Below are positions 1-64,000 of a stretch of 64,000 nucleotides of DNA, piece by piece; position 1 is the stretch's first letter; every line of letters starts with the position of its first letter. The notes beneath the pieces are model-generated. The model was not told the origin of the DNA and made no database searches. It saw only the letters and a program-made list of their open reading frames with translations. Source of the stretch: Mogibacterium timidum ATCC 33093 (lineage in GTDB: Bacteria; Bacillota; Clostridia; Peptostreptococcales; Anaerovoracaceae); contig NZ_JALU01000004.1 of assembly GCF_000525775.1 (NCBI RefSeq), positions 62,001 through 126,000 of the forward strand. The letters run 5' to 3'. Position numbers and translations under genes: made by a program.

Positions 1-1556
1 TGAAGAGAGACGGCAACAAATATTTCGGACCGTATTCGGATAGCGGAGCGGTAAGCAGGATAATTAAGCTGATTGACGAGATTTATCCCGTCAAGAAGTG
101 CAAGACCAAGGAGTTCCCTGCAAATGTCCGTCCGTGCCTAAACTACTATATCGGTAAGTGCAAAGGTATCTGCATTAATGCCGCAGACAAATCCGAGTAT
201 GATGAGATGATAGAGAGCATACTCAAGATTTTGAATGGCAAGGATGCAAAGCTGATAAAAGACTTGAAGGGGAAAATGCTGGAGGCATCCGATAAGCTTG
301 AATATGAAGAGGCGGCAAAGTACAGAGATTACATAAATGCTTTTAAGGCGCTTGGCGAGACACAGCGTGCCACTATGGCGAGTGATAGGGATGTGGATGT
401 CCTGCTGCCGCTTGCTGCTCAGAATAGTCAGATAGTTGCGCAATACAAGGTGAGAGAGGGGAAGCTCCTCGGCAGGGAAATACACTATATGGATGAGGCG
501 GATCCGGAGCTCGGGGGCTCCGGGAATGAATTGATTGAGGCGTTTATCAAGCAGTACTATACGGGAAGTGCAAAGCTGCCAAAGGAAATTTTGCTGACCG
601 AGCATATTGATGAAGAGGACCTTGTCAAGGGACTTCTCGATAACACCAACGCCGAAAATGCCAAGGCAAAGAGTGATACGGCACACCGTACCAAGATTAC
701 AGTTCCTGAGCGCGGCGAGAAAAAGGCTATTCTCGATCTCGCAATCAGCGACTCTCTGCAGGTTGTCAAAGGGCTTGATGAAAGAGCTGAACGGGACGCG
801 GAGAAGAGGGACAATCTGAGAAATGAGATAACCAAGCTTATTAAGCGCGCGTCAGATATTGAAGGCTCTGTCCCATACATAATAGAAGATGGAGATGATA
901 GAGAGTATCGCATCGAAGCGTATGATATATCCAACATGAATGGGCTTGATACTGTAGGAGCAATGGTCGTGTATGAGGGAGCAAAGCCTGTCAGGAATGA
1001 TTACAGGAAATTCAAGATAAAGAGTGCCGACGCAGAGGGTGATGACTACGCTTCACTGCAGGAGGTCATATATAGGAGGCTGAAGCGAGCTAAGGATAAC
1101 GATGCGGGGTTCAACAGGTATCCGGACATATTTTTCATAGATGGAGGCCTCGGACAGGTGCATGCGGTACAAAATGTTGTCGCTGCATTTCGTATGTCGA
1201 TACCGGTTGTCGGTCTTGCGAAGGATGACGTACACAGAACTAGAGCGATTATATTCGGTGATGGAACTGAGATTGAGCTCAGGGACGAGCCGATGCTGTA
1301 TAGCTATTGCGGCAGAATACAGGAAGAGGTGCATAGGTTTGCAATAACCTTCCAGCGGGGCAGACGGACATCGAAGATGACAAAGTCTGCGCTTGAGGAA
1401 ATACCGGGGATCGGTCCTGCCAGACGAAAAGAATTGCTCAGACATTTTAAAAATATCGAATCGATTAAGCGCGCAAGCTACGATGAGCTGCTGGAGTGCG
1501 ATTCCATCAGCAGTAAGGCGGCTGAAAACATTCTTGAATACTTTGGCAAGAAATAG
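1..1556 (+). CDS. uvrC: UvrABC excinuclease subunit C, 5'-truncated by the window edge
   Basis: UvrC makes the two incisions in nucleotide excision repair after UvrB is loaded. The reading frame is already open at base 3, so the start codon and the N-terminal GIY-YIG catalytic motif lie outside the window. The 517 visible residues begin in the end of the GIY-YIG domain (FGPYSDSG). A UVR motif that contacts UvrB follows (YEEAAKYRDY, near base 320). Next is the RNase H-like C-terminal nuclease domain (YDISNMNG, then IDGGLGQVHA near 1140), and finally a helix-hairpin-helix pair (EIPGIGPARRKELL near 1400). Length and order are normal for the family. The next gene has its own promoter. Confidence 0.97.
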   Translation, partial: KRDGNKYFGPYSDSGAVSRIIKLIDEIYPVKKCKTKEFPANVRPCLNYYIGKCKGICINAADKSEYDEMIESILKILNGKDAKLIKDLKGKMLEASDKLEYEEAAKYRDYINAFKALGETQRATMASDRDVDVLLPLAAQNSQIVAQYKVREGKLLGREIHYMDEADPELGGSGNELIEAFIKQYYTGSAKLPKEILLTEHIDEEDLVKGLLDNTNAENAKAKSDTAHRTKITVPERGEKKAILDLAISDSLQVVKGLDERAERDAEKRDNLRNEITKLIKRASDIEGSVPYIIEDGDDREYRIEAYDISNMNGLDTVGAMVVYEGAKPVRNDYRKFKIKSADAEGDDYASLQEVIYRRLKRAKDNDAGFNRYPDIFFIDGGLGQVHAVQNVVAAFRMSIPVVGLAKDDVHRTRAIIFGDGTEIELRDEPMLYSYCGRIQEEVHRFAITFQRGRRTSKMTKSALEEIPGIGPARRKELLRHFKNIESIKRASYDELLECDSISSKAAENILEYFGKK

Positions 1557-1566
1557 CGGAAATACA

Positions 1567-1595
1567 TTGATAAATGAACATAATAATGTTATATT
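1567..1595 (+). promoter_or_regulatory. Sigma-A-type promoter of the DUF1292 gene
   Basis: TTGATA (1567-1572), a 17-base spacer and TATATT (1590-1595). It begins 11 bases after the uvrC stop and lies 34 bases before the start codon at 1629, so the small gene can be transcribed without uvrC. Confidence 0.55.
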
Positions 1596-1628
1596 AACCT
1601 CACAGTGATAGAGAAAAGGAGAGTAACC

Positions 1629-1910
1629 ATGTCTCAGGAAGAACGCAACATGATTGAAGAGGAAGAGGATATTATCACTCTTGAGTTTGATGACGGAACT
1701 GCAGTTGATTGTGATGTTTTAGGAACATTCGAGGCCGATTCGAAGGAGTATATAGCACTTGCACCAATCGACGGTACAGACGACGTGTACATCTACGGCT
1801 ACAAGGATATAGATCCTGAAACATTTGATATCGTTGACATCGATGACGAGGATGAATTCAACAACGCAGTAAAGGCTTTCGAAGCAGCAATGTCTGAGGT
1901 AGATGAATAG
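1629..1910 (+). CDS. DUF1292 family small acidic protein
   Basis: 93 residues, very acidic, with the beta-rich core typical of DUF1292 proteins (ITLEFDDGTAVDCDVLGTF, then YIALAPIDG and VYIYGYKD). Its function is unknown; the family is common in Clostridia and Bacilli, often next to housekeeping genes. The start at 1629 was preferred over an upstream in-frame codon at 1605 because AAAGGAGAG (1615-1623) sits at correct spacing and the conserved region begins just after it. The gene is monocistronic, with a promoter at 1567 and a terminator at 1940. Confidence 0.85.
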   Translation: MSQEERNMIEEEEDIITLEFDDGTAVDCDVLGTFEADSKEYIALAPIDGTDDVYIYGYKDIDPETFDIVDIDDEDEFNNAVKAFEAAMSEVDE

Positions 1911-1939
1911 TATATGCTGCTATAGATTAGATATTGTTT

Positions 1940-1967
1940 ACCGCGCTGAGTGCTTCGGCGCGGTTTT
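1940..1967 (+). terminator. Rho-independent terminator after the DUF1292 gene
   Basis: A 7-bp stem (ACCGCGC, 1940-1946, with GCGCGGT, 1958-1964) is followed by a short T run. Confidence 0.75.
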
Positions 1968-1984
1968 ACTGTGATTATTTAATG

Positions 1985-2013
1985 TTTACAAGGTGCGGAT
2001 ATTATTGTATAAT
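1985..2013 (+). promoter_or_regulatory. Promoter of the tRNA-Leu gene
   Basis: TTTACA (1985-1990), 17-base spacer, perfect TATAAT (2008-2013). The tRNA begins 34 bases after the -10 element. Confidence 0.8.
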
Positions 2014-2046
2014 GTCACCTGTCTATTTGAATTATTGATTAAATGA

Positions 2047-2132
2047 GCGGATGTGGCGGAATTGGCAGACGCGCACGGTTCAGGTCCGTGTGACCACCAG
2101 TCATGAGGGTTCGAGTCCCTCCATCCGCACCA
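2047..2132 (+). tRNA. tRNA-Leu (anticodon CAG)
   Basis: 86 bases with an encoded 3' CCA. The acceptor arm GCGGATG pairs with CATCCGC. The anticodon stem CACGG/CCGTG encloses the loop TTCAGGT, giving anticodon CAG, which reads CUG. The long variable arm expected of a class II leucine tRNA is present, and the T arm carries GGTTCGAGTCC. A strong promoter precedes it and a perfect terminator follows directly. Confidence 0.96.
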
Positions 2133-2136
2133 GGCT

Positions 2137-2164
2137 ACCCTTGCTCAGGCAAGGGTTCTTTTTT
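2137..2164 (+). terminator. Intrinsic terminator between tRNA-Leu and murI
   Basis: Perfect 8-bp stem ACCCTTGC (2137-2144) / GCAAGGGT (2149-2156), loop TCAG, then TCTTTTTT. It ends only a few bases before the murI ribosome binding site, and no other promoter is evident for murI. It may therefore act as an attenuator as well as ending the tRNA transcript. Confidence 0.85.
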
Positions 2165-2177
2165 CAAGGAGAAGGAT

Positions 2178-2978
2178 ATGGACAACAGAGCTATAGGGTT
2201 CTTTGATTCGGGATTAGGCGGACTGACTAGCATACCTGTTCTCAAGAAAACTCTTCCAAATGAAAAAGTCTTGTATTTTGGAGATACTGCGAGGACACCA
2301 TACGGATCCAAGTCGCCGGAAACTGTGCGCAAGTTCTCCGCGCAGATTGTAGACTATCTGGTTAGCAAAAATGTAAAGTTGATTGTGATAGCCTGCAACA
2401 CTGTTACTGCTATGGCGCTAGACATGCTGAGGGATCTGCATCCGGATGTTCCGATAGTTGGAGTAATAGAGCCGACGGCCAGGCACGTTGCAGCTGACGG
2501 AGTAGATAATGTCGGTATCATCGGAACCAAGGTCACGATTGGGAGCGGAGTATATGCCGAGAGGATTCATGAACTTAATCCCGGCATCAGAACACATAGC
2601 CTGGCGTGTCCGGCGCTTGTACCGTTGATTGAAGATGGGATTATTGACAACGAGATTATGGATCTCACGGTCAGGTACTATATGGATGACTTCGTAAAGA
2701 AAAATCAAATCAACAGTCTTATCCTCGGATGTACACATTATCCGCTGATAGCAAGCAATATCGAGAAGCTTTATCCGGACATAAAGCTTTATAATTCATC
2801 TGCGGAGGTTATCAGTGATGTGGTAAAAATCCTAACAGAGGGTGAGCTGCTGGCATCGGAAAACGAATTTCCGGACAGATTTTACGCCAGCGATCTGTCG
2901 GAAAGCTTCCTGAGGATGACAGATACGCTATTTGAAGGGTACGATACAAAAATTAAATTAAAGAAACTAGACGAATAG
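2178..2978 (+). CDS. murI: Glutamate racemase
   Basis: This enzyme interconverts L- and D-glutamate, supplying D-Glu for peptidoglycan in the cytoplasm. The protein has 266 residues, the usual length. The two catalytic cysteines are in VIACNTVTA and LILGCTHYPL; the N-terminal motif FFDSGLGG carries the acidic helper residue, and FGDTARTPYGSKS is family-typical. The start at 2178 has AGGAGAAGG upstream; an in-frame codon further upstream would lie inside the tRNA. Transcription must pass or bypass the terminator at 2137-2164. Its own terminator follows the stop codon directly. Confidence 0.96.
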   Translation: MDNRAIGFFDSGLGGLTSIPVLKKTLPNEKVLYFGDTARTPYGSKSPETVRKFSAQIVDYLVSKNVKLIVIACNTVTAMALDMLRDLHPDVPIVGVIEPTARHVAADGVDNVGIIGTKVTIGSGVYAERIHELNPGIRTHSLACPALVPLIEDGIIDNEIMDLTVRYYMDDFVKKNQINSLILGCTHYPLIASNIEKLYPDIKLYNSSAEVISDVVKILTEGELLASENEFPDRFYASDLSESFLRMTDTLFEGYDTKIKLKKLDE

Positions 2979-3000
2979 TACCGCGAAAGCGGTATTTTTT
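2979..3000 (+). terminator. Terminator after murI
   Basis: TACCGC / GCGGTA with a GAAA tetraloop (2979-2994), followed by six T residues. It starts one base after the stop codon. Confidence 0.9.
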
Positions 3001-3053
3001 ATGTTAAAAGTGTGTAAAAAAGCTCAAAACTATGTGCCAAACAGCCTATCGCA

Positions 3054-3082
3054 TTGACAAAATCAGCACTTTTATGTAGAAT
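3054..3082 (+). promoter_or_regulatory. Promoter of the CYTH-domain gene
   Basis: Consensus TTGACA (3054-3059), 17-base spacer, TAGAAT (3077-3082) preceded by TG. Confidence 0.8.
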
Positions 3083-3130
3083 CAATTGATATTATGAAGA
3101 ATGCCGTGGTGGCGGCTATTGGGAGTATAT

Positions 3131-3745
3131 ATGGAAACAGAGTTTAAATTTCGCATCGATGATTCGTCTCTTGTTGACAAGATTTTGGGGGACTCTATGC
3201 TGGATGATTACGTTGACCGTAATACCCTGGAAGAAATCAGCATGAAGGCGATTTATTTTGACACAGATAATTTGGATCTTCGCAAGGCAGGGATTGCCTA
3301 CAGGGTCAGATATGAAAATGACCGAATTACCGCGACAATAAAGTGGGACAATAGGGTTGAAGCCGGGCTTCATTCGAGAGAAGAGTTCAATCTGGTTATC
3401 AACGACGAGCGATTCGCTCTTGAACCGGACATCGACGCATTCGAGTCAAGCGATGCGTATGACGTACTTATCAAGGCCGCAGGCAAGAAGAAGCTGCACG
3501 AAGTAGTCAAGATGGATTTTATTAGAAGGCTTCTCAAAATCGACACGGGCGATTCGATAAGCGCACTGTCGTTTGACATTGGAACAATTTATGGCGAATC
3601 CGGTGAGGTCCCGATTTCAGAAATGGAGTTGGAGTGGTATCACGGCAGCGAAGATGATTTCAAGTACATAGCGAGAAAGCTTGCGGAGAAGTACAATCTT
3701 AATCCGGAGAACATTTCCAAGCTACAGAAGGGATTTGCCGATTAA
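3131..3745 (+). CDS. CYTH domain protein (triphosphate tunnel metalloenzyme family)
   Basis: 204 residues. The defining ExExK motif is at the very N-terminus (ETEFK). Further charged strands expected of a triphosphate-binding beta tunnel follow (YRVRYEND, TIKWDN, DFIRRLLKI and SEMELEWYHG). Known members are class IV adenylate cyclases, thiamine triphosphatases and inorganic triphosphatases; the substrate cannot be read from sequence, but inorganic triphosphate hydrolysis is common in Clostridia (inference). The start at 3131 was chosen because GGAG lies 7 bases upstream and the ExExK motif must sit near the N-terminus. The gene has its own promoter. Confidence 0.88.
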   Translation: METEFKFRIDDSSLVDKILGDSMLDDYVDRNTLEEISMKAIYFDTDNLDLRKAGIAYRVRYENDRITATIKWDNRVEAGLHSREEFNLVINDERFALEPDIDAFESSDAYDVLIKAAGKKKLHEVVKMDFIRRLLKIDTGDSISALSFDIGTIYGESGEVPISEMELEWYHGSEDDFKYIARKLAEKYNLNPENISKLQKGFAD

Positions 3746-3819
3746 CTGCAACGCAGAACCATATACACAACATAATATCGACATTAATTATTTAGAAACA
3801 AAATTTAGGAGGCTATATA

Positions 3820-5142
3820 ATGAACACTAACCTTATTTCCAAGGAAGACAACATCGCAAAATTCACTGTCGTCTTCACAGCTGATGAGTTCGAGGATGCG
3901 ATTGTAGACGCGTACAAAAAGAACAAGGATAAGTTCTCAATCGACGGTTTCCGCAAGGGTAAAGCTCCAAGAAAGATCATCGAGAGCAACTATGGAAATG
4001 ACATATTCTACGATGAGGCTCTTAACGGCTTGCTCAACAAGGCATATCCTGAAGCAGTGGTTGAACTCGATTTAGAGGTTGTTGCTAACCCTCAGCTTGA
4101 GATTGGTGAGATTAAGAAGGGCGATGAAGTTACAGTAATAGCGACTGTGCAGCTCTTCCCTGAGATAGAGGTTAAGAATTACAAGGGCCTGGAGGTGACA
4201 AAGGTTGCTTCGGAGGTTACAGATGCCGACGTTGATGCAGACCTGAAGAGGATTCAACAGAGCCAGGCCAGGCTTGAGACTGTAGAAGGTCGCAAGACTC
4301 AGGATGGAGATACTGTAGTTATCGACTTCGATGGTTCAATCGACGGAAAGCACTTCGACGGTGGTAATGCTGAAAACTTTGAGCTCAAGCTCGGTTCCGG
4401 ACAGTTCATCCCGGGATTTGAAGAACAGTTAATCGGAAAGGATGCAGGAGAAACTGTAGATGTTAAGGTTACATTCCCTGAAAATTACAACGCTAAGGAT
4501 CTTGCCGGAAAGGATGCTCTATTTGAGACTAAGATTCATGAGATCAAGGTTGAGGTACTACCGGAGATTGATGACGACCTTGCAAGTGACGTAAGTGAGT
4601 TTGAGACACTCGCTGAGCTCAAGGCTGACGTCAAGAAGAATCTCGAGAAGAATGCCAGGGACGGAGACGAGACTCAGATGAAGAATGAGCTTCTCGATAA
4701 GCTCTGTGAGACTAACGAGGTTGATGTTCCGGCTTCAATGGTTGAGGATGAGATAGACAGAATGCTAAACGAGATGAATCAGCAGCTAACTTATCAGGGC
4801 ATGTCACTCGATCAGTACATGCAGATTCTCGGACAGACTATGAAGGATGTAAGAGAGGGAGCCAGAGTGGATGCCAATAAGAGAGTTGCAATGAGAATTC
4901 TCATCAGAGCAGTCGTAGCTAAGGAAGGCATCGAAGCAACAGAGGCTGAACTTGAGGATGAGCTCAGGAAGTTCGCTGAACAGTACGGCCAGACTGTTGA
5001 GCAGGTTAAGAAGGTAATGGGCGAGGACAACATGAAGTTCTTCGCTGAGGACGTTAAGACTCGCAAGGCAATCGACTTCATGTTCGATAATGCTAAGCTG
5101 GTTGAAAAGAAGGAAGAGAAGGCAGAAGAGGAGAGCAAGTAA
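3820..5142 (+). CDS. tig: Trigger factor
   Basis: Ribosome-associated chaperone and prolyl isomerase that meets nascent chains at the exit tunnel. The protein has 440 residues. The ribosome-binding loop is GFRKGKAPR (near residue 45). The FKBP-type isomerase domain is at roughly 160-245 (GDTVVIDFDGSIDG and SGQFIPGFEEQLIG). A long helical C-terminal chaperone region follows, ending in a Lys/Glu-rich tail. The ribosome binding site is TTAGGAGG. It heads the order tig-clpP-clpX-lon found in many Firmicutes, joining de novo folding to proteolysis. Confidence 0.97.
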   Translation: MNTNLISKEDNIAKFTVVFTADEFEDAIVDAYKKNKDKFSIDGFRKGKAPRKIIESNYGNDIFYDEALNGLLNKAYPEAVVELDLEVVANPQLEIGEIKKGDEVTVIATVQLFPEIEVKNYKGLEVTKVASEVTDADVDADLKRIQQSQARLETVEGRKTQDGDTVVIDFDGSIDGKHFDGGNAENFELKLGSGQFIPGFEEQLIGKDAGETVDVKVTFPENYNAKDLAGKDALFETKIHEIKVEVLPEIDDDLASDVSEFETLAELKADVKKNLEKNARDGDETQMKNELLDKLCETNEVDVPASMVEDEIDRMLNEMNQQLTYQGMSLDQYMQILGQTMKDVREGARVDANKRVAMRILIRAVVAKEGIEATEAELEDELRKFAEQYGQTVEQVKKVMGEDNMKFFAEDVKTRKAIDFMFDNAKLVEKKEEKAEEESK

Positions 5143-5183
5143 GCTGTCCTCTGTGATAGATCTGCCACAAGGAGGAGAATATA

Positions 5184-5777
5184 GTGAGTTTAATACCTTA
5201 CGTAGTTGAGCAGACAGGCGGCGGTGAACGCAGCTATGACATCTATTCCCGATTGCTCAAGGATAGAATTATCTTTATAGATCAGGAGATAGATGATCAT
5301 CTCGCCAGCGTGGTTGTTGCACAGCTATTATTTCTCGAAGCCGAAGATCCCGAGAAGGATATAAATATCTATATCAATTCACCGGGCGGCTCCGTAACGG
5401 CAGGCACGGGTATCTACGATACTATGAATTATGTTAAGCCTGATATTGCTACCATCTGCTTCGGCATGGCTGCCAGCATGGGCGCGGTTCTCCTGGCAGC
5501 CGGTACAAAGGGTAAGCGCTTTGCGCTTCCTAGCGCTGAGATTATGATTCATCAGCCGCTCGGAGGAGCCAAGGGACAGGCGTCTGATATCAAGATTCAG
5601 GCGGAATGGATGCAGAAGACTAAGGAAAAGCTAAACACCATCTTGTCAGAGGCAACCGGACAGCCTTATGAGACTATAGTCAGGGATACAGACCGTGATA
5701 ACTTCATGTCTGCTTCCGAGGCGGTTGAGTACGGTTTAGTCGATAAGGTACTGACAAAGGAAGAATCGGGCAAATAA
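5184..5777 (+). CDS. clpP: ATP-dependent Clp protease proteolytic subunit
   Basis: Serine peptidase forming the tetradecameric chamber that degrades substrates fed by ClpX or ClpC. The protein has 197 residues, the standard length. The nucleophile serine is in [13 protein letters not shown] and the catalytic histidine in [12 protein letters not shown]. The start is GTG at 5184, supported by AAGGAGGAG and by the conserved N-terminus ([20 protein letters not shown]). The gene lies 41 bases after tig and 12 bases before clpX, so all three are probably cotranscribed. Confidence 0.97.
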
Positions 5778-5789
5778 CGGGAGGCGGAC

Positions 5790-7061
5790 TTGGAGAATAA
5801 CTATAAACCCAATGAGTTGGTGTGCTCCTTCTGCGGCAAGACAAGCTCTCAGGTAAGGCGAATTATAGTAGGTCAGGATGTAAATATTTGTAACGAGTGT
5901 ATTGAACTGTGTTCCGAGCTCCTCAAGGAGGATGGAATTACCGGGGAGGCGCACGAGACACTGACTTCTTTACCAACTCCGAAGGAGATTGCAGCAGAAT
6001 TAGGAGAATATGTAATCGAGCAGGATGAGGCTAAGAAAAGCCTGGCGGTTGCCGTTTACAATCACTATAAGAGAATAAAATATTTAGAGAACAATTCGGC
6101 AGACAGCGGTAAGGCTGCAGTGGAGCTGCAGAAGAGCAATGTGCTTATGCTTGGACCGACGGGGAGCGGCAAGACGCTGCTGGCACAGACTATGGCGCAT
6201 ATACTGGATGTTCCGTTTGCGATTGTGGATGCTACATCGCTCACAGAGGCCGGATATGTAGGAGAGGATGTGGAGAACATCCTGCTCAGGCTGTATCAGG
6301 CTGCAGACGGTGATTTGGAGAGAGCCCAAAAAGGAATTATCTACATCGATGAGATTGACAAGATAGCACGCAAGTCAGAGAACACATCAATCACAAGAGA
6401 TGTTAGCGGAGAAGGCGTGCAGCAGGCGTTGCTCAAGATTATCGAGGGGACTGTCGCCAACGTTCCGCCACAAGGTGGTAGAAAGCATCCGATGCAGGAG
6501 TTCATACATTTTAACACCAAGGATGTACTGTTCATCTGCGGAGGTGCATTCGCCGGACTTGCAACAATAATCAAGCGTAGGCTTGGCAACAAGATCATCG
6601 GATTCAATTCCGCTAACAATAGTACGCATGACATCGACGAACGAGAGATTCTATCGCTTGTGGAGCCCGAGGATCTTCTCAAGTTCGGAATTATTCCGGA
6701 GCTTATCGGAAGACTTCCGGTAATCGTAGCGCTCGATGAGCTGAGCGAAGAAGCGCTCAGCAAGATTATGAGAGAGCCGCGCAATTCTCTTATCAAGCAA
6801 TACACAACTATGTTGGCAATGGATGATATTGAGCTTGAGGTTGAGGAAGATGCCGTATCGGCGATTGCCAACAAGGCGATAGAACTTAAAACCGGCGCCA
6901 GAGGACTTCGCGGCATATTTGAGAGCATGATGACAGACGTCATGTACGAATTGCCGTCGAGGAATGATGTGCGTAAGTGCATCGTCACCAAGGATACTGT
7001 AGAAAAGGGCACGATGCCTGTTCTGGTAACTGATTCTGAGGTTAAAGAAAAGGATGCATAA
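5790..7061 (+). CDS. clpX: ATP-dependent Clp protease ATP-binding subunit ClpX
   Basis: AAA+ unfoldase that delivers substrates to ClpP. The protein has 423 residues. The N-terminal zinc-binding domain has CSFCGK and CNECIELC; Walker A is GPTGSGKT; Walker B is [11 protein letters not shown]; the ClpP-docking IGF loop is in NKIIGFNS. The start is TTG at 5790 with GGGAGGCGG upstream, which gives a proper N-terminus just before the zinc domain. A rare start codon with a good ribosome binding site suggests moderated translation relative to clpP (inference). Confidence 0.96.
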
Positions 7062-7081
7062 AATTTCAAATGACATCTCAG

Positions 7082-7105
7082 GGCGGCATTAGTATTGATG
7101 CCGTC
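7082..7105 (+). other. Hairpin between clpX and lon
   Basis: An 8-bp stem with one G-T pair (GGCGGCAT, 7082-7089 / ATGCCGTC, 7098-7105). No T run follows, so it is a weak terminator or an mRNA processing or stability element separating lon from the clp genes. Confidence 0.5.
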
Positions 7106-7133
7106 TTGTGGTATAGGGACACAGGAGGAGAGT

Positions 7134-9497
7134 ATGAAAGTGAGAATACCGTTCATACCGCTAAGGGGACAGACATTCTTTCCAAACACAATAGTGGGAT
7201 TTGATATTGGAAGAGATAAGTCACTTAAGTCGTTAGACGCAGCGATGAATGAAGATAAATATCTAGTAGTTGCGACCCAGAAGGACGTTTCTATAAATGC
7301 CCCAAAGGAAGAAGACATATACATGACAGGCGTGCTTATCCGCGTTAAGCAGGTTGTAAAGCGCCATGAGGAATACGTGCGGGTGCTCGCGGAGTGCGAG
7401 AATCGCGTCAAAATTTCAGCAATATATGATGAGGATGATACACTGTATTGCGACTGTGAAATGGCAGATGCAGTCGTAGATGAGAATGACGAAATCAATC
7501 TCGCAGCTCTTACCCGAGTTCTCAAGCAGACATATTATAAATACGTTGAGATGAGCAATGCCGGAGAAGCAGCAGCTCGTGCGCTGATTGACGGTGTGGA
7601 TGACCCTGCAGCTCTGGCCAACATAATTGCCGGTGAGCTGGATGCAACTTACGATGTGCTACAGGGATTGCTGGAGCTGGACTCTGTAAGCGACCTGATA
7701 GAGCAGCTTGTAGAAGCTCTCAGCAGAGAGAATCAGGTGCTTGCGCTGACTAAACGCATCAACAACAGAGTGATGAAGAACATGAGCAAGGGTCAGCGCG
7801 AGTACTATCTGCGTGAGCAGCTCAATGTTATCAAGGAAGAGCTCGGTGAGACAGATGATGACGCTGAGGATGAGAGCAGGGCTTGGCTTGAAAAGCTGGA
7901 TGAGCTTAAACTCGATGAGAAAATAGACGAGAAGCTTCGCAAGGAAATCAACAAGTTCCGCAAGATGAACATGATGAGCCCTGACGCAAACGTGAGCAGG
8001 ACTTACATTGAGACTGTACTGGAGCTGCCTTGGAACAGCGAGTCCAAGACCAATACCAACATCCGTAAAGCCGAGAAGATTCTCAACAAAGAGCACTATG
8101 GCCTAACCAAGGTCAAGGAGAGGATTATCGAGCAGCTGGCTGTAATGCACCTTACAAAGGGTGCAAAAGGTCCGATTATCTGTCTCGTAGGGCCTCCGGG
8201 AGTTGGCAAGACTTCCATCGCTCGTTCGATTGCGCACGCGACGAACAGAGAATTTGTCAGAATGTCTCTGGGCGGAGTTCGTGATGAAGCGGAGATAAGA
8301 GGTCATAGACGGACTTACGTTGGAGCAATTCCCGGTAGAGTGATCAACAGCTTTATCGAGGTTGGAACCAACAATCCGCTATTTCTGCTTGATGAGATAG
8401 ATAAGATTGGAAATGATTTCAGGGGTGATCCTGCGTCTGCGCTGCTCGAGGTGCTCGATCCGGAGCAGAATAAATCGTTCACGGACCACTATCTGGAGGT
8501 TCCCTTTGATCTGTCCAGGGCGATGTTTATCACTACTGCAAATAGCGTCCAGACTATTCCAAGGCCGCTCCTCGACAGGATGGAGGTTATCGAACTCTCC
8601 AGCTATATCGAGGAGGAGAAACTGAACATTGCTCAGGAATATTTGGTGCCAAAGCAGCTCAAGGAGCATGCAATTCGCAGGACTCAGCTGTCGTTCTCCG
8701 AGTCGGCAATCAGAGATATAATCAACTACTATACGAGAGAAGCCGGTGTTCGTAATCTGGAGCGTGCTATCGGTGCAATCTGCCGTAAGGTGGCTAAAAA
8801 AATCGTTACGGATAAGAAGCACAAGTATCTGATTACATCTCGTAATCTAGAGAAGTATTTAGGTAAGAAGATATTTAGAGAAGACCTCGACGATCTCAAG
8901 CCTGAGGTTGGTGTAACGACAGGGATGGCTTGGACAGCTGTCGGCGGCGTGACGCTTGAAATAGAGACTATCAAGATGCCCGGCACGGGCAAACTCATAC
9001 TGACAGGACAGATGGGAGATGTCATGAAGGAGTCGGCGCAGGCTGCTCTTGGATATATCAGATCGGTCGCTTCAAAGTACGACATTCCTGATAACGTATT
9101 CAAGGACAACGATATACAAGTTCACATACCTGAGGGTGCAACTCCTAAGGACGGTCCGTCTGCAGGTGTGACGATGTGCTCCGCTCTGTTCTCAACACTG
9201 TCTGGCAAACAGGTCAGAAGAGATGTAGCAATGACCGGAGAGATAACGCTTAGAGGCAGAATACTGCCGGTCGGAGGGATCAAGGAAAAGGTACTGGCTG
9301 CGTATAGACAGGGCATCAGAAAAATACTGCTTCCGGCAGCTAACAAGCGCGATACCGAGGAAATTCCGGCATCAGTGCGCAAGAAGCTTGAGTTTGTGTT
9401 CCTTGAGACTGCAGAGGATGCATTTAAGGAGATTATTCTTGATTGTTCAGAGAAGGCAGGGAAGGCTGAAGCAGCTAACAAACAGATAAGAGGTTAA
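7134..9497 (+). CDS. lon: Lon protease (LonA)
   Basis: ATP-dependent serine protease for damaged and short-lived regulatory proteins. The protein has 787 residues. The N-terminal substrate-binding domain starts IPFIPLRGQTFFPN. The central AAA+ module has GPPGVGKTSIARSIA and FLLDEIDKIG. The C-terminal peptidase domain carries the Ser-Lys dyad in KDGPSAGVTM and GGIKEKVLAAYRQG. The start at 7134 has AGGAGGAG at 5-7 bases; a longer in-frame start at 7095 lacks a ribosome binding site and family similarity. ysxC begins 3 bases after the stop, the lon-ysxC order of many Firmicutes. Confidence 0.97.
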   Translation: MKVRIPFIPLRGQTFFPNTIVGFDIGRDKSLKSLDAAMNEDKYLVVATQKDVSINAPKEEDIYMTGVLIRVKQVVKRHEEYVRVLAECENRVKISAIYDEDDTLYCDCEMADAVVDENDEINLAALTRVLKQTYYKYVEMSNAGEAAARALIDGVDDPAALANIIAGELDATYDVLQGLLELDSVSDLIEQLVEALSRENQVLALTKRINNRVMKNMSKGQREYYLREQLNVIKEELGETDDDAEDESRAWLEKLDELKLDEKIDEKLRKEINKFRKMNMMSPDANVSRTYIETVLELPWNSESKTNTNIRKAEKILNKEHYGLTKVKERIIEQLAVMHLTKGAKGPIICLVGPPGVGKTSIARSIAHATNREFVRMSLGGVRDEAEIRGHRRTYVGAIPGRVINSFIEVGTNNPLFLLDEIDKIGNDFRGDPASALLEVLDPEQNKSFTDHYLEVPFDLSRAMFITTANSVQTIPRPLLDRMEVIELSSYIEEEKLNIAQEYLVPKQLKEHAIRRTQLSFSESAIRDIINYYTREAGVRNLERAIGAICRKVAKKIVTDKKHKYLITSRNLEKYLGKKIFREDLDDLKPEVGVTTGMAWTAVGGVTLEIETIKMPGTGKLILTGQMGDVMKESAQAALGYIRSVASKYDIPDNVFKDNDIQVHIPEGATPKDGPSAGVTMCSALFSTLSGKQVRRDVAMTGEITLRGRILPVGGIKEKVLAAYRQGIRKILLPAANKRDTEEIPASVRKKLEFVFLETAEDAFKEIILDCSEKAGKAEAANKQIRG

Positions 9498-9500
9498 GAG

Positions 9501-10097
9501 ATGCAGATTAGCAGAGCCAAAATAGAGGCTGTCGCAGTTAAGGCCGCTCAATATCCGGATGAGGGTGTTCCGGAGATTGCCTTTGCGGGAAGATCCAATG
9601 TAGGCAAATCGTCATTGCTCAACTTGCTGACGAGACGCAAAAGTCTTGCGAGAGTCAGTGGCAGCCCCGGTAAGACGAGGACAATCAACTTCTATAGGAT
9701 AAATGATGAGTTTAGAATAGTTGACCTTCCCGGGTACGGTTATGCGAGGGTTTCTAAGTCTGAATCCGAGAAGTGGGGTACGATGATAGAGGGCTATCTT
9801 GAGAACAGAGAATGCTTGCTCAAAGTCATACAGCTGGTAGACATACGGCACAAACCGTCAACTCAGGATGTTCAGATGTACGAGTATCTCAAGTACTACA
9901 ATCTGGACGGTATAGTTGTTGCTACTAAGGCTGACAAGGTGTCCGGAAACCAGAGGAGCAAGAGCCTTGCGGAGATTCGCAGGACGCTCGGTATGGACAG
10001 GGGGGACAAGGTAATTCCAGTGAGTGCTCTCAAGAGAACAGGGTATGAAGAGCTGTTAGATGAGCTTGAGAAGCTGCTGGATGAGTATGATCACTAA
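9501..10097 (+). CDS. ysxC: Ribosome biogenesis GTP-binding protein YsxC/EngB
   Basis: Essential TRAFAC GTPase that assists assembly of the large ribosomal subunit. The protein has 198 residues. G1 is GRSNVGKSSLLN, G3 is DLPGYGYA, G4 is ATKADK and G5 is VIPVSALK. It is translationally linked to lon, with 3 bases between them and AAGAGG inside the end of lon. hpt follows after 18 bases, so lon-ysxC-hpt probably form one unit ending at the hairpin at 10721. Confidence 0.96.
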   Translation: MQISRAKIEAVAVKAAQYPDEGVPEIAFAGRSNVGKSSLLNLLTRRKSLARVSGSPGKTRTINFYRINDEFRIVDLPGYGYARVSKSESEKWGTMIEGYLENRECLLKVIQLVDIRHKPSTQDVQMYEYLKYYNLDGIVVATKADKVSGNQRSKSLAEIRRTLGMDRGDKVIPVSALKRTGYEELLDELEKLLDEYDH

Positions 10098-10115
10098 TTA
10101 TGCGGAGGAAAACAA

Positions 10116-10670
10116 ATGGCTAACATTAAGGCATCTGAGAGCGGAATCTTCGGAAAGGTTCTGTACACTGAAGAGCAGATTAGAGAGCGTGCCAAGGAGC
10201 TCGCAGAGCGGATATCGAATGATTTTGAAGGTGAGGAGTTAATTGTAATCGGTACACTCAAGGGATCTATACTTTGGATGTGTGATCTGCTCAAGGAACT
10301 CAAGCTGGATACCAGCATTGACTTTATCAAAGCTAGCAGTTATGGCTCCGGCACAACGAGCTCAGGAGTTGTCAAAATCAAGATGGATACAGATATGAAT
10401 CTGTACCGGAAGAATATCCTGATCATCGAGGATATCGTAGATACCGGAACGACGCTGACCTTCCTTATTGAAAAGCTCAAGGAGAGAAATCCTAAAACTA
10501 TCAAGGTGTGTACGATGCTCGACAAGCCATCTCGCCGCACGACCGGCTTCGTAGCCGACTATATCGGGTTTACTGTTGATGATTTGTTCATTATCGGATA
10601 CGGACTGGACTTCGATCAGAAGTACAGAGGACTCCCTTACATCAGCTATCTTCAGCCGGAGGAAAACTAA
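10116..10670 (+). CDS. hpt: Hypoxanthine phosphoribosyltransferase
   Basis: Purine salvage enzyme converting hypoxanthine or guanine plus PRPP to IMP or GMP. The protein has 184 residues. The PRPP-binding signature is ILIIEDIVDTGTTL, the flexible-loop region SSYGSGTTSSG, and the purine-contact segment VGFVADYIGF-like (FVADYIGFTVDD). The ribosome binding site is GCGGAGGA. It is the last gene of the lon-ysxC-hpt unit. Confidence 0.95.
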   Translation: MANIKASESGIFGKVLYTEEQIRERAKELAERISNDFEGEELIVIGTLKGSILWMCDLLKELKLDTSIDFIKASSYGSGTTSSGVVKIKMDTDMNLYRKNILIIEDIVDTGTTLTFLIEKLKERNPKTIKVCTMLDKPSRRTTGFVADYIGFTVDDLFIIGYGLDFDQKYRGLPYISYLQPEEN

Positions 10671-10720
10671 GCATACATATTTATAAAATCATAAATATAA
10701 ATAACTTTTAACGACTGTAT

Positions 10721-10753
10721 TGGACCTGTTTGCTCAGGCCCATTTATTTTTTT
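10721..10753 (+). terminator. Terminator after hpt
   Basis: Stem TGGACCTG (10721-10728) / CAGGCCCA (10735-10742) with one mismatch, then TTTATTTTTTT. Confidence 0.85.
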
Positions 10754-10795
10754 CGCGGTTCATCGTACACTGGTGTTGTAAAGGAGGAGCTGTAT

Positions 10796-11134
10796 ATGAA
10801 AGAATACCAATACCGTATAAAAGGCAGCGCGAGCTTGCCTAGAGAAGTTTATTACCAATGTGTGTGGATGATTCGGGATATGGAGCGTCTCAAAAGCCTC
10901 GTTGAAAGTTCGGATTCAGATGCCGGACCTGATGACAGAATCGACGATGCCATTGTCAAGATAGACTGTCTCAACAGGGCGCTTGAGGAAATCCCTGATT
11001 ATTATAGAAAGGGGATTATTGAAAGCGTCAAGGTGCGTGGCGGCGGTTTTGATGAATTTGCTCACGCCAATACTTGGAAGAAATGGAAGACCAGATTTAT
11101 GCAGGCCTTCGCTGCTAACCTAGGCCTATACTGA
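10796..11134 (+). CDS. Small protein of unknown function
   Basis: 112 residues, basic at the C-terminus; no family name recognised. The pattern LPREVYYQCVWMIRDMERL, an acidic linker, then IPDYYRKGI and TWKKWKTRFMQAFAANL resembles short clostridial proteins sometimes seen near phage or genome-maintenance genes; aromatic residues in the tail suggest a helical nucleic-acid or protein-binding surface (inference). The start at 10796 has AAGGAGGAG upstream; a longer frame from 10730 overlaps the hpt terminator. It stands alone between two hairpin-bounded regions. Confidence 0.7.
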   Translation: MKEYQYRIKGSASLPREVYYQCVWMIRDMERLKSLVESSDSDAGPDDRIDDAIVKIDCLNRALEEIPDYYRKGIIESVKVRGGGFDEFAHANTWKKWKTRFMQAFAANLGLY

Positions 11135-11403
11135 ACAATTGTGCTGAAGGGAATTTTGGAGATGATACTATCTATTTGTATCTTATTACTGGCGCAGAAG
11201 CGCATGTGAAAGAGAGCGACACACAATCAATTATTTAGGTATACTCCTGCTTTTGTCGAACAATTGCGGGGGTATATTTCCATTTTTGAATAATACCAAG
11301 CTTAAAATTTATGCATTTTGTATTTTTTTAGTACGAAGAGCGAGTTGTTTAATCCTTTATGATAAAATTATATTAGTAAATGGGAGGATTATTAAGAATA
11401 TTT

Positions 11404-11940
11404 ATGGCTTACGAAGAAAAGACGTTAGAGTCGAACATTGTATACGAGGGCAAGATTTTCAATATCAGACGGGATAAGGTGTTGGCGGTTAATGAAAAGG
11501 TGTCGTACAGAGACATTGTTGTACACGGTGGAGCCGCCGTACTTATACCGATAACTGACGATGGTAAGATTATTCTCGTGAGACAATGGCGTCAGGCGCT
11601 TAAGAAACAGGTGATTGAACTGCCGGCGGGTAAGGTCGATCCCGGAGAATCGTTTGAGGAAGCGGCAGTACGTGAACTCAAGGAAGAAACAGGCTACTCT
11701 GCGGGACGGATGAAAAAGCTTTTGAGATTAGCACCGAGTGTGGGATATTCAGAAGAAATTTTGGAGATATATGCTTGTCATAATCTCAACCGGGGTGACC
11801 CCGATTTAGATGAGACGGAAGATATTGATATTGTTAAGATGACTCCCGAAGATGTTGTCGGACAAATAATGGCCGGAAAGATTGAAGATGGCAAAACAAT
11901 TGCAGGAGTGCTGTTTGCCAGAAATGCGGGCATTATTTAA
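11404..11940 (+). CDS. nudF: ADP-ribose pyrophosphatase, Nudix family
   Basis: Hydrolyses ADP-ribose to AMP and ribose-5-phosphate. The protein has 178 residues. The Nudix box is complete (Gly, five residues, Glu, seven residues, then RELKEETGY). The preceding strand HGGAAVLIPITDDGKIILV and the N-terminal beta region YEGKIFNIRRDKV match the family. The start at 11404 gives the typical N-terminus but is 17 bases from GGGAGG; an in-frame ATG at 11380 is possible. It lies next to xerD, the nudF-xerD order also seen in Bacillus subtilis (yqkG-ripX region). Confidence 0.92.
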   Translation: MAYEEKTLESNIVYEGKIFNIRRDKVLAVNEKVSYRDIVVHGGAAVLIPITDDGKIILVRQWRQALKKQVIELPAGKVDPGESFEEAAVRELKEETGYSAGRMKKLLRLAPSVGYSEEILEIYACHNLNRGDPDLDETEDIDIVKMTPEDVVGQIMAGKIEDGKTIAGVLFARNAGII

Positions 11941-11975
11941 ATTATGAGCATATATTTGATAGTGAGGATTAGGTT

Positions 11976-12857
11976 ATGATAAACGAGTTCATTACGTATC
12001 TCAGGGATACAAAGGGAAAAGCCGATAATACGTTGGTGGCTTACAGAAGGGATGTTATTTCATTCGAGAAGTTTCTAAAAAATCACAGTGGAAGAGAACT
12101 GGCAGAGTGCAAAGAAAGCGATTCAATCGCATACATACTGGATTTAAATAATGATAGCAAGTCCAAGGCCACTATCAACCGCAAGCTTTCTTCATTAAGA
12201 ACATTCTACGATTTCGAAATTGAGGCAGGCGCGCTTGCCGAGAACCCGTTTGCCAAGATTAAATCAGCAAAGAATGACAAGAGGCAGATTGAGTTTCTGT
12301 CAATAGATGAGGTGGAGAAGCTGCTTGCGCTTCCGGATCAGACAGTTAAAGGTGTCAGAGACACAGCTCTTTTTGAGTTCATGTACGGGACCGGTGCCAG
12401 AGTTACGGAAGTAGTTCGCCTCAAATTTGAGGATATCAACCTTAAGATGAATTTCGTCACACTGCGTGATGGGGAAGGTGAAAGCAGAATTGTTCCACTT
12501 GGCTCATATGCTCAGAGGGCTCTGCGCAAGTACAAGGATACTGCGTATTCGGGTTTGTCACGTACGGAGGTGACAGACGATAGCTTCGTGTTTATTAATT
12601 TTAGAGGGCAGCCGCTGACAAGGCAGGGTATCTGGAAGATGCTCAAGGAGTATGGTGCTATGATAGGTATTGAAGACCGCATGACTCCTCAGATTCTTAG
12701 AAACAGCTTCGCTGTACATATCTTGCAGAATGGAGGGGATCTTAAGACTCTTCAGGAACTGATGGGCTTTGACGATATGTCTGTAGGAATTGCTTATCTA
12801 TCGGTAACCAATATTAGAATCAAAGATGTATATAGTCGAACACACCCAAGAGCGTAA
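11976..12857 (+). CDS. xerD: XerD-type tyrosine recombinase with degenerate active site
   Basis: 293 residues with an N-terminal SAM-like core-binding domain and a C-terminal catalytic domain. The ending DVYSRTHPRA and the position after nudF mark it as the XerD ortholog, which normally resolves chromosome dimers at dif. Of the catalytic residues, Arg I (GTGARVTE), Arg II (in QILRNSF) and the tyrosine (IAYLSV) are present. Three are changed. The HxLR histidine is Gln (TPQILR). The LGH histidine is Phe (LMGFDD). The GKG lysine of the beta hairpin is lost (RDGEGESR). It may be a non-cutting partner or work weakly (inference). A terminator follows. Confidence 0.88.
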   Translation: MINEFITYLRDTKGKADNTLVAYRRDVISFEKFLKNHSGRELAECKESDSIAYILDLNNDSKSKATINRKLSSLRTFYDFEIEAGALAENPFAKIKSAKNDKRQIEFLSIDEVEKLLALPDQTVKGVRDTALFEFMYGTGARVTEVVRLKFEDINLKMNFVTLRDGEGESRIVPLGSYAQRALRKYKDTAYSGLSRTEVTDDSFVFINFRGQPLTRQGIWKMLKEYGAMIGIEDRMTPQILRNSFAVHILQNGGDLKTLQELMGFDDMSVGIAYLSVTNIRIKDVYSRTHPRA

Positions 12858-12864
12858 TAAAAGC

Positions 12865-12885
12865 CCGCAGAAGCGGTTTTTTTTT
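12865..12885 (+). terminator. Terminator after xerD
   Basis: Short stem CCGC (12865-12868) / GCGG (12873-12876), loop AGAA, then nine T residues. Confidence 0.7.
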
Positions 12886-13021
12886 AAGACAGGCCTTTCA
12901 ACCGTACTGCATTAGCGATACAGGCAGCAAAGGGGAATTTGTTTCCGATTAAAGAAACAAAAGCACCGAATGATTGAGGTGCAGTAATATATAGTAATAG
13001 ACATGTAATAAAACAATATTC

Positions 13022-13056
13022 AAGAGCAGCTATTCGTATAACGAATGACTGCTCTT
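13022..13056 (+). repeat. Inverted repeat (hairpin)
   Basis: AAGAGCAG (13022-13029) pairs with CTGCTCTT (13049-13056), and ATTCGT (13032-13037) with ACGAAT (13041-13046), with one C-A mismatch and one wobble between them; loop ATA. TATTC follows, so it could end transcripts from either side. Confidence 0.7.
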
Positions 13057-13111
13057 ATTCTATTAAACAGGCTACTCAATGATACAGGCAGATACGCCGA
13101 CCTTATTATTA

Positions 13112-13138
13112 GGGATTTTCAGTATACTGCAAAATCCC
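13112..13138 (+). repeat. Nested palindrome upstream of the SPFH gene
   Basis: GGGATTTT (13112-13119) pairs with AAAATCCC (13131-13138). The enclosed CAGTATACTG is itself palindromic. A further CGTA-TTTT-TACG mini-hairpin follows at 13139. It may be an operator or a leader structure. Confidence 0.65.
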
Positions 13139-13340
13139 CGTATTTTTACGGTGGACAAGTGAATTTCCTTTTGTTAAACTCTAGATAAATAGATATGTCG
13201 AGTAGTTACATACAGCAGAAGATAGAGGTATGAATGAAGAAGCTGAAGGTCGAGGTAGCTACGCTCTAATAGACTTAAGATAGTTTCTTGCTTGCCATAA
13301 CGTGATGATAGGCATATTTAAAAGGAAAAGGAGGTACACC

Positions 13341-14588
13341 ATGGGTTTTATTCAAGCAGTCAAGGGCTCTATAGGAGGATCTCTGGCAGATCAGTGGAAG
13401 GACTTCTATGGTCCTAAGTCAAATGTATCGGCAACGGCAGGGGTGTTTCCCGGTGTTCCGATGGGAACAAACAACGGCAGAGGTGCTAACTACAAGGGTA
13501 ATGAAAACATTATAACTAACGGCAGCAAGATAGTAGTTCCCGAGGGTACGGCGCTGGTAACTATTCAAGATGGCGCAATCACAGGAATTATAACTGAGGC
13601 CGGTGGCTATGAATATACGAATGACAATCCTAATGCTAAGTCTATATTTGCCGGGGATAGTCCCGTGGATGCGCTCGTAAAGCAGTCGTGGGAGAGATTT
13701 AAGTTTGGTGGTGTTCCGGGAACACAACAGCTGATATTCTATGTAAATATGAAAGAGATTCCCAATAATAGATTTGGAACGCAATCCGAAATCTATTGGG
13801 ATGACGCATATTTCGGAACACAGGTTGGAGCTGTTACAAGGGGGACATATACACTTAAGATAGCGGATCCGATTTTGTTCATAAAGAATTTTGTTCCTGT
13901 GGTATTTGTCTCACCGGGTGCGCCTGAATTTGACTTTGCTGATATGGATAATCCTGCAGGAGAACAATTGTTTAATGAGGTAGTAGGAAGTCTTTCTGCC
14001 GCATTTTCGAATTATACAAACGATCCTTCTAAAGGAAACAGAATGAGCAGGATTCAGGGCGATCAGATTGGCTTTGCCCAGGCTCTTTCGAAGGCTGTAG
14101 ATGATGGATATCAGTGGCGTCAGGATAGAGGTCTGGAAATCGTAAAAACTGCTATTATGTCCATCGAATACGATGAAGATACAAAGCTTATGATGAAGGA
14201 TGTAAAGCGTGCAGATGCGCTCTCGGGTACCCGTGGGAATTCATTTATGCAACAGTCTGTTGCCAGAGGAATGCAGGCAGCAGGAGAAACCGGCGGTGGT
14301 GCCAACATGGCGTTTATGGGCATGGGAATGGGTGCTGCGGGAAACGTAATGGGTGGAATGCAGCAGCCTAATAATCCGGGCACATATCAGCCGGGCTTCG
14401 GACAACAGCCACAGCAGCCGAATGATCAGATGCATGGACAACATCCGAATGATCAAATGTATGGACAACAGCCACAGCAACCTGTGGATCCTACTGCAAA
14501 GCTGATCGAGATGAAGAAGCTTCTTGATGCAGGTGTAATCACACAGGAAGAATTCGATAGAATTAAGATGCAGCTTCTCGGGTTATAA
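13341..14588 (+). CDS. SPFH/virion-core-like protein with C-terminal SHOCT domain (YdjI-like)
   Basis: 415 residues. The N-terminus resembles Bacillus YdjI and the proteins labelled virion core (GSIGGSLADQWKDFYG, then a beta-rich SPFH-type region to about residue 230). After a helical stretch there is a Gly/Met-rich segment, then a Pro/Gln/Asn/Gly linker with near-repeats of PNDQM and GQQPQQP. It ends in a SHOCT-like helix pair (KKLLDAGVITQEEFDRIK). SPFH proteins scaffold membrane microdomains; in B. subtilis ydjFGHI acts with a PspA homologue in envelope stress. No pspA is visible here. The start at 13341 has AAAGGAGG; neighbours at 14642 and 15354 probably belong to the same module. Confidence 0.85.
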   Translation: MGFIQAVKGSIGGSLADQWKDFYGPKSNVSATAGVFPGVPMGTNNGRGANYKGNENIITNGSKIVVPEGTALVTIQDGAITGIITEAGGYEYTNDNPNAKSIFAGDSPVDALVKQSWERFKFGGVPGTQQLIFYVNMKEIPNNRFGTQSEIYWDDAYFGTQVGAVTRGTYTLKIADPILFIKNFVPVVFVSPGAPEFDFADMDNPAGEQLFNEVVGSLSAAFSNYTNDPSKGNRMSRIQGDQIGFAQALSKAVDDGYQWRQDRGLEIVKTAIMSIEYDEDTKLMMKDVKRADALSGTRGNSFMQQSVARGMQAAGETGGGANMAFMGMGMGAAGNVMGGMQQPNNPGTYQPGFGQQPQQPNDQMHGQHPNDQMYGQQPQQPVDPTAKLIEMKKLLDAGVITQEEFDRIKMQLLGL

Positions 14589-14641
14589 AGTATATGAATT
14601 ATGAAAAAGAAGTTATTTTAATGATGTAGGAGGAACAAGAA

Positions 14642-15055
14642 ATGGATAAGAATAAAAGAGTGCAACTGATTGTAATCGTCGGTTTAGTGTTAACGATTAT
14701 TTCCTTATTCCTGACACTATATAAAGCATCTTTCTTAGGTGAAAATGTAAGTGACTCTATCTACAATGCATATAAGAGCCAAGGACGAACGGGAACAGTT
14801 TTTCTCTTTCTGATAGCTCCTATTCTGGCAACCTTGTTTGTGCTACTTAAGAAAAGAATTCCTGTAATAATATTCGGACTTCTTCAATGTGGTCTTTGGG
14901 CTTTACTTACATCCACATTTAAGGATGAGTTTAAAGGATATAAAGTGGAATTTAGCTATGGACCGGGATTTTATGTGGGCTTAATAGGCGCGCTTGTTAT
15001 AGTTGTGGGCGGCATAGTAGCCGTTGCGACGAAGGCGTTTAAAGAAGAGAAGTAA
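14642..15055 (+). CDS. Small membrane protein of the SPFH module
   Basis: 137 residues; family not recognised. Hydrophobic segments are near residues 8-27 (LIVIVGLVLTIISLFLTLY), 52-70, 74-92 and 110-130, consistent with four membrane spans, with a short basic tail. The ribosome binding site GTAGGAGG is strong. It sits 53 bases after the SPFH gene and is probably cotranscribed. Small polytopic proteins next to SPFH/SHOCT proteins are frequent, and a membrane-anchor role is plausible but inferred. Confidence 0.75.
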   Translation: MDKNKRVQLIVIVGLVLTIISLFLTLYKASFLGENVSDSIYNAYKSQGRTGTVFLFLIAPILATLFVLLKKRIPVIIFGLLQCGLWALLTSTFKDEFKGYKVEFSYGPGFYVGLIGALVIVVGGIVAVATKAFKEEK

Positions 15056-15088
15056 ACATATATCGTTTAACTATAATTGATACAATAT

Positions 15089-15259
15089 TTCCGCTTGTGG
15101 TATAGCATTCTTATGATATATATAGTGTCGTATGAAGTGGTTAAAGCGGTTAACAGGAGGTTAATATATTCATAATTCATATTACTAATAGCAAGAGATA
15201 CACTAATACTGCTGCTTAAACCGAGGAACCGTAGTGTTTCTCCTGTGCCACAAGCGGAA
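15089..15259. repeat. Long-range inverted repeat with nested hairpin (structured element)
   Basis: TTCCGCTTGTGG (15089-15100) is perfectly complementary to CCACAAGCGGAA (15248-15259). Inside lies a second pair, GAGATACACTA (15195-15205) / TAGTGTTTCTC (15232-15242), with one mismatch. No coding sequence was found in the 298-base gap. It could be a folded 5' leader of the zinc-ribbon gene or a small MITE-like relic. Confidence 0.6.
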
Positions 15260-15353
15260 TTGATTCCTCTGTGAAGAATCGAGGATTTTACTTAAATTTA
15301 CTTAAATAAGTTGTTTTTTCGATACAGTCACGAGAACCAGGGAGACAAGTAAG

Positions 15354-16901
15354 ATGATAGATGATAAAGATTTTGTAGAGACAGTAAATGAGGGAGTTGT
15401 TTCTCAAGATAACACTACTGAGGAACAGGTAGGCGAAGAACGAAAAGACGGTCAGATTAAGTGTCCTAAATGCGGAGCTACTGACATAGAGCTTAACCCG
15501 ACTACAGGAAAACTTAGATGCAACTTCTGTAGGCATGTATTTGAACCTGAGGTTGTTGAGCAGTCTGATAATATAGCTGAATTGGAAGGACTTCATACAT
15601 CGAAGGGGGCATCAGATATTATAGCTGATGCAGAGGATGTGTTAACCCTTAAGTGTGAAAGCTGCGGTGCCGAGGTCGTTATAGACACAGCTTCTGCAGG
15701 GCAGGCCAGGTGTCACTGGTGCAGAAATATGCTATCGATTAACTCTGCCATTCCTAATGGCGCAGTTCCGGATGTTGTACTTCCTTTCAATGTGACTAAA
15801 GTCGATGCACAGGCGAAAATTGATGAGTTTGTGGGAAAGCGAAAGTTTTTTGCTCATCCGCAGTTTACCAAAGAGTTTACTTCCGAAAATATCTGTGGAG
15901 TATATTTCCCTTATATGATTATAGATGTCAACGCTCACTCATATCTCTCGGGTACGGGAGAAAAGCTTGTTAGAAAGTACACTGTAAAGAACGGTGATAG
16001 AGAAGAGGACCGCTATGATGCTGATGCATATCACGTTGAGCGTGATTTTGATATCACAATAGACGATCTTACGGTTGAGGCCAGTGCCGATAAGCTGAAT
16101 GTTTCTTCAAATGAAAAGACAACTAATATCATAAACTCGATTATGCCTTTTGATACTGATAAGTGCGTTGAATATAATGCTAATTATCTCCGTGGGTACA
16201 CGTCGCAGAAGCGTGATGTCAATGTCGATCATATTAGACAACTCGTAAAAACTCAATCTAACGATATTGCCAGATTTGCTGCGAATGACACCCTGGAAAA
16301 ATATGACAGAGGTGTTGCCTGGGACATTGATAATTTCGAGGTAAAAGGTGAGTCATGGAATGCCGCATATCTACCTGTATGGTTGTACAGCTATATGCAG
16401 GTCAAGGGTAAAAAGAACTTACTCCACTATGTTGCGGTTAATGCCAGAACGAAGGAGACGATGGGAAGTGTTCCTATCAATATGACTAAACTGTGGATAG
16501 TGTCGATAATAATTGAGTTATTCGGAGGCGTTTTGGCGATATTACTCGGAAGTGACTTGGTGAAATGGGATTCTGATTATCGCTGGGCGCTTCTCTTACC
16601 GGGTGCAATCTTCTTTGCTGCAATGTACTCAAGGTATAGGAATGCAGGTGCACGTCACACTTATGAGAAGGAAACAGTCAAGGAGATGAGTAATATTTCG
16701 ATGGTAGATGAATTTACTGAGCATAGGCGAGGACTTAAGGATGAATACATAAAAGGCGTTAACAACAATTCGGTAAAAGGCAGTAATGTCAAAGACCTGT
16801 TGCCTGGTGTAAAAGCTGATAGCCTTTCGTCGGTGGTGGGGAGCGTGTCTAAAATAAAAGGTATGATTGACGACGTTGATGATTTTACAGATTTTAAATA
16901 A
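15354..16901 (+). CDS. YdjG-like membrane protein with two zinc ribbons
   Basis: 515 residues. An acidic N-terminus leads to a first TFIIB-type ribbon (CPKCG and CNFC, residues about 38-61), then a second (CESCG and CHWC, about 99-122). A long soluble domain follows, with two membrane spans near residues 380-400 (LWIVSIIIELFGGVLAILL) and 410-425 (LLLPGAIFFAAMYS), and a hydrophilic C-tail. B. subtilis YdjG has the same zinc-ribbon plus membrane layout and works with YdjF/PspA, YdjH and YdjI at the membrane. The SPFH gene 0.8 kb upstream supports the same kind of module. No strong ribosome binding site is seen (GGGAGACAAGTAAG precedes the ATG). Confidence 0.82.
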   Translation: MIDDKDFVETVNEGVVSQDNTTEEQVGEERKDGQIKCPKCGATDIELNPTTGKLRCNFCRHVFEPEVVEQSDNIAELEGLHTSKGASDIIADAEDVLTLKCESCGAEVVIDTASAGQARCHWCRNMLSINSAIPNGAVPDVVLPFNVTKVDAQAKIDEFVGKRKFFAHPQFTKEFTSENICGVYFPYMIIDVNAHSYLSGTGEKLVRKYTVKNGDREEDRYDADAYHVERDFDITIDDLTVEASADKLNVSSNEKTTNIINSIMPFDTDKCVEYNANYLRGYTSQKRDVNVDHIRQLVKTQSNDIARFAANDTLEKYDRGVAWDIDNFEVKGESWNAAYLPVWLYSYMQVKGKKNLLHYVAVNARTKETMGSVPINMTKLWIVSIIIELFGGVLAILLGSDLVKWDSDYRWALLLPGAIFFAAMYSRYRNAGARHTYEKETVKEMSNISMVDEFTEHRRGLKDEYIKGVNNNSVKGSNVKDLLPGVKADSLSSVVGSVSKIKGMIDDVDDFTDFK

Positions 16902-17065
16902 TCTGATCCTCTCTGACCATAGTTTGACCATGGAGAGATTAATAACAGAATGATAACTGTGCGAGATCCTTGTAACTTAGGTATAAACAACGCTTAGTAT
17001 CATGGTGGAATATAACTTAACGAGCGTGTCACTAAATTACAAAGAACTTATGAAAGAAGTTTGTT

Positions 17066-17920
17066 ATGAGCTTTTTTTCAAAGAATGCTTGCACTTTTTG
17101 CGGAAAAGAAGTTGGCTTTATCAAAGGCAAAAAGCTGAATGATGGAAATCATATCTGTAGTGAATGTGAGAAAAATTGCAGTGCATATATTGATGTTTCC
17201 AGGTAAACAAAGGACTTCCTGACTGAGCATATGGAGTATATGCAGAAACAGGATAAGCTTTATAAATCTGAAGTTGAGCCACTCGGTAAGGGTGGTGTGA
17301 ATAGGATCATCAATGCATATAACGGTATTATATTCATCGATTCCATAGGTATGTTCGAAGCAATTACACCGAAATACAGCAAGAAAAATCAAAAAGAATT
17401 ATTCAGGTATGATCAGATTAAAGAATTTGCCTATTATCAGGTAAAAAATAATTCTGATAGCGGTAAAAAGTATTCGGAGGCGGGGCTCGATATTTTTCTA
17501 AAGAGTAAATACACTGCTGATGGATTTAAGGACCCACTTCCTCCAAGCGGCAAGGTTCATCCTTATGTTGCTCTTATACGTATTTCTTTCGAAAAAGACA
17601 CTGATAATGCTCTGGCTGCCGGTCGTGCAAAAGATCATCTAAATGAGTTGTTCGGAAGACCTAGCGAAACATTTGGTGGCAGCATTAAGGAAGCTTTCAC
17701 GGGAACAGGACAGGAAAGAGCTGACATGAAGGCACAGGCAGAAACGGTTAAGGCTTTAGGTGGATTAGCAAAGTCGTTCTTGCAAAAAGATTCTGCTGCA
17801 GTAGGTCAAGCTCAGGAGAATCTTAAGATGAAAACTCAAGATGCAGTTTCCACTGCACTAGATTATGGCTCAAAATATACAGAGACTGCTGATGCTGCCG
17901 AAAGGCGTGCTTGGCAATGA
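17066..17920 (+). pseudogene. DUF4428-type zinc-ribbon protein interrupted by an in-frame stop
   Basis: An ATG at 17066 opens a frame encoding a four-cysteine ribbon (CTFCGKEVG and CSECEKNC). After 46 codons it meets TAA at 17204-17206. The same frame then continues without another stop to 17920, from TKDFLTEHMEYMQKQ through YNGIIFIDSIGMFE to an Ala/Gln-rich helical tail. DUF4428 ribbons normally sit at the N-terminus of such proteins, so this reads as one gene of about 284 codons split by a nonsense change. The downstream part could restart at ATG 17231 but has no good ribosome binding site. It lies directly after the other zinc-ribbon gene. Confidence 0.75.
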
Positions 17921-17963
17921 TCGCTCTCCTTGATATTTAGGCTGGATTGCAGGAGGTGCCAAT

Positions 17964-18569
17964 ATGAAAGTAAATAAAAAACTGTTTGCCACAATAGCAA
18001 TGTGTGCTTTATCTATATCCATCATACTCACCGGCTGCGGGGTAAAGACGGAGAGTATGTCCCACACATATGATGAGAATTATAAGGTGACTCTGGAAGT
18101 CCCAAAGGATCATGGTTATAAGTTTAATGATAATAAAAAGAAGTCGTTTGGGATGTATGATTATCATTATGATTTTTCGCTAAAAGGCGATAAGGCAGAA
18201 TTATATTTTAGTATTGAGCCATATGTGCACAATACAAGCATTTATTTTAAGGACGAATACCCTGACCTTGATAAAGATAATCCTAACTTTGATGACTATT
18301 TGAAAGTATTAGAGAAGGGCAAAAAAGATTATAAGCTTGTTAAAATTGGTGGACGTAAGGCGGTGAGGTTTGAAGAGAGAGGGTATGTTGGGAAAGAAAA
18401 AGATAAGCTATTGGGCTATTTATATATCATTGACATACATCATGGCGATGGTGATAAGAAGCTTCAGGTTAAGGTGCTCCCTAAGGACAAAAAAACAGAT
18501 GTTAAAAAGTTCATAGATGATGAAGTTACATGCATTATTGATTCAATCAAGTTTAAAAGCTTCAGTTAA
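17964..18569 (+). CDS. Putative lipoprotein
   Basis: 201 residues. A lipoprotein signal peptide is clear: MKVNKKLF, a hydrophobic core (ATIAMCALSISIILT) and the lipobox LTGC, with lipidated Cys near residue 25. The mature part is rich in Lys, Asp and Tyr; it has the PsbP/DUF1795-like feel of small clostridial surface lipoproteins (YKVTLEVPKDHGYKF near the start, DDEVTCIIDSIKF at the end), but no family is certain. The ribosome binding site GGAGGTGCC is good. It is the last gene of the AT-rich block; a 14-bp hairpin follows. Confidence 0.8.
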   Translation: MKVNKKLFATIAMCALSISIILTGCGVKTESMSHTYDENYKVTLEVPKDHGYKFNDNKKKSFGMYDYHYDFSLKGDKAELYFSIEPYVHNTSIYFKDEYPDLDKDNPNFDDYLKVLEKGKKDYKLVKIGGRKAVRFEERGYVGKEKDKLLGYLYIIDIHHGDGDKKLQVKVLPKDKKTDVKKFIDDEVTCIIDSIKFKSFS

Positions 18570-18615
18570 TCATAAGCAATAACTTAGAGTTATAGGCTGT
18601 GAAGTGTTGGAGAAA

Positions 18616-18652
18616 GCTGCTGTGGTCATTGAAACGTCATGACCATAGCAGC
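18616..18652 (+). terminator. Hairpin after the lipoprotein gene
   Basis: 14-bp stem, GCTGCTGTGGTCAT (18616-18629) with ATGACCATAGCAGC (18639-18652), one G-T pair. AATATATTTGTT follows, so it is a probable terminator although the T run is interrupted. Confidence 0.65.
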
Positions 18653-18897
18653 AATATATTTGTTACGCATGACCTTTCATTTGCAAGTATTAAAATTTTT
18701 ATAAATTATTACGATTGTATCTGTAACTGTACGGGCACCTGCATTTTTGAGTATAAGGCTTTTAACCCTTGCAATACAAGCAGGGCTGTGGTATCATACA
18801 AAAGTTATTACGGACGGTCCTCTGGCGATGCAAGTAACGAGCTGCGCTTGAAGAAGAGACACGCTACGAACGTCTTTGAGAGGGAGGAGGAATAACG
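18653..18897 (+). promoter_or_regulatory. rplS upstream region with promoter and 100-nt leader
   Basis: The promoter is TTGCAA (18769-18774), 17-base spacer, TATCAT (18792-18797) with an extended TG. The transcript would carry about 100 leader nucleotides before rplS, ending in GGGAGGAGG. Firmicute rplS genes often have an autoregulatory L19 leader; that this is one is inference from length and position only. No convincing gene lies here. Confidence 0.6.
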
Positions 18898-19239
18898 ATG
18901 AACATTTTAGATCAGGTTACACAGGAATATAAGAAGAACGATGTTCCTGAATTTAACATCGGTGATACTGTAAGAGTACACGTTAAGATTGTCGAGGGCC
19001 AGAGAGAGAGAATTCAGGTATTCGAGGGATACGTACTCAAGAAGCAGAACGGCGGTATTTCGCAGACATTTACTGTAAGAAGACTTGCGCAGGGAATCGG
19101 TGTTGAGAAGACTTTCCCGATGCACTCACCTAAGGTTGACAAGATCGAGGTAGTTAAGAAGGGTCGTGTTAGAAGAGCTAAGCTTAATTACATGCGTGAG
19201 AGAACAGGTAAGGCTGCAAAAATCAAGAAAGCAAAGTAG
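18898..19239 (+). CDS. rplS: 50S ribosomal protein L19
   Basis: 113 residues, the normal length. Signature segments are [35 protein letters not shown] and [13 protein letters not shown]; the C-terminus is highly basic. L19 lies at the 30S-50S interface. The ribosome binding site GGGAGGAGG is very strong, as expected for a ribosomal protein. It is followed by a terminator and then rbgA, whose product helps assemble the same subunit. Confidence 0.98.
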
Positions 19240-19266
19240 CTTGGGCTTTACAAGCAGGGATAACGA

Positions 19267-19301
19267 TGCATACCTCGGCAGATGCTGCGGTGTGCATTTT
19301 T
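19267..19301 (+). terminator. Terminator after rplS
   Basis: TGCATACC (19267-19274) pairs with GGTGTGCA (19289-19296), an inner GCAG/CTGC continues the stem, and TTTTT follows. Confidence 0.85.
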
Positions 19302-19329
19302 CTTAAATGAAAACATCTTAGGTGATAAC

Positions 19330-20217
19330 ATGATTAGAAACATCAACTGGTATCCGGGTCACATGAAGAAGACTCGCGAGCTCATACAGGAGAACCTCAA
19401 AACAGTGGACCTTGTGGTTGAAATCGTGGATAGCAGAATCCCTTTATCGAGCCGCAATCCCATTATTGAGGAGCTCGTAGCGGGTAAAAAGCGTGTCGTG
19501 ATCCTCGGTAAGTTCGACTTGGCCGATGAAAGCGTAACGATGGAGTGGAAAGCGTTTTTGGGTCGAAACGGTATCATCGCACTGCCAGTGGATTCCAGAA
19601 ACGGTGATAATATAAAAGCATTTTATACGATACTGGATAAATATCAACAGGAGAGAGACAGGGAACGTGCTCTCAAGAGACCGCTGCGCATGATGATTGT
19701 CGGGGTTCCGAATGTCGGTAAATCATCTTTTATCAATCGCCTGATAGGTAGGAAGAGTGCAAAGACCGGCGATAGACCGGGTGTTACAAAAGGCAAACAG
19801 TGGGTAACGCTTGCCAACGGAATGCAGCTGCTCGACACGCCGGGAATTCTCTGGCCTAAGTTTGAAGAGCCCGGAGTTGGACTCAATCTGGCATTCTGCG
19901 GAAGCATAAAGGATGAGATTCTCAACGTGCAGGATCTTGCCTTTGAGCTTCTCAAGGTGTTGAGAGCGAATTATCCTGACGAGCTAATCGCGAGATATAA
20001 GTTGGATGGCTTGATGGATGACGATGAAGAGAAATATGACGAATATGGGGAGCCGATAAATCCCGTTTTGGCCGATATGGAGGCAATAGCCAAGAAGCGC
20101 GGATTCATGCTTTCCGGTGGACGCATTGACTACGAGAGAACCGGACGGGCTGTACTCGATGAATTTCGAGCGGGACTGATTGGCAAAATCTCTCTCGAGA
20201 GGCCTGAACACAGATAG
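19330..20217 (+). CDS. rbgA: Ribosome biogenesis GTPase RbgA (YlqF)
   Basis: Circularly permuted GTPase that promotes late assembly of the 50S subunit. The protein has 295 residues. The G motifs occur in the permuted order: G4 (LGKFDLAD) first, then G1 (GVPNVGKSSFIN), then G3 (DTPGILWP). The N-terminus INWYPGHMKK is the family hallmark and fixes the start at 19330, although only a weak AGGTG is upstream. It lies between rplS and rnhB, the order rplS-rbgA-rnhB of Bacillus and Clostridia. Confidence 0.96.
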   Translation: MIRNINWYPGHMKKTRELIQENLKTVDLVVEIVDSRIPLSSRNPIIEELVAGKKRVVILGKFDLADESVTMEWKAFLGRNGIIALPVDSRNGDNIKAFYTILDKYQQERDRERALKRPLRMMIVGVPNVGKSSFINRLIGRKSAKTGDRPGVTKGKQWVTLANGMQLLDTPGILWPKFEEPGVGLNLAFCGSIKDEILNVQDLAFELLKVLRANYPDELIARYKLDGLMDDDEEKYDEYGEPINPVLADMEAIAKKRGFMLSGGRIDYERTGRAVLDEFRAGLIGKISLERPEHR

Positions 20218-20240
20218 ATACGGATAGCTGGTGAGTTTAT

Positions 20241-21557
20241 ATGACTAAGCAAGAACGAGAAGAACGGAAGCTGCAGAGAATGAAGGAGCTCAAGCAGATA
20301 GAAGATGAACTCCATGCATCGGGTATAAAAAATATTGCGGGAATCGATGAGGTGGGAAGGGGTCCCCTCGCAGGCCCTGTGTATGCAGCCTGCGTGGTGC
20401 TGCCTGAAGAGTTCAATGTACCCGGGATAGATGATTCCAAAAAGGTCTCAGAAAAGCAGCGCGAGAAGCTCGACAGGCTGATTCGTGAGTCTGCAAAGTC
20501 TTATGGTATAGGGACTGCAACTGCACGAGAAATCGACGATCTCAACATCCTAAACGCCACTAAGCTGGCGATGCACAGGGCTATCATCGAGGTCAAGTCG
20601 AAGCTGGCAGAAGACGAGAAAATTGATATGCTGCTGGTTGATGCTGTCGACCTAAAGGAAGAGGGCATACCGGAGAAGGCTATCATAAGGGGAGATGCGA
20701 CCTGCTATTCTATTGCAGCTGCTTCGATCGTTGCCAAGGTAGCGAGGGATTCATATATGAGGGAGATGGACGAGAAATATCCCGGCTATGCTTTTGCCAG
20801 CAACAAGGGATATGGAACAGCTGCTCATTACGAAGGCTTGCGCAGTGTCGGACTGTCCCCGATTCATAGGAAGTCTTTTCTTAGAAAATTTGAAGCGAGC
20901 GAGGGAAGCAAGGTGGGCAAGAAGCAGTTTTACGCAGTAAGGACAGGAAGAGTTCCCGGTATATACAGCACGTGGGATGAATGTAAGGCTCAGGTGGACG
21001 GATATTCCGGCGCAGAGTATAAGGGCTTTGCACGGCTGTCGGAGGCAGAAGCCTTTGTCGGCAGCGAAATATTGACTGCTATGGGAACTGCTCGTTCAAA
21101 CTCATCGGCGACTGGGAACTCCCCTTCACGTGATTCCGTTAATGATGGCGTAATCGCCTATGTCGATGGCAGCTATGATGTAGCAACCGGATATTATGCG
21201 TCCGGAGCTGTAATTCTGACCGGAGATGAGAAGGTAGAGCTTAGCAAGCTCTACACTGATGAAGCAGGCGGCAAGCTTAGAAACGTTGCAGGCGAGATCA
21301 AAGGCGCAGAGCTTGCAATCGAGTACTGCCGTAAACACGGAATTGACAGCGTGACGATATACCACGATTATATGGGTGTCGGGAAGTGGGCCGATGACGA
21401 GTGGAAGGCTAATCTCGAGATGACCAGAGCTTACAATGCGTATATCCGTAAGGCAAGACAGTCGATGAGCGTCAGATTTATCAAGGTTAAGGGACATTCC
21501 GGTGATAGATACAATGACCTGGCAGATGCTTTAGCAAAGGCAGCCTTGGACAAATAG
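20241..21557 (+). CDS. rnhB: Ribonuclease HII fused to a viroplasmin-like domain and ribonuclease HI
   Basis: 438 residues with three parts. Residues about 25-220 are RNase HII, with the metal-binding GIDEVGRGPLAGPV, LLVDAVDL and ARDSYM. Residues about 228-272 are a caulimovirus viroplasmin/hybrid-binding domain (KKQFYAVRTGRVPGIYSTW and YKGFARLSEAEAFV). After a Ser/Asn/Thr-rich linker, residues about 300-437 are RNase HI with all four acidic residues (YVDGSYD, GEIKGAELAIEY, HDYMGVGKWADDEW and DRYNDLADALAKAA). Both domains degrade RNA in RNA-DNA hybrids; RNase HII also nicks at single ribonucleotides. Position after rbgA is normal for rnhB; the fusion is not. A terminator follows. Confidence 0.93.
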   Translation: MTKQEREERKLQRMKELKQIEDELHASGIKNIAGIDEVGRGPLAGPVYAACVVLPEEFNVPGIDDSKKVSEKQREKLDRLIRESAKSYGIGTATAREIDDLNILNATKLAMHRAIIEVKSKLAEDEKIDMLLVDAVDLKEEGIPEKAIIRGDATCYSIAAASIVAKVARDSYMREMDEKYPGYAFASNKGYGTAAHYEGLRSVGLSPIHRKSFLRKFEASEGSKVGKKQFYAVRTGRVPGIYSTWDECKAQVDGYSGAEYKGFARLSEAEAFVGSEILTAMGTARSNSSATGNSPSRDSVNDGVIAYVDGSYDVATGYYASGAVILTGDEKVELSKLYTDEAGGKLRNVAGEIKGAELAIEYCRKHGIDSVTIYHDYMGVGKWADDEWKANLEMTRAYNAYIRKARQSMSVRFIKVKGHSGDRYNDLADALAKAALDK

Positions 21558-21679
21558 AATTGTCAAAACAGATTTAAGGATTTATCACTAACATATTCAA
21601 ATCTTTTAATGTCAGAAAATTCGTTCAGGACTACAGGGGAGACTACAGACTAGGTGATTCATTTGATTGTTATAAATGA

Positions 21680-21710
21680 AATTGGAGAGGTAATTTACCC
21701 CTCTCCAATT
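21680..21710. terminator. Bidirectional terminator between rnhB and the PrdA-like gene
   Basis: Perfect 11-bp inverted repeat AATTGGAGAGG (21680-21690) / CCTCTCCAATT (21700-21710) between two converging genes. On the minus strand it is followed by a T-rich stretch. Confidence 0.75.
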
Positions 21711-21742
21711 GATTATATACAGCATATCGTCATAATCTCGTC

Positions 21743-22993
21743 TTATATAAGCGAATGTATCTCTCCGTCTAACACCTCGCATGGTGTCATGAAGACAGGC
21801 TTATTATCTTTTTCCCTAGTCGTATATGCACCGAGTATTCCTGCCGGCTGAGCAGGGAACACCGCTGTGTCATACATATTACCGAGGCCTGAACATATCT
21901 TTACAAGACCGAGGCGCATTTTGGATGGTCTGGATGTCATTATGAAATCTTCGGAATGAGAGATTGATGCAGATTTCATTGATTGCCTGATTTCATTTAA
22001 GACACGGTCGGCCATTTCATGTGCTGCCTGTATCCCTTCAGACGTACGACCTTCACCTTCTTCAAATAGAAAATCAAAATGCAGAATTATATCGGTTGAC
22101 CTTGAGGTTCCCGCCTGATCAAAGCAGACACGTTCGTCCAGTATTCCTTCGGATGAGCCTATATTTGCGGGCTGAAAGCCGCTTCCGTATTCAACTCCGT
22201 TTAGCATGACCGAAACGCCTTCAAGCTGTCGAGTAACACCCATACCGATGACACCTTCCTCTTTGCAGGCAATAGGCATGAAGTCGAGGTTGGAATTGAT
22301 ATGAATGTGTTTACTGTCATGCGGCAGCAAGAAACTGATATGGCAATCACGTATACGTGGTTCTGCGGCAACCAAAGGGGCAACGATCTCTGTACGAATT
22401 GTAAGCTTCTCCCCGGTAATCGATGTGTTGTCTCCAAATTGAGCCGTTGATATGCTTATATAATTTCTCCGTAATGAACCTATGATTTTATCTGTTCCAC
22501 TAAGCTCAGACTGACGCTTTTTAAACGCAAATGATTTGCGCACCTTACTCTTGAGTATCTGAATTGCCTTATATGCATCCATATCCGTGAGGTTGTTTTG
22601 CCCAACAACACATGATTCATATCCGGATACTTCCTTATTGAAGTCAATGATTGTCTCTACGTAAGGATTTGTTGCAACGAGTCTTCCTTGAAGGCCAATG
22701 TAACTGAGTCCTACCGAAGGGATATCATGTATTCCGAGCTGTTCAATGACGTTGATAAAATCAATGTGATGGTTCCCCCAACCGTCGATAGCAACTATTG
22801 CGCCGTCGAGTCTCAGTTCAGAACCCAATTCGCCGGTGGAAACGGCAGTCGCCACTTTGGCGTCAAAGTTTTCAGAAACTCCATTTTCAATAATCCCGAC
22901 AAAATCAACTTCTGTGTCATTAATGAGTCTTCGTGTGATAGGACAATTATAATGATGAAGAGTGGTCATCTTGATACTTGGTCCGAGTCCCAT
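21743..22993 (-). CDS. PrdA-like proline-reductase-associated protein with swapped halves (PrdE/PrdD-like fusion)
   Basis: 416 residues. Residues 1 to about 165 resemble the C-terminal (pyruvoyl-subunit) part of PrdA: GLGPSIKM at the start against CIGPATKEM, and DGWGNHHIDF against EGFGNNHIDF. Residues about 175-416 resemble the middle of PrdA: ISISTAQFGDNTSITG against IKITDAKIGNETSIKD, SSEGILDERVCF against SSEGMLDEKMYF, and a C-terminus FMTPCEVLDGEIHSL against MLTPNQVRDGSIHAL. The order is thus reversed relative to PrdA, and the catalytic Cys context is lost. Proline-reductase clusters carry separate small PrdA-like genes, prdD and prdE, of unknown role; this looks like both fused. The start is well placed (AAAGGAGTG). 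Confidence 0.8.
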   Translation of the reverse strand: MGLGPSIKMTTLHHYNCPITRRLINDTEVDFVGIIENGVSENFDAKVATAVSTGELGSELRLDGAIVAIDGWGNHHIDFINVIEQLGIHDIPSVGLSYIGLQGRLVATNPYVETIIDFNKEVSGYESCVVGQNNLTDMDAYKAIQILKSKVRKSFAFKKRQSELSGTDKIIGSLRRNYISISTAQFGDNTSITGEKLTIRTEIVAPLVAAEPRIRDCHISFLLPHDSKHIHINSNLDFMPIACKEEGVIGMGVTRQLEGVSVMLNGVEYGSGFQPANIGSSEGILDERVCFDQAGTSRSTDIILHFDFLFEEGEGRTSEGIQAAHEMADRVLNEIRQSMKSASISHSEDFIMTSRPSKMRLGLVKICSGLGNMYDTAVFPAQPAGILGAYTTREKDNKPVFMTPCEVLDGEIHSLI

Positions 22994-23057
22994 ATTATTT
23001 CACACTCCTTTCAGAATAGCTGAGTCATATAAATCTGATATTTGCAGTTTATCGCAA

Positions 23058-23939
23058 TCATTCTTCTGTATTTTCAAAATATGACTGTACAGCATAGATG
23101 AAAGATCTCGTTATCGGGGTTGCATTATTTAAATTCTTAATTCCGACACCAAGATCTCTTGAACATTGCGGTTCGAGAGGCATAGTGATATATTTACCCG
23201 GTCTTCCTTTGCAAGAAAGCTCAGGTAATACAGCGAGTCCGATGCCCTGTTCCACCATAGACAATATTGTCGCATCATCTCTTGCAGACAGGACAACATT
23301 AGGTTGTGTCTTTGTCTTCTCGAGAAGTCTGTTGATGTCATAATCTACACCTTCTTCTGATAGAATAAAGGGCTTTCCGTTAAATTCATTTACCGGAAAA
23401 CTTGTGGTGCTGTCATGTATATGGTAGTCCGGAGGCAAAACGGCTACTATCGGATCATTAACAAGATGTATAAATTCAAAGGTAAATGTAGAACGTCTGC
23501 TGCAGAATGCGAGATCGACCTCATATTCCGAGATCCATTTCTCCATTTCATCAGAACCGCCCTCTTTAACTGTAATATCAACATTGGGGTGTGCCTCTCG
23601 AAAGCTCTTGATAATCTCCGGGAGAACGGCAGTGGAGACGCTTGTATAGGTTCCAAGTCGGATACTGCCTACCTCAAGGCCGTGAAGGTCATAGATGAAT
23701 TGCTCAAGTCGTTCGTTTTCTGCAAGAAATCTTTTTACATAGAACAGAAAATCCGATCCCAATGAGGTCAGGTGAACGCCGTAACGGTCGCGTTTAAACA
23801 ACTGGATACCGGCTTCTTTTTCCAATGATTTGAGCATATGACTCACAGCAGACTGAGTATATCCGGTCAATTTTGCAGTGCGAGATATTTGTTTGGTCTC
23901 AGCTGTGATGACAAAAACCTTGCATTTTTTTATATCCAT
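23058..23939 (-). CDS. LysR-family transcriptional regulator of the prd locus
   Basis: 293 residues. The N-terminal winged helix-turn-helix is clear (RTAKLTGYTQSAVSHMLKSL, then LFKRDRYGVHLTSLG). The effector domain follows (GSIRLGTYTSVSTAVLPEII, VDLAFCSRR, MVEQGIGLAVLPELS). It is divergent from prdA and upstream of the PrdA-like gene, so it probably controls both arms. Known proline-reductase regulation in Clostridioides difficile uses PrdR, a sigma-54 activator; a LysR protein here is a different arrangement. The start at 23939 (with GGGAG five bases before) is preferred over one 24 bases further upstream. A T-N11-A palindrome lies 67 bases upstream. Confidence 0.9.
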   Translation of the reverse strand: MDIKKCKVFVITAETKQISRTAKLTGYTQSAVSHMLKSLEKEAGIQLFKRDRYGVHLTSLGSDFLFYVKRFLAENERLEQFIYDLHGLEVGSIRLGTYTSVSTAVLPEIIKSFREAHPNVDITVKEGGSDEMEKWISEYEVDLAFCSRRSTFTFEFIHLVNDPIVAVLPPDYHIHDSTTSFPVNEFNGKPFILSEEGVDYDINRLLEKTKTQPNVVLSARDDATILSMVEQGIGLAVLPELSCKGRPGKYITMPLEPQCSRDLGVGIKNLNNATPITRSFIYAVQSYFENTEE

Positions 23940-24005
23940 AATGTCTCCCATTAATAATTTCAATAGCTTTTTGATACATTATCCGCAAATCTGTTGAAAC
24001 GTCAA

Positions 24006-24028
24006 AGATATGAAAAAAATTTATATCT
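24006..24028. promoter_or_regulatory. LysR-type operator (T-N11-A) in the prd divergent region
   Basis: AGATAT (24006-24011), 11 bases, ATATCT (24023-24028): a perfect 6-bp inverted repeat with the T-N11-A core of LysR recognition boxes. It lies between the regulator gene (start 23939) and prdA (start 24224). Confidence 0.65.
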
Positions 24029-24223
24029 CAATGTATATATTTATCACTATTCAAATATCTTAACTCCCGATAGAATATTAACAGAAAGTTCCACGTTATG
24101 CAATCGATATGCGGAGCTGATGGCCACAGCTGCGTAAAGAGTTCGAGAGGCAAATGCATACTTGGCTTTCTGGAACGTATTAAACCTTAAACTTTTATTT
24201 TAATTTTTTTAAGGAGGCAGCTA

Positions 24224-26026
24224 ATGTCGATAACAAAGGAAACCGTTCAGGCTCATCTTAAAGACCCTGCAATTTTTTGTTGCCGAAGGGAGAAGGGCCT
24301 AGTTATCAGTGAAAAGGATCTCGAGGATCCGGGACTGTTTGACGACATGATCGATTCCGGTCTGCTTGAACTCTCCGGTGATGGGCTGACAATCGAACAG
24401 GTTCTCGGTTGTACTCTGATGAAGGACTGTGAGGCTCTTGTGCCTATCACAAGAGATGTCCTCGACAGAGTAAACGAGGTGGAGAGTGCACCTACAGGTA
24501 AGAAAGAAACGACTGCTGAAGGAACAGCTTCAGAGAGTAATGTTGCTACAGCACCCGTGTACACTACAACTTCCGGAGGTAATGGAATGATTCATATCGA
24601 AATTGATAAGGCAGAAAATCTATCAGGCCTTAAGCTTGATGTCCCTGTAGTTGCCGGCACTGTCGGTACTGCTTTTGAGGGTGCTCCTGCTACAGAAGTA
24701 CTTGATGGACACAAGAAAGTTATTCGTACGTTGACTAAGAAGCATATTAAGATTACCGATGCTAAAATCGGTAATGAGACATCAATTAAAGACGGCATAA
24801 TCACAATTAACAAAAATATTGTTAAAGAAGCTCTAAAGGCAGATCCGCTCTGCAAAAGCCTGCAGTTGGATGTTATTCACCCAAGTGAGAGACATCAGTA
24901 CACCGAAACTATTATGGATGTTTGCCCAATTGCTGCAAAGGTTGAGGGTAAGCTCGGGGATGGTGTTACAAAGATTGCCGATGGGATTGTATTCATGCTG
25001 ACAGGTGTTGACGAGGACGGGACACAGGTACATGAATTCGGATCATCTGAAGGTATGTTGGATGAAAAAATGTACTTTGGACATCCCGGCTGCGCTGACG
25101 ACGGTGACATAATCATAAGATGCCATGCCGTAATTGAGAGACTTAAGGGAATGTCACGTTCCGGTCCTCTTGCTGCTCATAAGTGCCAGGATGTGATTAT
25201 TCAGGCTGTAAGAGATGAGCTCAAAGCTTATGAAGGTGAAGTGGTTCGTGAAGAAATCTGCGAGGACGTAAGAAGGAGGGGAAATCCAAGAGTCATTCTT
25301 GTAAAAGAAATTATGGGACAGGGTGCTATGCACGATAACGTAATCTGCCCAACCGAGCCTTGCGGAATTCCTGGCGGACGGATGAACGTGGACTGCGGCA
25401 ATGTGCCAATCATGCTGACACCTAACCAGGTAAGAGACGGATCAATACACGCACTGACCTGCATAGGACCGGCTACAAAGGAAATGACCAGGCATTATAT
25501 GCGTGAGCCATTGGTAGAAGGACTTGCAGCAGATGACGAGCTTGATCTGATCGGTGTAATCTTTGTCGGATCTCCTCAGGTAAACGATGAGAAGCTGTGG
25601 GTATCCGAGAGACTTGGTTCAATGTTGGAGTCTCTTGATATTGATGGATGCATCATCACAACTGAGGGATTTGGCAATAACCATATCGACTTTATACAGC
25701 ATATCGGTCAGGCAGGAGAGAGAGAGATTCCTGTAGTTGGAGCTTCATTCTGCGCTTATCAGGGTCAGCTTGTAGTTGGTAATAAGTATGCGACTGCAAT
25801 GGTTGAAGAAAATATGGATAAGGGTGGATTCGAAAACGATATCGCCGGCTGCTCATGCGTGACCAAGGAAGTTGCTGCACGTGCTATCCAGATGCTTAAG
25901 AATCAGATGATGGGTGTCGCTGTAAATGCTGCTCCTAAGAAGTGGAACAATGATGTTATCAACGATAACAATAAACTCCTCGGATTACCAGAGACAGTGC
26001 TTGTAGAAAGCGGAACACTGCACTAA
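24224..26026 (+). CDS. prdA: D-proline reductase proprotein PrdA
   Basis: Proline reductase cleaves the ring of D-proline to 5-aminovalerate, the electron-accepting half of Stickland fermentation. PrdA is made as a proprotein that self-cleaves at a cysteine, leaving a pyruvoyl group on the C-terminal subunit. The protein has 600 residues. The N-terminus (DPAIFCCRREKG, LEDPGLF) and the body (EIMGQGAMHDN, GFGNNHIDF) match the Clostridium sticklandii enzyme as I recall it. The cleavage cysteine is predicted at residue 413 in HALTCIGPATKEM, giving subunits of roughly 44 and 20 kDa. A low-complexity Thr/Ala/Glu linker lies near residues 85-120. The ribosome binding site AAGGAGGCAG is strong. The next gene starts 2 bases after the stop. 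Confidence 0.95.
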   Translation: MSITKETVQAHLKDPAIFCCRREKGLVISEKDLEDPGLFDDMIDSGLLELSGDGLTIEQVLGCTLMKDCEALVPITRDVLDRVNEVESAPTGKKETTAEGTASESNVATAPVYTTTSGGNGMIHIEIDKAENLSGLKLDVPVVAGTVGTAFEGAPATEVLDGHKKVIRTLTKKHIKITDAKIGNETSIKDGIITINKNIVKEALKADPLCKSLQLDVIHPSERHQYTETIMDVCPIAAKVEGKLGDGVTKIADGIVFMLTGVDEDGTQVHEFGSSEGMLDEKMYFGHPGCADDGDIIIRCHAVIERLKGMSRSGPLAAHKCQDVIIQAVRDELKAYEGEVVREEICEDVRRRGNPRVILVKEIMGQGAMHDNVICPTEPCGIPGGRMNVDCGNVPIMLTPNQVRDGSIHALTCIGPATKEMTRHYMREPLVEGLAADDELDLIGVIFVGSPQVNDEKLWVSERLGSMLESLDIDGCIITTEGFGNNHIDFIQHIGQAGEREIPVVGASFCAYQGQLVVGNKYATAMVEENMDKGGFENDIAGCSCVTKEVAARAIQMLKNQMMGVAVNAAPKKWNNDVINDNNKLLGLPETVLVESGTLH

Positions 26027-26028
26027 CT

Positions 26029-26478
26029 ATGGTTGAATATCTGATTAACCCGGTCAAGATGGGGGGCGTTGTCAAAGAAATCTATGACGACGGTAAAATG
26101 GTCAAAATATATCTGAATGGCAGACTCGGTGTAATCAAAGTGCCGCGTTGGCTTATCCGGGGAGATGAATCTCCGGAGCCGGGCTTTAAGCTGGAATTCT
26201 ATTTTAGCTATATACAGATAGTGGACGACCCATATGACTACTCAAGCGATGAAATGAATTCTGCAGAAGAAATGTTTCCATCAATTTTAGGTGGTAAGGT
26301 GATAGATATCAATGATACAGCCACTACTATCGAGGTGATGGATGATATAGGAGAAATAACCGTGCCGGTGAGGTGGATTATTACTTCCAAGAAACCGATG
26401 ATCGGTGATGATGCGGAATTCTATTTCAGTTGCATGGATGTTACAGGCAAAAATGATTTGCCGACAATGTTTATTTAA
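26029..26478 (+). CDS. Small two-repeat protein between prdA and prdB
   Basis: 149 residues made of two tandem beta-rich repeats of about 55 residues. Repeat 1 has GGVVKEIYDDGKMVKIYLNG, IKVPRWLI and LEFYFSYIQIVDD; repeat 2 has GGKVIDINDTATTIEVMDD, ITVPVRWII and AEFYFSCMDVTG. I recall similar small proteins beside proline-reductase genes in other Clostridia (a CBO2463/CBO2479-type domain) but no function. The tight fit between prdA and prdB (2 and 21 bases) implies cotranslation and a role in assembly, maturation or electron delivery to the enzyme (inference). It lacks the cysteine clusters of the electron carrier PrdC. Confidence 0.8.
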   Translation: MVEYLINPVKMGGVVKEIYDDGKMVKIYLNGRLGVIKVPRWLIRGDESPEPGFKLEFYFSYIQIVDDPYDYSSDEMNSAEEMFPSILGGKVIDINDTATTIEVMDDIGEITVPVRWIITSKKPMIGDDAEFYFSCMDVTGKNDLPTMFI

Positions 26479-26499
26479 AACATTTAGGAGGAAATATTT

Positions 26500-27225
26500 A
26501 TGAAGCTTACAACAGTAGAAGGAATGACCTCGGAGATTTTCGTACCGCTAACTCCGGATCCTGTTTTTACAGAACTCAAGAAGCCTCTGAGTGATTGCAA
26601 GGTTGCATTTATCACAGCAGGAGGAATCCATAATAAGAACCAGACTCCGTTCAACACATCCGGAGACTTTTCTTACAGAACTATTTCGTTCGATACGCCA
26701 AGCAGCGAACTGATGGTAACACATGGAGGGTTTGACAACTCCGACATCAACAAGGATGTTAATGCGATGTTTCCTATAGACAGACTTCATGAGCTCGTTG
26801 CTGAAGGATTTATCGGATCACTTCCGGAAGAGACGTATACGTTCATGGGCGGCGGCGGAAACGTTGAGAAGTTCAGAGATGAGACAGGTCCTGAGATTGC
26901 AAGGAAGCTCAAGGCTCAGGGTGTGGATGTTGTACTGTGCACCGGCGGCTGCGGGACATGCCACAGATCTGCTACAATTGTAACAAGAGCTTGCGAGGCT
27001 GAAGGAATGAGCTGTTGCGTTATTGCGGCGCTCCCACCTATAGCTCGTCAACAGGGGGCTCCTAGAATCACTGCTCCTCATGTTCCAATCGGTTCAAATG
27101 CCGGGGAGCCTAACAATAAGGAGATGCAGACAGCTATCCTCAAAGAGTCTCTCGAGTGGGTGAGAGATTGTCCACAGTTCAATGGACTCAAGGTGCTTCC
27201 ATACGAGTACAGACATAATGTTTAA
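26500..27225 (+). CDS. prdB: D-proline reductase subunit PrdB, cysteine form
   Basis: 241 residues. PrdB carries the redox-active residue that attacks the proline ring; in Clostridium sticklandii it is selenocysteine in a UGTC motif. Here the equivalent reads CTGGCGTCHR, with TGC at 26950-26952 (Cys151) in place of the UGA codon and Cys154 conserved. The rest is typical: MTSEIFVPLTPDPVFTELKK at the start, HGGFDNSDINKDVNAMFPID, FMGGGGN and SNAGEPNNKEMQ. It is the last gene of the prdA operon, with ribosome binding site TAGGAGGAAA, followed by a small hairpin and a strong terminator. Confidence 0.95.
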   Translation: MKLTTVEGMTSEIFVPLTPDPVFTELKKPLSDCKVAFITAGGIHNKNQTPFNTSGDFSYRTISFDTPSSELMVTHGGFDNSDINKDVNAMFPIDRLHELVAEGFIGSLPEETYTFMGGGGNVEKFRDETGPEIARKLKAQGVDVVLCTGGCGTCHRSATIVTRACEAEGMSCCVIAALPPIARQQGAPRITAPHVPIGSNAGEPNNKEMQTAILKESLEWVRDCPQFNGLKVLPYEYRHNV

Positions 27226-27653
27226 ATTTGAACAAAAGATAATTTGTTCTCAGGAAAAGGATTCCATTTAAAAGAGAATACTTAAACGACATATCGATTT
27301 TCCTCACAACTAATGGAATCTTTAAATTTGAAACCGGGCAGTATCGGATGGCTGCCCGGTTTTACTGTATGCTTCGGTTACATTATGGAAGAGAATTGAC
27401 TTTATTTTTATACAGGTCTAAACTTTAAGCGAATTCTATATGTTTAACCGGGGTTAATATTGATTGTTTGAGAGAATTCTTCGGTACATCAGATATCACA
27501 TCGGTACAAATAAGACAGGGGATCCGTATGAAATCATTTATAAAGAGTAAGTGATAGTATTTTGTCGGTAAGCTTAAAGAATGTACTAATTCTTTTGTCG
27601 TTATGATATAATGATAAGCGCTTTATGCGTCAAAAATGGAGGATACATTAGAT
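27226..27653 (+). other. Region between prdB and folD
   Basis: Directly after the prdB stop is a small hairpin (GAACAAA, 27230-27236 / TTTGTTC, 27243-27249). TTTAAATTTGAA occurs twice, at 27221-27232 and 27321-27332, exactly 100 bases apart. A strong terminator is at 27331. A possible folD promoter is TTGACT (27396-27401), 17 bases, TAAACT (27419-27424); a second -10-like TATAAT is at 27607-27612. No credible gene is present. Confidence 0.55.
27331..27364 (+). terminator. Terminator of the prdA operon
   Basis: AAACCGGGCAG (27331-27341) pairs perfectly with CTGCCCGGTTT (27352-27362); the T run overlaps the end of the stem. Confidence 0.85.
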
Positions 27654-28520
27654 ATGCACACACTACTAAAAGGCGCGCCCGTAAGGGACGCCATCGACCG
27701 GGATATCATATCAAGGGTAGATTCATTGAAGAAGTCCGGCAATGTGCCTAAGATTGCCACTTTTAGAATTGGCGAGGACGACGGAGAGAAATATTACGAG
27801 GGAGCAATAATCAAGAGGGCGGCTAAATACGGCATCGAATGTGAATCTGTGGTGCTGGAAGAGGAAGTCGCTCAAGAAGCTGCAGAGAAGGAGCTGGCCA
27901 GGCTCAACGGGGATGACGCAACGTGCGGAATCATAATGCTGATGCCATTCCCCAAGACTATCGATAGCGAGAGAATGCGCTCGCTGTTAAGTCCGGCGAA
28001 GGACATAGATGCGATCACTGATGCGTCGTATGCAAAGCTTTTTGCAAATGATCCCGATGCTTTCTATGCGTGCACGGCTGAATCGTGTATGGAGATACTA
28101 AAGTTTTATGGAGTTGAACTAAAAGGTAAGCAGGTTACAATTATCGGTCGCAGCATGAGAGTTGGAAAACCGCTTATGCTCATGATGATGAACGCAAACG
28201 CAACGGTAACCGTATGCCACACGAGGACAACTGATGAGAATTTGAAAGAGGCGTGTGAGAGAGCTGATGTTGTAGTGCTGGCGACAGGGCAGATTGAATC
28301 CTACAGTCCGGAGCTGTTCCACGATAATCAGGTTATCATCGATGTTGGAACGGGTACAGGTAAGGATGGGAAGCTTGCCGGCGACTTCGATTCCGGGGCA
28401 CTTGATAAGCCCGGTATGCCAAGCTCGCTGAACTACTCCCCTGTTCCGGGAGGCGTAGGTACAGTTACTACAGCACTACTGCTTCGCAATATCGTAAAAG
28501 CTGCAGAGCTCGGAAAGTGA
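27654..28520 (+). CDS. folD: Methylene-tetrahydrofolate dehydrogenase/cyclohydrolase
   Basis: Interconverts methylene-, methenyl- and formyl-tetrahydrofolate in one-carbon metabolism, here near folC and glyA. The protein has 288 residues. The NADP-binding and family motifs are GRSMRVGKPLMLMM and PVPGGVGTVTTALLLRN. The region of the catalytic Tyr/Lys reads KYYEGAIIKRAAKYG; the Lys is two positions later than in the E. coli enzyme, as I recall for a clostridial FolD subgroup (YERGATKR type). The start at 27654 is favoured because GGAGG lies 11 bases upstream; an in-frame codon at 27636 would overlap that site. Confidence 0.93.
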   Translation: MHTLLKGAPVRDAIDRDIISRVDSLKKSGNVPKIATFRIGEDDGEKYYEGAIIKRAAKYGIECESVVLEEEVAQEAAEKELARLNGDDATCGIIMLMPFPKTIDSERMRSLLSPAKDIDAITDASYAKLFANDPDAFYACTAESCMEILKFYGVELKGKQVTIIGRSMRVGKPLMLMMMNANATVTVCHTRTTDENLKEACERADVVVLATGQIESYSPELFHDNQVIIDVGTGTGKDGKLAGDFDSGALDKPGMPSSLNYSPVPGGVGTVTTALLLRNIVKAAELGK

Positions 28521-28604
28521 TTTTACAAATACGTCTTGAAGCAATATTGACGTTCTAGAGAGATTCGCGCTTCGTGCATTTGATCGAAACGCTTATGAGG
28601 GAAT

Positions 28605-29294
28605 ATGAATATTACCAACGAGATAATCAGCCCTGAGAGACTGAGTGAGAATAAGCTTGAACTGGTACGCGATGAGGAAGCCTTTTTCAAGGAGATTGCG
28701 GATATAAGGCTTGAGTATGAGGCAGCCATAAAGGAGATATCGACTAAGCTCGAGATTCTCGACGATGATTTTAAGCAGCACGATGATCACGGACCTATCC
28801 ACCATATCCAGTACAGACTCAAATCTGTCAACAGCATGTTCGACAAGGCCGTAAGATACGGCATAGAGGATCCGCTTAACAATCTCGAAGAAATCAGGAG
28901 CCGGATATATGACATTGCAGGCGTGCGAGTTGTGTGCAACTACAGGGATGACATATACGTGCTGTCCAATCTGCTTCTCAAGCAAGAAGATATCAAGCTG
29001 ATTAGAATCAAGGACTACAGCTCCAATCCTAAGGAAAGCGGTTACAGGAGTCTGCATGTAGTAATATCTGTACCGGTATTCCTTGTAAATGAAAAAGTTT
29101 CAATTCCTGTTGAGATACAGTTCCGAAGCATTGCCATGGATACGTGGGCAAGCTTGGAGCACGAACTCAAATATAAGAACGAAGGCGAGTTGAGTGAGAA
29201 TGTGCAGACTAAGCTCAAGGTGTGCGCTGAAATTCTTGCAGATGTCGACAATAGGATGGAGAATATCAGGCATGAGGTGTTCTTCACGGAATAA
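28605..29294 (+). CDS. Small alarmone synthetase (RelQ/YjbM-type GTP pyrophosphokinase)
   Basis: 229 residues: a single RelA/SpoT synthetase domain without the hydrolase domain or the C-terminal ribosome-sensing region. Motifs are IAGVRVVCNYRDDIYVL, KESGYRSLHVVISVPV (the synthetase signature) and EIQFRSIAMDTWASLEHELKYK. It makes (p)ppGpp or pGpp and is usually controlled by expression or allosterically. N-terminal and C-terminal helices fit the tetrameric RelQ fold. GAGGG is only about 3 bases before the ATG, a short spacing. It stands alone between folD and valS. Confidence 0.92.
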   Translation: MNITNEIISPERLSENKLELVRDEEAFFKEIADIRLEYEAAIKEISTKLEILDDDFKQHDDHGPIHHIQYRLKSVNSMFDKAVRYGIEDPLNNLEEIRSRIYDIAGVRVVCNYRDDIYVLSNLLLKQEDIKLIRIKDYSSNPKESGYRSLHVVISVPVFLVNEKVSIPVEIQFRSIAMDTWASLEHELKYKNEGELSENVQTKLKVCAEILADVDNRMENIRHEVFFTE

Positions 29295-29441
29295 CATGAT
29301 TGTTGCTGCAGGTTCGGTAGTAATTACAGGATGTGCAGAGCTTTATGTTTATGCTTGAGAAACTCGCGGCATCATGCTCATATCGCTCATAATGCGGGCG
29401 CTTATGGCAAATCATAATTATTTATTATATAGGAGCTAAGA

Positions 29442-32126
29442 ATGGGTAAAAATCTTGCTAAAACTTACGATCCGAAGAATTTTGAGGATCGTATTTATGA
29501 GATGTGGGAGGACAAGGGTGCTTTCAATGCAGAGGTGGACAGTGATAAGAAGCCTTTCTGCATCGTTATGCCGCCGCCAAACATCACAGGGCAGCTTCAC
29601 ATGGGACACGCATTAGACCAGACTCTTCAGGATATCCTGACTAGGTGGAGAAGAATGCAGGGATACAGCGCATTATGGCTACCGGGCAGTGACCATGCCA
29701 GTATCGCAACAGAGGTTAAGGTTAACAACGCTATTCACGAGGAGACAGGTAAGGATAAGAAGGATATAGGAAGAGAGGCCTTCCTTGAACGCGCTTGGAA
29801 ATGGAAAGAGGAGTATGGCGGACACATTACCAGGCAATGTCGTAAGCTTGGAGATTCCTGCGATTGGCGCAGAGAGCGTTTTACGATGGACGAGGGCTGC
29901 AATAAGGCAGTAACCGAGTTCTTTATCAGGCTGTATGAAAAGGGTATGATCTATAAGGGTAACAGACTTGTCAACTGGTGCCCCGACTGCATGACTACTC
30001 TGTCTGATGCAGAGGTAGATCACGAAGATGTACAGGGCAAGTATTGGTACTTCCATTATCCGGCGAAGGATGGCGGTGAAGGCATTACAGTTGCAACTTC
30101 CAGGCCGGAGACTATGTTCGGAGATGTCGCAATCGCTGTAAATCCTGACGATGAGAGATATGCGGAATTGGTAGGCAAGACCGTAATACTGCCTATTGTC
30201 GGAAGAGAGATTCCGATTATAACCGATGAATACCCTGATCCCGAGAAGGGAACAGGTGCTGTTAAAATCACCCCGGCGCACGACGCCAACGACTTCCTGG
30301 TAGGTCAGAGACACGGTCTTGAGATTATGTCGTGTATGAATGATGATGCTACTATGAATGAGCTCGCTGGCAAATATGAGGGCATGGATAGATATGAGTG
30401 TCGTAGGGAGTGGGTCCGCGACCTCGAGGAGGCGGGCTTCCTGGTTAAGGTAGAGGAGCTGACTATTCCTGTAGGTAAGTGCTACAGATGTCATAATGCT
30501 ATCGAGCCTAAGCTGTCCGATCAGTGGTTCGTAAGGATGGAGGAGCTGGCAAAGCCCGCAGTCGAGGCGGCTAAGTCGGGCAGGCTCAAGCACGTGCCTG
30601 AAAGATTTGAGAAGAATTACCTCAACTGGCTAAATGATATTCACGACTGGTGTATCTCGAGACAGCTGTGGTGGGGACACAGAATACCTGCTTACTACTG
30701 TGATGACTGCGATGAGGTAGTTGTCGGACGTGAGATTCCAAGCGTGTGCCCTAAATGCGGCGGCGCTCATTTTCATCAGGATGAGGATGTGCTAGATACG
30801 TGGTTCAGCTCCGGCCTGTGGCCTTTCTCGACACTTGGCTGGCCTGACAAGACGCCGGAGCTGGAGTATTTTTATCCGACTTCGGTTCTCGTAACCGGAT
30901 ATGACATACTTTTCTTCTGGGTCATCAGGATGGTGTTCTCAGCATGCGAGATCATGGAAGAACCTCCATTCGAGTATGTGTTCCTGCACGGCTTGGTTAG
31001 AGATGAGCAGGGACGCAAGATGAGTAAGTCGCTCGGCAACGGAATTGATCCGCTCGAGGTTATCGACAAGGTTGGAGCAGATGCTCTCAGATTCATGCTT
31101 ATCACAGGTATTACTCCTGGAAATGATACCAGGTTCATCTGGGACAGGCTCGAATCCTCGCGCAACTTCGCTAACAAGCTGTGGAACGCATCGAGATTTA
31201 CAATCATGAATCTGCAGGACGATAACGGCAATCTGTTGCCAATGGCAAGCGCAGAGACGTCAGCCCTGAGAGATGAGGATAAATGGATTATTTCTCGTGT
31301 TAATGAAGCTGCACAGGATATCACCAACTCGCTCGAAAAGTTCGAGCTGGGACTCGCGGGGCAGAAGGTATACGAGCTCATCTGGGATGAGTATTGCGAT
31401 TGGTATATAGAGCTGGTCAAGGCCAGGCTGTGGGGAGACGACGAGCAGGATAAGGCTACAGCAAGATTTATACTGCAGAGCGTACTCAAGGACCTGCTCA
31501 AGCTGCTTCACCCATTCATGCCATTCATAACAGAGGAGATATGGGGATATCTGCCGGCAGATAAGGCGACAGACAACAATGACAATCTGCTGATAAAGGC
31601 TGCTTGGCCTGAATACGACACAGCCAAGGTATATGCTGATTCTGTAGCTAAAATCGAGACTGCCAAGGAGATAATCAAGGCTATCAGAAATGCCAGAACC
31701 GAGGTTGATGCTGCACCAAGCCGCAAACTCAATTTGATTATCAAGACCGATACTTTAAATGATACTATTGAGGCAGTGGCAGCGCACATACAGAAGATTG
31801 CCAACGTTGTAGATATAGAGATAGCCGAAACTGATGCAGCTGCACCTGACGATGCGGTATCGGCAGTATTCAGCGGTGGAGAGATTCTAATCCATCTGGC
31901 AGAACTGGTCGACTTTGAGGCTGAGCGTGAGAGACTTCAGAAGGAAAAGAAGAGACTGGAGGGCGAAGTTGCACGTGTAGATAAGAAGCTTGCAAATGCA
32001 GGCTTCGTAGCAAAGGCACCAGCTGCAGTTGTTGAAGAGGAAAAGCAGAAGGGCGAAAAGTATCGCGAGATGCTTGAAACTGTGAATAACAGACTTGAGT
32101 CCATGGGGGCAACAAGTGTCAAATAA
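29442..32126 (+). CDS. valS: Valyl-tRNA synthetase
   Basis: Class I synthetase charging tRNA-Val, with an editing domain against threonine. The protein has 894 residues, normal length. The HIGH-type motif is PNITGQLHMGHAL, the KMSKS motif is GRKMSKSLGNGIDPLEV, and the editing-domain signature includes TSRPETMFGD. Cysteine pairs (CYRCH, CDDC, CPKC) fit the zinc-binding insertions. The C-terminal coiled coil that grips the tRNA is clear (ERERLQKEKKRLEGEVARVD). No T-box signature was found upstream. It overlaps the start of folC, the valS-folC order common in Firmicutes. Confidence 0.97.
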   Translation: MGKNLAKTYDPKNFEDRIYEMWEDKGAFNAEVDSDKKPFCIVMPPPNITGQLHMGHALDQTLQDILTRWRRMQGYSALWLPGSDHASIATEVKVNNAIHEETGKDKKDIGREAFLERAWKWKEEYGGHITRQCRKLGDSCDWRRERFTMDEGCNKAVTEFFIRLYEKGMIYKGNRLVNWCPDCMTTLSDAEVDHEDVQGKYWYFHYPAKDGGEGITVATSRPETMFGDVAIAVNPDDERYAELVGKTVILPIVGREIPIITDEYPDPEKGTGAVKITPAHDANDFLVGQRHGLEIMSCMNDDATMNELAGKYEGMDRYECRREWVRDLEEAGFLVKVEELTIPVGKCYRCHNAIEPKLSDQWFVRMEELAKPAVEAAKSGRLKHVPERFEKNYLNWLNDIHDWCISRQLWWGHRIPAYYCDDCDEVVVGREIPSVCPKCGGAHFHQDEDVLDTWFSSGLWPFSTLGWPDKTPELEYFYPTSVLVTGYDILFFWVIRMVFSACEIMEEPPFEYVFLHGLVRDEQGRKMSKSLGNGIDPLEVIDKVGADALRFMLITGITPGNDTRFIWDRLESSRNFANKLWNASRFTIMNLQDDNGNLLPMASAETSALRDEDKWIISRVNEAAQDITNSLEKFELGLAGQKVYELIWDEYCDWYIELVKARLWGDDEQDKATARFILQSVLKDLLKLLHPFMPFITEEIWGYLPADKATDNNDNLLIKAAWPEYDTAKVYADSVAKIETAKEIIKAIRNARTEVDAAPSRKLNLIIKTDTLNDTIEAVAAHIQKIANVVDIEIAETDAAAPDDAVSAVFSGGEILIHLAELVDFEAERERLQKEKKRLEGEVARVDKKLANAGFVAKAPAAVVEEEKQKGEKYREMLETVNNRLESMGATSVK

Positions 32127-33468
32127 AGCTAGTGAGGCTGTCATACAGCGTATCCGGGATATGACAGCCAAGAAAGGTCCGATCGGACTCAAGCGAATGA
32201 GGCGACTGCTGGTGTTACTTGGGCACCCGGAGGAGCACATGAGTGTTGTACATGTGGCCGGAACCAATGGCAAGGGTTCAGTGTGCCAGTTTACGGCCTC
32301 TATGCTGCGAGCAGCGGGATATTCCGTAGGGGTATTTACTTCACCGCACGTGATGGAATACAACGAGAGGTTCGAGATAGATAGACACTATATCAGCGAC
32401 GACGACTTCTGCCGTATTGCAGACTGCGTCATGTCATATGCTGAACAGCTCTACGGCGAAGGCTACGGCTACCTGGCTGAGTTTGAGATACTTACAGCTA
32501 CAGCGTTGCTGTATTTTAAAGAGCAAGCTCCTGATATAGTGATACTCGAGTCGGGTATCGGCGGTAGGATAGATATGACAAATGTCATTTCTGAACCGTT
32601 GGTTACCGTGATAACAGAGATAGGCTTCGACCACGTGGGAATGCTCGGGGATACGCTGGCAGAGATTGCGGTTGCTAAGGCCGGCATTATCAAGAACGGT
32701 GTTCCGATCGTATCTGAATCAACTGAATCAGAGGCTAAGGAAGTAATAATTCGTACCGCAGAAGAGAAGCATGCTGAGTTTATAGATGCTTCGCTGGCTG
32801 AGTATAGGATTACGAATTACGCGGAGCCGATGGGGTTCAATTTTGCATTTGAAGGAAGCGATAACAGCTCTGGATGCAATATCAGAATGGATGACGTCAG
32901 GATAGGCCTAACAGGCGAGCATCAGGTCAGAAATGCGATCACTGCTATACTGGCTGTAGAGAGCATGAGGGCCAGAGGCTGCGTTGAGATAGATGAGCAG
33001 CAGATGAGGCAAGGACTCATGGCTGCAAGGAATATGGGGCGCTTTGAGATACTCAATAGCGATCCGTATGTGGTAATAGATGGGGCGCACAACACGCAAG
33101 GCTTACAGGCTGCTGTGGATGCGCTGGTGGAATTAAGAGGGACGATATTTAAGGACAAGAGGATACTGACAATCTTCGGTTGCTTTGCAGATAAGGAGCA
33201 TCAGAAAATGTCTGAGATATTGAAGGCGGGACTTAGAGCAGCTGGATGTGGTGAAGTTATTGCTACGGAACCGGTCAGTCCGAGGGCGCTTCCTGCTGAG
33301 ATGCTCAAGTCGGAGCTCGAAGATGAGGGCATCGCTGTTACAGCTATCGGCGATGATGAGACAGCCTTTGAGAGAGCGATGGCGTCCGGATATGACGTTA
33401 TACTCTTTTTAGGATCAATATATCTTATAGGAGATATACGAATTTTTTTCAATCGAAAGGACGGGTAA
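32116..33468 (+). CDS. folC: Folylpolyglutamate synthase/dihydrofolate synthase
   Basis: Mur-ligase-family enzyme adding glutamate to folates so that they are retained in the cell. About 450 residues. The ATP loop is HVAGTNGKGSVCQF; further motifs are FTSPHVMEYNERF, ESGIGGRIDMTNVI, TEIGFDHVGMLGDTL and VIDGAHNTQGLQAAVDAL. The start is uncertain: GTG at 32116, inside the last codons of valS with GGGGG upstream, is preferred over TTG at 32095. Overlap with valS implies translational coupling; glyA starts 4 bases after the stop, placing two folate enzymes together. Confidence 0.94.
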   Translation: MSNKASEAVIQRIRDMTAKKGPIGLKRMRRLLVLLGHPEEHMSVVHVAGTNGKGSVCQFTASMLRAAGYSVGVFTSPHVMEYNERFEIDRHYISDDDFCRIADCVMSYAEQLYGEGYGYLAEFEILTATALLYFKEQAPDIVILESGIGGRIDMTNVISEPLVTVITEIGFDHVGMLGDTLAEIAVAKAGIIKNGVPIVSESTESEAKEVIIRTAEEKHAEFIDASLAEYRITNYAEPMGFNFAFEGSDNSSGCNIRMDDVRIGLTGEHQVRNAITAILAVESMRARGCVEIDEQQMRQGLMAARNMGRFEILNSDPYVVIDGAHNTQGLQAAVDALVELRGTIFKDKRILTIFGCFADKEHQKMSEILKAGLRAAGCGEVIATEPVSPRALPAEMLKSELEDEGIAVTAIGDDETAFERAMASGYDVILFLGSIYLIGDIRIFFNRKDG

Positions 33469-33472
33469 ATTA

Positions 33473-34741
33473 ATGTTTGACAGAAACGGCTACGATGACA
33501 GCAGATATAACCTGGATAATATCGCTGAAATTGCTAAGACTTCCCCAACTGTTGCTGCTCTGGTTGAGAAGGAGTACAACAGACAGAAGAACAATGTGGA
33601 GCTGATCGCATCCGAGAACTACTGTTCAGAGGCTGTTCTCGCTGCATGCGGAAGCTGCTTATCCTGGAAGTATGCAGAGGGATACCCTGCAAAGCCGGTT
33701 GCCAGGCACTCGGGGAACAAGGGCAGATACTACGGTGGTACAAGGTACGTAGACGAGCTGGAGGAGTACTGCTGTGATAAGTGGAGAGAAGTATTCCACA
33801 CTGATTATCACGTAAATGTTCAGCCACACAGTGGTTCACAGGCTAATTTCGCTGCCTACAATGCAGTGCTGGAGCAGGGAGACACAATTCTATCACTCAA
33901 CCTGGACAACGGTGGACACCTCACCCACGGTTCATCCGTGAACTTCAGCGGAAAGTTCTTTGACGTACACTTCTACAACGTAGATGACAACGGATATATA
34001 GACATGGCAGACCTGGAGCATAAGGCGAACGAGCTTCATCCTAAGCTCATCCTCACAGGAGCAAGCGCTTACTCCAGAATAATCGATTTCGAGAAGTTTG
34101 CCGAGATAGCTAAGAGTGTTGGAGCACTGTTCATGGTGGACATGGCTCACATCGCCGGATTAGTGGCAGGTGAGGCACATCCTTCCCCGTTTGGATATGC
34201 TGATATCATCACAACTACAACTCACAAGACTCTAAGAGGACCAAGAGGCGGTATGATCTTCTGCAGAGAAGAGCTCGCCAAGAAGATTGACAGCGCTGTA
34301 TTCCCATTCTCACAGGGCGGTCCGCTCGAGCACATCATCGCCGGAAAGGCAGTATGCGCTGAGGAAGCTCTCAGACCGGAGTTCAAGGAGTACGCGGCAC
34401 AGGTAGTTAAGAACTGCGCAGCTTTTGCTGATGAGTTCCTCAAGCTGGGATACAATATCGTTACCGGAGGAACAGACAATCACGTGTTCCTGATAGACCT
34501 GTCCGACAAGAATTTCTCGGGTAAGGACCTGCAGAATGCTTGTGACGAGGTTGGTATCACCCTAAATAAGAATTGCGTTCCTAACGAGAAGCGTTCTCCA
34601 ATGCAGACAAGCGGCGTTAGAGTCGGAACAGCTCCGATGACCACAAGAGGTTTTGTAGAGGACGACTTTAGAGAGGTTGTTCACAGAATCGATGAAGTAG
34701 TCACGAGACTTGAGGCTGAGAAGGCAGCAGAAGAGAAATAA
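33473..34741 (+). CDS. glyA: Serine hydroxymethyltransferase
   Basis: PLP enzyme converting serine and tetrahydrofolate to glycine and methylene-tetrahydrofolate, the main one-carbon entry and the substrate source for FolD upstream. The protein has 422 residues. The PLP lysine is in TTTTHKTLRGPRGG; other motifs are ELIASENYCSEAV, YAEGYPAKPVARHSGNKGRYYGG and NVQPHSGSQANF. The ribosome binding site AAAGGACGGG lies within the folC end, so valS-folC-glyA form an operon. A hairpin follows at 34773. Confidence 0.97.
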   Translation: MFDRNGYDDSRYNLDNIAEIAKTSPTVAALVEKEYNRQKNNVELIASENYCSEAVLAACGSCLSWKYAEGYPAKPVARHSGNKGRYYGGTRYVDELEEYCCDKWREVFHTDYHVNVQPHSGSQANFAAYNAVLEQGDTILSLNLDNGGHLTHGSSVNFSGKFFDVHFYNVDDNGYIDMADLEHKANELHPKLILTGASAYSRIIDFEKFAEIAKSVGALFMVDMAHIAGLVAGEAHPSPFGYADIITTTTHKTLRGPRGGMIFCREELAKKIDSAVFPFSQGGPLEHIIAGKAVCAEEALRPEFKEYAAQVVKNCAAFADEFLKLGYNIVTGGTDNHVFLIDLSDKNFSGKDLQNACDEVGITLNKNCVPNEKRSPMQTSGVRVGTAPMTTRGFVEDDFREVVHRIDEVVTRLEAEKAAEEK

Positions 34742-34772
34742 CTGATAGTCTTCAATAATTAATTTAATTAGC

Positions 34773-34816
34773 ATACCCCCGGATTTGTTGATATACAAAT
34801 TCGGGTATTGTATAAT
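34773..34816 (+). promoter_or_regulatory. Hairpin after glyA overlapped by a -10 element
   Basis: ATACCC... (34773-34788) pairs imperfectly with ACAAATTCGGGTAT (34795-34808), a likely terminator of valS-folC-glyA. A TATAAT at 34811-34816 directly follows and probably starts transcription of the next gene (ATG 34847). Confidence 0.6.
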
Positions 34817-34846
34817 CAAAAAAAGAGCATTAAGGAGGACAATTCC

Positions 34847-35269
34847 ATGGTTAAATTATTGGTAGGACACAAAGGTAAGGGTAAGACCAAGAAAATGATC
34901 GAGTTGGCAAATTGCTGCGTCGAGGAAACCAAGGGGAGCACCGTATTCATAAACAAGAATTCAAGACTTATCTATGATTTAGACTACAAGATTCGAGTTA
35001 TCTGCATGGAGGATTTCGTTCATATCACTAACGAAGATGAGTACATCGGATTTCTATTCGGAATTATTAGCTCGGACAACGATATACAAACAATATTCTT
35101 GGATGGCATCATGAGACACGCAGACTTCTCACTTGAGATACTTCCAAGCTTCATATCAAAGATTAAGGACATCTCTAAGGATTATGGCATCGACTTTGTT
35201 ATCAGTATCAGCGCTGAACTCGAGGAGATGATCGGAGTTAACTTCGATGGAGTAGAGGTTCTTAATTAA
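34847..35269 (+). CDS. Small P-loop ATPase of unknown function
   Basis: 140 residues. Walker A is GHKGKGKTKKMIELAN at the very N-terminus, and a Walker-B-like strand is TIFLDGIMRH. Nothing else identifies a pathway; similar short proteins in Clostridia have been labelled PilT-like from the P-loop alone, but there are no PilT Asp or His boxes here. The start at 34847 (TAAGGAGGAC upstream) is chosen over an in-frame codon at 34808, which would lie within the hairpin. It is monocistronic with a strong terminator. Confidence 0.75.
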   Translation: MVKLLVGHKGKGKTKKMIELANCCVEETKGSTVFINKNSRLIYDLDYKIRVICMEDFVHITNEDEYIGFLFGIISSDNDIQTIFLDGIMRHADFSLEILPSFISKIKDISKDYGIDFVISISAELEEMIGVNFDGVEVLN

Positions 35270-35287
35270 TTTGTGAACAGCTATAAA

Positions 35288-35331
35288 AACAACCTAATCA
35301 GCTGCTTAAGCCGACTAGGTTGTTTTTTTTT
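35288..35331. terminator. Terminator between the P-loop gene and threonine aldolase
   Basis: AACAACCTA (35288-35296) / TAGGTTGTT (35316-35324), followed by a long T run; the 5' side is A-rich, so it can serve both converging genes. Confidence 0.85.
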
Positions 35332-35379
35332 ATTATTCCCGTTGCTGCGAAAAAATATATTGCGCTTTAGGCAGCTGAA

Positions 35380-36417
35380 TCAATATAGATTGTTAATATC
35401 TCTGATTAAAGCATCGACGTCTTCCTGCGATGTGTACCAGGCAGTACATAGGCGCATGCACTTGTGATTTTCATCCACGTTCTCAATTTCCGACAGCAGG
35501 TATTTACCGTTTAGTGCCGCAATCTGCTCGTCCGACAGAATGAAGAACTGTTGGTTGGTTGGGCTGTCCACGGCAACCTCCACACCGCGTGCAAGCATTG
35601 CTTCTTTGACCTGAAGTGCCATCTTGACTGCGGGTGATGCAATCTCAGTATATAAATCATCTTTAATCAGAGTGTAGAACTGCAGTCCCAGCAGCCAACC
35701 CTTGGCGAGCAGCGCGCCGTGCTGTTTCTGATAGCTGAAGAAATGGGGCTTGAGCTCATCGTTCACAATGGCAATCGCTTCTCCCATCAATGCACCGCAC
35801 TTTGTACCGCCAATATAGAAAACATCGCAGTTGTGTGCCAGGCACTCGAGATTAACATCGTTTGCCGGAGATGCCAAAGCATAGCTAAGTCTGGCGCCAT
35901 CGACAAAGAGATAGAAACCGCAGTCTTGGCATACACTATATATCTCTTCAAGCTCCGATCTGCTATACAGCATACCCAGCTCGTTAGGCTGCGAAATATA
36001 CACCATCTTGGGCTCGACTACGTGACCGGGAGTTGGATTATTTTCGTTTAGCCGACCTTCCTCTCTGACCTGAGCGGCAGTTATTTTGCCATCCTTGGAA
36101 GGGAGAGCGATTACCTTATGCCCGGTGTACTCAATAGCACCGGCCTCATGAACGTTGATGTGACCCGTATCGGCGGCAATCACTCCTTCAAAGCTTCTGA
36201 GCGCTATGTCAATAATCGTCATATTAGTTTGTGTTCCTCCCACGAGATAGTGAACATCGGCTGTAGGGCTTCCCGTCGCCCTCCTTATTTCAGCTGTAGC
36301 TCGCTTGCACCATGTGTCTAATCCATAGCCGGTGTGTGAGTTTTTTGCATCCTGGGTTAGCACATCTAAAATTACGGGGTGGGCGCTTTTGCTGTAGTCG
36401 TTGTCGAATTTGATCAT
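35380..36417 (-). CDS. ltaE: Low-specificity L-threonine aldolase
   Basis: PLP-dependent enzyme cleaving threonine or allo-threonine to glycine and acetaldehyde. The protein has 345 residues. The PLP lysine is in YIGGTKCGALMGEAI; FVDGARLSYAL carries the Asp and Arg that hold the cofactor; the N-terminus FDNDYSKSAHP is family-typical. The ribosome binding site AGAGG is close to the ATG. It may supply glycine in concert with glyA on the other strand. It faces the P-loop gene across a shared terminator and follows murE on the same strand after 55 bases. Confidence 0.94.
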   Translation of the reverse strand: MIKFDNDYSKSAHPVILDVLTQDAKNSHTGYGLDTWCKRATAEIRRATGSPTADVHYLVGGTQTNMTIIDIALRSFEGVIAADTGHINVHEAGAIEYTGHKVIALPSKDGKITAAQVREEGRLNENNPTPGHVVEPKMVYISQPNELGMLYSRSELEEIYSVCQDCGFYLFVDGARLSYALASPANDVNLECLAHNCDVFYIGGTKCGALMGEAIAIVNDELKPHFFSYQKQHGALLAKGWLLGLQFYTLIKDDLYTEIASPAVKMALQVKEAMLARGVEVAVDSPTNQQFFILSDEQIAALNGKYLLSEIENVDENHKCMRLCTAWYTSQEDVDALIRDINNLY

Positions 36418-36472
36418 GACGGTACCTCTTGATTTATTTGATCCGGGGTTGAATTATATAGTATAAGCATGT

Positions 36473-37990
36473 TTACTTGCGGTGGGTATTTTCCCACTCC
36501 CTGATAGCCTCTCTAGCGCATTTGTCGTCATCCTGTGGTACATTTACGCCGTTTATGTGCTGATACTTGTCATCTCCTAGTCCGATGATTGCAATCATGT
36601 CTCCGGATTCGGAATGTGTGATGGCATAGTGGATAGCCTCAGGTCTATATTCAATAACCATGTACCTGCCGCCGGTTGGCTCAAGACCGGATTTTACACC
36701 TTCGAGTATGGTCTCAAATGGTTCAAACCTGTTGTGCTCCGTCGTTATAATCGAGAAGTCGGCATATTTACCTGCTGATTCGCCCATCCCGATTCTTCTC
36801 TGAATATCCCTGTTCCCGCCTGCTCCAAATACGCACACAAGGCGTTTAGGCTTATATGCCCTGAGAGCTTTGAGAACAGCTCTTGTGCTCTCTCTGGTAT
36901 GTGCGGAATCGATGCACACGCTTAGCTCCTCCGTGCGGTATATCATGTCAACTCTGCCGTTAATATGGATGTGCGATAGAGCCTCCTTTGCAGCTGAAGC
37001 CGGCAAGCCCAGTGCGTCAACAGCTGCTATTGTAGCCGCTGCGTTGAGAGCCGCAAACTCGCCGGGCATATTTACGTATACTTCATCATCAAGCTTGCCT
37101 GAAAGGTTGAATTCTTCACCTATCAGCCCGTTGCGCTCTCTTGTTCTCTGTTTGCCGATTACATAATCCGGAGTGCTTCCGAGCTTGGCTGTCGCAGCGT
37201 GTGTATCATCGTGCCCGACAGTTATCAGCTCGCATGTCGCTTCCTTGACTACAAAATCAATGTTTTTATCGTCCAGGTTCACGACTCCCTGTCTGCACTG
37301 TCTCAGCAGCAAGCTCTTGCAATATGCATAATTTTCAAAGGTAGGGTGCTCGTCAGTTCCCACATGATCGCCATGCTGCACGTTGAGGAACACCCCTACA
37401 TCAAAGGTGATCATATCTGTCCGGTGCTGCATGAGACCCTGAGATGAACATTCGATGACTGCGTACTCGATGCCTTTAGATACCATCAGAGCTAGAAACC
37501 TCTGCAGCTGATCGGAATCGGGGGTAGTATTGGCAACCTCGAGGATCTCATCGCCGAGATTTACTCCGTTAGAACCGATTGAGCCGGCCTTGCAGCCAGC
37601 CTCCCTGAGTGCAGCCGTAATCATTGTTGCAACAGTAGTTTTGCCCTTTGAGCCGGTAACTCCGACTAGTCTGAGCTTTTCGGCCGGATAGCCGTAAAAC
37701 GCAGCGGCAACGACAGCCTTGGCGTGTCTAGTGTCGGAAACTGCAACGACAGGAGAAGATATATTTGACAGACTTAGTTCATAGGCCTTATCGACGATGA
37801 TAAGGGAAGGGTGTCCTGCGTCAATCTGTTCAAGAGCGTCGTGCGAATCAAACACAGCGCCGCGAATGCATACAAATATATCGCCTTGCTTAACGTGCCT
37901 GCTGTCAAAGCACAGCCCGGTTACGTCCTGATCGAGTTTTCCCTGCAGCAGCTTATATTCTAATCTTGAAGTTATTTCGTTAGTATTCAT
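36473..37990 (-). CDS. murE: MurE-type Mur ligase, divergent (UDP-MurNAc-tripeptide synthetase-like)
   Basis: 505 residues with the three Mur-ligase domains. The N-terminal UDP-binding region has CFDSRHVKQGDIFVCIRG; the ATP loop is GVTGSKGKTTVATMI; NTTPDSDQLQRF and the carbamylated-lysine helix ENYAYCKSLLLR follow; the C-terminal domain has NGRVDMI and VFGAGGNRDIQRR. It departs from canonical MurE in DSAHTRES (usually DYAHTPDS) and TTEHNRFEP (where meso-DAP enzymes have DNPR). The third amino acid it adds is therefore unclear, and it may be a second MurE-like paralogue rather than the primary enzyme. The ribosome binding site GGAGG is good. Confidence 0.82.
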   Translation of the reverse strand: MNTNEITSRLEYKLLQGKLDQDVTGLCFDSRHVKQGDIFVCIRGAVFDSHDALEQIDAGHPSLIIVDKAYELSLSNISSPVVAVSDTRHAKAVVAAAFYGYPAEKLRLVGVTGSKGKTTVATMITAALREAGCKAGSIGSNGVNLGDEILEVANTTPDSDQLQRFLALMVSKGIEYAVIECSSQGLMQHRTDMITFDVGVFLNVQHGDHVGTDEHPTFENYAYCKSLLLRQCRQGVVNLDDKNIDFVVKEATCELITVGHDDTHAATAKLGSTPDYVIGKQRTRERNGLIGEEFNLSGKLDDEVYVNMPGEFAALNAAATIAAVDALGLPASAAKEALSHIHINGRVDMIYRTEELSVCIDSAHTRESTRAVLKALRAYKPKRLVCVFGAGGNRDIQRRIGMGESAGKYADFSIITTEHNRFEPFETILEGVKSGLEPTGGRYMVIEYRPEAIHYAITHSESGDMIAIIGLGDDKYQHINGVNVPQDDDKCAREAIREWENTHRK

Positions 37991-38371
37991 CTTTCCTCCG
38001 GATTCCCTGCAAAATGGGGATTTATAGCACTTAATTATATCCTTAATTAGTTAATTTTCCAATACATATGGTATAATAACCGATATTTACATACGGCATG
38101 ATAAACGGTATTTACATGATATCGTATACGACCGGGAGGAGAGAGGTAAAGCGAATTTTCTGCAATACTGTTTAGAACTTCACTGCCGCCGATATCAGGG
38201 AAATTCCGACAGCGAGAGTGGATAAGTAGCGGCAGATAAGATTACTCATTGTAATTTGTGGTGTTTTAATAAGAACATGGCATATGTATTGAAAGAATAT
38301 ACAAAAAATGCTACAGTTAGAGATAGTTAAGTCATTGCATTGTAGATAATTATTAAGAAAAGGGTGTAGTA
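37991..38371. other. Divergent region between murE and the PEPCK-like gene
   Basis: No gene. It contains a TATAAT at 38072-38077 and two copies of ATTTACAT (38085-38092 and 38110-38117) inside similar CGATATTTACAT / CGGTATTTACAT contexts 25 bases apart, a possible tandem binding site. A weak promoter for the next gene may be TTGAAA near 38290 with TACAGT 17 bases on. Confidence 0.4.
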
Positions 38372-40066
38372 ATGAAAGATAAAATTTATCTAAACGATAA
38401 TGAAGTCATTCTGAACTTTGATCTGGTATACCCGGAATCCAGGCTCGATGTTGTTAAGTCTAAGGCATTCAAGGTATTCCTGGAGAATTATATAATCTAT
38501 CTCGCCGAATACGATACGAAGCTGTATGATTGGGCGATTCAGGGCAATTCACCGGCAAGGGCTCTTGATGCGCTATCTACATTTGCACGTCAGACTCTCG
38601 TGTTCAATGCGGAGGAGATTGATTCGCCTTATATAAAGGATAGAGCGACTGCGTTGCAGTTCGTAGAAGGTATCTATGATTTCTGGAAGGCTCATGAGAG
38701 ATATTCTGTCACAACAGATAAGAGAAGAGAGTCCAACTCGACGACCTTTGTAAAGGCTGATTCGGCACACAACCAGTTGATTATGGCAACCTTTAGACGC
38801 ATCGAGGAGACTCTGATGGGTCGTGCAAATAAAATATATCGGCAGCAGCCGGCAGGTACGAACGCTGCACTTGCGCTGTATAGAAATGAGTCATTCAAGC
38901 TTGGAGCTCGTTACGATGCGCTGCGCAAGGTTAAGTTCATCGACTCCGTAATGCTGCGTACTCCAATGATTCTTCATCCCAAGTCGAACAAGCGTGAGTG
39001 GGCATTCGAACAGGTATATGAGAATCCTCTGGATACCTTTAAAGGCGACAGCGACGAGTTTTTCTGCTTCCCGGCTAAAGTAGGAGACCTGACGGTATTC
39101 GTGTACTTCCACAGAGATTTCATGTCCAACGGTGTGTCGCTGGCTAACCTGTTTGAGCTGGCATCCAAGAGGGAAGCATCCAGGAAGCCGGACTGCGTGC
39201 TGCTCTTTGGTAATGATGACGGCAAAAATGCCTGCACATTCTACCACGATGATGAAGAGGACATCTGGGTCGGATCGGTAACGTACAGTGAAAAGATTTC
39301 GTACTTTGGATATATGAAGAAGACGGTGTTGACGCTTCACAACGTCGCTATGATGCAGAAGGGCTGGCTACCGATTCACGGAGCGTTTGTAAATATCACG
39401 CTTAAGAACGGCAAGAAGAAGGGCATATGTCTGATGGGAGATTCCGGAGCCGGAAAATCCGAGACTATCGAGGCGCTCAAATCGCTCGGCAATGAGAAGA
39501 TTAAGAATATCGAAGTCGTATTTGATGATATGGGAACCTTTCATCTTGAAGACGACGAGGTATATGCAAAGGGAACTGAAATCGGTGCGTTCGTAAGACT
39601 GGACGATCTTGATCCGGGAACTCCATACCGCGATATGAACAGGGCTATATTCTTTAACCCCGATCTATCCAACGCAAGAGTAATAACTCCTGCTGCACCG
39701 TATGCAGTTGTAACTGACAACCACCATGTTGACCTGTTTGCTTACGCAAACAACTACGATGAGGAGCTCGGACTGCACAGGTTTGAAAACCTTGAGGATG
39801 CCAAGAAGGTATTTGTAGAGGGAAAGAGAATGGCGAAGGGGACAACTCAGGAGATCGGCTTATCGACTACTTACTTCGCTAACCCGTTCGGACCTATGCA
39901 GCAGCAGGATATATGCGATCCTATCATTGATAAGGTGTACGATCGTCTGAAGCAGAACGGTGTGTTTATCGGTGAGATTTACACTCATCTCGGTAGAGAT
40001 CCTGAGGACAGAGACAGCATCGTCAAGGGGGCACAGGAGCTGCTAAAGTTTATCGAGGAGAACTAA
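38372..40066 (+). CDS. PEP carboxykinase/HPr-kinase-like P-loop protein
   Basis: 564 residues. The P-loop is CLMGDSGAGKSETIEAL (near residue 355), closer to HPr kinase (GDSGxGKSE) than to the GLSGTGKT of ATP-type PEP carboxykinase. Downstream it follows a PEPCK-like plan: VFDDMGTFHLEDDEVYAKG recalls the metal-binding DDEHGW and EGGCYAK region, then a region near NARVITPAAPYAV recalls the ENTR segment. The N-terminal 340 residues are not recognised. Databases tend to label such proteins PEP carboxykinase; whether it fixes CO2, phosphorylates a protein or does something else is open. The ribosome binding site is AAAAGGG. It is alone in its transcription unit. Confidence 0.65.
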   Translation: MKDKIYLNDNEVILNFDLVYPESRLDVVKSKAFKVFLENYIIYLAEYDTKLYDWAIQGNSPARALDALSTFARQTLVFNAEEIDSPYIKDRATALQFVEGIYDFWKAHERYSVTTDKRRESNSTTFVKADSAHNQLIMATFRRIEETLMGRANKIYRQQPAGTNAALALYRNESFKLGARYDALRKVKFIDSVMLRTPMILHPKSNKREWAFEQVYENPLDTFKGDSDEFFCFPAKVGDLTVFVYFHRDFMSNGVSLANLFELASKREASRKPDCVLLFGNDDGKNACTFYHDDEEDIWVGSVTYSEKISYFGYMKKTVLTLHNVAMMQKGWLPIHGAFVNITLKNGKKKGICLMGDSGAGKSETIEALKSLGNEKIKNIEVVFDDMGTFHLEDDEVYAKGTEIGAFVRLDDLDPGTPYRDMNRAIFFNPDLSNARVITPAAPYAVVTDNHHVDLFAYANNYDEELGLHRFENLEDAKKVFVEGKRMAKGTTQEIGLSTTYFANPFGPMQQQDICDPIIDKVYDRLKQNGVFIGEIYTHLGRDPEDRDSIVKGAQELLKFIEEN

Positions 40067-40150
40067 GGCTTATATATGGCGTCGTACCCGGTTAGATTAA
40101 AGCCGCAAAGCTATATAGTCCGGCAAAAGCCGGATGGTGATATCGAATTA

Positions 40151-40195
40151 AAGACAGGGGAACGGACAGGTGAGGCTAGTCCGTTCTCCTGTCTT
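40151..40195 (+). other. 17-bp hairpin directly upstream of the CoA-type Nudix gene
   Basis: AAGACAGGGGAACGGAC (40151-40167) pairs with GTCCGTTCTCCTGTCTT (40179-40195), one G-T pair. There is no T run. It ends 16 bases before the ATG at 40212. A smaller hairpin TCCGGC-AAAA-GCCGGA is at 40119-40134. Confidence 0.7.
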
Positions 40196-40211
40196 GTGGT
40201 AATATCGAGTT

Positions 40212-40886
40212 ATGATTAAAGATATAGACAGAATAAAAACTGCATTAGAAAATGGTCAGGGTGCGGAGTCGACCTCTAAGAGCTTTGGCGTCCTGATTCC
40301 TATAATCGAGACTCCGCGTGGCCTATCGGTATTGTTTGAGGTGCGCGCCGCAAGCCTGAGACGTCAGCCTGGAGAGATTTGTTTTCCGGGCGGCAGCACC
40401 TTGGATGGCGAGTCGACCACGGCTGCTGCTATAAGGGAGACGAGCGAGGAGCTCCTCATCGAGATGTCGAGCATTGAGGTTGTCAAGGAGCTCGACGTCA
40501 TCAATGTGTACTCCGGCGGTATTCTGAGACCGGTGGTTGGACTGCTTAGGAGTTTAGAAGGCTTTGGCGGTGCTGATGGCATTGGTGTTGGTGATGCCGA
40601 CGGGGGCGAGAGACTTGCGTTTTCAGCTGACGAGGTCGCCGAGGTCTTTACTGTGCCGCTGTCGTTTTTTCTTGAGCATGAGCCGGATTACTATGACATA
40701 GAGATGAGGAGTTTTCCTACTGCAGACTTCCCATACGATAAGATTCCGGATGGGGAAGACTACCACTGGGACATCGGGCACCGAAGCGTGTGCTTCTATA
40801 CATATAGGGATAAAACTATCTGGGGATTGACAGCGGGGATTATGCACGACTTTGTCAAGAGACTTAAAAGAGGTGGATACTGTTAG
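40212..40886 (+). CDS. Nudix hydrolase, CoA pyrophosphatase (NudL) type
   Basis: 224 residues. The segment LRRQPGEICFPGG is the extra motif of the CoA-pyrophosphatase subgroup. The Nudix box that follows is GSTLDGE, seven residues, then RETSEELLI, lacking the usual Gly, as in E. coli NudL. LRPVVGLLRSL matches the family's TPVVG strand. The likely reaction is splitting CoA or oxidised CoA to phosphopantetheine and 3',5'-ADP. There is no clear ribosome binding site, and a very stable hairpin ends just before the start, so expression is probably low or controlled. Confidence in the start is moderate. Confidence 0.83.
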   Translation: MIKDIDRIKTALENGQGAESTSKSFGVLIPIIETPRGLSVLFEVRAASLRRQPGEICFPGGSTLDGESTTAAAIRETSEELLIEMSSIEVVKELDVINVYSGGILRPVVGLLRSLEGFGGADGIGVGDADGGERLAFSADEVAEVFTVPLSFFLEHEPDYYDIEMRSFPTADFPYDKIPDGEDYHWDIGHRSVCFYTYRDKTIWGLTAGIMHDFVKRLKRGGYC

Positions 40887-41005
40887 AACTCCCCCCTGTA
40901 GTGTAATCAGCTGCTTATTCGATAACTTCCGCTTTATATATGTAATCATTTGCATGCACTCTTCACATATTGAGGATAAATATTATGTTATAATGATTCA
41001 AGTCA

Positions 41006-41037
41006 AGAAAAGGGGGTGATTCGTCACCCTGTTTTCT
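41006..41037 (+). other. 5'-leader hairpin upstream of the muramidase gene
   Basis: AGAAAAGGGGGTGA (41006-41019) / TCACCCTGTTTTCT (41024-41037), TTCG loop, one mismatch. A TATAAT at 40989-40994 lies just upstream, so the transcript would begin at this hairpin, which would stabilise its 5' end or terminate it early. Confidence 0.55.
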
Positions 41038-41080
41038 TTCTGACTGATTTCAGATAATGAAGGAATCAAGAAAGGCTGAT

Positions 41081-42520
41081 ATGAACGCAAATTCAAGCTC
41101 AACCAATTTAATTTATAAATTATATTTGTTCAATACAGCTGACCGTATTGCGGCAATTGCGATTGCTGTGTTTGTTGTGCTGTTTTTTGCATCAAGCACC
41201 GTGCTTGCAGGTACTTCACTGCCCAAGACCCCGTCCGGCAGAGAGGATTACTACAAATTCCTCGGAATTGATGTGTCCGAATGGCAGGGTGATATAAACT
41301 GGAATGGCATCAAGGCTGATGGTGTAGACTATGCTTTTATCAGAGCAGGTGCAACCACGTCTTCGAGCTTTGATCTCAAGGAGGACAGAAAATTCGATAT
41401 AAATATGCAGGGCTCCGGGAGCGCAGGAGTTGCACGGGGATTGTATTGGTATTCTCAGGCGACTACAGAGGAAGAGGCTGTGGCTGAGGCCAAGAAATTG
41501 GTTGCACAGGCGAAAAAATATGATGTCGAATTACCGCTGGTGATGGATCTTGAATTCTCAAACGGGAGATTTGATAAAGCATATAATTCATGGCGTGCCA
41601 GGGGCAGTGCGTATGCAAGACAGAGGATGACATCAGTAGCTGAAGCCTTCCTTTCATATTGTCGTTCGCAGGGTTATCCTGCCTCTATCTATCTGTCGAC
41701 TTCGCTGGCAGGGAGCTTTTCCGGGGTAGACACTAAGAGCCTCGCGGATAACTCGTACGAAGTATGGGTTGCGCACTACTCAAACGAACTGTCGGCATAC
41801 CCGGAGTACAACGTATGGCAGTTTACAAGTACCGGACGTATGCAGGGGATCAAGGGAAATGTTGACTGTGATGCGATGTATGTGGATAAGTCTGCTCGCA
41901 AAGCCGGAAACCCGGGACTTGATGCCGAACCTGCCAACACCATGGTTCGCTACACCGGTGCGCCTGCAACGACGAACGTGAATGTATCAGATAATGGCAA
42001 GGCTTTGACCTTGAATAAGGACTACACGGTTTCCTATATGAACAACAACGGCAAGGGTACGGCGTATGCACTGGTCAAGGGAAAGGGTACTTATGTAGGT
42101 TACACCGAGGTGCTTCCATATCAGATTGGAGATGAAGAGCTGCTTCACTCTGCAGATCTCGAGCCTTCGCAAGCGGTTACCGGCATCAAGAACGGCAAGA
42201 CGTATGTTAAATTCACAGCAGCTGGTGGTGATGTAGACGATTATAGAATCGAATACAGGAATGATGATTCGGAGGAATGGAAAGCTGTCAGGACTGGAGG
42301 TAAGGCGGAGTATGCACTCGATGGCCAGTATAAACAGATTAGAGTTTCTGCTGTTGTCGGCGGACAGCTATACGGTATGGCGTTGCCGGATAACTCTCAA
42401 AAGTATGAGATTATAGATGGTTCGGTTGAGACTGACTATAGACTTGGCGGCAAGGCGCTATGCAATAGGGATAAATTCAAGAAAATCAATAAGGAGGTAA
42501 GTGAAGATGTCGTTATCTAA
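41081..42520 (+). CDS. GH25 muramidase with membrane anchor
   Basis: 479 residues. An N-terminal hydrophobic segment (IAAIAIAVFVVLFFASSTVLA) is an export signal or anchor. The glycoside hydrolase family 25 domain at about 65-275 has GIDVSEWQGDINW, the catalytic pair in LVMDLEFSNG, and VWQFTSTGRMQGIKGNVDCD. A C-terminal region of about 180 residues has two beta-sandwich-like, surface-binding stretches of unknown type. It cleaves the MurNAc-GlcNAc bond of peptidoglycan outside the cell. The start at 41081 (AAGAAAGG upstream) is preferred over 41057, which has no ribosome binding site. It overlaps the next gene by 14 bases. Confidence 0.9.
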   Translation: MNANSSSTNLIYKLYLFNTADRIAAIAIAVFVVLFFASSTVLAGTSLPKTPSGREDYYKFLGIDVSEWQGDINWNGIKADGVDYAFIRAGATTSSSFDLKEDRKFDINMQGSGSAGVARGLYWYSQATTEEEAVAEAKKLVAQAKKYDVELPLVMDLEFSNGRFDKAYNSWRARGSAYARQRMTSVAEAFLSYCRSQGYPASIYLSTSLAGSFSGVDTKSLADNSYEVWVAHYSNELSAYPEYNVWQFTSTGRMQGIKGNVDCDAMYVDKSARKAGNPGLDAEPANTMVRYTGAPATTNVNVSDNGKALTLNKDYTVSYMNNNGKGTAYALVKGKGTYVGYTEVLPYQIGDEELLHSADLEPSQAVTGIKNGKTYVKFTAAGGDVDDYRIEYRNDDSEEWKAVRTGGKAEYALDGQYKQIRVSAVVGGQLYGMALPDNSQKYEIIDGSVETDYRLGGKALCNRDKFKKINKEVSEDVVI

Positions 42521-43118
42521 GAGCAAGCATCCGCACAAGAGTTACACTAGGCGCCAGAAGCTGCTCATCGGGCTGTTTGTTTTTATAGTAGTCGATATCG
42601 CCCTATTCACTTTCACTGTAACCAGATACAACGGATATGACCTTATCAATTCGCGCAAATATGTTGAGTTTAAGATGCCTAAGGACAAATCCATGTCGGC
42701 TCGGCAATGGCAGGCGCTCGTCAAGAATGCAAAGGTCAACAGGTATCCCAAGACTCAGTTGACAAGGGAGATTGCCCACATCAAGAGCCAGTATGAGAAA
42801 CGTATCAAAGAATACGACATGACTTTTAAAGAGTACCTCAAGGAAGCAGGGATGAATGAAACCGCGTTCAACAATCAGATAACAGAGATGGCAAAAGAGA
42901 ATGTCAGAGATAAGCTGGTTCTTCATGCTATTGCAGATAAGAAGGGGATCTCGGTTAGCAAGGCTGAGCTTGAGAAGGCAAAGAAGGGCTTGCTCAAGGA
43001 GAAAGGAGTCAGCTCGGAAACAGAGTATAAGAAGCTGACGGGGGAGACAATCAACGAGCATGTCAAGGAGATAGACCTTGAGTCTAAGCTGCTGTATGCC
43101 AAGATAGTTAAAAAATAG
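42507..43118 (+). CDS. Membrane-anchored SurA/trigger-factor-like chaperone fragment
   Basis: 203 residues. A basic N-terminus and one membrane span (LLIGLFVFIVVDIALFTFTV) lead to an extracytoplasmic helical domain (YEKRIKEYDMTFKEYLKEAG, then VRDKLVLHAIADKKGISVS) with the pattern of the SurA N-terminal or trigger-factor C-terminal chaperone fold. There is no peptidyl-prolyl isomerase domain. The start at 42507 is set by AAGGAGG nine bases upstream, inside the muramidase gene, so the two are translationally coupled; it may help fold or hold the muramidase on the outer face (inference). A terminator follows. Confidence 0.75.
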   Translation: MSLSKSKHPHKSYTRRQKLLIGLFVFIVVDIALFTFTVTRYNGYDLINSRKYVEFKMPKDKSMSARQWQALVKNAKVNRYPKTQLTREIAHIKSQYEKRIKEYDMTFKEYLKEAGMNETAFNNQITEMAKENVRDKLVLHAIADKKGISVSKAELEKAKKGLLKEKGVSSETEYKKLTGETINEHVKEIDLESKLLYAKIVKK

Positions 43119-43161
43119 GGCTTTAGCACTGTTAAATACCGCAAGTCCCGCAATTCGAGGA

Positions 43162-43185
43162 GGAGATGAAAATCTCCCCTTTTTT
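43162..43185 (+). terminator. Terminator after the muramidase operon
   Basis: GGAGAT (43162-43167), GAAA loop, ATCTCC (43172-43177), then CCTTTTTT. Confidence 0.85.
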
Positions 43186-43398
43186 GTTGAAGCTCAACCT
43201 CATACGAAATGAGGACTGTATTTTGAAATTTTAATGACTTTAATATGCGCTGTGGAGAAGCATCAGGTTGTCAAACAGCTTGAGCTTAGTAAAATACAAG
43301 AAAAATGCAATCTTAATTTTTATTTAATAATTTCTTCTCTTGCATTTAAGGGTGTTTGTTTAATATTTATTCGAACATTGATTAATTGGAGGTATGTT

Positions 43399-44913
43399 AT
43401 GGACATCCTGGCGAAGATTAAGAGTACGGCAATGGAATCGCCTGACAGACTGGTATTTAGCTCCAGGGCAGGACAGATGACATATGGGGAACTATGGGAG
43501 AAATCTTCATCTTTGGCTAATTACATCGAGAATAGACTTCGTAACAGAGAGCCGATCATGGTGTACGGTCATAAGAGTCCGGATATGCTTGTCTCTTTTC
43601 TTGCATGCGTCAGATCCGGACATGCATACTGTCCGGTCGATATTGGCAATCCTTCGGAGAGAGTTAGCGATATCGCAGATGCAGTGGACAACGAGATAGT
43701 AATTGTCCCGCAGCATGAGGAGCTTCTTGAGATAAATTCTAAATTTGAGATAGTCGGCAGAGAACAGCTGGACGATATATTTGCCGGGCACGCTGCATAT
43801 GACGGCCTGGAACCTGTTTCCGGTGATGACACATATTACGTCATCTTCACTTCCGGAAGCACGGGCAAGCCTAAGGGTGTTAAAATTCCGGCCGATGCGC
43901 TGAATAATTATCTGAATTGGTCGGTAACGCTATCCGGTGGTATTCCGGAGGCAACGAGATTTCTCAATCAGGCGCCGTTCTCGTTTGATCTATCTGTTAT
44001 GGATCTCTATACAGGACTGGCGACCGGTTCTACAATCGTTGCGCTTGACAAGGGGCTTCAGCAGGAAATGCCGGAGATGATGAAGTACATCTCAGCAGCT
44101 GAAGTTGAGTATTGGGTGTCAACGCCGTCATTTGCGGATATGTGCCTCGGAGAAGCTGAGTTTAGTTACGAGAATTTCGGAAGCATCAAGGCATTTCTGT
44201 TCTGCGGCGAGGTGCTTACCAAGGATACAGCTAAGCAGCTTAGATGCAGATTCCCGGATGCCAAGGTTATCAACACGTACGGCCCTACAGAGTCAACGGT
44301 TTGCGTAACAGAGGTGGATATCACCGATGAGGTCATCGCAGAGGCCGGTGCTCTGCCGATCGGACTTCCTAAGCCCGGTACTGATATAAGGATTGATCCG
44401 GAGAGCAGTGAAATGATTATCGTCGGAGATTCGGTAAGCTCAGGCTACTACAAGGATAAGGAAAGGACTGATCAGGTTTTCTTTATGGCTGAGGCCGGTA
44501 CCTTGAGTGATAATCCCAAAGCAATGATTAGAGCGTACAGAACCGGAGATACAGGCCATTATGATGAGAACGGGATGCTGTTCTGCGACGGAAGAATTGA
44601 TAATCAGATTAAGCTTCACGGATACAGAATCGAATTGGGAGACATCGAGTCTAACCTGGCAAATATAGACGGAGTAGCTGCTGTTGCTGTTATACCGAAG
44701 AAGCATGAGGGGAAGGTTATTAATCTGATAGCGTTTGTCGTGAGAGAAGGAAATGAGATTTCAGACGACTATAGTGGCAGAAAGTATGTAAGAGAAGCGC
44801 TCAGAGATCTGCTTCCAAGCTACATGGTTCCTAAGCGTGTCAAATTTATCGACAAGATGCCATTGACCAACAACGGCAAGGCCGATAGAAGTAAATTGGA
44901 GGAATTGGTGTAA
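43399..44913 (+). CDS. dltA: D-alanine--D-alanyl carrier protein ligase DltA
   Basis: Activates D-alanine with ATP and loads it on the phosphopantetheine arm of DltC, the first step of teichoic-acid D-alanylation in the cytoplasm. The protein has 504 residues. Adenylation-domain motifs are TYYVIFTSGSTGKPKGVKI, NTYGPTESTVCVTEV, YRTGDTGHYDENG, DGRIDNQIKLHGYRIELGDI and the catalytic lysine in LTNNGKADRSKL. The start at 43399 has GGAGG six bases upstream; the open frame extends to 43234 but lacks a signal there. dltB starts at the base after the stop. Confidence 0.95.
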   Translation: MDILAKIKSTAMESPDRLVFSSRAGQMTYGELWEKSSSLANYIENRLRNREPIMVYGHKSPDMLVSFLACVRSGHAYCPVDIGNPSERVSDIADAVDNEIVIVPQHEELLEINSKFEIVGREQLDDIFAGHAAYDGLEPVSGDDTYYVIFTSGSTGKPKGVKIPADALNNYLNWSVTLSGGIPEATRFLNQAPFSFDLSVMDLYTGLATGSTIVALDKGLQQEMPEMMKYISAAEVEYWVSTPSFADMCLGEAEFSYENFGSIKAFLFCGEVLTKDTAKQLRCRFPDAKVINTYGPTESTVCVTEVDITDEVIAEAGALPIGLPKPGTDIRIDPESSEMIIVGDSVSSGYYKDKERTDQVFFMAEAGTLSDNPKAMIRAYRTGDTGHYDENGMLFCDGRIDNQIKLHGYRIELGDIESNLANIDGVAAVAVIPKKHEGKVINLIAFVVREGNEISDDYSGRKYVREALRDLLPSYMVPKRVKFIDKMPLTNNGKADRSKLEELV

Positions 44914-46080
44914 ATGCAGCTTTTTACAGACAATAGTTTCTTCATCTGGCTCGCAGTCCTATCAATTCCTGCTATATATCTAGGCTGCAGGGAGAAGTCG
45001 CTCAAATGGTATGGTCTGTTTGTAACACTCGTGTTCATCTGGCTAGCCATGGGCAGCAATCTGACAGCACTGTGCAACCTGGCAGCGTTCACGATTATCG
45101 AATATGCAGTGGTTCACACATATCTGACTATTCGAACCCGCAAGGGTCGAGTGACGTGGCAGTACAGGATCTTCCTGCTGCTGAGCATAGCACCGCTGAC
45201 AATATATAAGCTGCTGGGACTGATTGGAAATAAATATCATATATTTGCATTCCTCGGATTGTCATATATGACATTCAAGGCAGTCCAGATGGTAATAGAG
45301 ATATATGATGGAGTAATCAAGGAGTTTAAGACTTCCAATTTCTTCTACCTTATGCTGTTCTTTCCGACTGTTACTTCGGGACCAATCGACAGGAGCAGGA
45401 GATTTGACGAAGATATAGATAAGGTTCTACCCAGGGCGGAGTATCTGGAGTTGCTGGGAGAAGGCATATACAGGATCCTCAAGGGCATGATGTACAAGAT
45501 AGTAATCGCAGCCGGATTCTACACCGTTATGAACTATTTCGGCACAGGCGGAACATGGTACTCGATTGCAATATACTTCTACACATACGGATTCTACCTG
45601 TTCTTCGATTTTGCGGGGTACAGCTCGATGGCAATAGGAGTCAGCTACATCTTTGGAATCAAAACGCCGGAGAACTTCAATGCGCCGTTTATCAGCAAGG
45701 ATATCAAAGAGTTTTGGAATCGTTGGCACATGACACTGTCGTTTTGGTTCAGAGATTTTCTGTTTTCGAGAGTGACGATGAGCCTTGTCAGAAGCAGAAA
45801 AATCAAAAACAAGATGGCGATCGCTTCGGTGGCATTTATGATAAATATGTTTGTTATGGGTGTATGGCACGGACTTGAGTCTAACTATATCGTATACGGA
45901 CTGTATCACGGCGTACTGCTTTCGCTGTGTGAGATATTTCAAAAGAAATCGAAGTTCTATAAGGCACACAAGAAGGATAAATGGTTCATAGCTCTCTCCT
46001 GGTTCATTACCTTCAATCTGGTAATGCTTGGATTCTTCATATTCTCAGGAAGGCTGGGAATTCTGCTATTCAAGAAATAG
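44914..46080 (+). CDS. dltB: D-alanyl transfer protein DltB (MBOAT family)
   Basis: Membrane-bound O-acyltransferase that takes D-alanine from DltC across the membrane. The protein has 388 residues with about ten hydrophobic segments. The MBOAT signature and the invariant histidine are in MGVWHGLESNYIVYGLYHG; FFDFAGYSSMAIG and FNAPFISKDIKEFWNRWHMT are family hallmarks. It begins immediately at the dltA stop with GGAGGAATTGG as ribosome binding site, so the two are cotranslated. Confidence 0.95.
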   Translation: MQLFTDNSFFIWLAVLSIPAIYLGCREKSLKWYGLFVTLVFIWLAMGSNLTALCNLAAFTIIEYAVVHTYLTIRTRKGRVTWQYRIFLLLSIAPLTIYKLLGLIGNKYHIFAFLGLSYMTFKAVQMVIEIYDGVIKEFKTSNFFYLMLFFPTVTSGPIDRSRRFDEDIDKVLPRAEYLELLGEGIYRILKGMMYKIVIAAGFYTVMNYFGTGGTWYSIAIYFYTYGFYLFFDFAGYSSMAIGVSYIFGIKTPENFNAPFISKDIKEFWNRWHMTLSFWFRDFLFSRVTMSLVRSRKIKNKMAIASVAFMINMFVMGVWHGLESNYIVYGLYHGVLLSLCEIFQKKSKFYKAHKKDKWFIALSWFITFNLVMLGFFIFSGRLGILLFKK

Positions 46081-46184
46081 GGAGAAGAGAACGCTTCGAT
46101 GTGTGCGATAAGAACGGGTGTCGGAAAATGAACTAACAATATTATTGAATAATTTTAAAGAAAGCTAAACAGGAGGAAATTACA

Positions 46185-46424
46185 ATGAGAGAGAAGCTAT
46201 TGGATATTATCGAAAACATTTGCGGAGATGAGATTGTAAAGGAGAACCCGGATATCAATCTGCTCGAAGAGGATCTGATCGATTCACTTGACTATGTTAG
46301 TCTGTTGCTAGACATCCAGGATGAGTATGGGGTGGTGTTATCGCCGTCCGAGTTCACAAGAGAGCAAATGGATACACCTAATAAGATTATTGAGACAGTT
46401 TCAGCAAGAATTCTAGGAGAATAG
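46185..46424 (+). CDS. dltC: D-alanyl carrier protein DltC
   Basis: 79-residue acyl-carrier-type protein. The serine that receives phosphopantetheine is in LIDSLDYVSLLLDIQ. The acidic surface and the four-helix pattern are normal. It has its own strong ribosome binding site (AGGAGGAAA) after a 104-base gap from dltB, in keeping with the higher carrier demand. dltD follows after 18 bases. Confidence 0.95.
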   Translation: MREKLLDIIENICGDEIVKENPDINLLEEDLIDSLDYVSLLLDIQDEYGVVLSPSEFTREQMDTPNKIIETVSARILGE

Positions 46425-46442
46425 GTCAGGAACGAAGATAAG

Positions 46443-47603
46443 ATGAAGAAGATCAACTCGTTTATAGCGGCGCTGTTGCTGTTGGCGATGTTCACATTCG
46501 TGGTACATTTTGTATGCGCTAATAATGATCTCAGGGACAAGACAGGGCGTTTCGGTACTTGGTATAACACGTATAAGGATCTGTCATACAACGCGTTATC
46601 GCAAAATCTCAATAAGAATTCGGTGCTGGTGCTCGGCTCTTCGGAGTTTAGGCATGGCCGCAAGTCGCAGTATCATCCCCGAAATCTATTCCGGAATACA
46701 GATATAAATCTCGTAACTGTGGGCGGTCCATTCAATCAGACTCTGTTCCACACAGTTGCACTTGGTTCGCTTCAGCCTCATCTTAAGAGCAAGAAGGTCG
46801 TGCTGCTCATATCGCCAACCTGGTTCAAGAAAAATGGCGTCAAGAAGAGCGATTATGCTCTCAGATTCTCAGAGACTGAGTACTTCGCTTTTATGGAAAA
46901 TAAAAATATTCCACTCGAAACCAAGAGGTACGTAGCAGAGAGAAGCGAGATGCTGTTATCCAAGAATAAGAGTCTACAGGTTAAAGCACGCATGATCAAC
47001 AGGGCCAACCTGGACTTCAAGCCGGGTTTGCTATATGGCTTTGAGAGACGTCATGCGTTTGATAAGGACAAAATCACTATTGGTGCATCTATGCGTTTTG
47101 CCATGAGGGATAAGAAGCCTCCCGCAAATTTTGTCAGGTACGGCTCCGCAGGCTTTAATTGGCAGCGTTTGCTTGAAAATGCACATCAGGATAGTATCGG
47201 CAAGGCAGATAACCCGTTCTATATGAGCGATCGCGTATGGAGAAACAAGTTCCGACAGGTTTATCCTAAGATGAAGGATGCTCACGCCGGAGAAAGCTAT
47301 GAGAGGTCGCCTGAATACAAGGATTTAGAAGCGTTTCTGCAGGTGGCAAAGGCTAATAATATTCAGGTTAAACTGATACTGCTACCAGTAAACGGCAGAT
47401 GGTACGATTATACCGGACTCGGTGCAGAAAAACGTGCAGTTGTGGGTCAGAAGGTAGAGAAAATCGCGGGTAAGTACGGTGCTGACTTCACGAATCTAAC
47501 GGGATACAGCTACAATAAGTATATAGTGTCAGATGCAGTTCATCCGTGGAATGAAGGTTGGGTAAGGATAAATGAGAAAATCGCAGAATTCATTAATAAA
47601 TAA
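46443..47603 (+). CDS. dltD: D-alanine transfer protein DltD
   Basis: Extracytoplasmic SGNH-like esterase/transferase with one N-terminal membrane span (FIAALLLLAMFTFVVHFVC) that passes D-alanine to teichoic acid. The protein has 386 residues. The catalytic serine is in LVLGSSEFRHG, and the Asp-His pair in SDAVHPWNEGW. GGPFNQTLFHTVALGSL is a family segment. Its last 32 bases overlap the start of the dltX gene. Confidence 0.95.
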   Translation: MKKINSFIAALLLLAMFTFVVHFVCANNDLRDKTGRFGTWYNTYKDLSYNALSQNLNKNSVLVLGSSEFRHGRKSQYHPRNLFRNTDINLVTVGGPFNQTLFHTVALGSLQPHLKSKKVVLLISPTWFKKNGVKKSDYALRFSETEYFAFMENKNIPLETKRYVAERSEMLLSKNKSLQVKARMINRANLDFKPGLLYGFERRHAFDKDKITIGASMRFAMRDKKPPANFVRYGSAGFNWQRLLENAHQDSIGKADNPFYMSDRVWRNKFRQVYPKMKDAHAGESYERSPEYKDLEAFLQVAKANNIQVKLILLPVNGRWYDYTGLGAEKRAVVGQKVEKIAGKYGADFTNLTGYSYNKYIVSDAVHPWNEGWVRINEKIAEFINK

Positions 47604-47727
47604 GATTTTGACTGGAATATCGCTGAAATACACGTTATATATGTTCTTGTTTATGGCTTTGCTGTATATATTTTCATTGTTTGGAAGTATGCTCAGCAGC
47701 CCGACATTTACGTATGCAGAGTTCTAG
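47572..47727 (+). CDS. dltX: DltX-type microprotein at the 3' end of the dlt operon
   Basis: 51 residues, overlapping the end of dltD by 32 bases in another frame. A short basic N-terminus, one membrane span (YTLYMFLFMALLYIFSLFG), and a C-terminus SSPTFTYAEF. DltX proteins are about 50 residues, with one span and a conserved C-terminal F-x-Y-x-x-F motif (FIYNEF in Bacillus); published work proposes that the tyrosine carries D-alanine between DltB and DltD. Here the equivalent is Tyr48 in FTYAEF. TAAGGA precedes the ATG at 47572. The gene usually lies upstream of dltA rather than at this end. Confidence 0.85.
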   Translation: MRKSQNSLINKILTGISLKYTLYMFLFMALLYIFSLFGSMLSSPTFTYAEF

Positions 47728-47922
47728 GCAATTTTAGCTGATTGTACAGGGTAGTGCTGTACGCTAAGACTGGTTTTACCCTTGGTGCTTGCAAATGCGC
47801 AGCGAATATCGCGGCGCATCGCATAGTGCCGGGGTACTTTATTTACAAATAGACATTCCAATATCAATCATCTATAATCATTAAATATCTGATTAAATCA
47901 TATACGATTGGAAAGGTGAAGC

Positions 47923-49266
47923 ATGAACAAAGTCCTGGGCATAGCAGAAAGTATAATTCGCGGTATTGAGCACGGTGATGAGCCTGTAGCTCAGCCGTTT
48001 AAGGTTATGGAACGACACATATATGATTCGTTCGGATCTGTCAGCTTTGGTGATGAACCTGACGAATCAGAGACAGCAATGCGCAATAACATACTTGCTC
48101 TCGGTAACAATCTCGAGTTCATGAGCTGGTTGCTGATGAACGGGTATGAGGGCAAGTTCAAATGTATTTACATAGATCCGCCATTCTTCACCAGGTCGAA
48201 ATACGATGCGACTGTTACGATCAAGGGCAGCGACGGCAAGAACCGTAAGGTTAAACATCTGGCGTACGATGACACATTCGATCGTAGCATAGAACAATAC
48301 GTCGAGAATATGACCTCGCGGCTAGTGATGATGAAAAGGCTGCTAGCTGATGATGGACTTATTTGGGTGCATCTGGACTGGCATTCGGCGCACTATGTCA
48401 AGCTGGTGATGGATGAGATATTCGGGTATGAGAACATGCGCAATGAGATTATCTGGAAGTATAAGTCCGGAGGCAGTGCCAGGACACATTTCTCCCGTAA
48501 GCACGACACAATTCTGATGTACAGCAAGTCGAGCAAATATTATCTGAATGTTCCCAAGGAAAAGTCATACAACCGTGATTTCAAGCCATATAGGTTCAGG
48601 GGAGTTGAGGAGTATCAGGACGAATATGGATGGTATACCCTTGTAAATATGAAGGACGTATGGAGTATAGATATGGTGGGCAGGACTTCCGGCGAGAGGA
48701 ATGGTTACGCTACACAGAAGCCGCTTGAGCTGATGATACGGATTATCAGTTCCTGCACAAAGAGGGGTGACCTGGTTGGCGATTTTTTCTGCGGATCCGG
48801 ATCCTTTCTCGAGGCTGCTAACTCGATGGGCAGGATGTGGATAGGCTGTGATATTGAGAATCTGGCGCTCGGAACGGCCAAAAAGAGGCTTGATGCGTGC
48901 GAGTCAAACTACCTGTTCTACGGAAATGGGGAAGAACATACATACCGTACAGATGCAATAATCAAAATAGTCAGAGAGGATGAACTGGAGAATGGCAAGA
49001 AGCTTTGCCATGCTAAGTTGATGGCATTCAGACCGGAGCTTGAGATTGGATACGTGCAGCACAAGGATCGCGATCTGTTGGAAGCGGCATGCAGGTCAAA
49101 TCCGGAATCATTAATTGACTACATCATGATAGACCCGGATTATACAGGTGAATTTTCCGCAGAAATCAGCGTTACAGATGACTATGACGACATAAGGTTC
49201 ATATCCAGGGGCAATGTCGCATACATAGTTGTGGATGTCTTTGGGAAGGAGTATTTGGTAAAGTGA
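47923..49266 (+). CDS. Solitary beta-class adenine-specific DNA methyltransferase
   Basis: 447 residues. Motif IV is DPPF in IYIDPPFFTRSKYD (near residue 86); the AdoMet motif I follows later in FFCGSGSFLEAANS, with GCDIEN next to it. This IV-before-I order is that of beta-class N6-adenine (or N4-cytosine) methyltransferases. A target-recognition region of about 100 residues lies between. The C-terminal 130 residues are not recognised. No restriction nuclease, specificity subunit or helicase flanks it, so it is an orphan, possibly regulatory or a remnant. GAAAGG lies before the ATG. An inverted repeat follows the gene. Confidence 0.85.
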   Translation: MNKVLGIAESIIRGIEHGDEPVAQPFKVMERHIYDSFGSVSFGDEPDESETAMRNNILALGNNLEFMSWLLMNGYEGKFKCIYIDPPFFTRSKYDATVTIKGSDGKNRKVKHLAYDDTFDRSIEQYVENMTSRLVMMKRLLADDGLIWVHLDWHSAHYVKLVMDEIFGYENMRNEIIWKYKSGGSARTHFSRKHDTILMYSKSSKYYLNVPKEKSYNRDFKPYRFRGVEEYQDEYGWYTLVNMKDVWSIDMVGRTSGERNGYATQKPLELMIRIISSCTKRGDLVGDFFCGSGSFLEAANSMGRMWIGCDIENLALGTAKKRLDACESNYLFYGNGEEHTYRTDAIIKIVREDELENGKKLCHAKLMAFRPELEIGYVQHKDRDLLEAACRSNPESLIDYIMIDPDYTGEFSAEISVTDDYDDIRFISRGNVAYIVVDVFGKEYLVK

Positions 49267-49455
49267 AAATGAGAGCGTGAGACTTATGGGCAGACATGCA
49301 CGATGTCAAGAAAGCCGTCGCTATGGTCAAAATTTACCCGGCGGTGGCGATTATCGAATCCAAGTCAGATGAAAACGTAAATTATACCCTGACCGGCCTC
49401 CGCTGCACATGTCCGGCGGACTTACAGTCGGAGTATGGTCTCACGCTCCGATTTT
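49266..49455. repeat. 190-bp element bounded by 18-bp imperfect inverted repeats
   Basis: AAAATGAGAGCGTGAGAC (49266-49283) and, inverted, GTCTCACGCTCCGATTTT (49438-49455) match at 16 of 18 positions. Inside are smaller hairpins: GACAT/ATGTC (49292-49306), TCCGC/GCGGA (about 49399-49421) and GACT/AGTC near 49421. It lies between two converging genes. The A-run on the left and T-run on the right allow it to act as a bidirectional terminator; the large folded interior also suggests a structured RNA or MITE-like insertion. Confidence 0.6.
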
Positions 49456-49456
49456 G

Positions 49457-50356
49457 CTATTTAGTCAATCTCTTTTCGAAGTTTCCGTATATGTGTGCGC
49501 CCTCAGTGACTATTACGAAAGCGTCTGAATCAACTGATTTGACAATATCTAACAGCTTGTTTACTTCGTATTTTGAGATAATCGTAATTATGACGTTTGA
49601 GGTCTCTTTAGTATAAGCGCCAGTTCCGGTCCAATTGGTAACACCTCGCTTCAGCTCTTTCATGATTGCCTCTTCAACACCGGGCTTTTTGGTGAATATC
49701 ATAGCCTCCATATTGATGTTCTGTATATGAACACGGTCGAGCGCAATTGCCAGAACTGTCGTATATATAAGTGAATAAGCGACTATTTCAACGTTGAAGA
49801 GGAACAGACAGATAATATAGACTCCGATGTTGATCATGATACTGATCTTACCGACGCTGTGGTTGGGATTGAGCACCGACACTATTACTCCGATTATATC
49901 CTGTCCGCCCTGCGAACTACCGGCTCTAAGCACCATACCCGCGCCGATTCCCGCTACTACTCCGCCGATGAGGCATGCAGTGAGGTAGTCGTTGAAAATT
50001 GGCTCTTCTGGAATCGGCATTATTCCGAGGGCAACCGAGCACAGCGTGATCGATACCACGGATGTGATGCAGAATTCTTTGCCGACAACCTTGTACGATA
50101 CGATCAGAAGAGGTAGGTTCAACAGGAAGTAAAGTATGCCGACTACATCCAATCCGGGGAGAACAGGAACGTGAAGCACGTTTACAAAAAATAGCCTCAA
50201 CAGCTGTGCCATTCCCGTAAATCCACCGTTATACAGATTCATCGGTGTAATTATCACATTTACGCCGATTGCGAATATTACGTTACCCGCGAGCGTCCAT
50301 CCCAGGTAGTGTAGCAGATACTGTTTGCGAGGAGATAAGCTTTTGTATAGGTTCAA
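49457..50356 (-). CDS. YitT family membrane protein (DUF161/DUF2179)
   Basis: 299 residues. Five or six membrane spans make up residues 1-210 (GNVIFAIGVNVIITPMNLYN, then a glycine-rich ...GGVVAGIGAGMVLRAGSSQG). A C-terminal soluble DUF2179 domain (AMIFTKKPGVEEAIMKELKR and YTKETSNVIITIISKYEVNKL) ends in GAHIYGNFEKR. The function of the family is unknown, though transport is often presumed. The start is TTG at 50356 with GGGAGG six bases upstream. It converges with the methyltransferase gene and diverges from the MATE gene. Confidence 0.92.
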   Translation of the reverse strand: MNLYKSLSPRKQYLLHYLGWTLAGNVIFAIGVNVIITPMNLYNGGFTGMAQLLRLFFVNVLHVPVLPGLDVVGILYFLLNLPLLIVSYKVVGKEFCITSVVSITLCSVALGIMPIPEEPIFNDYLTACLIGGVVAGIGAGMVLRAGSSQGGQDIIGVIVSVLNPNHSVGKISIMINIGVYIICLFLFNVEIVAYSLIYTTVLAIALDRVHIQNINMEAMIFTKKPGVEEAIMKELKRGVTNWTGTGAYTKETSNVIITIISKYEVNKLLDIVKSVDSDAFVIVTEGAHIYGNFEKRLTK

Positions 50357-50509
50357 GGTAAACCTCCCGGATAATTAGTATATGATAATTGTGATACTAT
50401 CTGTTGCCGGGAAAGTTCAACAATTTATTGTGTGTAATTGAGAAAACACCTAAGAATTGTTCATGTGATATAATCAACATCATCCATAAAGGGGAAGCAA
50501 GTAAATAGA

Positions 50510-51883
50510 ATGACAAAGGTTAATAGCAGAGTTGTTGATTTGGAAAATGGGAATATCACCGGAGCTCTGATGGCGCTGGCGTTGCCAATCATGGGATCAA
50601 TGCTCATTCAGATGGCGTATACGCTGGTTGACACTGCTTGGGTGGGCCTGCTGGGAAGCAACGCAGTCGCAGCAGTTGCAACAGCAGGTCAGATCATTTG
50701 GATTGGTCAGGGTGTAGCTATGATACCGCAATTCGGCGGACAGATACTGACCGGAAAAGAATTGGGCGCGGCAAACCTTCATGGAGCACGTAAAATCGCC
50801 TCTGTGGCAATAAGGCAAGCTGTAATTTTCATGGTTCTGTATTCATCGATAATATGTGTATTCAGAGGAAATTTTATCGGATTTTTCCATCTGAATAACC
50901 GATCAACTATAGCTATGGCACATGTATATACACTTATAGTAGGCATAGGTATGCCGATTTACGGGCTTAACACGGTTATAAACGGTCAATTTACATCGAT
51001 GGGTGATAGTAGAACTCCTTTGTATTTCAACAGCACAGGCGTTGTGATCAATATGCTGCTGGATCCGATTTTAATGTTTGGAGCCATCGGATTTCCTCGC
51101 CTAGGAGTCTATGGTGCGGCCATAGCAACTGTATTATCGCAGCTGATAGTTCTGATACTTTATATTATCGCTATGATTAGAGATAATCATCTGTTTGTGG
51201 AGCTTGAGCTGCTGGGGAGAATAGAGGTTCGGGAATTTATGAGGATTTTTAAGCTGGGTCTTCCTCCTGCGCTTCAGACTGTCTTCTTTGCTCTTGTAAG
51301 CATCGTTATCTCCAGAATAGTTGTCAGGTATGGTGATTCCGTACTTGCAATTCAGCGTGTTGGCGGAATGATAGAATCCGTAACATGGATGGTGGCCGAC
51401 GGATTTTCACTTGCTATGACGAGCTTTACCGCAAGAAATTTCGGAGCAAAAAAAGGCAATCGTATTAAAGCCGGATATAGGTCGGCCATTCGCATGATGA
51501 CATTGTATGGAGCTATCATATCAGCTGCTTTTTTGCTGTTTGCAGTTCCGATATTTCGGATTTTCTTGCATGAAGAAAATGTTGTTCAGCTTGGAGGAGT
51601 GTACCTGAGGATTCAGGCTATCTCACAGATTTTCATATGCCTGTCGGCAATTTCATGCGGTGCATTCAACGGAATAGGTGAAACGAAGCTGCCGGCATAC
51701 ATCAGCATTGGAGCAAAAGTGCTTAGGATACCGCTCGCATTGGTATTTATACATGTCGCTAATTCTATAACCGGAGCGTGGTGGGCGCTGACATTGACAT
51801 CTGTTTTAGAAGGTGCACTAATTGCGTTCTTATTCTACAGACATTTACAGAAAGGGATTAATTATGACAGAATCTGGAGATAA
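50510..51883 (+). CDS. MATE family efflux transporter
   Basis: 457 residues with 12 hydrophobic segments in two similar halves. The N-terminus (ENGNITGALMALALPIMGSML, MAYTLVDTAWVG) and QFTSMGDSRTPLYFN with its duplicate AFNGIGETKLPAYIS are typical of sodium- or proton-driven multidrug exporters. The substrate cannot be predicted. AAAGGGGAAG lies upstream of the ATG. Its last 20 bases overlap the start of an ABC exporter, so the two are coupled and may share a role in drug or metabolite export. Confidence 0.93.
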   Translation: MTKVNSRVVDLENGNITGALMALALPIMGSMLIQMAYTLVDTAWVGLLGSNAVAAVATAGQIIWIGQGVAMIPQFGGQILTGKELGAANLHGARKIASVAIRQAVIFMVLYSSIICVFRGNFIGFFHLNNRSTIAMAHVYTLIVGIGMPIYGLNTVINGQFTSMGDSRTPLYFNSTGVVINMLLDPILMFGAIGFPRLGVYGAAIATVLSQLIVLILYIIAMIRDNHLFVELELLGRIEVREFMRIFKLGLPPALQTVFFALVSIVISRIVVRYGDSVLAIQRVGGMIESVTWMVADGFSLAMTSFTARNFGAKKGNRIKAGYRSAIRMMTLYGAIISAAFLLFAVPIFRIFLHEENVVQLGGVYLRIQAISQIFICLSAISCGAFNGIGETKLPAYISIGAKVLRIPLALVFIHVANSITGAWWALTLTSVLEGALIAFLFYRHLQKGINYDRIWR

Positions 51884-53627
51884 CAAAATCATGTCGTCAC
51901 GATACCTGATTGGCAGATTTGTACCGTATTTTAAGCCGTATCTGGCAATTTTAATTTTCGATCTTGTTTGTGCTTCGTTTACGACGGTGAGCGATATAGT
52001 GCTGCCGCTGTTAATCAGATACATAAGTAACGTTGTTGCAAGCGATTTCGCATCATTTACGTCCGGCCTGATCATCAGGATTGCTATGATTTATGTAGTA
52101 CTTAGAGGCGTTGATGTTGTCGCGAACTACTACATGCAGAACACCGGACATGTGATGGGTGCCAAAATCGAAACAGACATGCGCCGCGATCTGTACGAGA
52201 AGTGCCAGAGTCTGTCGTATTCGTATTACAGCGAGAATAAGACGGGACAGCTCATATCGAGAATCACCAGCGACCTTTTTGATATCACTGAGTTTGCACA
52301 TCACTGCCCGGAGGAGTACTGGATTGCCGCTCTCAAGATTGTGCTTGGATTTGTATTACTTATCAGAATCGATACTACACTTACAATTTTGATGTTTGCA
52401 ATCATTCCGATTATGATTGCTGCAACCTACGCTTTTCGCAAGAAGATGCGCCGTGCATTTAAGCTGCAGAGGGTCGGGCTCGGCGAGATAAACTCCCATG
52501 TCGAGGATAGTCTGCTTGGTATCAAGGTGTCCAAATCCTTTGCAAATGAAGACTACGAGCAGGAACGCTTCGAGGCGGATAACTCACGGTTCCTTGATGT
52601 AAAGGCCGTCGGTTATAAAGCGATGGCAGGATTTAGAGGAGTGACTCGCACCTTCGACGGCTTGATGTATATTGCGGTAATCCTAGTGGGCTCGTTTGAG
52701 CTAAAGAACGGCAGAATCACCACCGGTGATTTCATAGCTTTCCTCATGTATGTAGGAGTGCTGCTGGAGGCTGTGAGGAGAATCGTAGAGTTTACCGAGC
52801 AATTCCAACGCGGAATGACCGGAATTGAGAGATTCATAGAGGTGATGGACGAGCCGGTTGAAATCGATGATGCCCCGGACGCAGAGGAACTGCCAAGGCT
52901 TACGGGTGAGATAGAATTTAAAGATGTTACGTTTAGATATAACGACAGTGAGGATATCCTTAACGGGATTAATCTCAATATCAAGCCGGGTGAGAACGTC
53001 GCCCTTGTCGGACCGTCAGGGGCAGGTAAGACCACATTCTGCAACTTGATTCCCAGGTTCTACGATGTTACAGACGGTAGTATTGAAGTCGACGGCCATG
53101 ATATTAGGAATGTGACATGCAAATCGCTACGATCCCAGATAGGAATGGTGCAGCAGGATGTATATTTGTTCTCGGATACTATCGCGGGTAATATCGCTTA
53201 CGGCAAGCCGGGTGCGAGGATGGAGGAAATAGAGAAGGCTGCAAAGCTTGCGGGAGCAGATGATTTTATCAGAGAGATGTCAGACGGATATAACACGAGC
53301 GTCGGCGAACGCGGCATGAAGCTTTCCGGAGGACAGAAGCAGAGGATTAGTATTGCCAGGGTGTTTCTCAAAAATCCACCTATACTTATCCTCGATGAGG
53401 CTACTTCAGCGCTGGACAACGAGAGCGAGATGCTGGTGCAGCAATCGCTTGCCGAGCTGTCCAAGGGCAGAACTACTATTACAATTGCTCACAGACTGAC
53501 GACGATCAAGAATGCAGATCGCATCCTCGTGCTCAATCAGGACGGAATTGCTGAAGAGGGAACACACGATGAATTGATAGAAAAGGACGGAATCTACGCA
53601 AACATGTACAGGATGTACCAGCTGTAG
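51864..53627 (+). CDS. ABC exporter half-transporter (fused membrane and ATPase domains)
   Basis: 587 residues. Residues about 20-320 are a six-span exporter domain; residues about 345-585 are the ATPase. Walker A is LVGPSGAGKTTFCN, the Q loop is MVQQDVYLF, the signature is KLSGGQKQRISIARVF, Walker B is ILILDEATSALD, and the H loop is TIAHRLTTI. It is of the MsbA/LmrA type and works as a homodimer or with a partner not present here. The start at 51864 (AAAGGG upstream) overlaps the MATE gene; the open frame extends to 51822 without a ribosome binding site. A complex terminator follows. Confidence 0.93.
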   Translation: MTESGDNKIMSSRYLIGRFVPYFKPYLAILIFDLVCASFTTVSDIVLPLLIRYISNVVASDFASFTSGLIIRIAMIYVVLRGVDVVANYYMQNTGHVMGAKIETDMRRDLYEKCQSLSYSYYSENKTGQLISRITSDLFDITEFAHHCPEEYWIAALKIVLGFVLLIRIDTTLTILMFAIIPIMIAATYAFRKKMRRAFKLQRVGLGEINSHVEDSLLGIKVSKSFANEDYEQERFEADNSRFLDVKAVGYKAMAGFRGVTRTFDGLMYIAVILVGSFELKNGRITTGDFIAFLMYVGVLLEAVRRIVEFTEQFQRGMTGIERFIEVMDEPVEIDDAPDAEELPRLTGEIEFKDVTFRYNDSEDILNGINLNIKPGENVALVGPSGAGKTTFCNLIPRFYDVTDGSIEVDGHDIRNVTCKSLRSQIGMVQQDVYLFSDTIAGNIAYGKPGARMEEIEKAAKLAGADDFIREMSDGYNTSVGERGMKLSGGQKQRISIARVFLKNPPILILDEATSALDNESEMLVQQSLAELSKGRTTITIAHRLTTIKNADRILVLNQDGIAEEGTHDELIEKDGIYANMYRMYQL

Positions 53628-53641
53628 GTAAGTGTGAATTT

Positions 53642-53707
53642 CGAGCAGAACAGCGAATTAGTCATATCCCGGTAGGATGTGACGGGGCCGGTTTTGCTCG
53701 GTTTTTT
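53642..53707 (+). terminator. Two-stem terminator after the ABC exporter
   Basis: Outer stem CGAGCAGAAC (53642-53651) / GTTTTGCTCG (53691-53700); inner stem GTCATATCC (53661-53669) / GGATGTGAC (53675-53683); then TTTTTT (53702-53707). Confidence 0.8.
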
Positions 53708-53717
53708 AAACACTAAA

Positions 53718-53738
53718 TTCCTATATGAATAATAGGAA
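53718..53738. promoter_or_regulatory. Predicted Rrf2 operator upstream of rrf2
   Basis: TTCCTA (53718-53723), 9 bases, TAGGAA (53733-53738); the repeat extends one more base pair inward. It shares the TTCCTA-N9-TAGGRA pattern with the site upstream of iscS. Confidence 0.65.
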
Positions 53739-53818
53739 AAGGCTTGATTGGTTGTGTGCAATATGTTATTCTTCTGTTGTAAGGTAAAATACTCAAGATG
53801 CAAGGAGAGGAATGGCAC

Positions 53819-54241
53819 ATGATTGTTTCAACAAAAGGTCGATACGCTCTTATGGTCATGATTGATCTTGCAAACCACGATAACGGAGGATATATCTCGC
53901 TTGCGGACATATCGGAGCGCCAGAAGCTGTCGATGAAGTATTTGGAGAACGTAGTGTCTATGCTCAATAAAGGAGGTCTCCTACGCAGCTTTCGAGGCAA
54001 GAAGGGTGGTTACAGGCTGATAAGATCTCCTGAGGATTACAACATAGGGGAGATTCTCCGCATCACCGAGGGCAGTCTTGCTCCGGTTGACTGCATCAAG
54101 TCCGGTGAGGTTAATTGCGGCAGAGCTGATTCGTGCGTCACGCTTCCGCTATGGATCGGGCTTGATAAGGTTATCGATGAGTATCTGGACAACATCTCGC
54201 TGCAGGATCTGATAAGCGGTAACGTTGACAAGCTGATGTAA
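53819..54241 (+). CDS. Rrf2-family iron-sulfur-type regulator (IscR-like)
   Basis: 140 residues. The N-terminal winged helix has STKGRYALMVMIDLA, ISLADISERQKLSMKYLENV and SFRGKKGGYRL. Three cysteines that could hold an Fe-S cluster lie in DCIKSGEVNCGRADSCVTLPLW, close to the IscR arrangement. It sits directly upstream of iscS-iscU and probably senses cluster status to control them. The start at 53819 puts the conserved IVSTKGRYA at the N-terminus; AGGAGAGG lies upstream. Matching palindromes occur before this gene and before iscS. Confidence 0.93.
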   Translation: MIVSTKGRYALMVMIDLANHDNGGYISLADISERQKLSMKYLENVVSMLNKGGLLRSFRGKKGGYRLIRSPEDYNIGEILRITEGSLAPVDCIKSGEVNCGRADSCVTLPLWIGLDKVIDEYLDNISLQDLISGNVDKLM

Positions 54242-54280
54242 GATCAAGACGCGTAGAATCAATGCTGTTCGCAGTCGCTG

Positions 54281-54320
54281 CTAATTCCTATTGACTTAGT
54301 AGGGATTAGAGGTCTATAAT
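54281..54320 (+). promoter_or_regulatory. iscS promoter overlapped by a predicted Rrf2 operator
   Basis: TTGACT (54291-54296), 18-base spacer, TATAAT (54315-54320). The -35 element lies within a palindrome, CTAATTCCTA (54281-54290), 9 bases, TAGGGATTAG (54300-54309), with a single G-T type mismatch. Binding would block RNA polymerase, as expected for repression. Confidence 0.75.
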
Positions 54321-54363
54321 AGCGAATGTACAGATGACTAAATTTAACACTGGGGAGGGAGCT

Positions 54364-55557
54364 ATGAAAGTTTACGCAGACAATGCGGCAACAACTTATC
54401 TAAACGATGTCGCACTCAATACACTGCTGGATTGTCTCAAGAATTACAACGGCAATCCTAACAGTCTTCATACAGATGGGCAGGTCGCTCAGGAGAAGCT
54501 GGATGAATCCAGAGCTAAGGTGGCTGAGGCTATCAACGCTGCCAAGCCTAATGAGATTTACTTCACTTCCGGCGGAAGCGAAGCAGACAACCAGGCACTG
54601 ATTTCGGCAGCTCGCGGTCTTGTTAAGAAGGGCAAGAAGCACTTGATTTCGCTCAACATCGAGCATCATGCTATCCTTCACACTTTGGCAAAACTGGAGA
54701 AGGAAGGCTTTGAGGTTACACTGCTTAAGCCACAGCCTAACGGCATCGTAGATGTCAAAGATGTGGAGAATGCAATCAGAGAGGATACAGCACTCGTATC
54801 CATTATGTTTGCTAACAATGAGATGGGAGCGATTCAGCCAATTGCAGAGATCGGAAAGCTGTGCCATGATAAGAGGGTTTTGTTCCACACAGATGCAGTT
54901 CAGGCAGTAGCACACCTGCCGATAGATGTACAGGCAATGAACATTGATATGTTATCTATGTCAGCACACAAGTTCCACGGACCTAAGGGTGTTGGGGCTC
55001 TCTATGCCAGGAACGGCATCAGACTTATCAACGTAATCGAAGGCGGAGCTCAGGAGAGAGGCAAGAGAGCCGGTACAGTTAACGTTCCGGGCAACGCCGC
55101 CCTCGCTGCTGCACTGGAGGATGGAGTTCTCCATATGGAGGAGAATGCTCGCAAGACGGCTGCGCTGAGAGACCGACTTATTAAGGGCTTGTCAGATATT
55201 CCTTATTCGCAGCTAAACGGCGACCCTGTAAAGAGACTCCCCGGAAATGTAAATTACTCGTTTGAAGGAGTTGAGGGAGAGTCGTTGCTGCTCGCTCTGG
55301 ACATGTATGGCATCGAGTGTTCGTCCGGTTCCGCTTGTACAAGCGAATCGCTCGACCCGAGCCACGTTCTGGTAGGAATGGGAGTTCCTGTAGAGGCAGC
55401 TCACGGATCGCTCAGATTCAGCCTCAATGAGGAGAACACAGAGGAGCAGGTTGATTACATCATAGAGAAGGTTCACGAAGTGGTTGAGCACTACAGAAAG
55501 CTATCGCCATTCTGGGACGAACTGGAGAAGGGAGAGAGAGAACATGTTATACAGTGA
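54364..55557 (+). CDS. iscS: Cysteine desulfurase (NifS/IscS type)
   Basis: PLP enzyme moving sulfur from cysteine to the IscU scaffold for Fe-S cluster synthesis. The protein has 397 residues. The N-terminus is VYADNAATT, the PLP lysine is in SMSAHKFHGPKGVGALY, and the persulfide cysteine is in SSGSACTSESLDPSHVL on the long loop of the IscS/NifS group. The start at 54364 has GGGGAGGGA upstream; an in-frame codon at 54334 lies before that site. It overlaps iscU by 14 bases. Confidence 0.95.
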   Translation: MKVYADNAATTYLNDVALNTLLDCLKNYNGNPNSLHTDGQVAQEKLDESRAKVAEAINAAKPNEIYFTSGGSEADNQALISAARGLVKKGKKHLISLNIEHHAILHTLAKLEKEGFEVTLLKPQPNGIVDVKDVENAIREDTALVSIMFANNEMGAIQPIAEIGKLCHDKRVLFHTDAVQAVAHLPIDVQAMNIDMLSMSAHKFHGPKGVGALYARNGIRLINVIEGGAQERGKRAGTVNVPGNAALAAALEDGVLHMEENARKTAALRDRLIKGLSDIPYSQLNGDPVKRLPGNVNYSFEGVEGESLLLALDMYGIECSSGSACTSESLDPSHVLVGMGVPVEAAHGSLRFSLNEENTEEQVDYIIEKVHEVVEHYRKLSPFWDELEKGEREHVIQ

Positions 55558-55960
55558 AAAGGTGATGGATCATTTTCAGAATCCAAGAAACGTTGGTGAA
55601 ATAGAGAACGCAGACGGCATCGGTGAGGTTGGCAACCCAACATGTGGTGATATCATGAGAATGTACCTCAAGATTGATAACGATATTATCACAGATGTTA
55701 AGTTCAAAACATTCGGATGCGGATCTGCAATTGCATCAAGCTCGATGGCTACAGAGATGATCAAGGGCAAGAACATCAAGGAAGCTCTTGATTTGTCCAA
55801 CAAAGCTGTAGTCGAGGCTCTTGACGGACTTCCGGCAAGAAAGATTCACTGTTCAGTACTGGCTGAGGAGGCAATCAAGTCCGCACTGGTAGACTATTAC
55901 GAGAAGAACGGTCTTGAACTTCCACCGGAGATTAAGGACTTTGAGCCGACTGAGGAATAG
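55544..55960 (+). CDS. iscU: Iron-sulfur cluster scaffold protein (IscU/NifU N-terminal type)
   Basis: 138 residues. The three cluster cysteines are in NPTCGDIM, FGCGSAIASSS and HCSVLAEEAI, with the Asp after the first cysteine. The N-terminus LYSEKVMDHFQNPRNVGEI is characteristic of the NifU-like subgroup found with NifS in Clostridia. The start at 55544 is set by GGGAGAGAGAG and by the conserved N-terminus. Translation is coupled to iscS by overlap. No hscA, hscB or fdx follows, the reduced clostridial Isc set. Confidence 0.95.
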   Translation: MLYSEKVMDHFQNPRNVGEIENADGIGEVGNPTCGDIMRMYLKIDNDIITDVKFKTFGCGSAIASSSMATEMIKGKNIKEALDLSNKAVVEALDGLPARKIHCSVLAEEAIKSALVDYYEKNGLELPPEIKDFEPTEE

Positions 55961-56031
55961 TGATATATTGCCGCAAGGAAAGTGACAATATAATATTAAC
56001 AGCAAAAATTTGCAGGGGATTTTAACACACC

Positions 56032-56062
56032 TTCACATAGTGTGAACCAAAAATGTTATACT
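56032..56062 (+). promoter_or_regulatory. Putative pyr operon promoter with palindromic operator
   Basis: TTCACATAGTGTGAA (56032-56046) is a perfect 6-bp inverted repeat. Its left arm TTCACA resembles a -35 element, 19 bases from TATACT (56057-56062). It lies 56-86 bases before pyrC. Confidence 0.5.
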
Positions 56063-56117
56063 ACTACCGATTAATGCAGAGTTTATCTGAGGAGGAAATA
56101 ACATAATTGGAGGGACT

Positions 56118-57356
56118 ATGACTACTGCAATTAAAGGCGGAAAGATTTATAAAGCTGGTGAATTCGTACCTAACGAATTGCTTGTAGTTGATGCTCCTGA
56201 GAAGGCCGGTCTGAGATCCGAAACCGGTAGTGATTTTGATTTCAAAAGAGTTATCAATGCTGATAACTCTTTTATTTTGCCATCATTCTGTGATGTGCAT
56301 GTTCATTTTCGCGAACCGGGTCAGTCGTACAAGGAGACTATCAGCACAGGCAGCATGGCGGCAGCGCACGGCGGCTATACGACAGTGTGTACAATGCCTA
56401 ACCTGAAGCCGGCTCCATCGACGATGGACACTCTTAGAGTCCAGCTTGAACTAATCGAAAAGGACGCTGTTATCGAGGTTGTTCCATACGGAACTATAAC
56501 CATGGAGCAAAGCGGCAGGGGCAAGCTTTCCGACATGAAGGCACTGGCACCTCATGTGTGTGCTTTCTCTGATGACGGCAGAGGTGTTCAGGCAGATGGA
56601 CTAATGCGTGAGGCAATGTATCAAGCCAAGGAGCTCGGCAAACTGATAGTTGCCCACTGCGAGGATGAGTCACTGCTTAATGAAGGCAAGGTCAGAGAGA
56701 GCGAGTGGAAGCAGATTGAGAGGGATCTCAAGCTCGCTGATGAGACCGGGGCAGGTTATCATGTATGCCATATTTCCTGCAAAGAAAGTGTCGAGGTCAT
56801 CAGAGATGCCAAGAAAAGTGGGGTTGATGTGACCTGCGAGACTGCGCCACACTATCTGATATTTGATACAAGCGACGTTGAGGATTACATAGCCAGATGT
56901 CCGGAATACGGCGGCAGATTCAAGATGAATCCGCCAATCAAGGACAAGGCAGACAGAGAATCACTGATTGCAGGCGTGCTGGACGGAACAGTGGATATGA
57001 TAGCAACTGATCATGCACCGCACAGTGCCGAGGAGAAACGCCGTGGATTTGCCAATAGTTCCAACGGAATCACGGGTTTGGAATGTGCATTTCCTGCACT
57101 TTACACATACTTGGTTAAGACTGGTGTAATGAGCCTGGAGCATCTGTTGCACATGATGTCCGTTGCACCAAGAGAGAGGTTTGGCCTCAAACAAAACGGC
57201 TGGACCATGGTGGATTTAGAACATACCTACAGGGTAGACAGCGAGGACTTCCGCTCTATGGGAAAGTGTACGCCTTTCTATGGACATATACTGAATGGCA
57301 AGGTGCAGATGGTGATAATGGAAGGCAACACAGTATACGAGAATTTGGAGAGATAA
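56118..57356 (+). CDS. pyrC: Dihydroorotase
   Basis: Zinc enzyme cyclising carbamoyl-aspartate to dihydroorotate, third step of pyrimidine synthesis. The protein has 412 residues, class I type. The metal-binding histidines are in DVHVHFREPGQSYKE; further ligands are in VAHCEDESL and CHISCKES; the catalytic Asp is in DMIATDHAPHS. GGYTTVCTMPNLKPAPST is also conserved. GGAGGGAC precedes the ATG. It is first in the pyr operon; pyrK starts 1 base after the stop. Confidence 0.95.
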   Translation: MTTAIKGGKIYKAGEFVPNELLVVDAPEKAGLRSETGSDFDFKRVINADNSFILPSFCDVHVHFREPGQSYKETISTGSMAAAHGGYTTVCTMPNLKPAPSTMDTLRVQLELIEKDAVIEVVPYGTITMEQSGRGKLSDMKALAPHVCAFSDDGRGVQADGLMREAMYQAKELGKLIVAHCEDESLLNEGKVRESEWKQIERDLKLADETGAGYHVCHISCKESVEVIRDAKKSGVDVTCETAPHYLIFDTSDVEDYIARCPEYGGRFKMNPPIKDKADRESLIAGVLDGTVDMIATDHAPHSAEEKRRGFANSSNGITGLECAFPALYTYLVKTGVMSLEHLLHMMSVAPRERFGLKQNGWTMVDLEHTYRVDSEDFRSMGKCTPFYGHILNGKVQMVIMEGNTVYENLER

Positions 57357-57357
57357 A

Positions 57358-58089
57358 ATGCGCGATTTACGAAGCGAAATCCTTGAGAACAAACAGCTCG
57401 CCGATGGAATATACAAGATGACTCTCGAAACTCCAAAGTCCGAGTTCGCTAAACCCGGGCAGTTTGCCATGGTTGAGGTTCCTGAAAAGTTCCTCAGGAG
57501 ACCGATCTCTGTCAGCAGCTACGATAGCGACAGGTACACGCTTATATACAAGGTTGTAGGCGGAGGGACCGAGATTCTGAGCAAGATGGAGCAGGGTGAA
57601 CACGTCAGGAGTATCACGGGGCTGGGGAATGGATACAATATCGATGATATCACTGATGGAGCATATATAATCGGTGGCGGGATAGGTATCCCGCCCATGC
57701 TCGGACTGCTAAAGACAATGGTTATGTCAGGCAAGTCCTGTAAGGTTATACTGGGCTATAATTCCGCTGATGAGATGTTTATGTTTGATGATTTTCAACA
57801 GCTTGCCGATGATATAACGGTAATGACGGCGGATGGATCATATGGGCAAAAGGGCTTCGTAACCGATGCTTTTAGCAGTTGTGAGTATGCTTGTGCCTGC
57901 GGACCGCTTCCGATGCTGCGGGCATTGGATCACAAGGTTGAGCATGGCCAGTTCAGCCTTGAGGCGCGCATGGGTTGCGGTTTTGGTGCCTGCATGGGAT
58001 GTTCGATTAGAACAACGGATGGAAGCCGCAGAGTGTGTAAGGAGGGACCGGTATTTGATAAGGAGGTTCTAAAATGGGAAAAACTGTAA
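57358..58089 (+). CDS. pyrK: Dihydroorotate dehydrogenase electron transfer subunit
   Basis: 243 residues. A flavin-binding barrel (RRPISVSSYD, GGGTEILSKM) and an NAD-binding lobe (YIIGGGIGIPPMLGLL, CACGPLPMLRALD) are followed by four cysteines for a [2Fe-2S] cluster (GCGFGACMGCSI and VCKEGPVF). It hands electrons from PyrD to NAD+, so orotate formation yields NADH. It overlaps pyrD by 16 bases, which fits the tight PyrK-PyrD complex. Confidence 0.95.
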   Translation: MRDLRSEILENKQLADGIYKMTLETPKSEFAKPGQFAMVEVPEKFLRRPISVSSYDSDRYTLIYKVVGGGTEILSKMEQGEHVRSITGLGNGYNIDDITDGAYIIGGGIGIPPMLGLLKTMVMSGKSCKVILGYNSADEMFMFDDFQQLADDITVMTADGSYGQKGFVTDAFSSCEYACACGPLPMLRALDHKVEHGQFSLEARMGCGFGACMGCSIRTTDGSRRVCKEGPVFDKEVLKWEKL

Positions 58090-58988
58090 CCAGGGTTAGT
58101 CTGGCCGGAATCGAACTCAAAAATCCGGTAATGCCGGCAAGCGGCACCTTTGGATACGGTCAGGAGTACAAGGATCTGTTTGATCTCAACGTGCTGGGTG
58201 GAGTTGTAACCAAGAGCGTTACGAGGGAGCTCAGATATGGCAACAATTTGCCGCGTATTGCAGAGTGCACGAGCGGTATGCTCAACTCGATAGGACTCCA
58301 GAATCCTGGCATTGACCACGTTGTCGAGGTGGATTTGCCTGCCCTCAAGGAAATTTATCAGGGTCCGCTCATTGTAAATATCAGTGGGTTCAGCACCGAA
58401 GAGTTTGCTGAGGTTGCGTCCAAGATCGACGCGTCGGGATATGCCGATATCCTCGAGGTAAATATCAGCTGCCCTAATGTAGAGCATGGCGGATCTGCAT
58501 TTGGAGCTGATCCGAAAGCTTCGGAGCGAATCACGAGAGCCGTGAGAGCTGTTACTAAGCTGCCTGTTTTTATGAAGCTTACACCTAATGTTACAGATGT
58601 AACCGAGATAGCAAGGGCTTGCGCAGCCGGTGGTGCAGATGGAATCAGCATGATCAACAACTTCAAGGCTATGCGAATCGATCTCAGCACCGGGACAACG
58701 GTGACTGCCATGAAATACGCAGGTCTGTCCGGACCTGCAATCAGGCCTATCGCACAGCGCATGGTAAATGAAGTGTTTCACGCAGTAAAGCTTCCGATTA
58801 TCGGTATTGGCGGTATCCGGACGGCTGATGACGTGCTTGAAATGATTATGTCGGGGGCTACGGCTATCGAGATTGGTTCGGCCAATCTGATCGATCCATG
58901 GACGATGCCTCGCATAATCAGCGAGCTGCAGCCGAGGATGGACGAGCTTGGGATCAAGAGTTTGGAAGAGATAAGAGGGGTGGTATAG
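58074..58988 (+). CDS. pyrD: Dihydroorotate dehydrogenase, class 1B catalytic subunit
   Basis: FMN enzyme oxidising dihydroorotate to orotate in the cytoplasm. The protein has 304 residues. The active-site cysteine of class 1 enzymes is in VNISCPNVEHGG; other motifs are PASGTFGYGQEY, VTKSVT, NSIGLQNPG and IIGIGGIRTADDVLEMI. Together with pyrK it is the NAD-linked 1B form. The ribosome binding site AAGGAGG is inside pyrK. pyrF starts at the base after the stop. Confidence 0.96.
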   Translation: MGKTVTRVSLAGIELKNPVMPASGTFGYGQEYKDLFDLNVLGGVVTKSVTRELRYGNNLPRIAECTSGMLNSIGLQNPGIDHVVEVDLPALKEIYQGPLIVNISGFSTEEFAEVASKIDASGYADILEVNISCPNVEHGGSAFGADPKASERITRAVRAVTKLPVFMKLTPNVTDVTEIARACAAGGADGISMINNFKAMRIDLSTGTTVTAMKYAGLSGPAIRPIAQRMVNEVFHAVKLPIIGIGGIRTADDVLEMIMSGATAIEIGSANLIDPWTMPRIISELQPRMDELGIKSLEEIRGVV

Positions 58989-59696
58989 ATGAAGCCGGAG
59001 ATAATAATTGCACTCGATTTTCCGACTGGCAAAAAGGCACTTTCGTTCCTTGATCTGTTTGAAGGAGAGCAGCTCTATGTCAAGGTGGGCATGGAGCTTT
59101 TCTACAGCGAGGGACCTTCGATTGTCAGAGCAATAAAGGCTGGAGGCCACAAGGTTTTCCTCGACCTCAAGCTTCACGATATTCCGAATACAGTTAAGAG
59201 TTCTATGAAGGTGCTCGCTTCGGTTGGTGCTGATATGGTTAACGTGCATGCTGCAGGTGGAATCAGGATGATGAAGGCTGCTGTAGAGGGACTGGAGGAT
59301 GGCTCAACCGGTGCAGCGAGACCTGAGATTATCGCCGTAACTCAGTTGACTTCAACTGATCAGGAAACTATGAACAGCGAGCTCAAGATCAACGGAGAAC
59401 TCAGGGATGTCGTGCTCGCATACGCTAGAAATGCTCAAGAAGCAGGCTTAGACGGTGTGGTATGCTCGGCGTGGGAGTCTGAAGAGATTCACGCAGGGAC
59501 TTCAGACAGCTTCATAACCGTCACACCCGGCATCAGACTTTTGGGAGATGCCAAGGGCGATCAGAGCAGAGTTGCAACACCTGCGAGAGCAAAGGAAATG
59601 GGATCAGATTATCTGGTGATTGGCAGGAGCATTACCAAGGCGGATGACCCTGTTAAAGCATATAGAATATGTATGGAGGAGATTAATAATGACTAA
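58989..59696 (+). CDS. pyrF: Orotidine-5'-phosphate decarboxylase
   Basis: Converts OMP to UMP, the last step. The protein has 235 residues. The catalytic Asp-Lys-Asp array is in FLDLKLHDIPNTV; the phosphate-binding end is VTPGIRLLGDAKGDQSR and YLVIGRSITKADDPVKA. The length and motif form are those of the bacterial subfamily 1 enzyme. It overlaps pyrE by 8 bases. In this operon pyrF and pyrE are in reverse of the reaction order. Confidence 0.95.
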   Translation: MKPEIIIALDFPTGKKALSFLDLFEGEQLYVKVGMELFYSEGPSIVRAIKAGGHKVFLDLKLHDIPNTVKSSMKVLASVGADMVNVHAAGGIRMMKAAVEGLEDGSTGAARPEIIAVTQLTSTDQETMNSELKINGELRDVVLAYARNAQEAGLDGVVCSAWESEEIHAGTSDSFITVTPGIRLLGDAKGDQSRVATPARAKEMGSDYLVIGRSITKADDPVKAYRICMEEINND

Positions 59697-60315
59697 TTCG
59701 GACAGCAAGTCTAAGCAGATTGCAGAGGGACTGCTCGGGATCAAGGCGGTATTCCTGAGACCGAACGATCCGTTTACATGGGCGAGTGGAATCAAGAGCC
59801 CAATCTACTGTGATAACAGACTTACACTCACTGCACCGGAGGTGAGGGATGTCATTGAGCACGAGATGGCAAGAGTGATTGAGGAAAAGTATCCTGAGTG
59901 CGATGTTGTCATGGGTACAAGCACGGCCGGAATTGCTCATGCTGCAATCTCTGCGCACATCCTAGGCAAGCCAATGGGATATGTCAGAAGCAGTTCCAAG
60001 ACTCATGGACGTAACAACAGAATCGAGGGAAAGCTCGAGGTGGGCGAGAAGGTTGTGGTTGTTGAGGATTTGATTTCAACAGGCGGATCCTCAATTGAGG
60101 TTGTAGAAGCTCTACGCGAGGCCGGTGCCGAGGTGCTTGGCGTAATCAGCATATTTACCTATGAGACTGCCAAGGCAGACAAGAACTTCGAAGCAGCCGG
60201 TGTTGAGAAGCTCAGCCTGTGCACAATCAGTGAGCTGATGGAGACAGCTGTAGCGGAAGAGTACGTAACAAGCGAAGAAGGAAAGGGAATAATCGAATGG
60301 CTAAGAGAGATTTAA
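59689..60315 (+). CDS. pyrE: Orotate phosphoribosyltransferase
   Basis: Joins orotate and PRPP to give OMP. The protein has 208 residues. The PRPP site is [37 protein letters not shown] and [19 protein letters not shown] carry the flexible-loop and substrate contacts. The start at 59689 is set by TGGAGGAG eight bases upstream; a longer frame from 59620 has no ribosome binding site. It overlaps pyrF and, by 19 bases, pyrB. Confidence 0.95.
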
Positions 60316-61226
60316 TTAACATTACTGATCTCAACATTGATGAACTCGATAAGCTGCTGGCGCTGGCCAACGACATCATAGAGTCGCCTGAGAAATACCG
60401 GGACAAGTGCACACATAAGACGCTGGCAACTCTATTCTATGAGCCGAGCACTCGTACCAGACTCAGCTTTGAGTCTGCGATGTATGGGCTGGGCGGCAAT
60501 GTAATCGGCTTTTCTGATGCCAATTCCTCATCAGCTTCTAAGGGAGAAACCGTGAGTGATACTACGAGGGTAATGGAGTGTCTGGCAGATATAATTGCAA
60601 TGAGACATCCTAAGGAAGGTGCGGCCCTTGTCGCTGCAAATTCCTGCAACATACCGATTATAAATGCGGGTGACGGAGGCCATATGCATCCATCGCAGAC
60701 TCTCACCGATCTGCTGACGATTTTACGTAACAAGGGGCGCCTCAAGAATTTCAGGATTGGATTTTGCGGGGATCTAAAGTTCGGCAGAACTGTGCATTCA
60801 CTCATACTTGCTCTACTCAGATATGAGGGGATCGAGTTTGTGCTGATCTCGCCCGAGGAACTGAAGCTTCCATCATACAACAAAAACGCTATGGATGAAG
60901 CAGGCGCAAAATGGATTGAGACTGCTTCTTTGGAGTATGCGCTTCCGGATCTCGATGTTCTGTACATGACAAGAGTGCAGAAGGAGAGGTTCTTCAATGA
61001 AGAGGATTATGTAAGACTGAAGGACACATATATCCTCGATGAGCAGAAGCTGGAATCCGCCAAGGACGACTTGGTTATCATGCATCCGCTGCCTAGAGTA
61101 AACGAGATTTCCGTCGAAGTGGATAATGATCCAAGAGCAAAGTACTTCGATCAGGTTAAAAACGGCAGATACGTGAGAATGGCGCTTATTCTCATGCTGC
61201 TGGGTATTGAAGGAGGTCTGAGATAA
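60297..61226 (+). CDS. pyrB: Aspartate carbamoyltransferase catalytic chain
   Basis: First committed pyrimidine step. The protein has 309 residues. The carbamoyl-phosphate motif is [14 protein letters not shown]; the loop [13 protein letters not shown] and the aspartate-binding HPLPRVNEI are conserved. With pyrI following by one shared base (TAATG), it should form the allosteric, E. coli-like class B holoenzyme. Unlike Bacillus operons, which lack pyrI, regulation here is likely at enzyme level too. The carbamoyl-phosphate synthase genes are not in this window. Confidence 0.96.
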
Positions 61227-61657
61227 TGAATATTGATGGTGTAACAACCGGTATTGTACTGGATCATATCGCTGCCGGTAAATCCATGCTTATATATAAT
61301 CTGCTTCGACTCGACAAGCTGGACTGCAGCGTTGCGATTATCCAGAATGCGAAGAGCGGTAAATATGGTAAAAAGGATATAATCAAGATCGATCAGATTA
61401 TCGATCTGGATTTCGACTTAATTGGCTTTGTAGATCCCCATATTACGGTCAATATTATCAAGAACAGCAGTCTCCATTCCAAAAAGCATATGAAACTGCC
61501 TGAACAGCTTATGAACGTAATAGAGTGCAGGAATCCACGCTGTATCACGTCCACAGAGCGTGGCATAGAGCAGAGATTTAGACTTGATGATCCTAAAAAG
61601 AGAATTTACAGATGTGAATATTGTGATACAGTTCATCAGGGCGGTATTAAATTCTAA
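61226..61657 (+). CDS. pyrI: Aspartate carbamoyltransferase regulatory chain
   Basis: 143 residues. The N-terminal nucleotide-binding domain (TTGIVLDHIAAGKSMLIYNLL) binds CTP or ATP. The C-terminal zinc domain has four cysteines in ECRNPRC and RCEYCDTVHQ. It joins PyrB trimers into the dodecamer and provides feedback inhibition. The ATG overlaps the pyrB stop by one base. It is the last gene of the pyr operon; only a short GC palindrome (61668-61677) follows, not a clear terminator. Confidence 0.95.
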   Translation: MNIDGVTTGIVLDHIAAGKSMLIYNLLRLDKLDCSVAIIQNAKSGKYGKKDIIKIDQIIDLDFDLIGFVDPHITVNIIKNSSLHSKKHMKLPEQLMNVIECRNPRCITSTERGIEQRFRLDDPKKRIYRCEYCDTVHQGGIKF

Positions 61658-61722
61658 AGCTTGTTCCGGCGCCGGTAACGTTCGGAATATCAGTGTAGGC
61701 ATGAGCTAAACTGCATCACGAT

Positions 61723-61737
61723 GTGCTATAATAGCAC
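61723..61737 (+). promoter_or_regulatory. Palindromic -10 region before the hydroxyacid dehydrogenase gene
   Basis: GTGCTATAATAGCAC is a perfect 7-bp inverted repeat around one base. It contains a consensus TATAAT (61727-61732), 36 bases before the start codon. No good -35 element is visible. Confidence 0.55.
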
Positions 61738-61768
61738 TTAATATACAGATAATTTTCTAGGGGGACTA

Positions 61769-62722
61769 ATGATGAAGATCATTCTTTTGGAGCCACTTGG
61801 CATTTCCGAGGATACCCTGCAGAGGCTTTCGAGCACTCTCACCGAGCAGGGACATATTTTTAAGGCATACGACAGTGTAGCAACTGATACAGATGAGCTG
61901 ATACAGAGAGCAGAGAACGCAGATGTCCTGATTATTGCTAATCATCCGCTGCCCGGTGATGTTATCAGAGCCGATCAAAGCCTTAAACTCGTATCAGTTG
62001 CGTTTGTCGGCATAGACCATGTTGATGTAGAGGCTTGTAAGGAGAAAGGCGTGCTCATCTCTAACACAGGTGGGTATTGCGACGATGCGGTTGCAGAGCT
62101 TGCAATAGGTCTGACTCTGGACTGCCTCAGAAATATCACAGAGTGCGATGCCGCAGTACAGGCAGGCCATGGCAAGGGAAGCCTCGCAGGTCACGAATTA
62201 GCCGGTAAGACAGTCGGAATCGTGGGCACAGGTGCAATCGGCCTGCGGGCGGCTTCAATTTTCAAGGCATTTGGATGCAAGCTCATCGGATATAACAGAA
62301 GTGAGAAGACAGCAGCCAAGGCTCTGGGACTCGAATACATGTCACTTCTCGACGTTATGGCAAATGCGGATATCATCTCTGTTCATACTCCGCTCACCGC
62401 CGAGACTAAAGGGCTGATCGGAGAGAAGGAAATTGCCGCAATGAAGCATGGTGCTATCATCATCAATACAGCCAGAGGGCCGGTTATAGAGACCGAGGTG
62501 CTTGCAAGGGCTCTCAGAGAGGGCAAAATAAAAGCCGGACTTGACGTATTTGAAAATGATCCGCCACTGCCGGCAAATCACCCGCTAATCGACGCACCTA
62601 ATCTCGTATGCACTCCACACGTAGGATTCGATACCATAGAGTCAATTGATAGGCGTGCTGAGATGGTGTTTGAGAATGTAACAGCCTGGATGGGTGGTAA
62701 TCAGATTAGAAAGATGCTCTAA
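61769..62722 (+). CDS. D-isomer-specific 2-hydroxyacid dehydrogenase
   Basis: 317 residues (316 if the second ATG is used). The NAD-binding motif is TVGIVGTGAIGLRAASIF. The catalytic Arg is in INTARGPVIETE, the Glu in LDVFENDPPLP, and the His in CTPHVGFDT. It reduces a 2-ketoacid to a D-2-hydroxyacid or acts on 3-phosphoglycerate or glycerate; the short length without an ACT domain argues against a classical SerA. A fermentation role, such as making D-hydroxyacids from amino-acid-derived ketoacids, would suit the Stickland context (inference). It is probably monocistronic. Confidence 0.9.
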   Translation: MMKIILLEPLGISEDTLQRLSSTLTEQGHIFKAYDSVATDTDELIQRAENADVLIIANHPLPGDVIRADQSLKLVSVAFVGIDHVDVEACKEKGVLISNTGGYCDDAVAELAIGLTLDCLRNITECDAAVQAGHGKGSLAGHELAGKTVGIVGTGAIGLRAASIFKAFGCKLIGYNRSEKTAAKALGLEYMSLLDVMANADIISVHTPLTAETKGLIGEKEIAAMKHGAIIINTARGPVIETEVLARALREGKIKAGLDVFENDPPLPANHPLIDAPNLVCTPHVGFDTIESIDRRAEMVFENVTAWMGGNQIRKML

Positions 62723-62776
62723 GCGAGGCGTAGTCGCTTAAATTCGTCGGAACCTGGCGTTCCGCAGGAGGTGCTC

Positions 62777-63568
62777 ATGTCGGTCATAAGTAGACGCTCA
62801 ATCAAGGTGCCGTTTGTGGCATTGCTGATAGTGGTATTTGGATTTGCCCTGGCAGGTTGCTCATCCGATCTGCGCGAATCTGATATAAATGATTTGTATG
62901 CCCACCCGGAGGATTACAAGGGTAGAAGGATTGCGAATCTCACGATGCAGGTTGTCGGAGTGGACAAGAAGGACGGGGAGGTGCAGCTTCGGGCCTTTGA
63001 GAATATTCGCAAGACTGAGCATCCGACGCTTGTAATTGTTAAAGATGCAGATGTGGATTATCAAGAGTATGAATTTATCAAGGTCAAGGGTAAGGTTGCG
63101 GGCAAGGTGAAGGTAAAGGACGAAAGCGGCAGTAACGTGACTGCCGTGCAAATTCAAGCTGAAAAGATTTCCAAGATCAAGTCAACCGATGCTTTCCCGG
63201 CTGAAGACACCGTGAGAGTCGATTCGATGATCAAGAAGAATGGTGTAACTGCAACCATAAAGAAAATAGATTTTACAAAGGAGTCCACGAGGGTATATCT
63301 GTCAATCAAGAACAGAACTGACAAGCGGGTTGAGGTATATCCCGATCAGAGTCTGATAGAACAGGATAGCAAAGACTACGAGGCAGATATGGGCAACTAC
63401 TTCTATGAGGATGTCCAGCTTAGCAACACCGTAAAAGCCGGAGAGACGATCACCGGAGTGGTGGTATTTGAGAGAATTGATCCTAACCTGCCATTTACCT
63501 TTGCGTTTGAAGGTGCCGATCACAAACATAGCGAGTTTGAGATATCATTTAACTTTGCAAAACAGTAA
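62777..63568 (+). CDS. DUF4352-type lipoprotein
   Basis: 263 residues. The signal peptide has the core VPFVALLIVVFGFAL and the lipobox LAGCSS. An OB-like region (GRRIANLTMQVVGV, FIKVKGKVAGKVKV) is followed by a DUF4352-like immunoglobulin fold (VYLSIKNRTDKRVEVYPDQS, AGETITGVVVFERID). It is exposed on the outer face of the membrane; its function is unknown. The start is ATG 62777 with AGGAGG upstream. A hairpin follows at 63690. Confidence 0.82.
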   Translation: MSVISRRSIKVPFVALLIVVFGFALAGCSSDLRESDINDLYAHPEDYKGRRIANLTMQVVGVDKKDGEVQLRAFENIRKTEHPTLVIVKDADVDYQEYEFIKVKGKVAGKVKVKDESGSNVTAVQIQAEKISKIKSTDAFPAEDTVRVDSMIKKNGVTATIKKIDFTKESTRVYLSIKNRTDKRVEVYPDQSLIEQDSKDYEADMGNYFYEDVQLSNTVKAGETITGVVVFERIDPNLPFTFAFEGADHKHSEFEISFNFAKQ

Positions 63569-63689
63569 GCTGTCGTCACGGCGATATCAGCAGGGTAGAG
63601 GCAGTATGCTTAACTCAGAGTACATAGCCGTTTGAGAAGCCCCCTCATGCGAACTATCAACAAACAACAAATTAGCAACTATAGCAAAA

Positions 63690-63733
63690 GCATCCGCACT
63701 CAGTGAACAGCTGAATGCGGATACTTTTGTGTT
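63690..63733. terminator. Hairpin between the lipoprotein gene and the nitroreductase gene
   Basis: GCATCCGCACTCAG (63690-63703) pairs with CTGAATGCGGATAC (63711-63724) with two C-A mismatches; TTTTGTGTT follows on the plus strand. It lies between converging genes. Confidence 0.7.
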
Positions 63734-63763
63734 ATTAGCTGTGGCGTTGTGTCATATTGGTAT

Positions 63764-64000
63764 CTACCACTGTTCGCTGTGAACCTTGTCACAAGGGAAG
63801 CTTGGCAGCTTCTGCGCCTCCGGCTGCTCGTCGATGTGTCCGAGGACCAGCAGCGCTTCGAGCTTCATATTTGCAGGAGCCTTAAGTCTGGCGTTGACAA
63901 ATTCTTCAGAGCTTACACCGTCCTGGTTGGATGGACGAAGTCGTAGCTGCAGCCAAACGCTGCCTAGACCCTGTTCAGCGGCAGCGAGCAGCATATAGCT
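63764..64000 (-). CDS. Nitroreductase family protein, C-terminal part cut by the window edge
   Basis: The minus-strand frame runs off the right edge, so only the last 78 codons are seen. The segment MLLAAAEQGLGSVWLQLRLR is the FMN-contact helix of nitroreductases; LKAPANMKLEALLVLGHIDE is the typical strand that follows, and the protein ends in DKVHSEQW, like the KIHYNKW-type ends of the family. Substrate and full length cannot be judged. Confidence 0.8.
   Translation of the reverse strand, partial: SYMLLAAAEQGLGSVWLQLRLRPSNQDGVSSEEFVNARLKAPANMKLEALLVLGHIDEQPEAQKLPSFPCDKVHSEQW

What the first reader, a model, noticed from the sequence alone, without database searches (positions are those of the whole stretch)
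21743..22993. PrdA-like protein built from the two PrdA subunits in reversed order
The first 165 residues match the PrdA pyruvoyl subunit, and the remaining 240 match the PrdA middle/beta region. The protein starts essentially where PrdA is cleaved (GLGPSIKM against CIGPATKEM) and ends where the N-terminal PrdA subunit ends (LDGEIHSL against RDGSIHAL). PrdA's first 165 residues and the catalytic Cys are missing. Known clusters have separate prdD and prdE genes of unknown role; a fusion in swapped order, beginning exactly at the processing point, implies that it mimics the processed heterodimer, perhaps as scaffold, chaperone or decoy subunit.
Basis: partly seen in the sequence, partly recalled or inferred. 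Interest (0 to 1): 0.72.

Follow-up and report, generated by a model that had tools for sequence, protein, structure and literature searches.

The report
Pre-cut, cofactor-less PrdA mimic (PrdE–PrdD fusion)
This gene joins two accessory proteins of proline reductase, PrdE and PrdD, into one protein shaped like the cut form of the main enzyme but without its reactive group; it nearly always goes with a version of the enzyme that uses ordinary cysteine instead of selenocysteine, which offers a way to find out what these accessory proteins do.

Summary
Window 21743-22993 (-) encodes a 416-aa protein whose N half aligns to the PrdA pyruvoyl subunit and whose C half aligns to PrdA's middle region: a circular permutant opened exactly at PrdA's self-cleavage bond. 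After the initiator Met comes Gly2, where PrdA has the Cys that becomes pyruvoyl. It was not cut freshly from PrdA: in trees its halves group with the known stand-alone accessory proteins PrdE and PrdD (support 100), and the fusions form one group. It is a conserved PrdE–PrdD fusion in Bacillota; this genome also has a canonical cluster with separate prdD and prdE. New here: the fusion marks a cysteine-type proline reductase operon. In two sampled surveys, 14 of 16 genomes with Cys-PrdB carry it, against 0 of 105 with only Sec-PrdB. Exceptions: three Anaerococcus genomes pair the fusion with a Sec reductase lacking PrdD/E, so it probably replaces them; two near-complete Cys genomes have no PrdD/E at all, so it is dispensable. 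Most likely it is a non-catalytic pseudo-subunit that stabilises or activates PrdA/PrdB; that mechanism is inferred, not shown.

The parts
21743..22993 (-). PrdE–PrdD fusion gene, 416 aa
   Evidence: full-length relatives
22529..22993 (-). N half (residues 1-155): PrdE-like / PrdA pyruvoyl-subunit-like; M1-G2-L-G-P, Gly2 at the place of PrdA Cys413
21746..22498 (-). C half (residues 166-416): PrdD-like / PrdA beta-like; its last residue aligns with the one before the scissile bond
23005..23011 (-). Likely ribosome-binding site AAAGGAG of the fusion
23058..23963 (-). LysR-type regulator upstream of the fusion on the same strand (64 bp gap; start codon uncertain); best NCBIfam model is the selenium-metabolism LysR (155 bits, below its cut-off of 250)
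24224..26026 (+). prdA, 600 aa, of the clade found with Cys-PrdB; keeps T-C-I-G-P (Cys413 codon 25460-25462)
26029..26478 (+). CBO2463/CBO2479-domain protein, 149 aa
   Evidence: NF041553, 131 bits, cut-off 50
26500..27225 (+). prdB with Cys (TGC, 26950-26952) at the selenocysteine position

Best explanation
The protein is a PrdE–PrdD fusion: a cofactor-less, pre-cut copy of the mature PrdA heterodimer. Shown: homology, order, exact termini, Gly in place of the pyruvoyl Cys, a single group of fusions, and linkage with a Cys-type prd operon. Inferred: Met1 is removed, so that Gly2 becomes the N-terminus where active PrdA carries pyruvoyl. The folded pseudo-heterodimer then joins PrdA/PrdB as a non-catalytic subunit that stabilises or activates them, much as a dead paralogue activates S-adenosylmethionine decarboxylase in trypanosomes. 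The E-then-D order keeps both termini free at the pseudo-active site, as in processed PrdA; a D-then-E fusion would restore the uncut bond. Joining the two parts fixes their 1:1 ratio. In the Cys-type reductase it fills the place that separate PrdD and PrdE fill beside the Sec-type reductase.
For: Trees: fusion N half + PrdE split from PrdA alpha with support 100; fusion C half + PrdD split from PrdA beta with 100; fusions are one group in both (95, 99) (quick method, SH-aLRT only). Termini: MG[IV]GPSTK in 22 of 22 different PrdE frames, picked without requiring the Gly; TCI in 50 of 50 PrdA rows, picked by a pattern that allowed C, S, A or T, one partial frame dropped; Gly at that place in 27 of 28 fusion rows. 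Eight columns of the N half (one of them the initiator Met) are near-fixed in PrdA and near-fixed but different in both PrdE and fusion, so this site is remodelled and kept, not decayed. Place: in 23 of 28 fusion genomes it lies in one locus with window-type PrdA and Cys-PrdB, in 18 of the 23 directly after prdB, the place of prdD-prdE in canonical clusters (canonical: 12, 42). Association: Cys-PrdB in 10 and the fusion in the same 10 of 393 order genomes; with the class sample 14 of 16 Cys genomes against 0 of 105 Sec-only genomes. Replacement: three Anaerococcus genomes have Sec-PrdB, a PrdA and the fusion but no separate PrdD/E at E <= 1e-8. AlphaFold2 model of the fusion: pLDDT 88.5, pTM 0.89, with the joint (151-170) at 89-90.
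Against: No interaction was tested. G806 and G828 (99% complete) have Cys-type PrdA/PrdB and no PrdD, PrdE or fusion, and PMC3091704 (passage) says that the second prd set of C. botulinum lacks PrdD and PrdE: no essential role. G121 (71% complete) has Cys-PrdB and no fusion. Residues 1-5 of the model have pLDDT under 50. The own-genome C5 locus has PrdA and Sec-PrdB without its own PrdD/E. Mediterraneibacter L069/L070 carry the fusion with no prd gene in the locus, and G504 gave no PrdA or PrdB at all. The Cys association rests on one operon lineage (Cys-PrdB one group), not on repeated events.
Confidence: 0.55

Rival explanations
1. Maturation factor: the fusion (like PrdD/PrdE) transiently binds the PrdA proprotein and helps it fold or cut itself, and is not part of the finished enzyme.
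For: It has the domain make-up of the product of cleavage and conserved residues at the former active site. Recalled, not tested here: purified C. sticklandii reductase is described with PrdA and PrdB chains only.
Against: Two near-complete genomes have PrdA/PrdB without any PrdD/E. PMC3091704 cites a paper on in-vitro processing of the PrdA proprotein (reference title seen only).
Confidence: 0.22
2. Regulator: the fusion keeps a proline pocket and senses proline for the adjacent LysR or for the reductase, without being an enzyme subunit.
For: Same strand as and 64 bp from the LysR gene here, same strand and next to a LysR in L052; residues at the former active site are kept.
Against: In 21 of 23 linked loci it is not beside the LysR in this way but runs with the prd genes; the Pfam scan found no DNA-binding domain.
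Confidence: 0.1
3. Active enzyme with other chemistry at its free N-terminal Gly.
For: Gly2 and neighbours strongly conserved.
Against: No Cys or Ser at that place to form pyruvoyl, except one diverged Anaerococcus copy that starts M-S; 27 of 28 fusion genomes also have a PrdA.
Confidence: 0.05
4. Recent chimera or assembly error made from pieces of PrdA.
For: Both halves are alignable to PrdA.
Against: 28 distinct assemblies with the same order, one group in both half-trees, nearer to PrdE/PrdD than to PrdA.
Confidence: 0.01

Closest known systems
PrdD (TIGR04482) and PrdE of canonical D-proline reductase clusters
   Same: Same halves, same start (MGxGPS) and same end at the scissile bond, same operon place after prdB.
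   Different: Separate genes in D-E order with Sec-PrdB; here fused in E-D order, a separate group in the trees, with Cys-PrdB.
PrdA (TIGR04480), D-proline reductase proprotein
   Same: Same two domains; 18 near-fixed residues shared in the N half and 29 in the C half.
   Different: Permuted; no N-terminal domain; Gly instead of Cys; below the PrdA cut-off.
Component B subunits of glycine/sarcosine/betaine reductase (PF09338; GrdG NF040793)
   Same: Same superfamily: the fusion passes PF09338 with 66.8 bits; N half matches positions 246-339 of 426.
   Different: Distant: 35 bits to NF040793, cut-off 780. Normal order and self-cleavage of GrdE/GrdG are recalled or from PMC9908766 (passages), not tested here.
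Trypanosoma AdoMetDC prozyme (PMC5201418, abstract seen)
   Same: Inactive paralogue of a pyruvoyl enzyme that activates it by forming a heterodimer: the working model.
   Different: Analogy only; no sequence relation was looked for, and it is not described there as pre-cut or permuted.

Membership tests
PrdD/PrdE accessory proteins | C half groups with PrdD apart from PrdA | tested here: met
   Split with support 100, 96 rows
PrdD/PrdE accessory proteins | N half groups with PrdE apart from PrdA | tested here: met
   Split with support 100, 99 rows
PrdD/PrdE accessory proteins | Reaches the curated PrdD score (TIGR04482, 320 bits) | tested here: not met
   188.4 bits: a neighbour group of PrdD, not PrdD by this model
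PrdD/PrdE accessory proteins | Starts and ends at PrdA's scissile bond | tested here: met
PrdA | Catalytic Cys that becomes pyruvoyl | tested here: not met
   Gly2; 27 of 28 fusion rows have Gly, 50 of 50 PrdA rows have Cys
PrdA | Beta-then-alpha order and curated score 700 | tested here: not met
   298.5 bits in two stretches, order reversed
Cysteine-type D-proline reductase operon | PrdB above its cut-off with Cys at the Sec codon | tested here: met
   TIGR04483 450 bits (cut-off 300), TGC at 26950
Cysteine-type D-proline reductase operon | Reduces D-proline without selenium | not testable with these tools
   Indirect: G490 (a MAG) and G492 have Cys-PrdB only and no SelB over the cut-off
Prozyme-like activator | Binds and activates the active paralogue | not testable with these tools
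   No complex prediction or assay available

The most novel reading that the evidence does not exclude
The fusion is a prozyme: a pre-cut pseudo-heterodimer that joins PrdA and switches on a proline reductase whose cysteine is weaker than selenocysteine, with the fixed 1:1 E–D ratio being what the Cys enzyme needs. It would be a circularly permuted, cofactor-less activator of a pyruvoyl enzyme, a kind I know no example of, and would explain PrdD and PrdE in general.
Probability: 0.17. Interest if true: 0.75.

Novelty: new variant of a known kind. Interest (0 to 1): 0.5.

Why it matters
The only role I found proposed for PrdD and PrdE is an indirect, stabilising one (PMC3091704, passages). A single-gene version that begins and ends at the self-cleavage bond, natural genomes with and without it (G806, G828), and a natural partner exchange (Anaerococcus) make that role testable with one gene. 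It also marks a Cys-type proline reductase operon that may let organisms without selenocysteine machinery run this Stickland reaction. In the one annotated record seen, the protein is named only 'glycine/sarcosine/betaine reductase component B subunit'.

Tried and rejected
Recent chimera of PrdA pieces: rejected by the trees. Fusion strictly tied to Cys-PrdB: it first looked perfect (10 of 10), but Anaerococcus, G806 and G828 and, in the family sample, G121 (71% complete) are exceptions. Normal-order D–E fusion suspected in L110: it is two genes. The PrdA structure prediction gave no usable model (pLDDT 53.5), so the planned comparison with the fusion was not made; no coordinates were available for measuring the distance between termini. 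Fold searches: no Foldseek match at E <= 0.001; best VIA-align Z 7.1 (2yxb, rmsd 3.6, 122 aligned), which may be only a common arrangement. No PDB sequence relative of the fusion at E <= 1, and for PrdA only a ribosomal protein at E 0.83. A printed report of the fusion was sought: none seen in listings or in passages of the papers opened (PMC9908766, PMC13188914, PMC2398784, PMC3091704, PMC10838667, PMC10298544, PMC1088965). Of the 7 papers that name PrdD and PrdE, only PMC3091704 was opened; subscription papers are not in the library.

Full report
What is there. ORF 21743-22993 on the minus strand gives 416 residues, with a good ribosome-binding site before its ATG. Its first part aligns to residues 414-587 of the window's PrdA and its second part to 140-411 (34% and 32% identity). 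The order is the reverse of PrdA. PrdA is cut between T412 and C413; the fusion ends at the residue aligned with T412 and begins, after Met, at the residue aligned with C413, which is Gly. The protein is therefore a circular permutant opened exactly at the self-cleavage bond, without the cofactor residue. That PrdA is cut there and carries a Cys-derived pyruvoyl group comes from the literature (PMC9908766 and PMC3091704, passages) and the aligned T-C-I-G-P motif.

What it is related to. NCBIfam scores it below the cut-offs of both PrdA and PrdD. The same genome holds three prd loci: the window locus; a canonical one on contig C27 with racemase, prdC, prdA, Sec-prdB, separate prdD (257 aa) and prdE (160 aa); and one on C5 with a short PrdA, Sec-prdB and no prdD/E. 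I built one tree for each half. In the N-half tree (99 rows: 28 fusion, 21 PrdE, 50 PrdA) fusion + PrdE stand apart from PrdA with support 100; in the C-half tree (96 rows: 28 fusion, 18 PrdD, 50 PrdA) fusion + PrdD stand apart with 100. The fusions form one group in both (95 and 99), PrdE 87, PrdD 92. These are quick trees with one support measure; several fusion rows are long, two pairs of long rows meet in the C-half tree, and the root is not known, so whether fusion or fission came first is open. The 28 rows are different sequences (two from one genome), not the 28 genomes counted below. Separate PrdE already starts M-G-[IV]-G-P in 22 of 22 different frames. Pre-cutting is thus a property of PrdD/PrdE in general; the fusion adds the covalent E–D link. 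That PrdD and PrdE resemble the middle and C-terminal parts of PrdA was known (PMC3091704, passages).

How widespread. The family sample (296 genomes) has 31 with any match at E <= 1e-10; 30 of the 31 have separate D-type and E-type frames and 2 of the 31 (own, G217) the fusion; no other fused D/E frame is in that list. At E <= 1e-45 the fusion occurs in 10 of 393 order genomes and 8 of 391 class genomes, and 19 loci of genome contigs hold it, among them Peptoniphilus, Aedoeadaptatus, Anaerococcus, Peptostreptococcus, Gemella, Lachnoanaerobaculum, Anaeroglobus and Mediterraneibacter. Removing overlaps by equal contig length or coordinates leaves 28 assemblies. A 29th, Enterococcus gilvus plasmid pCR1A, has it beside prdC, prdA, CBO2463 and Cys-prdB; it is the one single-piece match among the 20 rows listed of 22 plasmid records.

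The operon. In 23 of the 28 assemblies the fusion shares a locus with window-type PrdA and Cys-PrdB. In 18 of these 23 it directly follows prdB; in 3 (L057, L058, G430) it lies before prdC/prdA; in 2 (window, L052) it lies on the other strand beyond the LysR gene. In 14 loci (L052-L063, L066, L067) PrdB is 83-92% identical to the window's, 92% in Anaeroglobus, while the fusion is 49-57%; in a more distant group (L123-L127) the figures are 68-71% and 38-41%. This fits sideways transfer of the operon and faster change of the fusion (inference).

Selenium. Each PrdB read beside a linked fusion has TGC or TGT where each PrdB read beside separate PrdD/E has TGA. Order sample: 108 of 393 genomes have PrdB at E <= 1e-50; Cys-PrdB in 10, the same 10 that have the fusion; all 10 also have a Sec-PrdB; fusion in 0 of 98 Sec-only genomes (the two searches drew the same number of genomes with the same handles, and I take the draw to be the same). 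Class sample: 22 of 391 have PrdB, 10 with Cys-PrdB, 8 of these with the fusion. Together, as distinct genomes: 14 of 16 Cys genomes have the fusion, 0 of 105 Sec-only ones. Of 18 fusion genomes behind genome-contig loci, 11 have both PrdB kinds, 3 only Cys, 3 only Sec, 1 none. SelB passes its cut-off in 17 of 19 genomes tested; the two without, G490 (a MAG) and G492, have Cys-PrdB only. In the 11 genomes with both kinds the Sec cluster has a separate PrdD in 11 and PrdE beside it in 8; in the other 3 a PrdE lies in the Cys cluster. Enterococcus shows the contrast inside one genus: E. gilvus fusion with Cys, E. raffinosus separate D/E with Sec. Cys-PrdB is one group (24 rows against 20, support 100), so this is one operon inherited and exchanged, not many independent events.

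Exceptions that teach. Three Anaerococcus genomes have Sec-PrdB with a PrdA nearest to the canonical one, no separate PrdD/E, and the fusion 9-10 kb away between a cysteine-desulfurase-like gene and selA-selB (the sel and desulfurase names are my reading of the sequences, SelB alone being confirmed). The simplest reading is that the fusion replaced PrdD and PrdE there, so it does their job for a Sec enzyme too. G806 and G828, both 99% complete, keep LysR, PrdC, PrdA, CBO2463, Cys-PrdB and racemase but have no PrdD, PrdE or fusion at E <= 1e-8, so the job is not indispensable.

Mechanism. The E-type site is not eroded: eight columns are near-fixed in PrdA and near-fixed differently in both PrdE and fusions, among them C413 to G2, Y425 to H14, E481 to D70 and F483 to W72 (one of the eight is the initiator Met), while G4-P5, K8, H13, G73-N74 and D78 are shared. 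The AlphaFold2 model of the fusion is confident (pLDDT 88.5, pTM 0.89; residues 1-5 under 50). I take the protein to be a non-catalytic pseudo-heterodimer that assembles with PrdA/PrdB and stabilises or activates them. The prozyme of trypanosomal AdoMetDC is a precedent for the principle (PMC5201418, abstract). Binding, activation and Met removal are inferred.

Novelty. Known: homology of PrdD/PrdE to PrdA; Cys homologues of PrdB (tables in PMC1088965 and PMC2398784, passages). I found no mention of the fusion, its order, or its tie to Cys-PrdB (searches; most listed papers were not opened). I rate it a new variant of a known kind.

Noticed in passing
L010 6577-9018 (own genome contig C5): Third PrdA paralogue, 503 aa, without the N-terminal region, with Sec-PrdB, LysR, TauE-type permease and racemase but no PrdD/E; substrate unknown.
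   Followed up: partly
L064, L065 and L068 around the fusion: Fusion gene sits inside what reads as the selenium gene cluster of Anaerococcus; A. octavius (L068 6648-7889) has a second, diverged copy whose start lacks the Gly.
   Followed up: partly
L109 4508-4939, L101 11000-11413, L112 7488-7901, L125 1977-2396: tblastn matches to PrdA's N-terminal 133-139 residues alone, just upstream of prdA: perhaps a third free-standing piece of PrdA.
   Followed up: no
L069 7607-8857 and L070 5213-6463: Mediterraneibacter fusions with no prd gene in the locus; in one genome (G503) the Cys prd cluster lies on another contig (L115).
   Followed up: partly
window 23058-23963: LysR gene resembling the selenium-metabolism LysR model below its cut-off; LysR genes also precede several other Cys prd operons. 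May switch between Sec and Cys reductases.
   Followed up: no
L135 (Terrisporobacter petrolearius plasmid pTPHSE2) and L133 (L. salivarius pMP1046A): A 21.7 kb plasmid carries prdC, prdD, a PrdE-type gene, selA, selB and selD; the L. salivarius megaplasmid carries prd genes with yedF, selB and selA.
   Followed up: no
window 26029-26478: CBO2463-domain protein between prdA and prdB in many Cys operons, also beside Sec-PrdB in Enterococcus raffinosus and L. salivarius; role unknown.
   Followed up: no
L062 7998-8000: Gemella cuniculi fusion reads AAT where others have ATG; possible sequencing error or other start.
   Followed up: no
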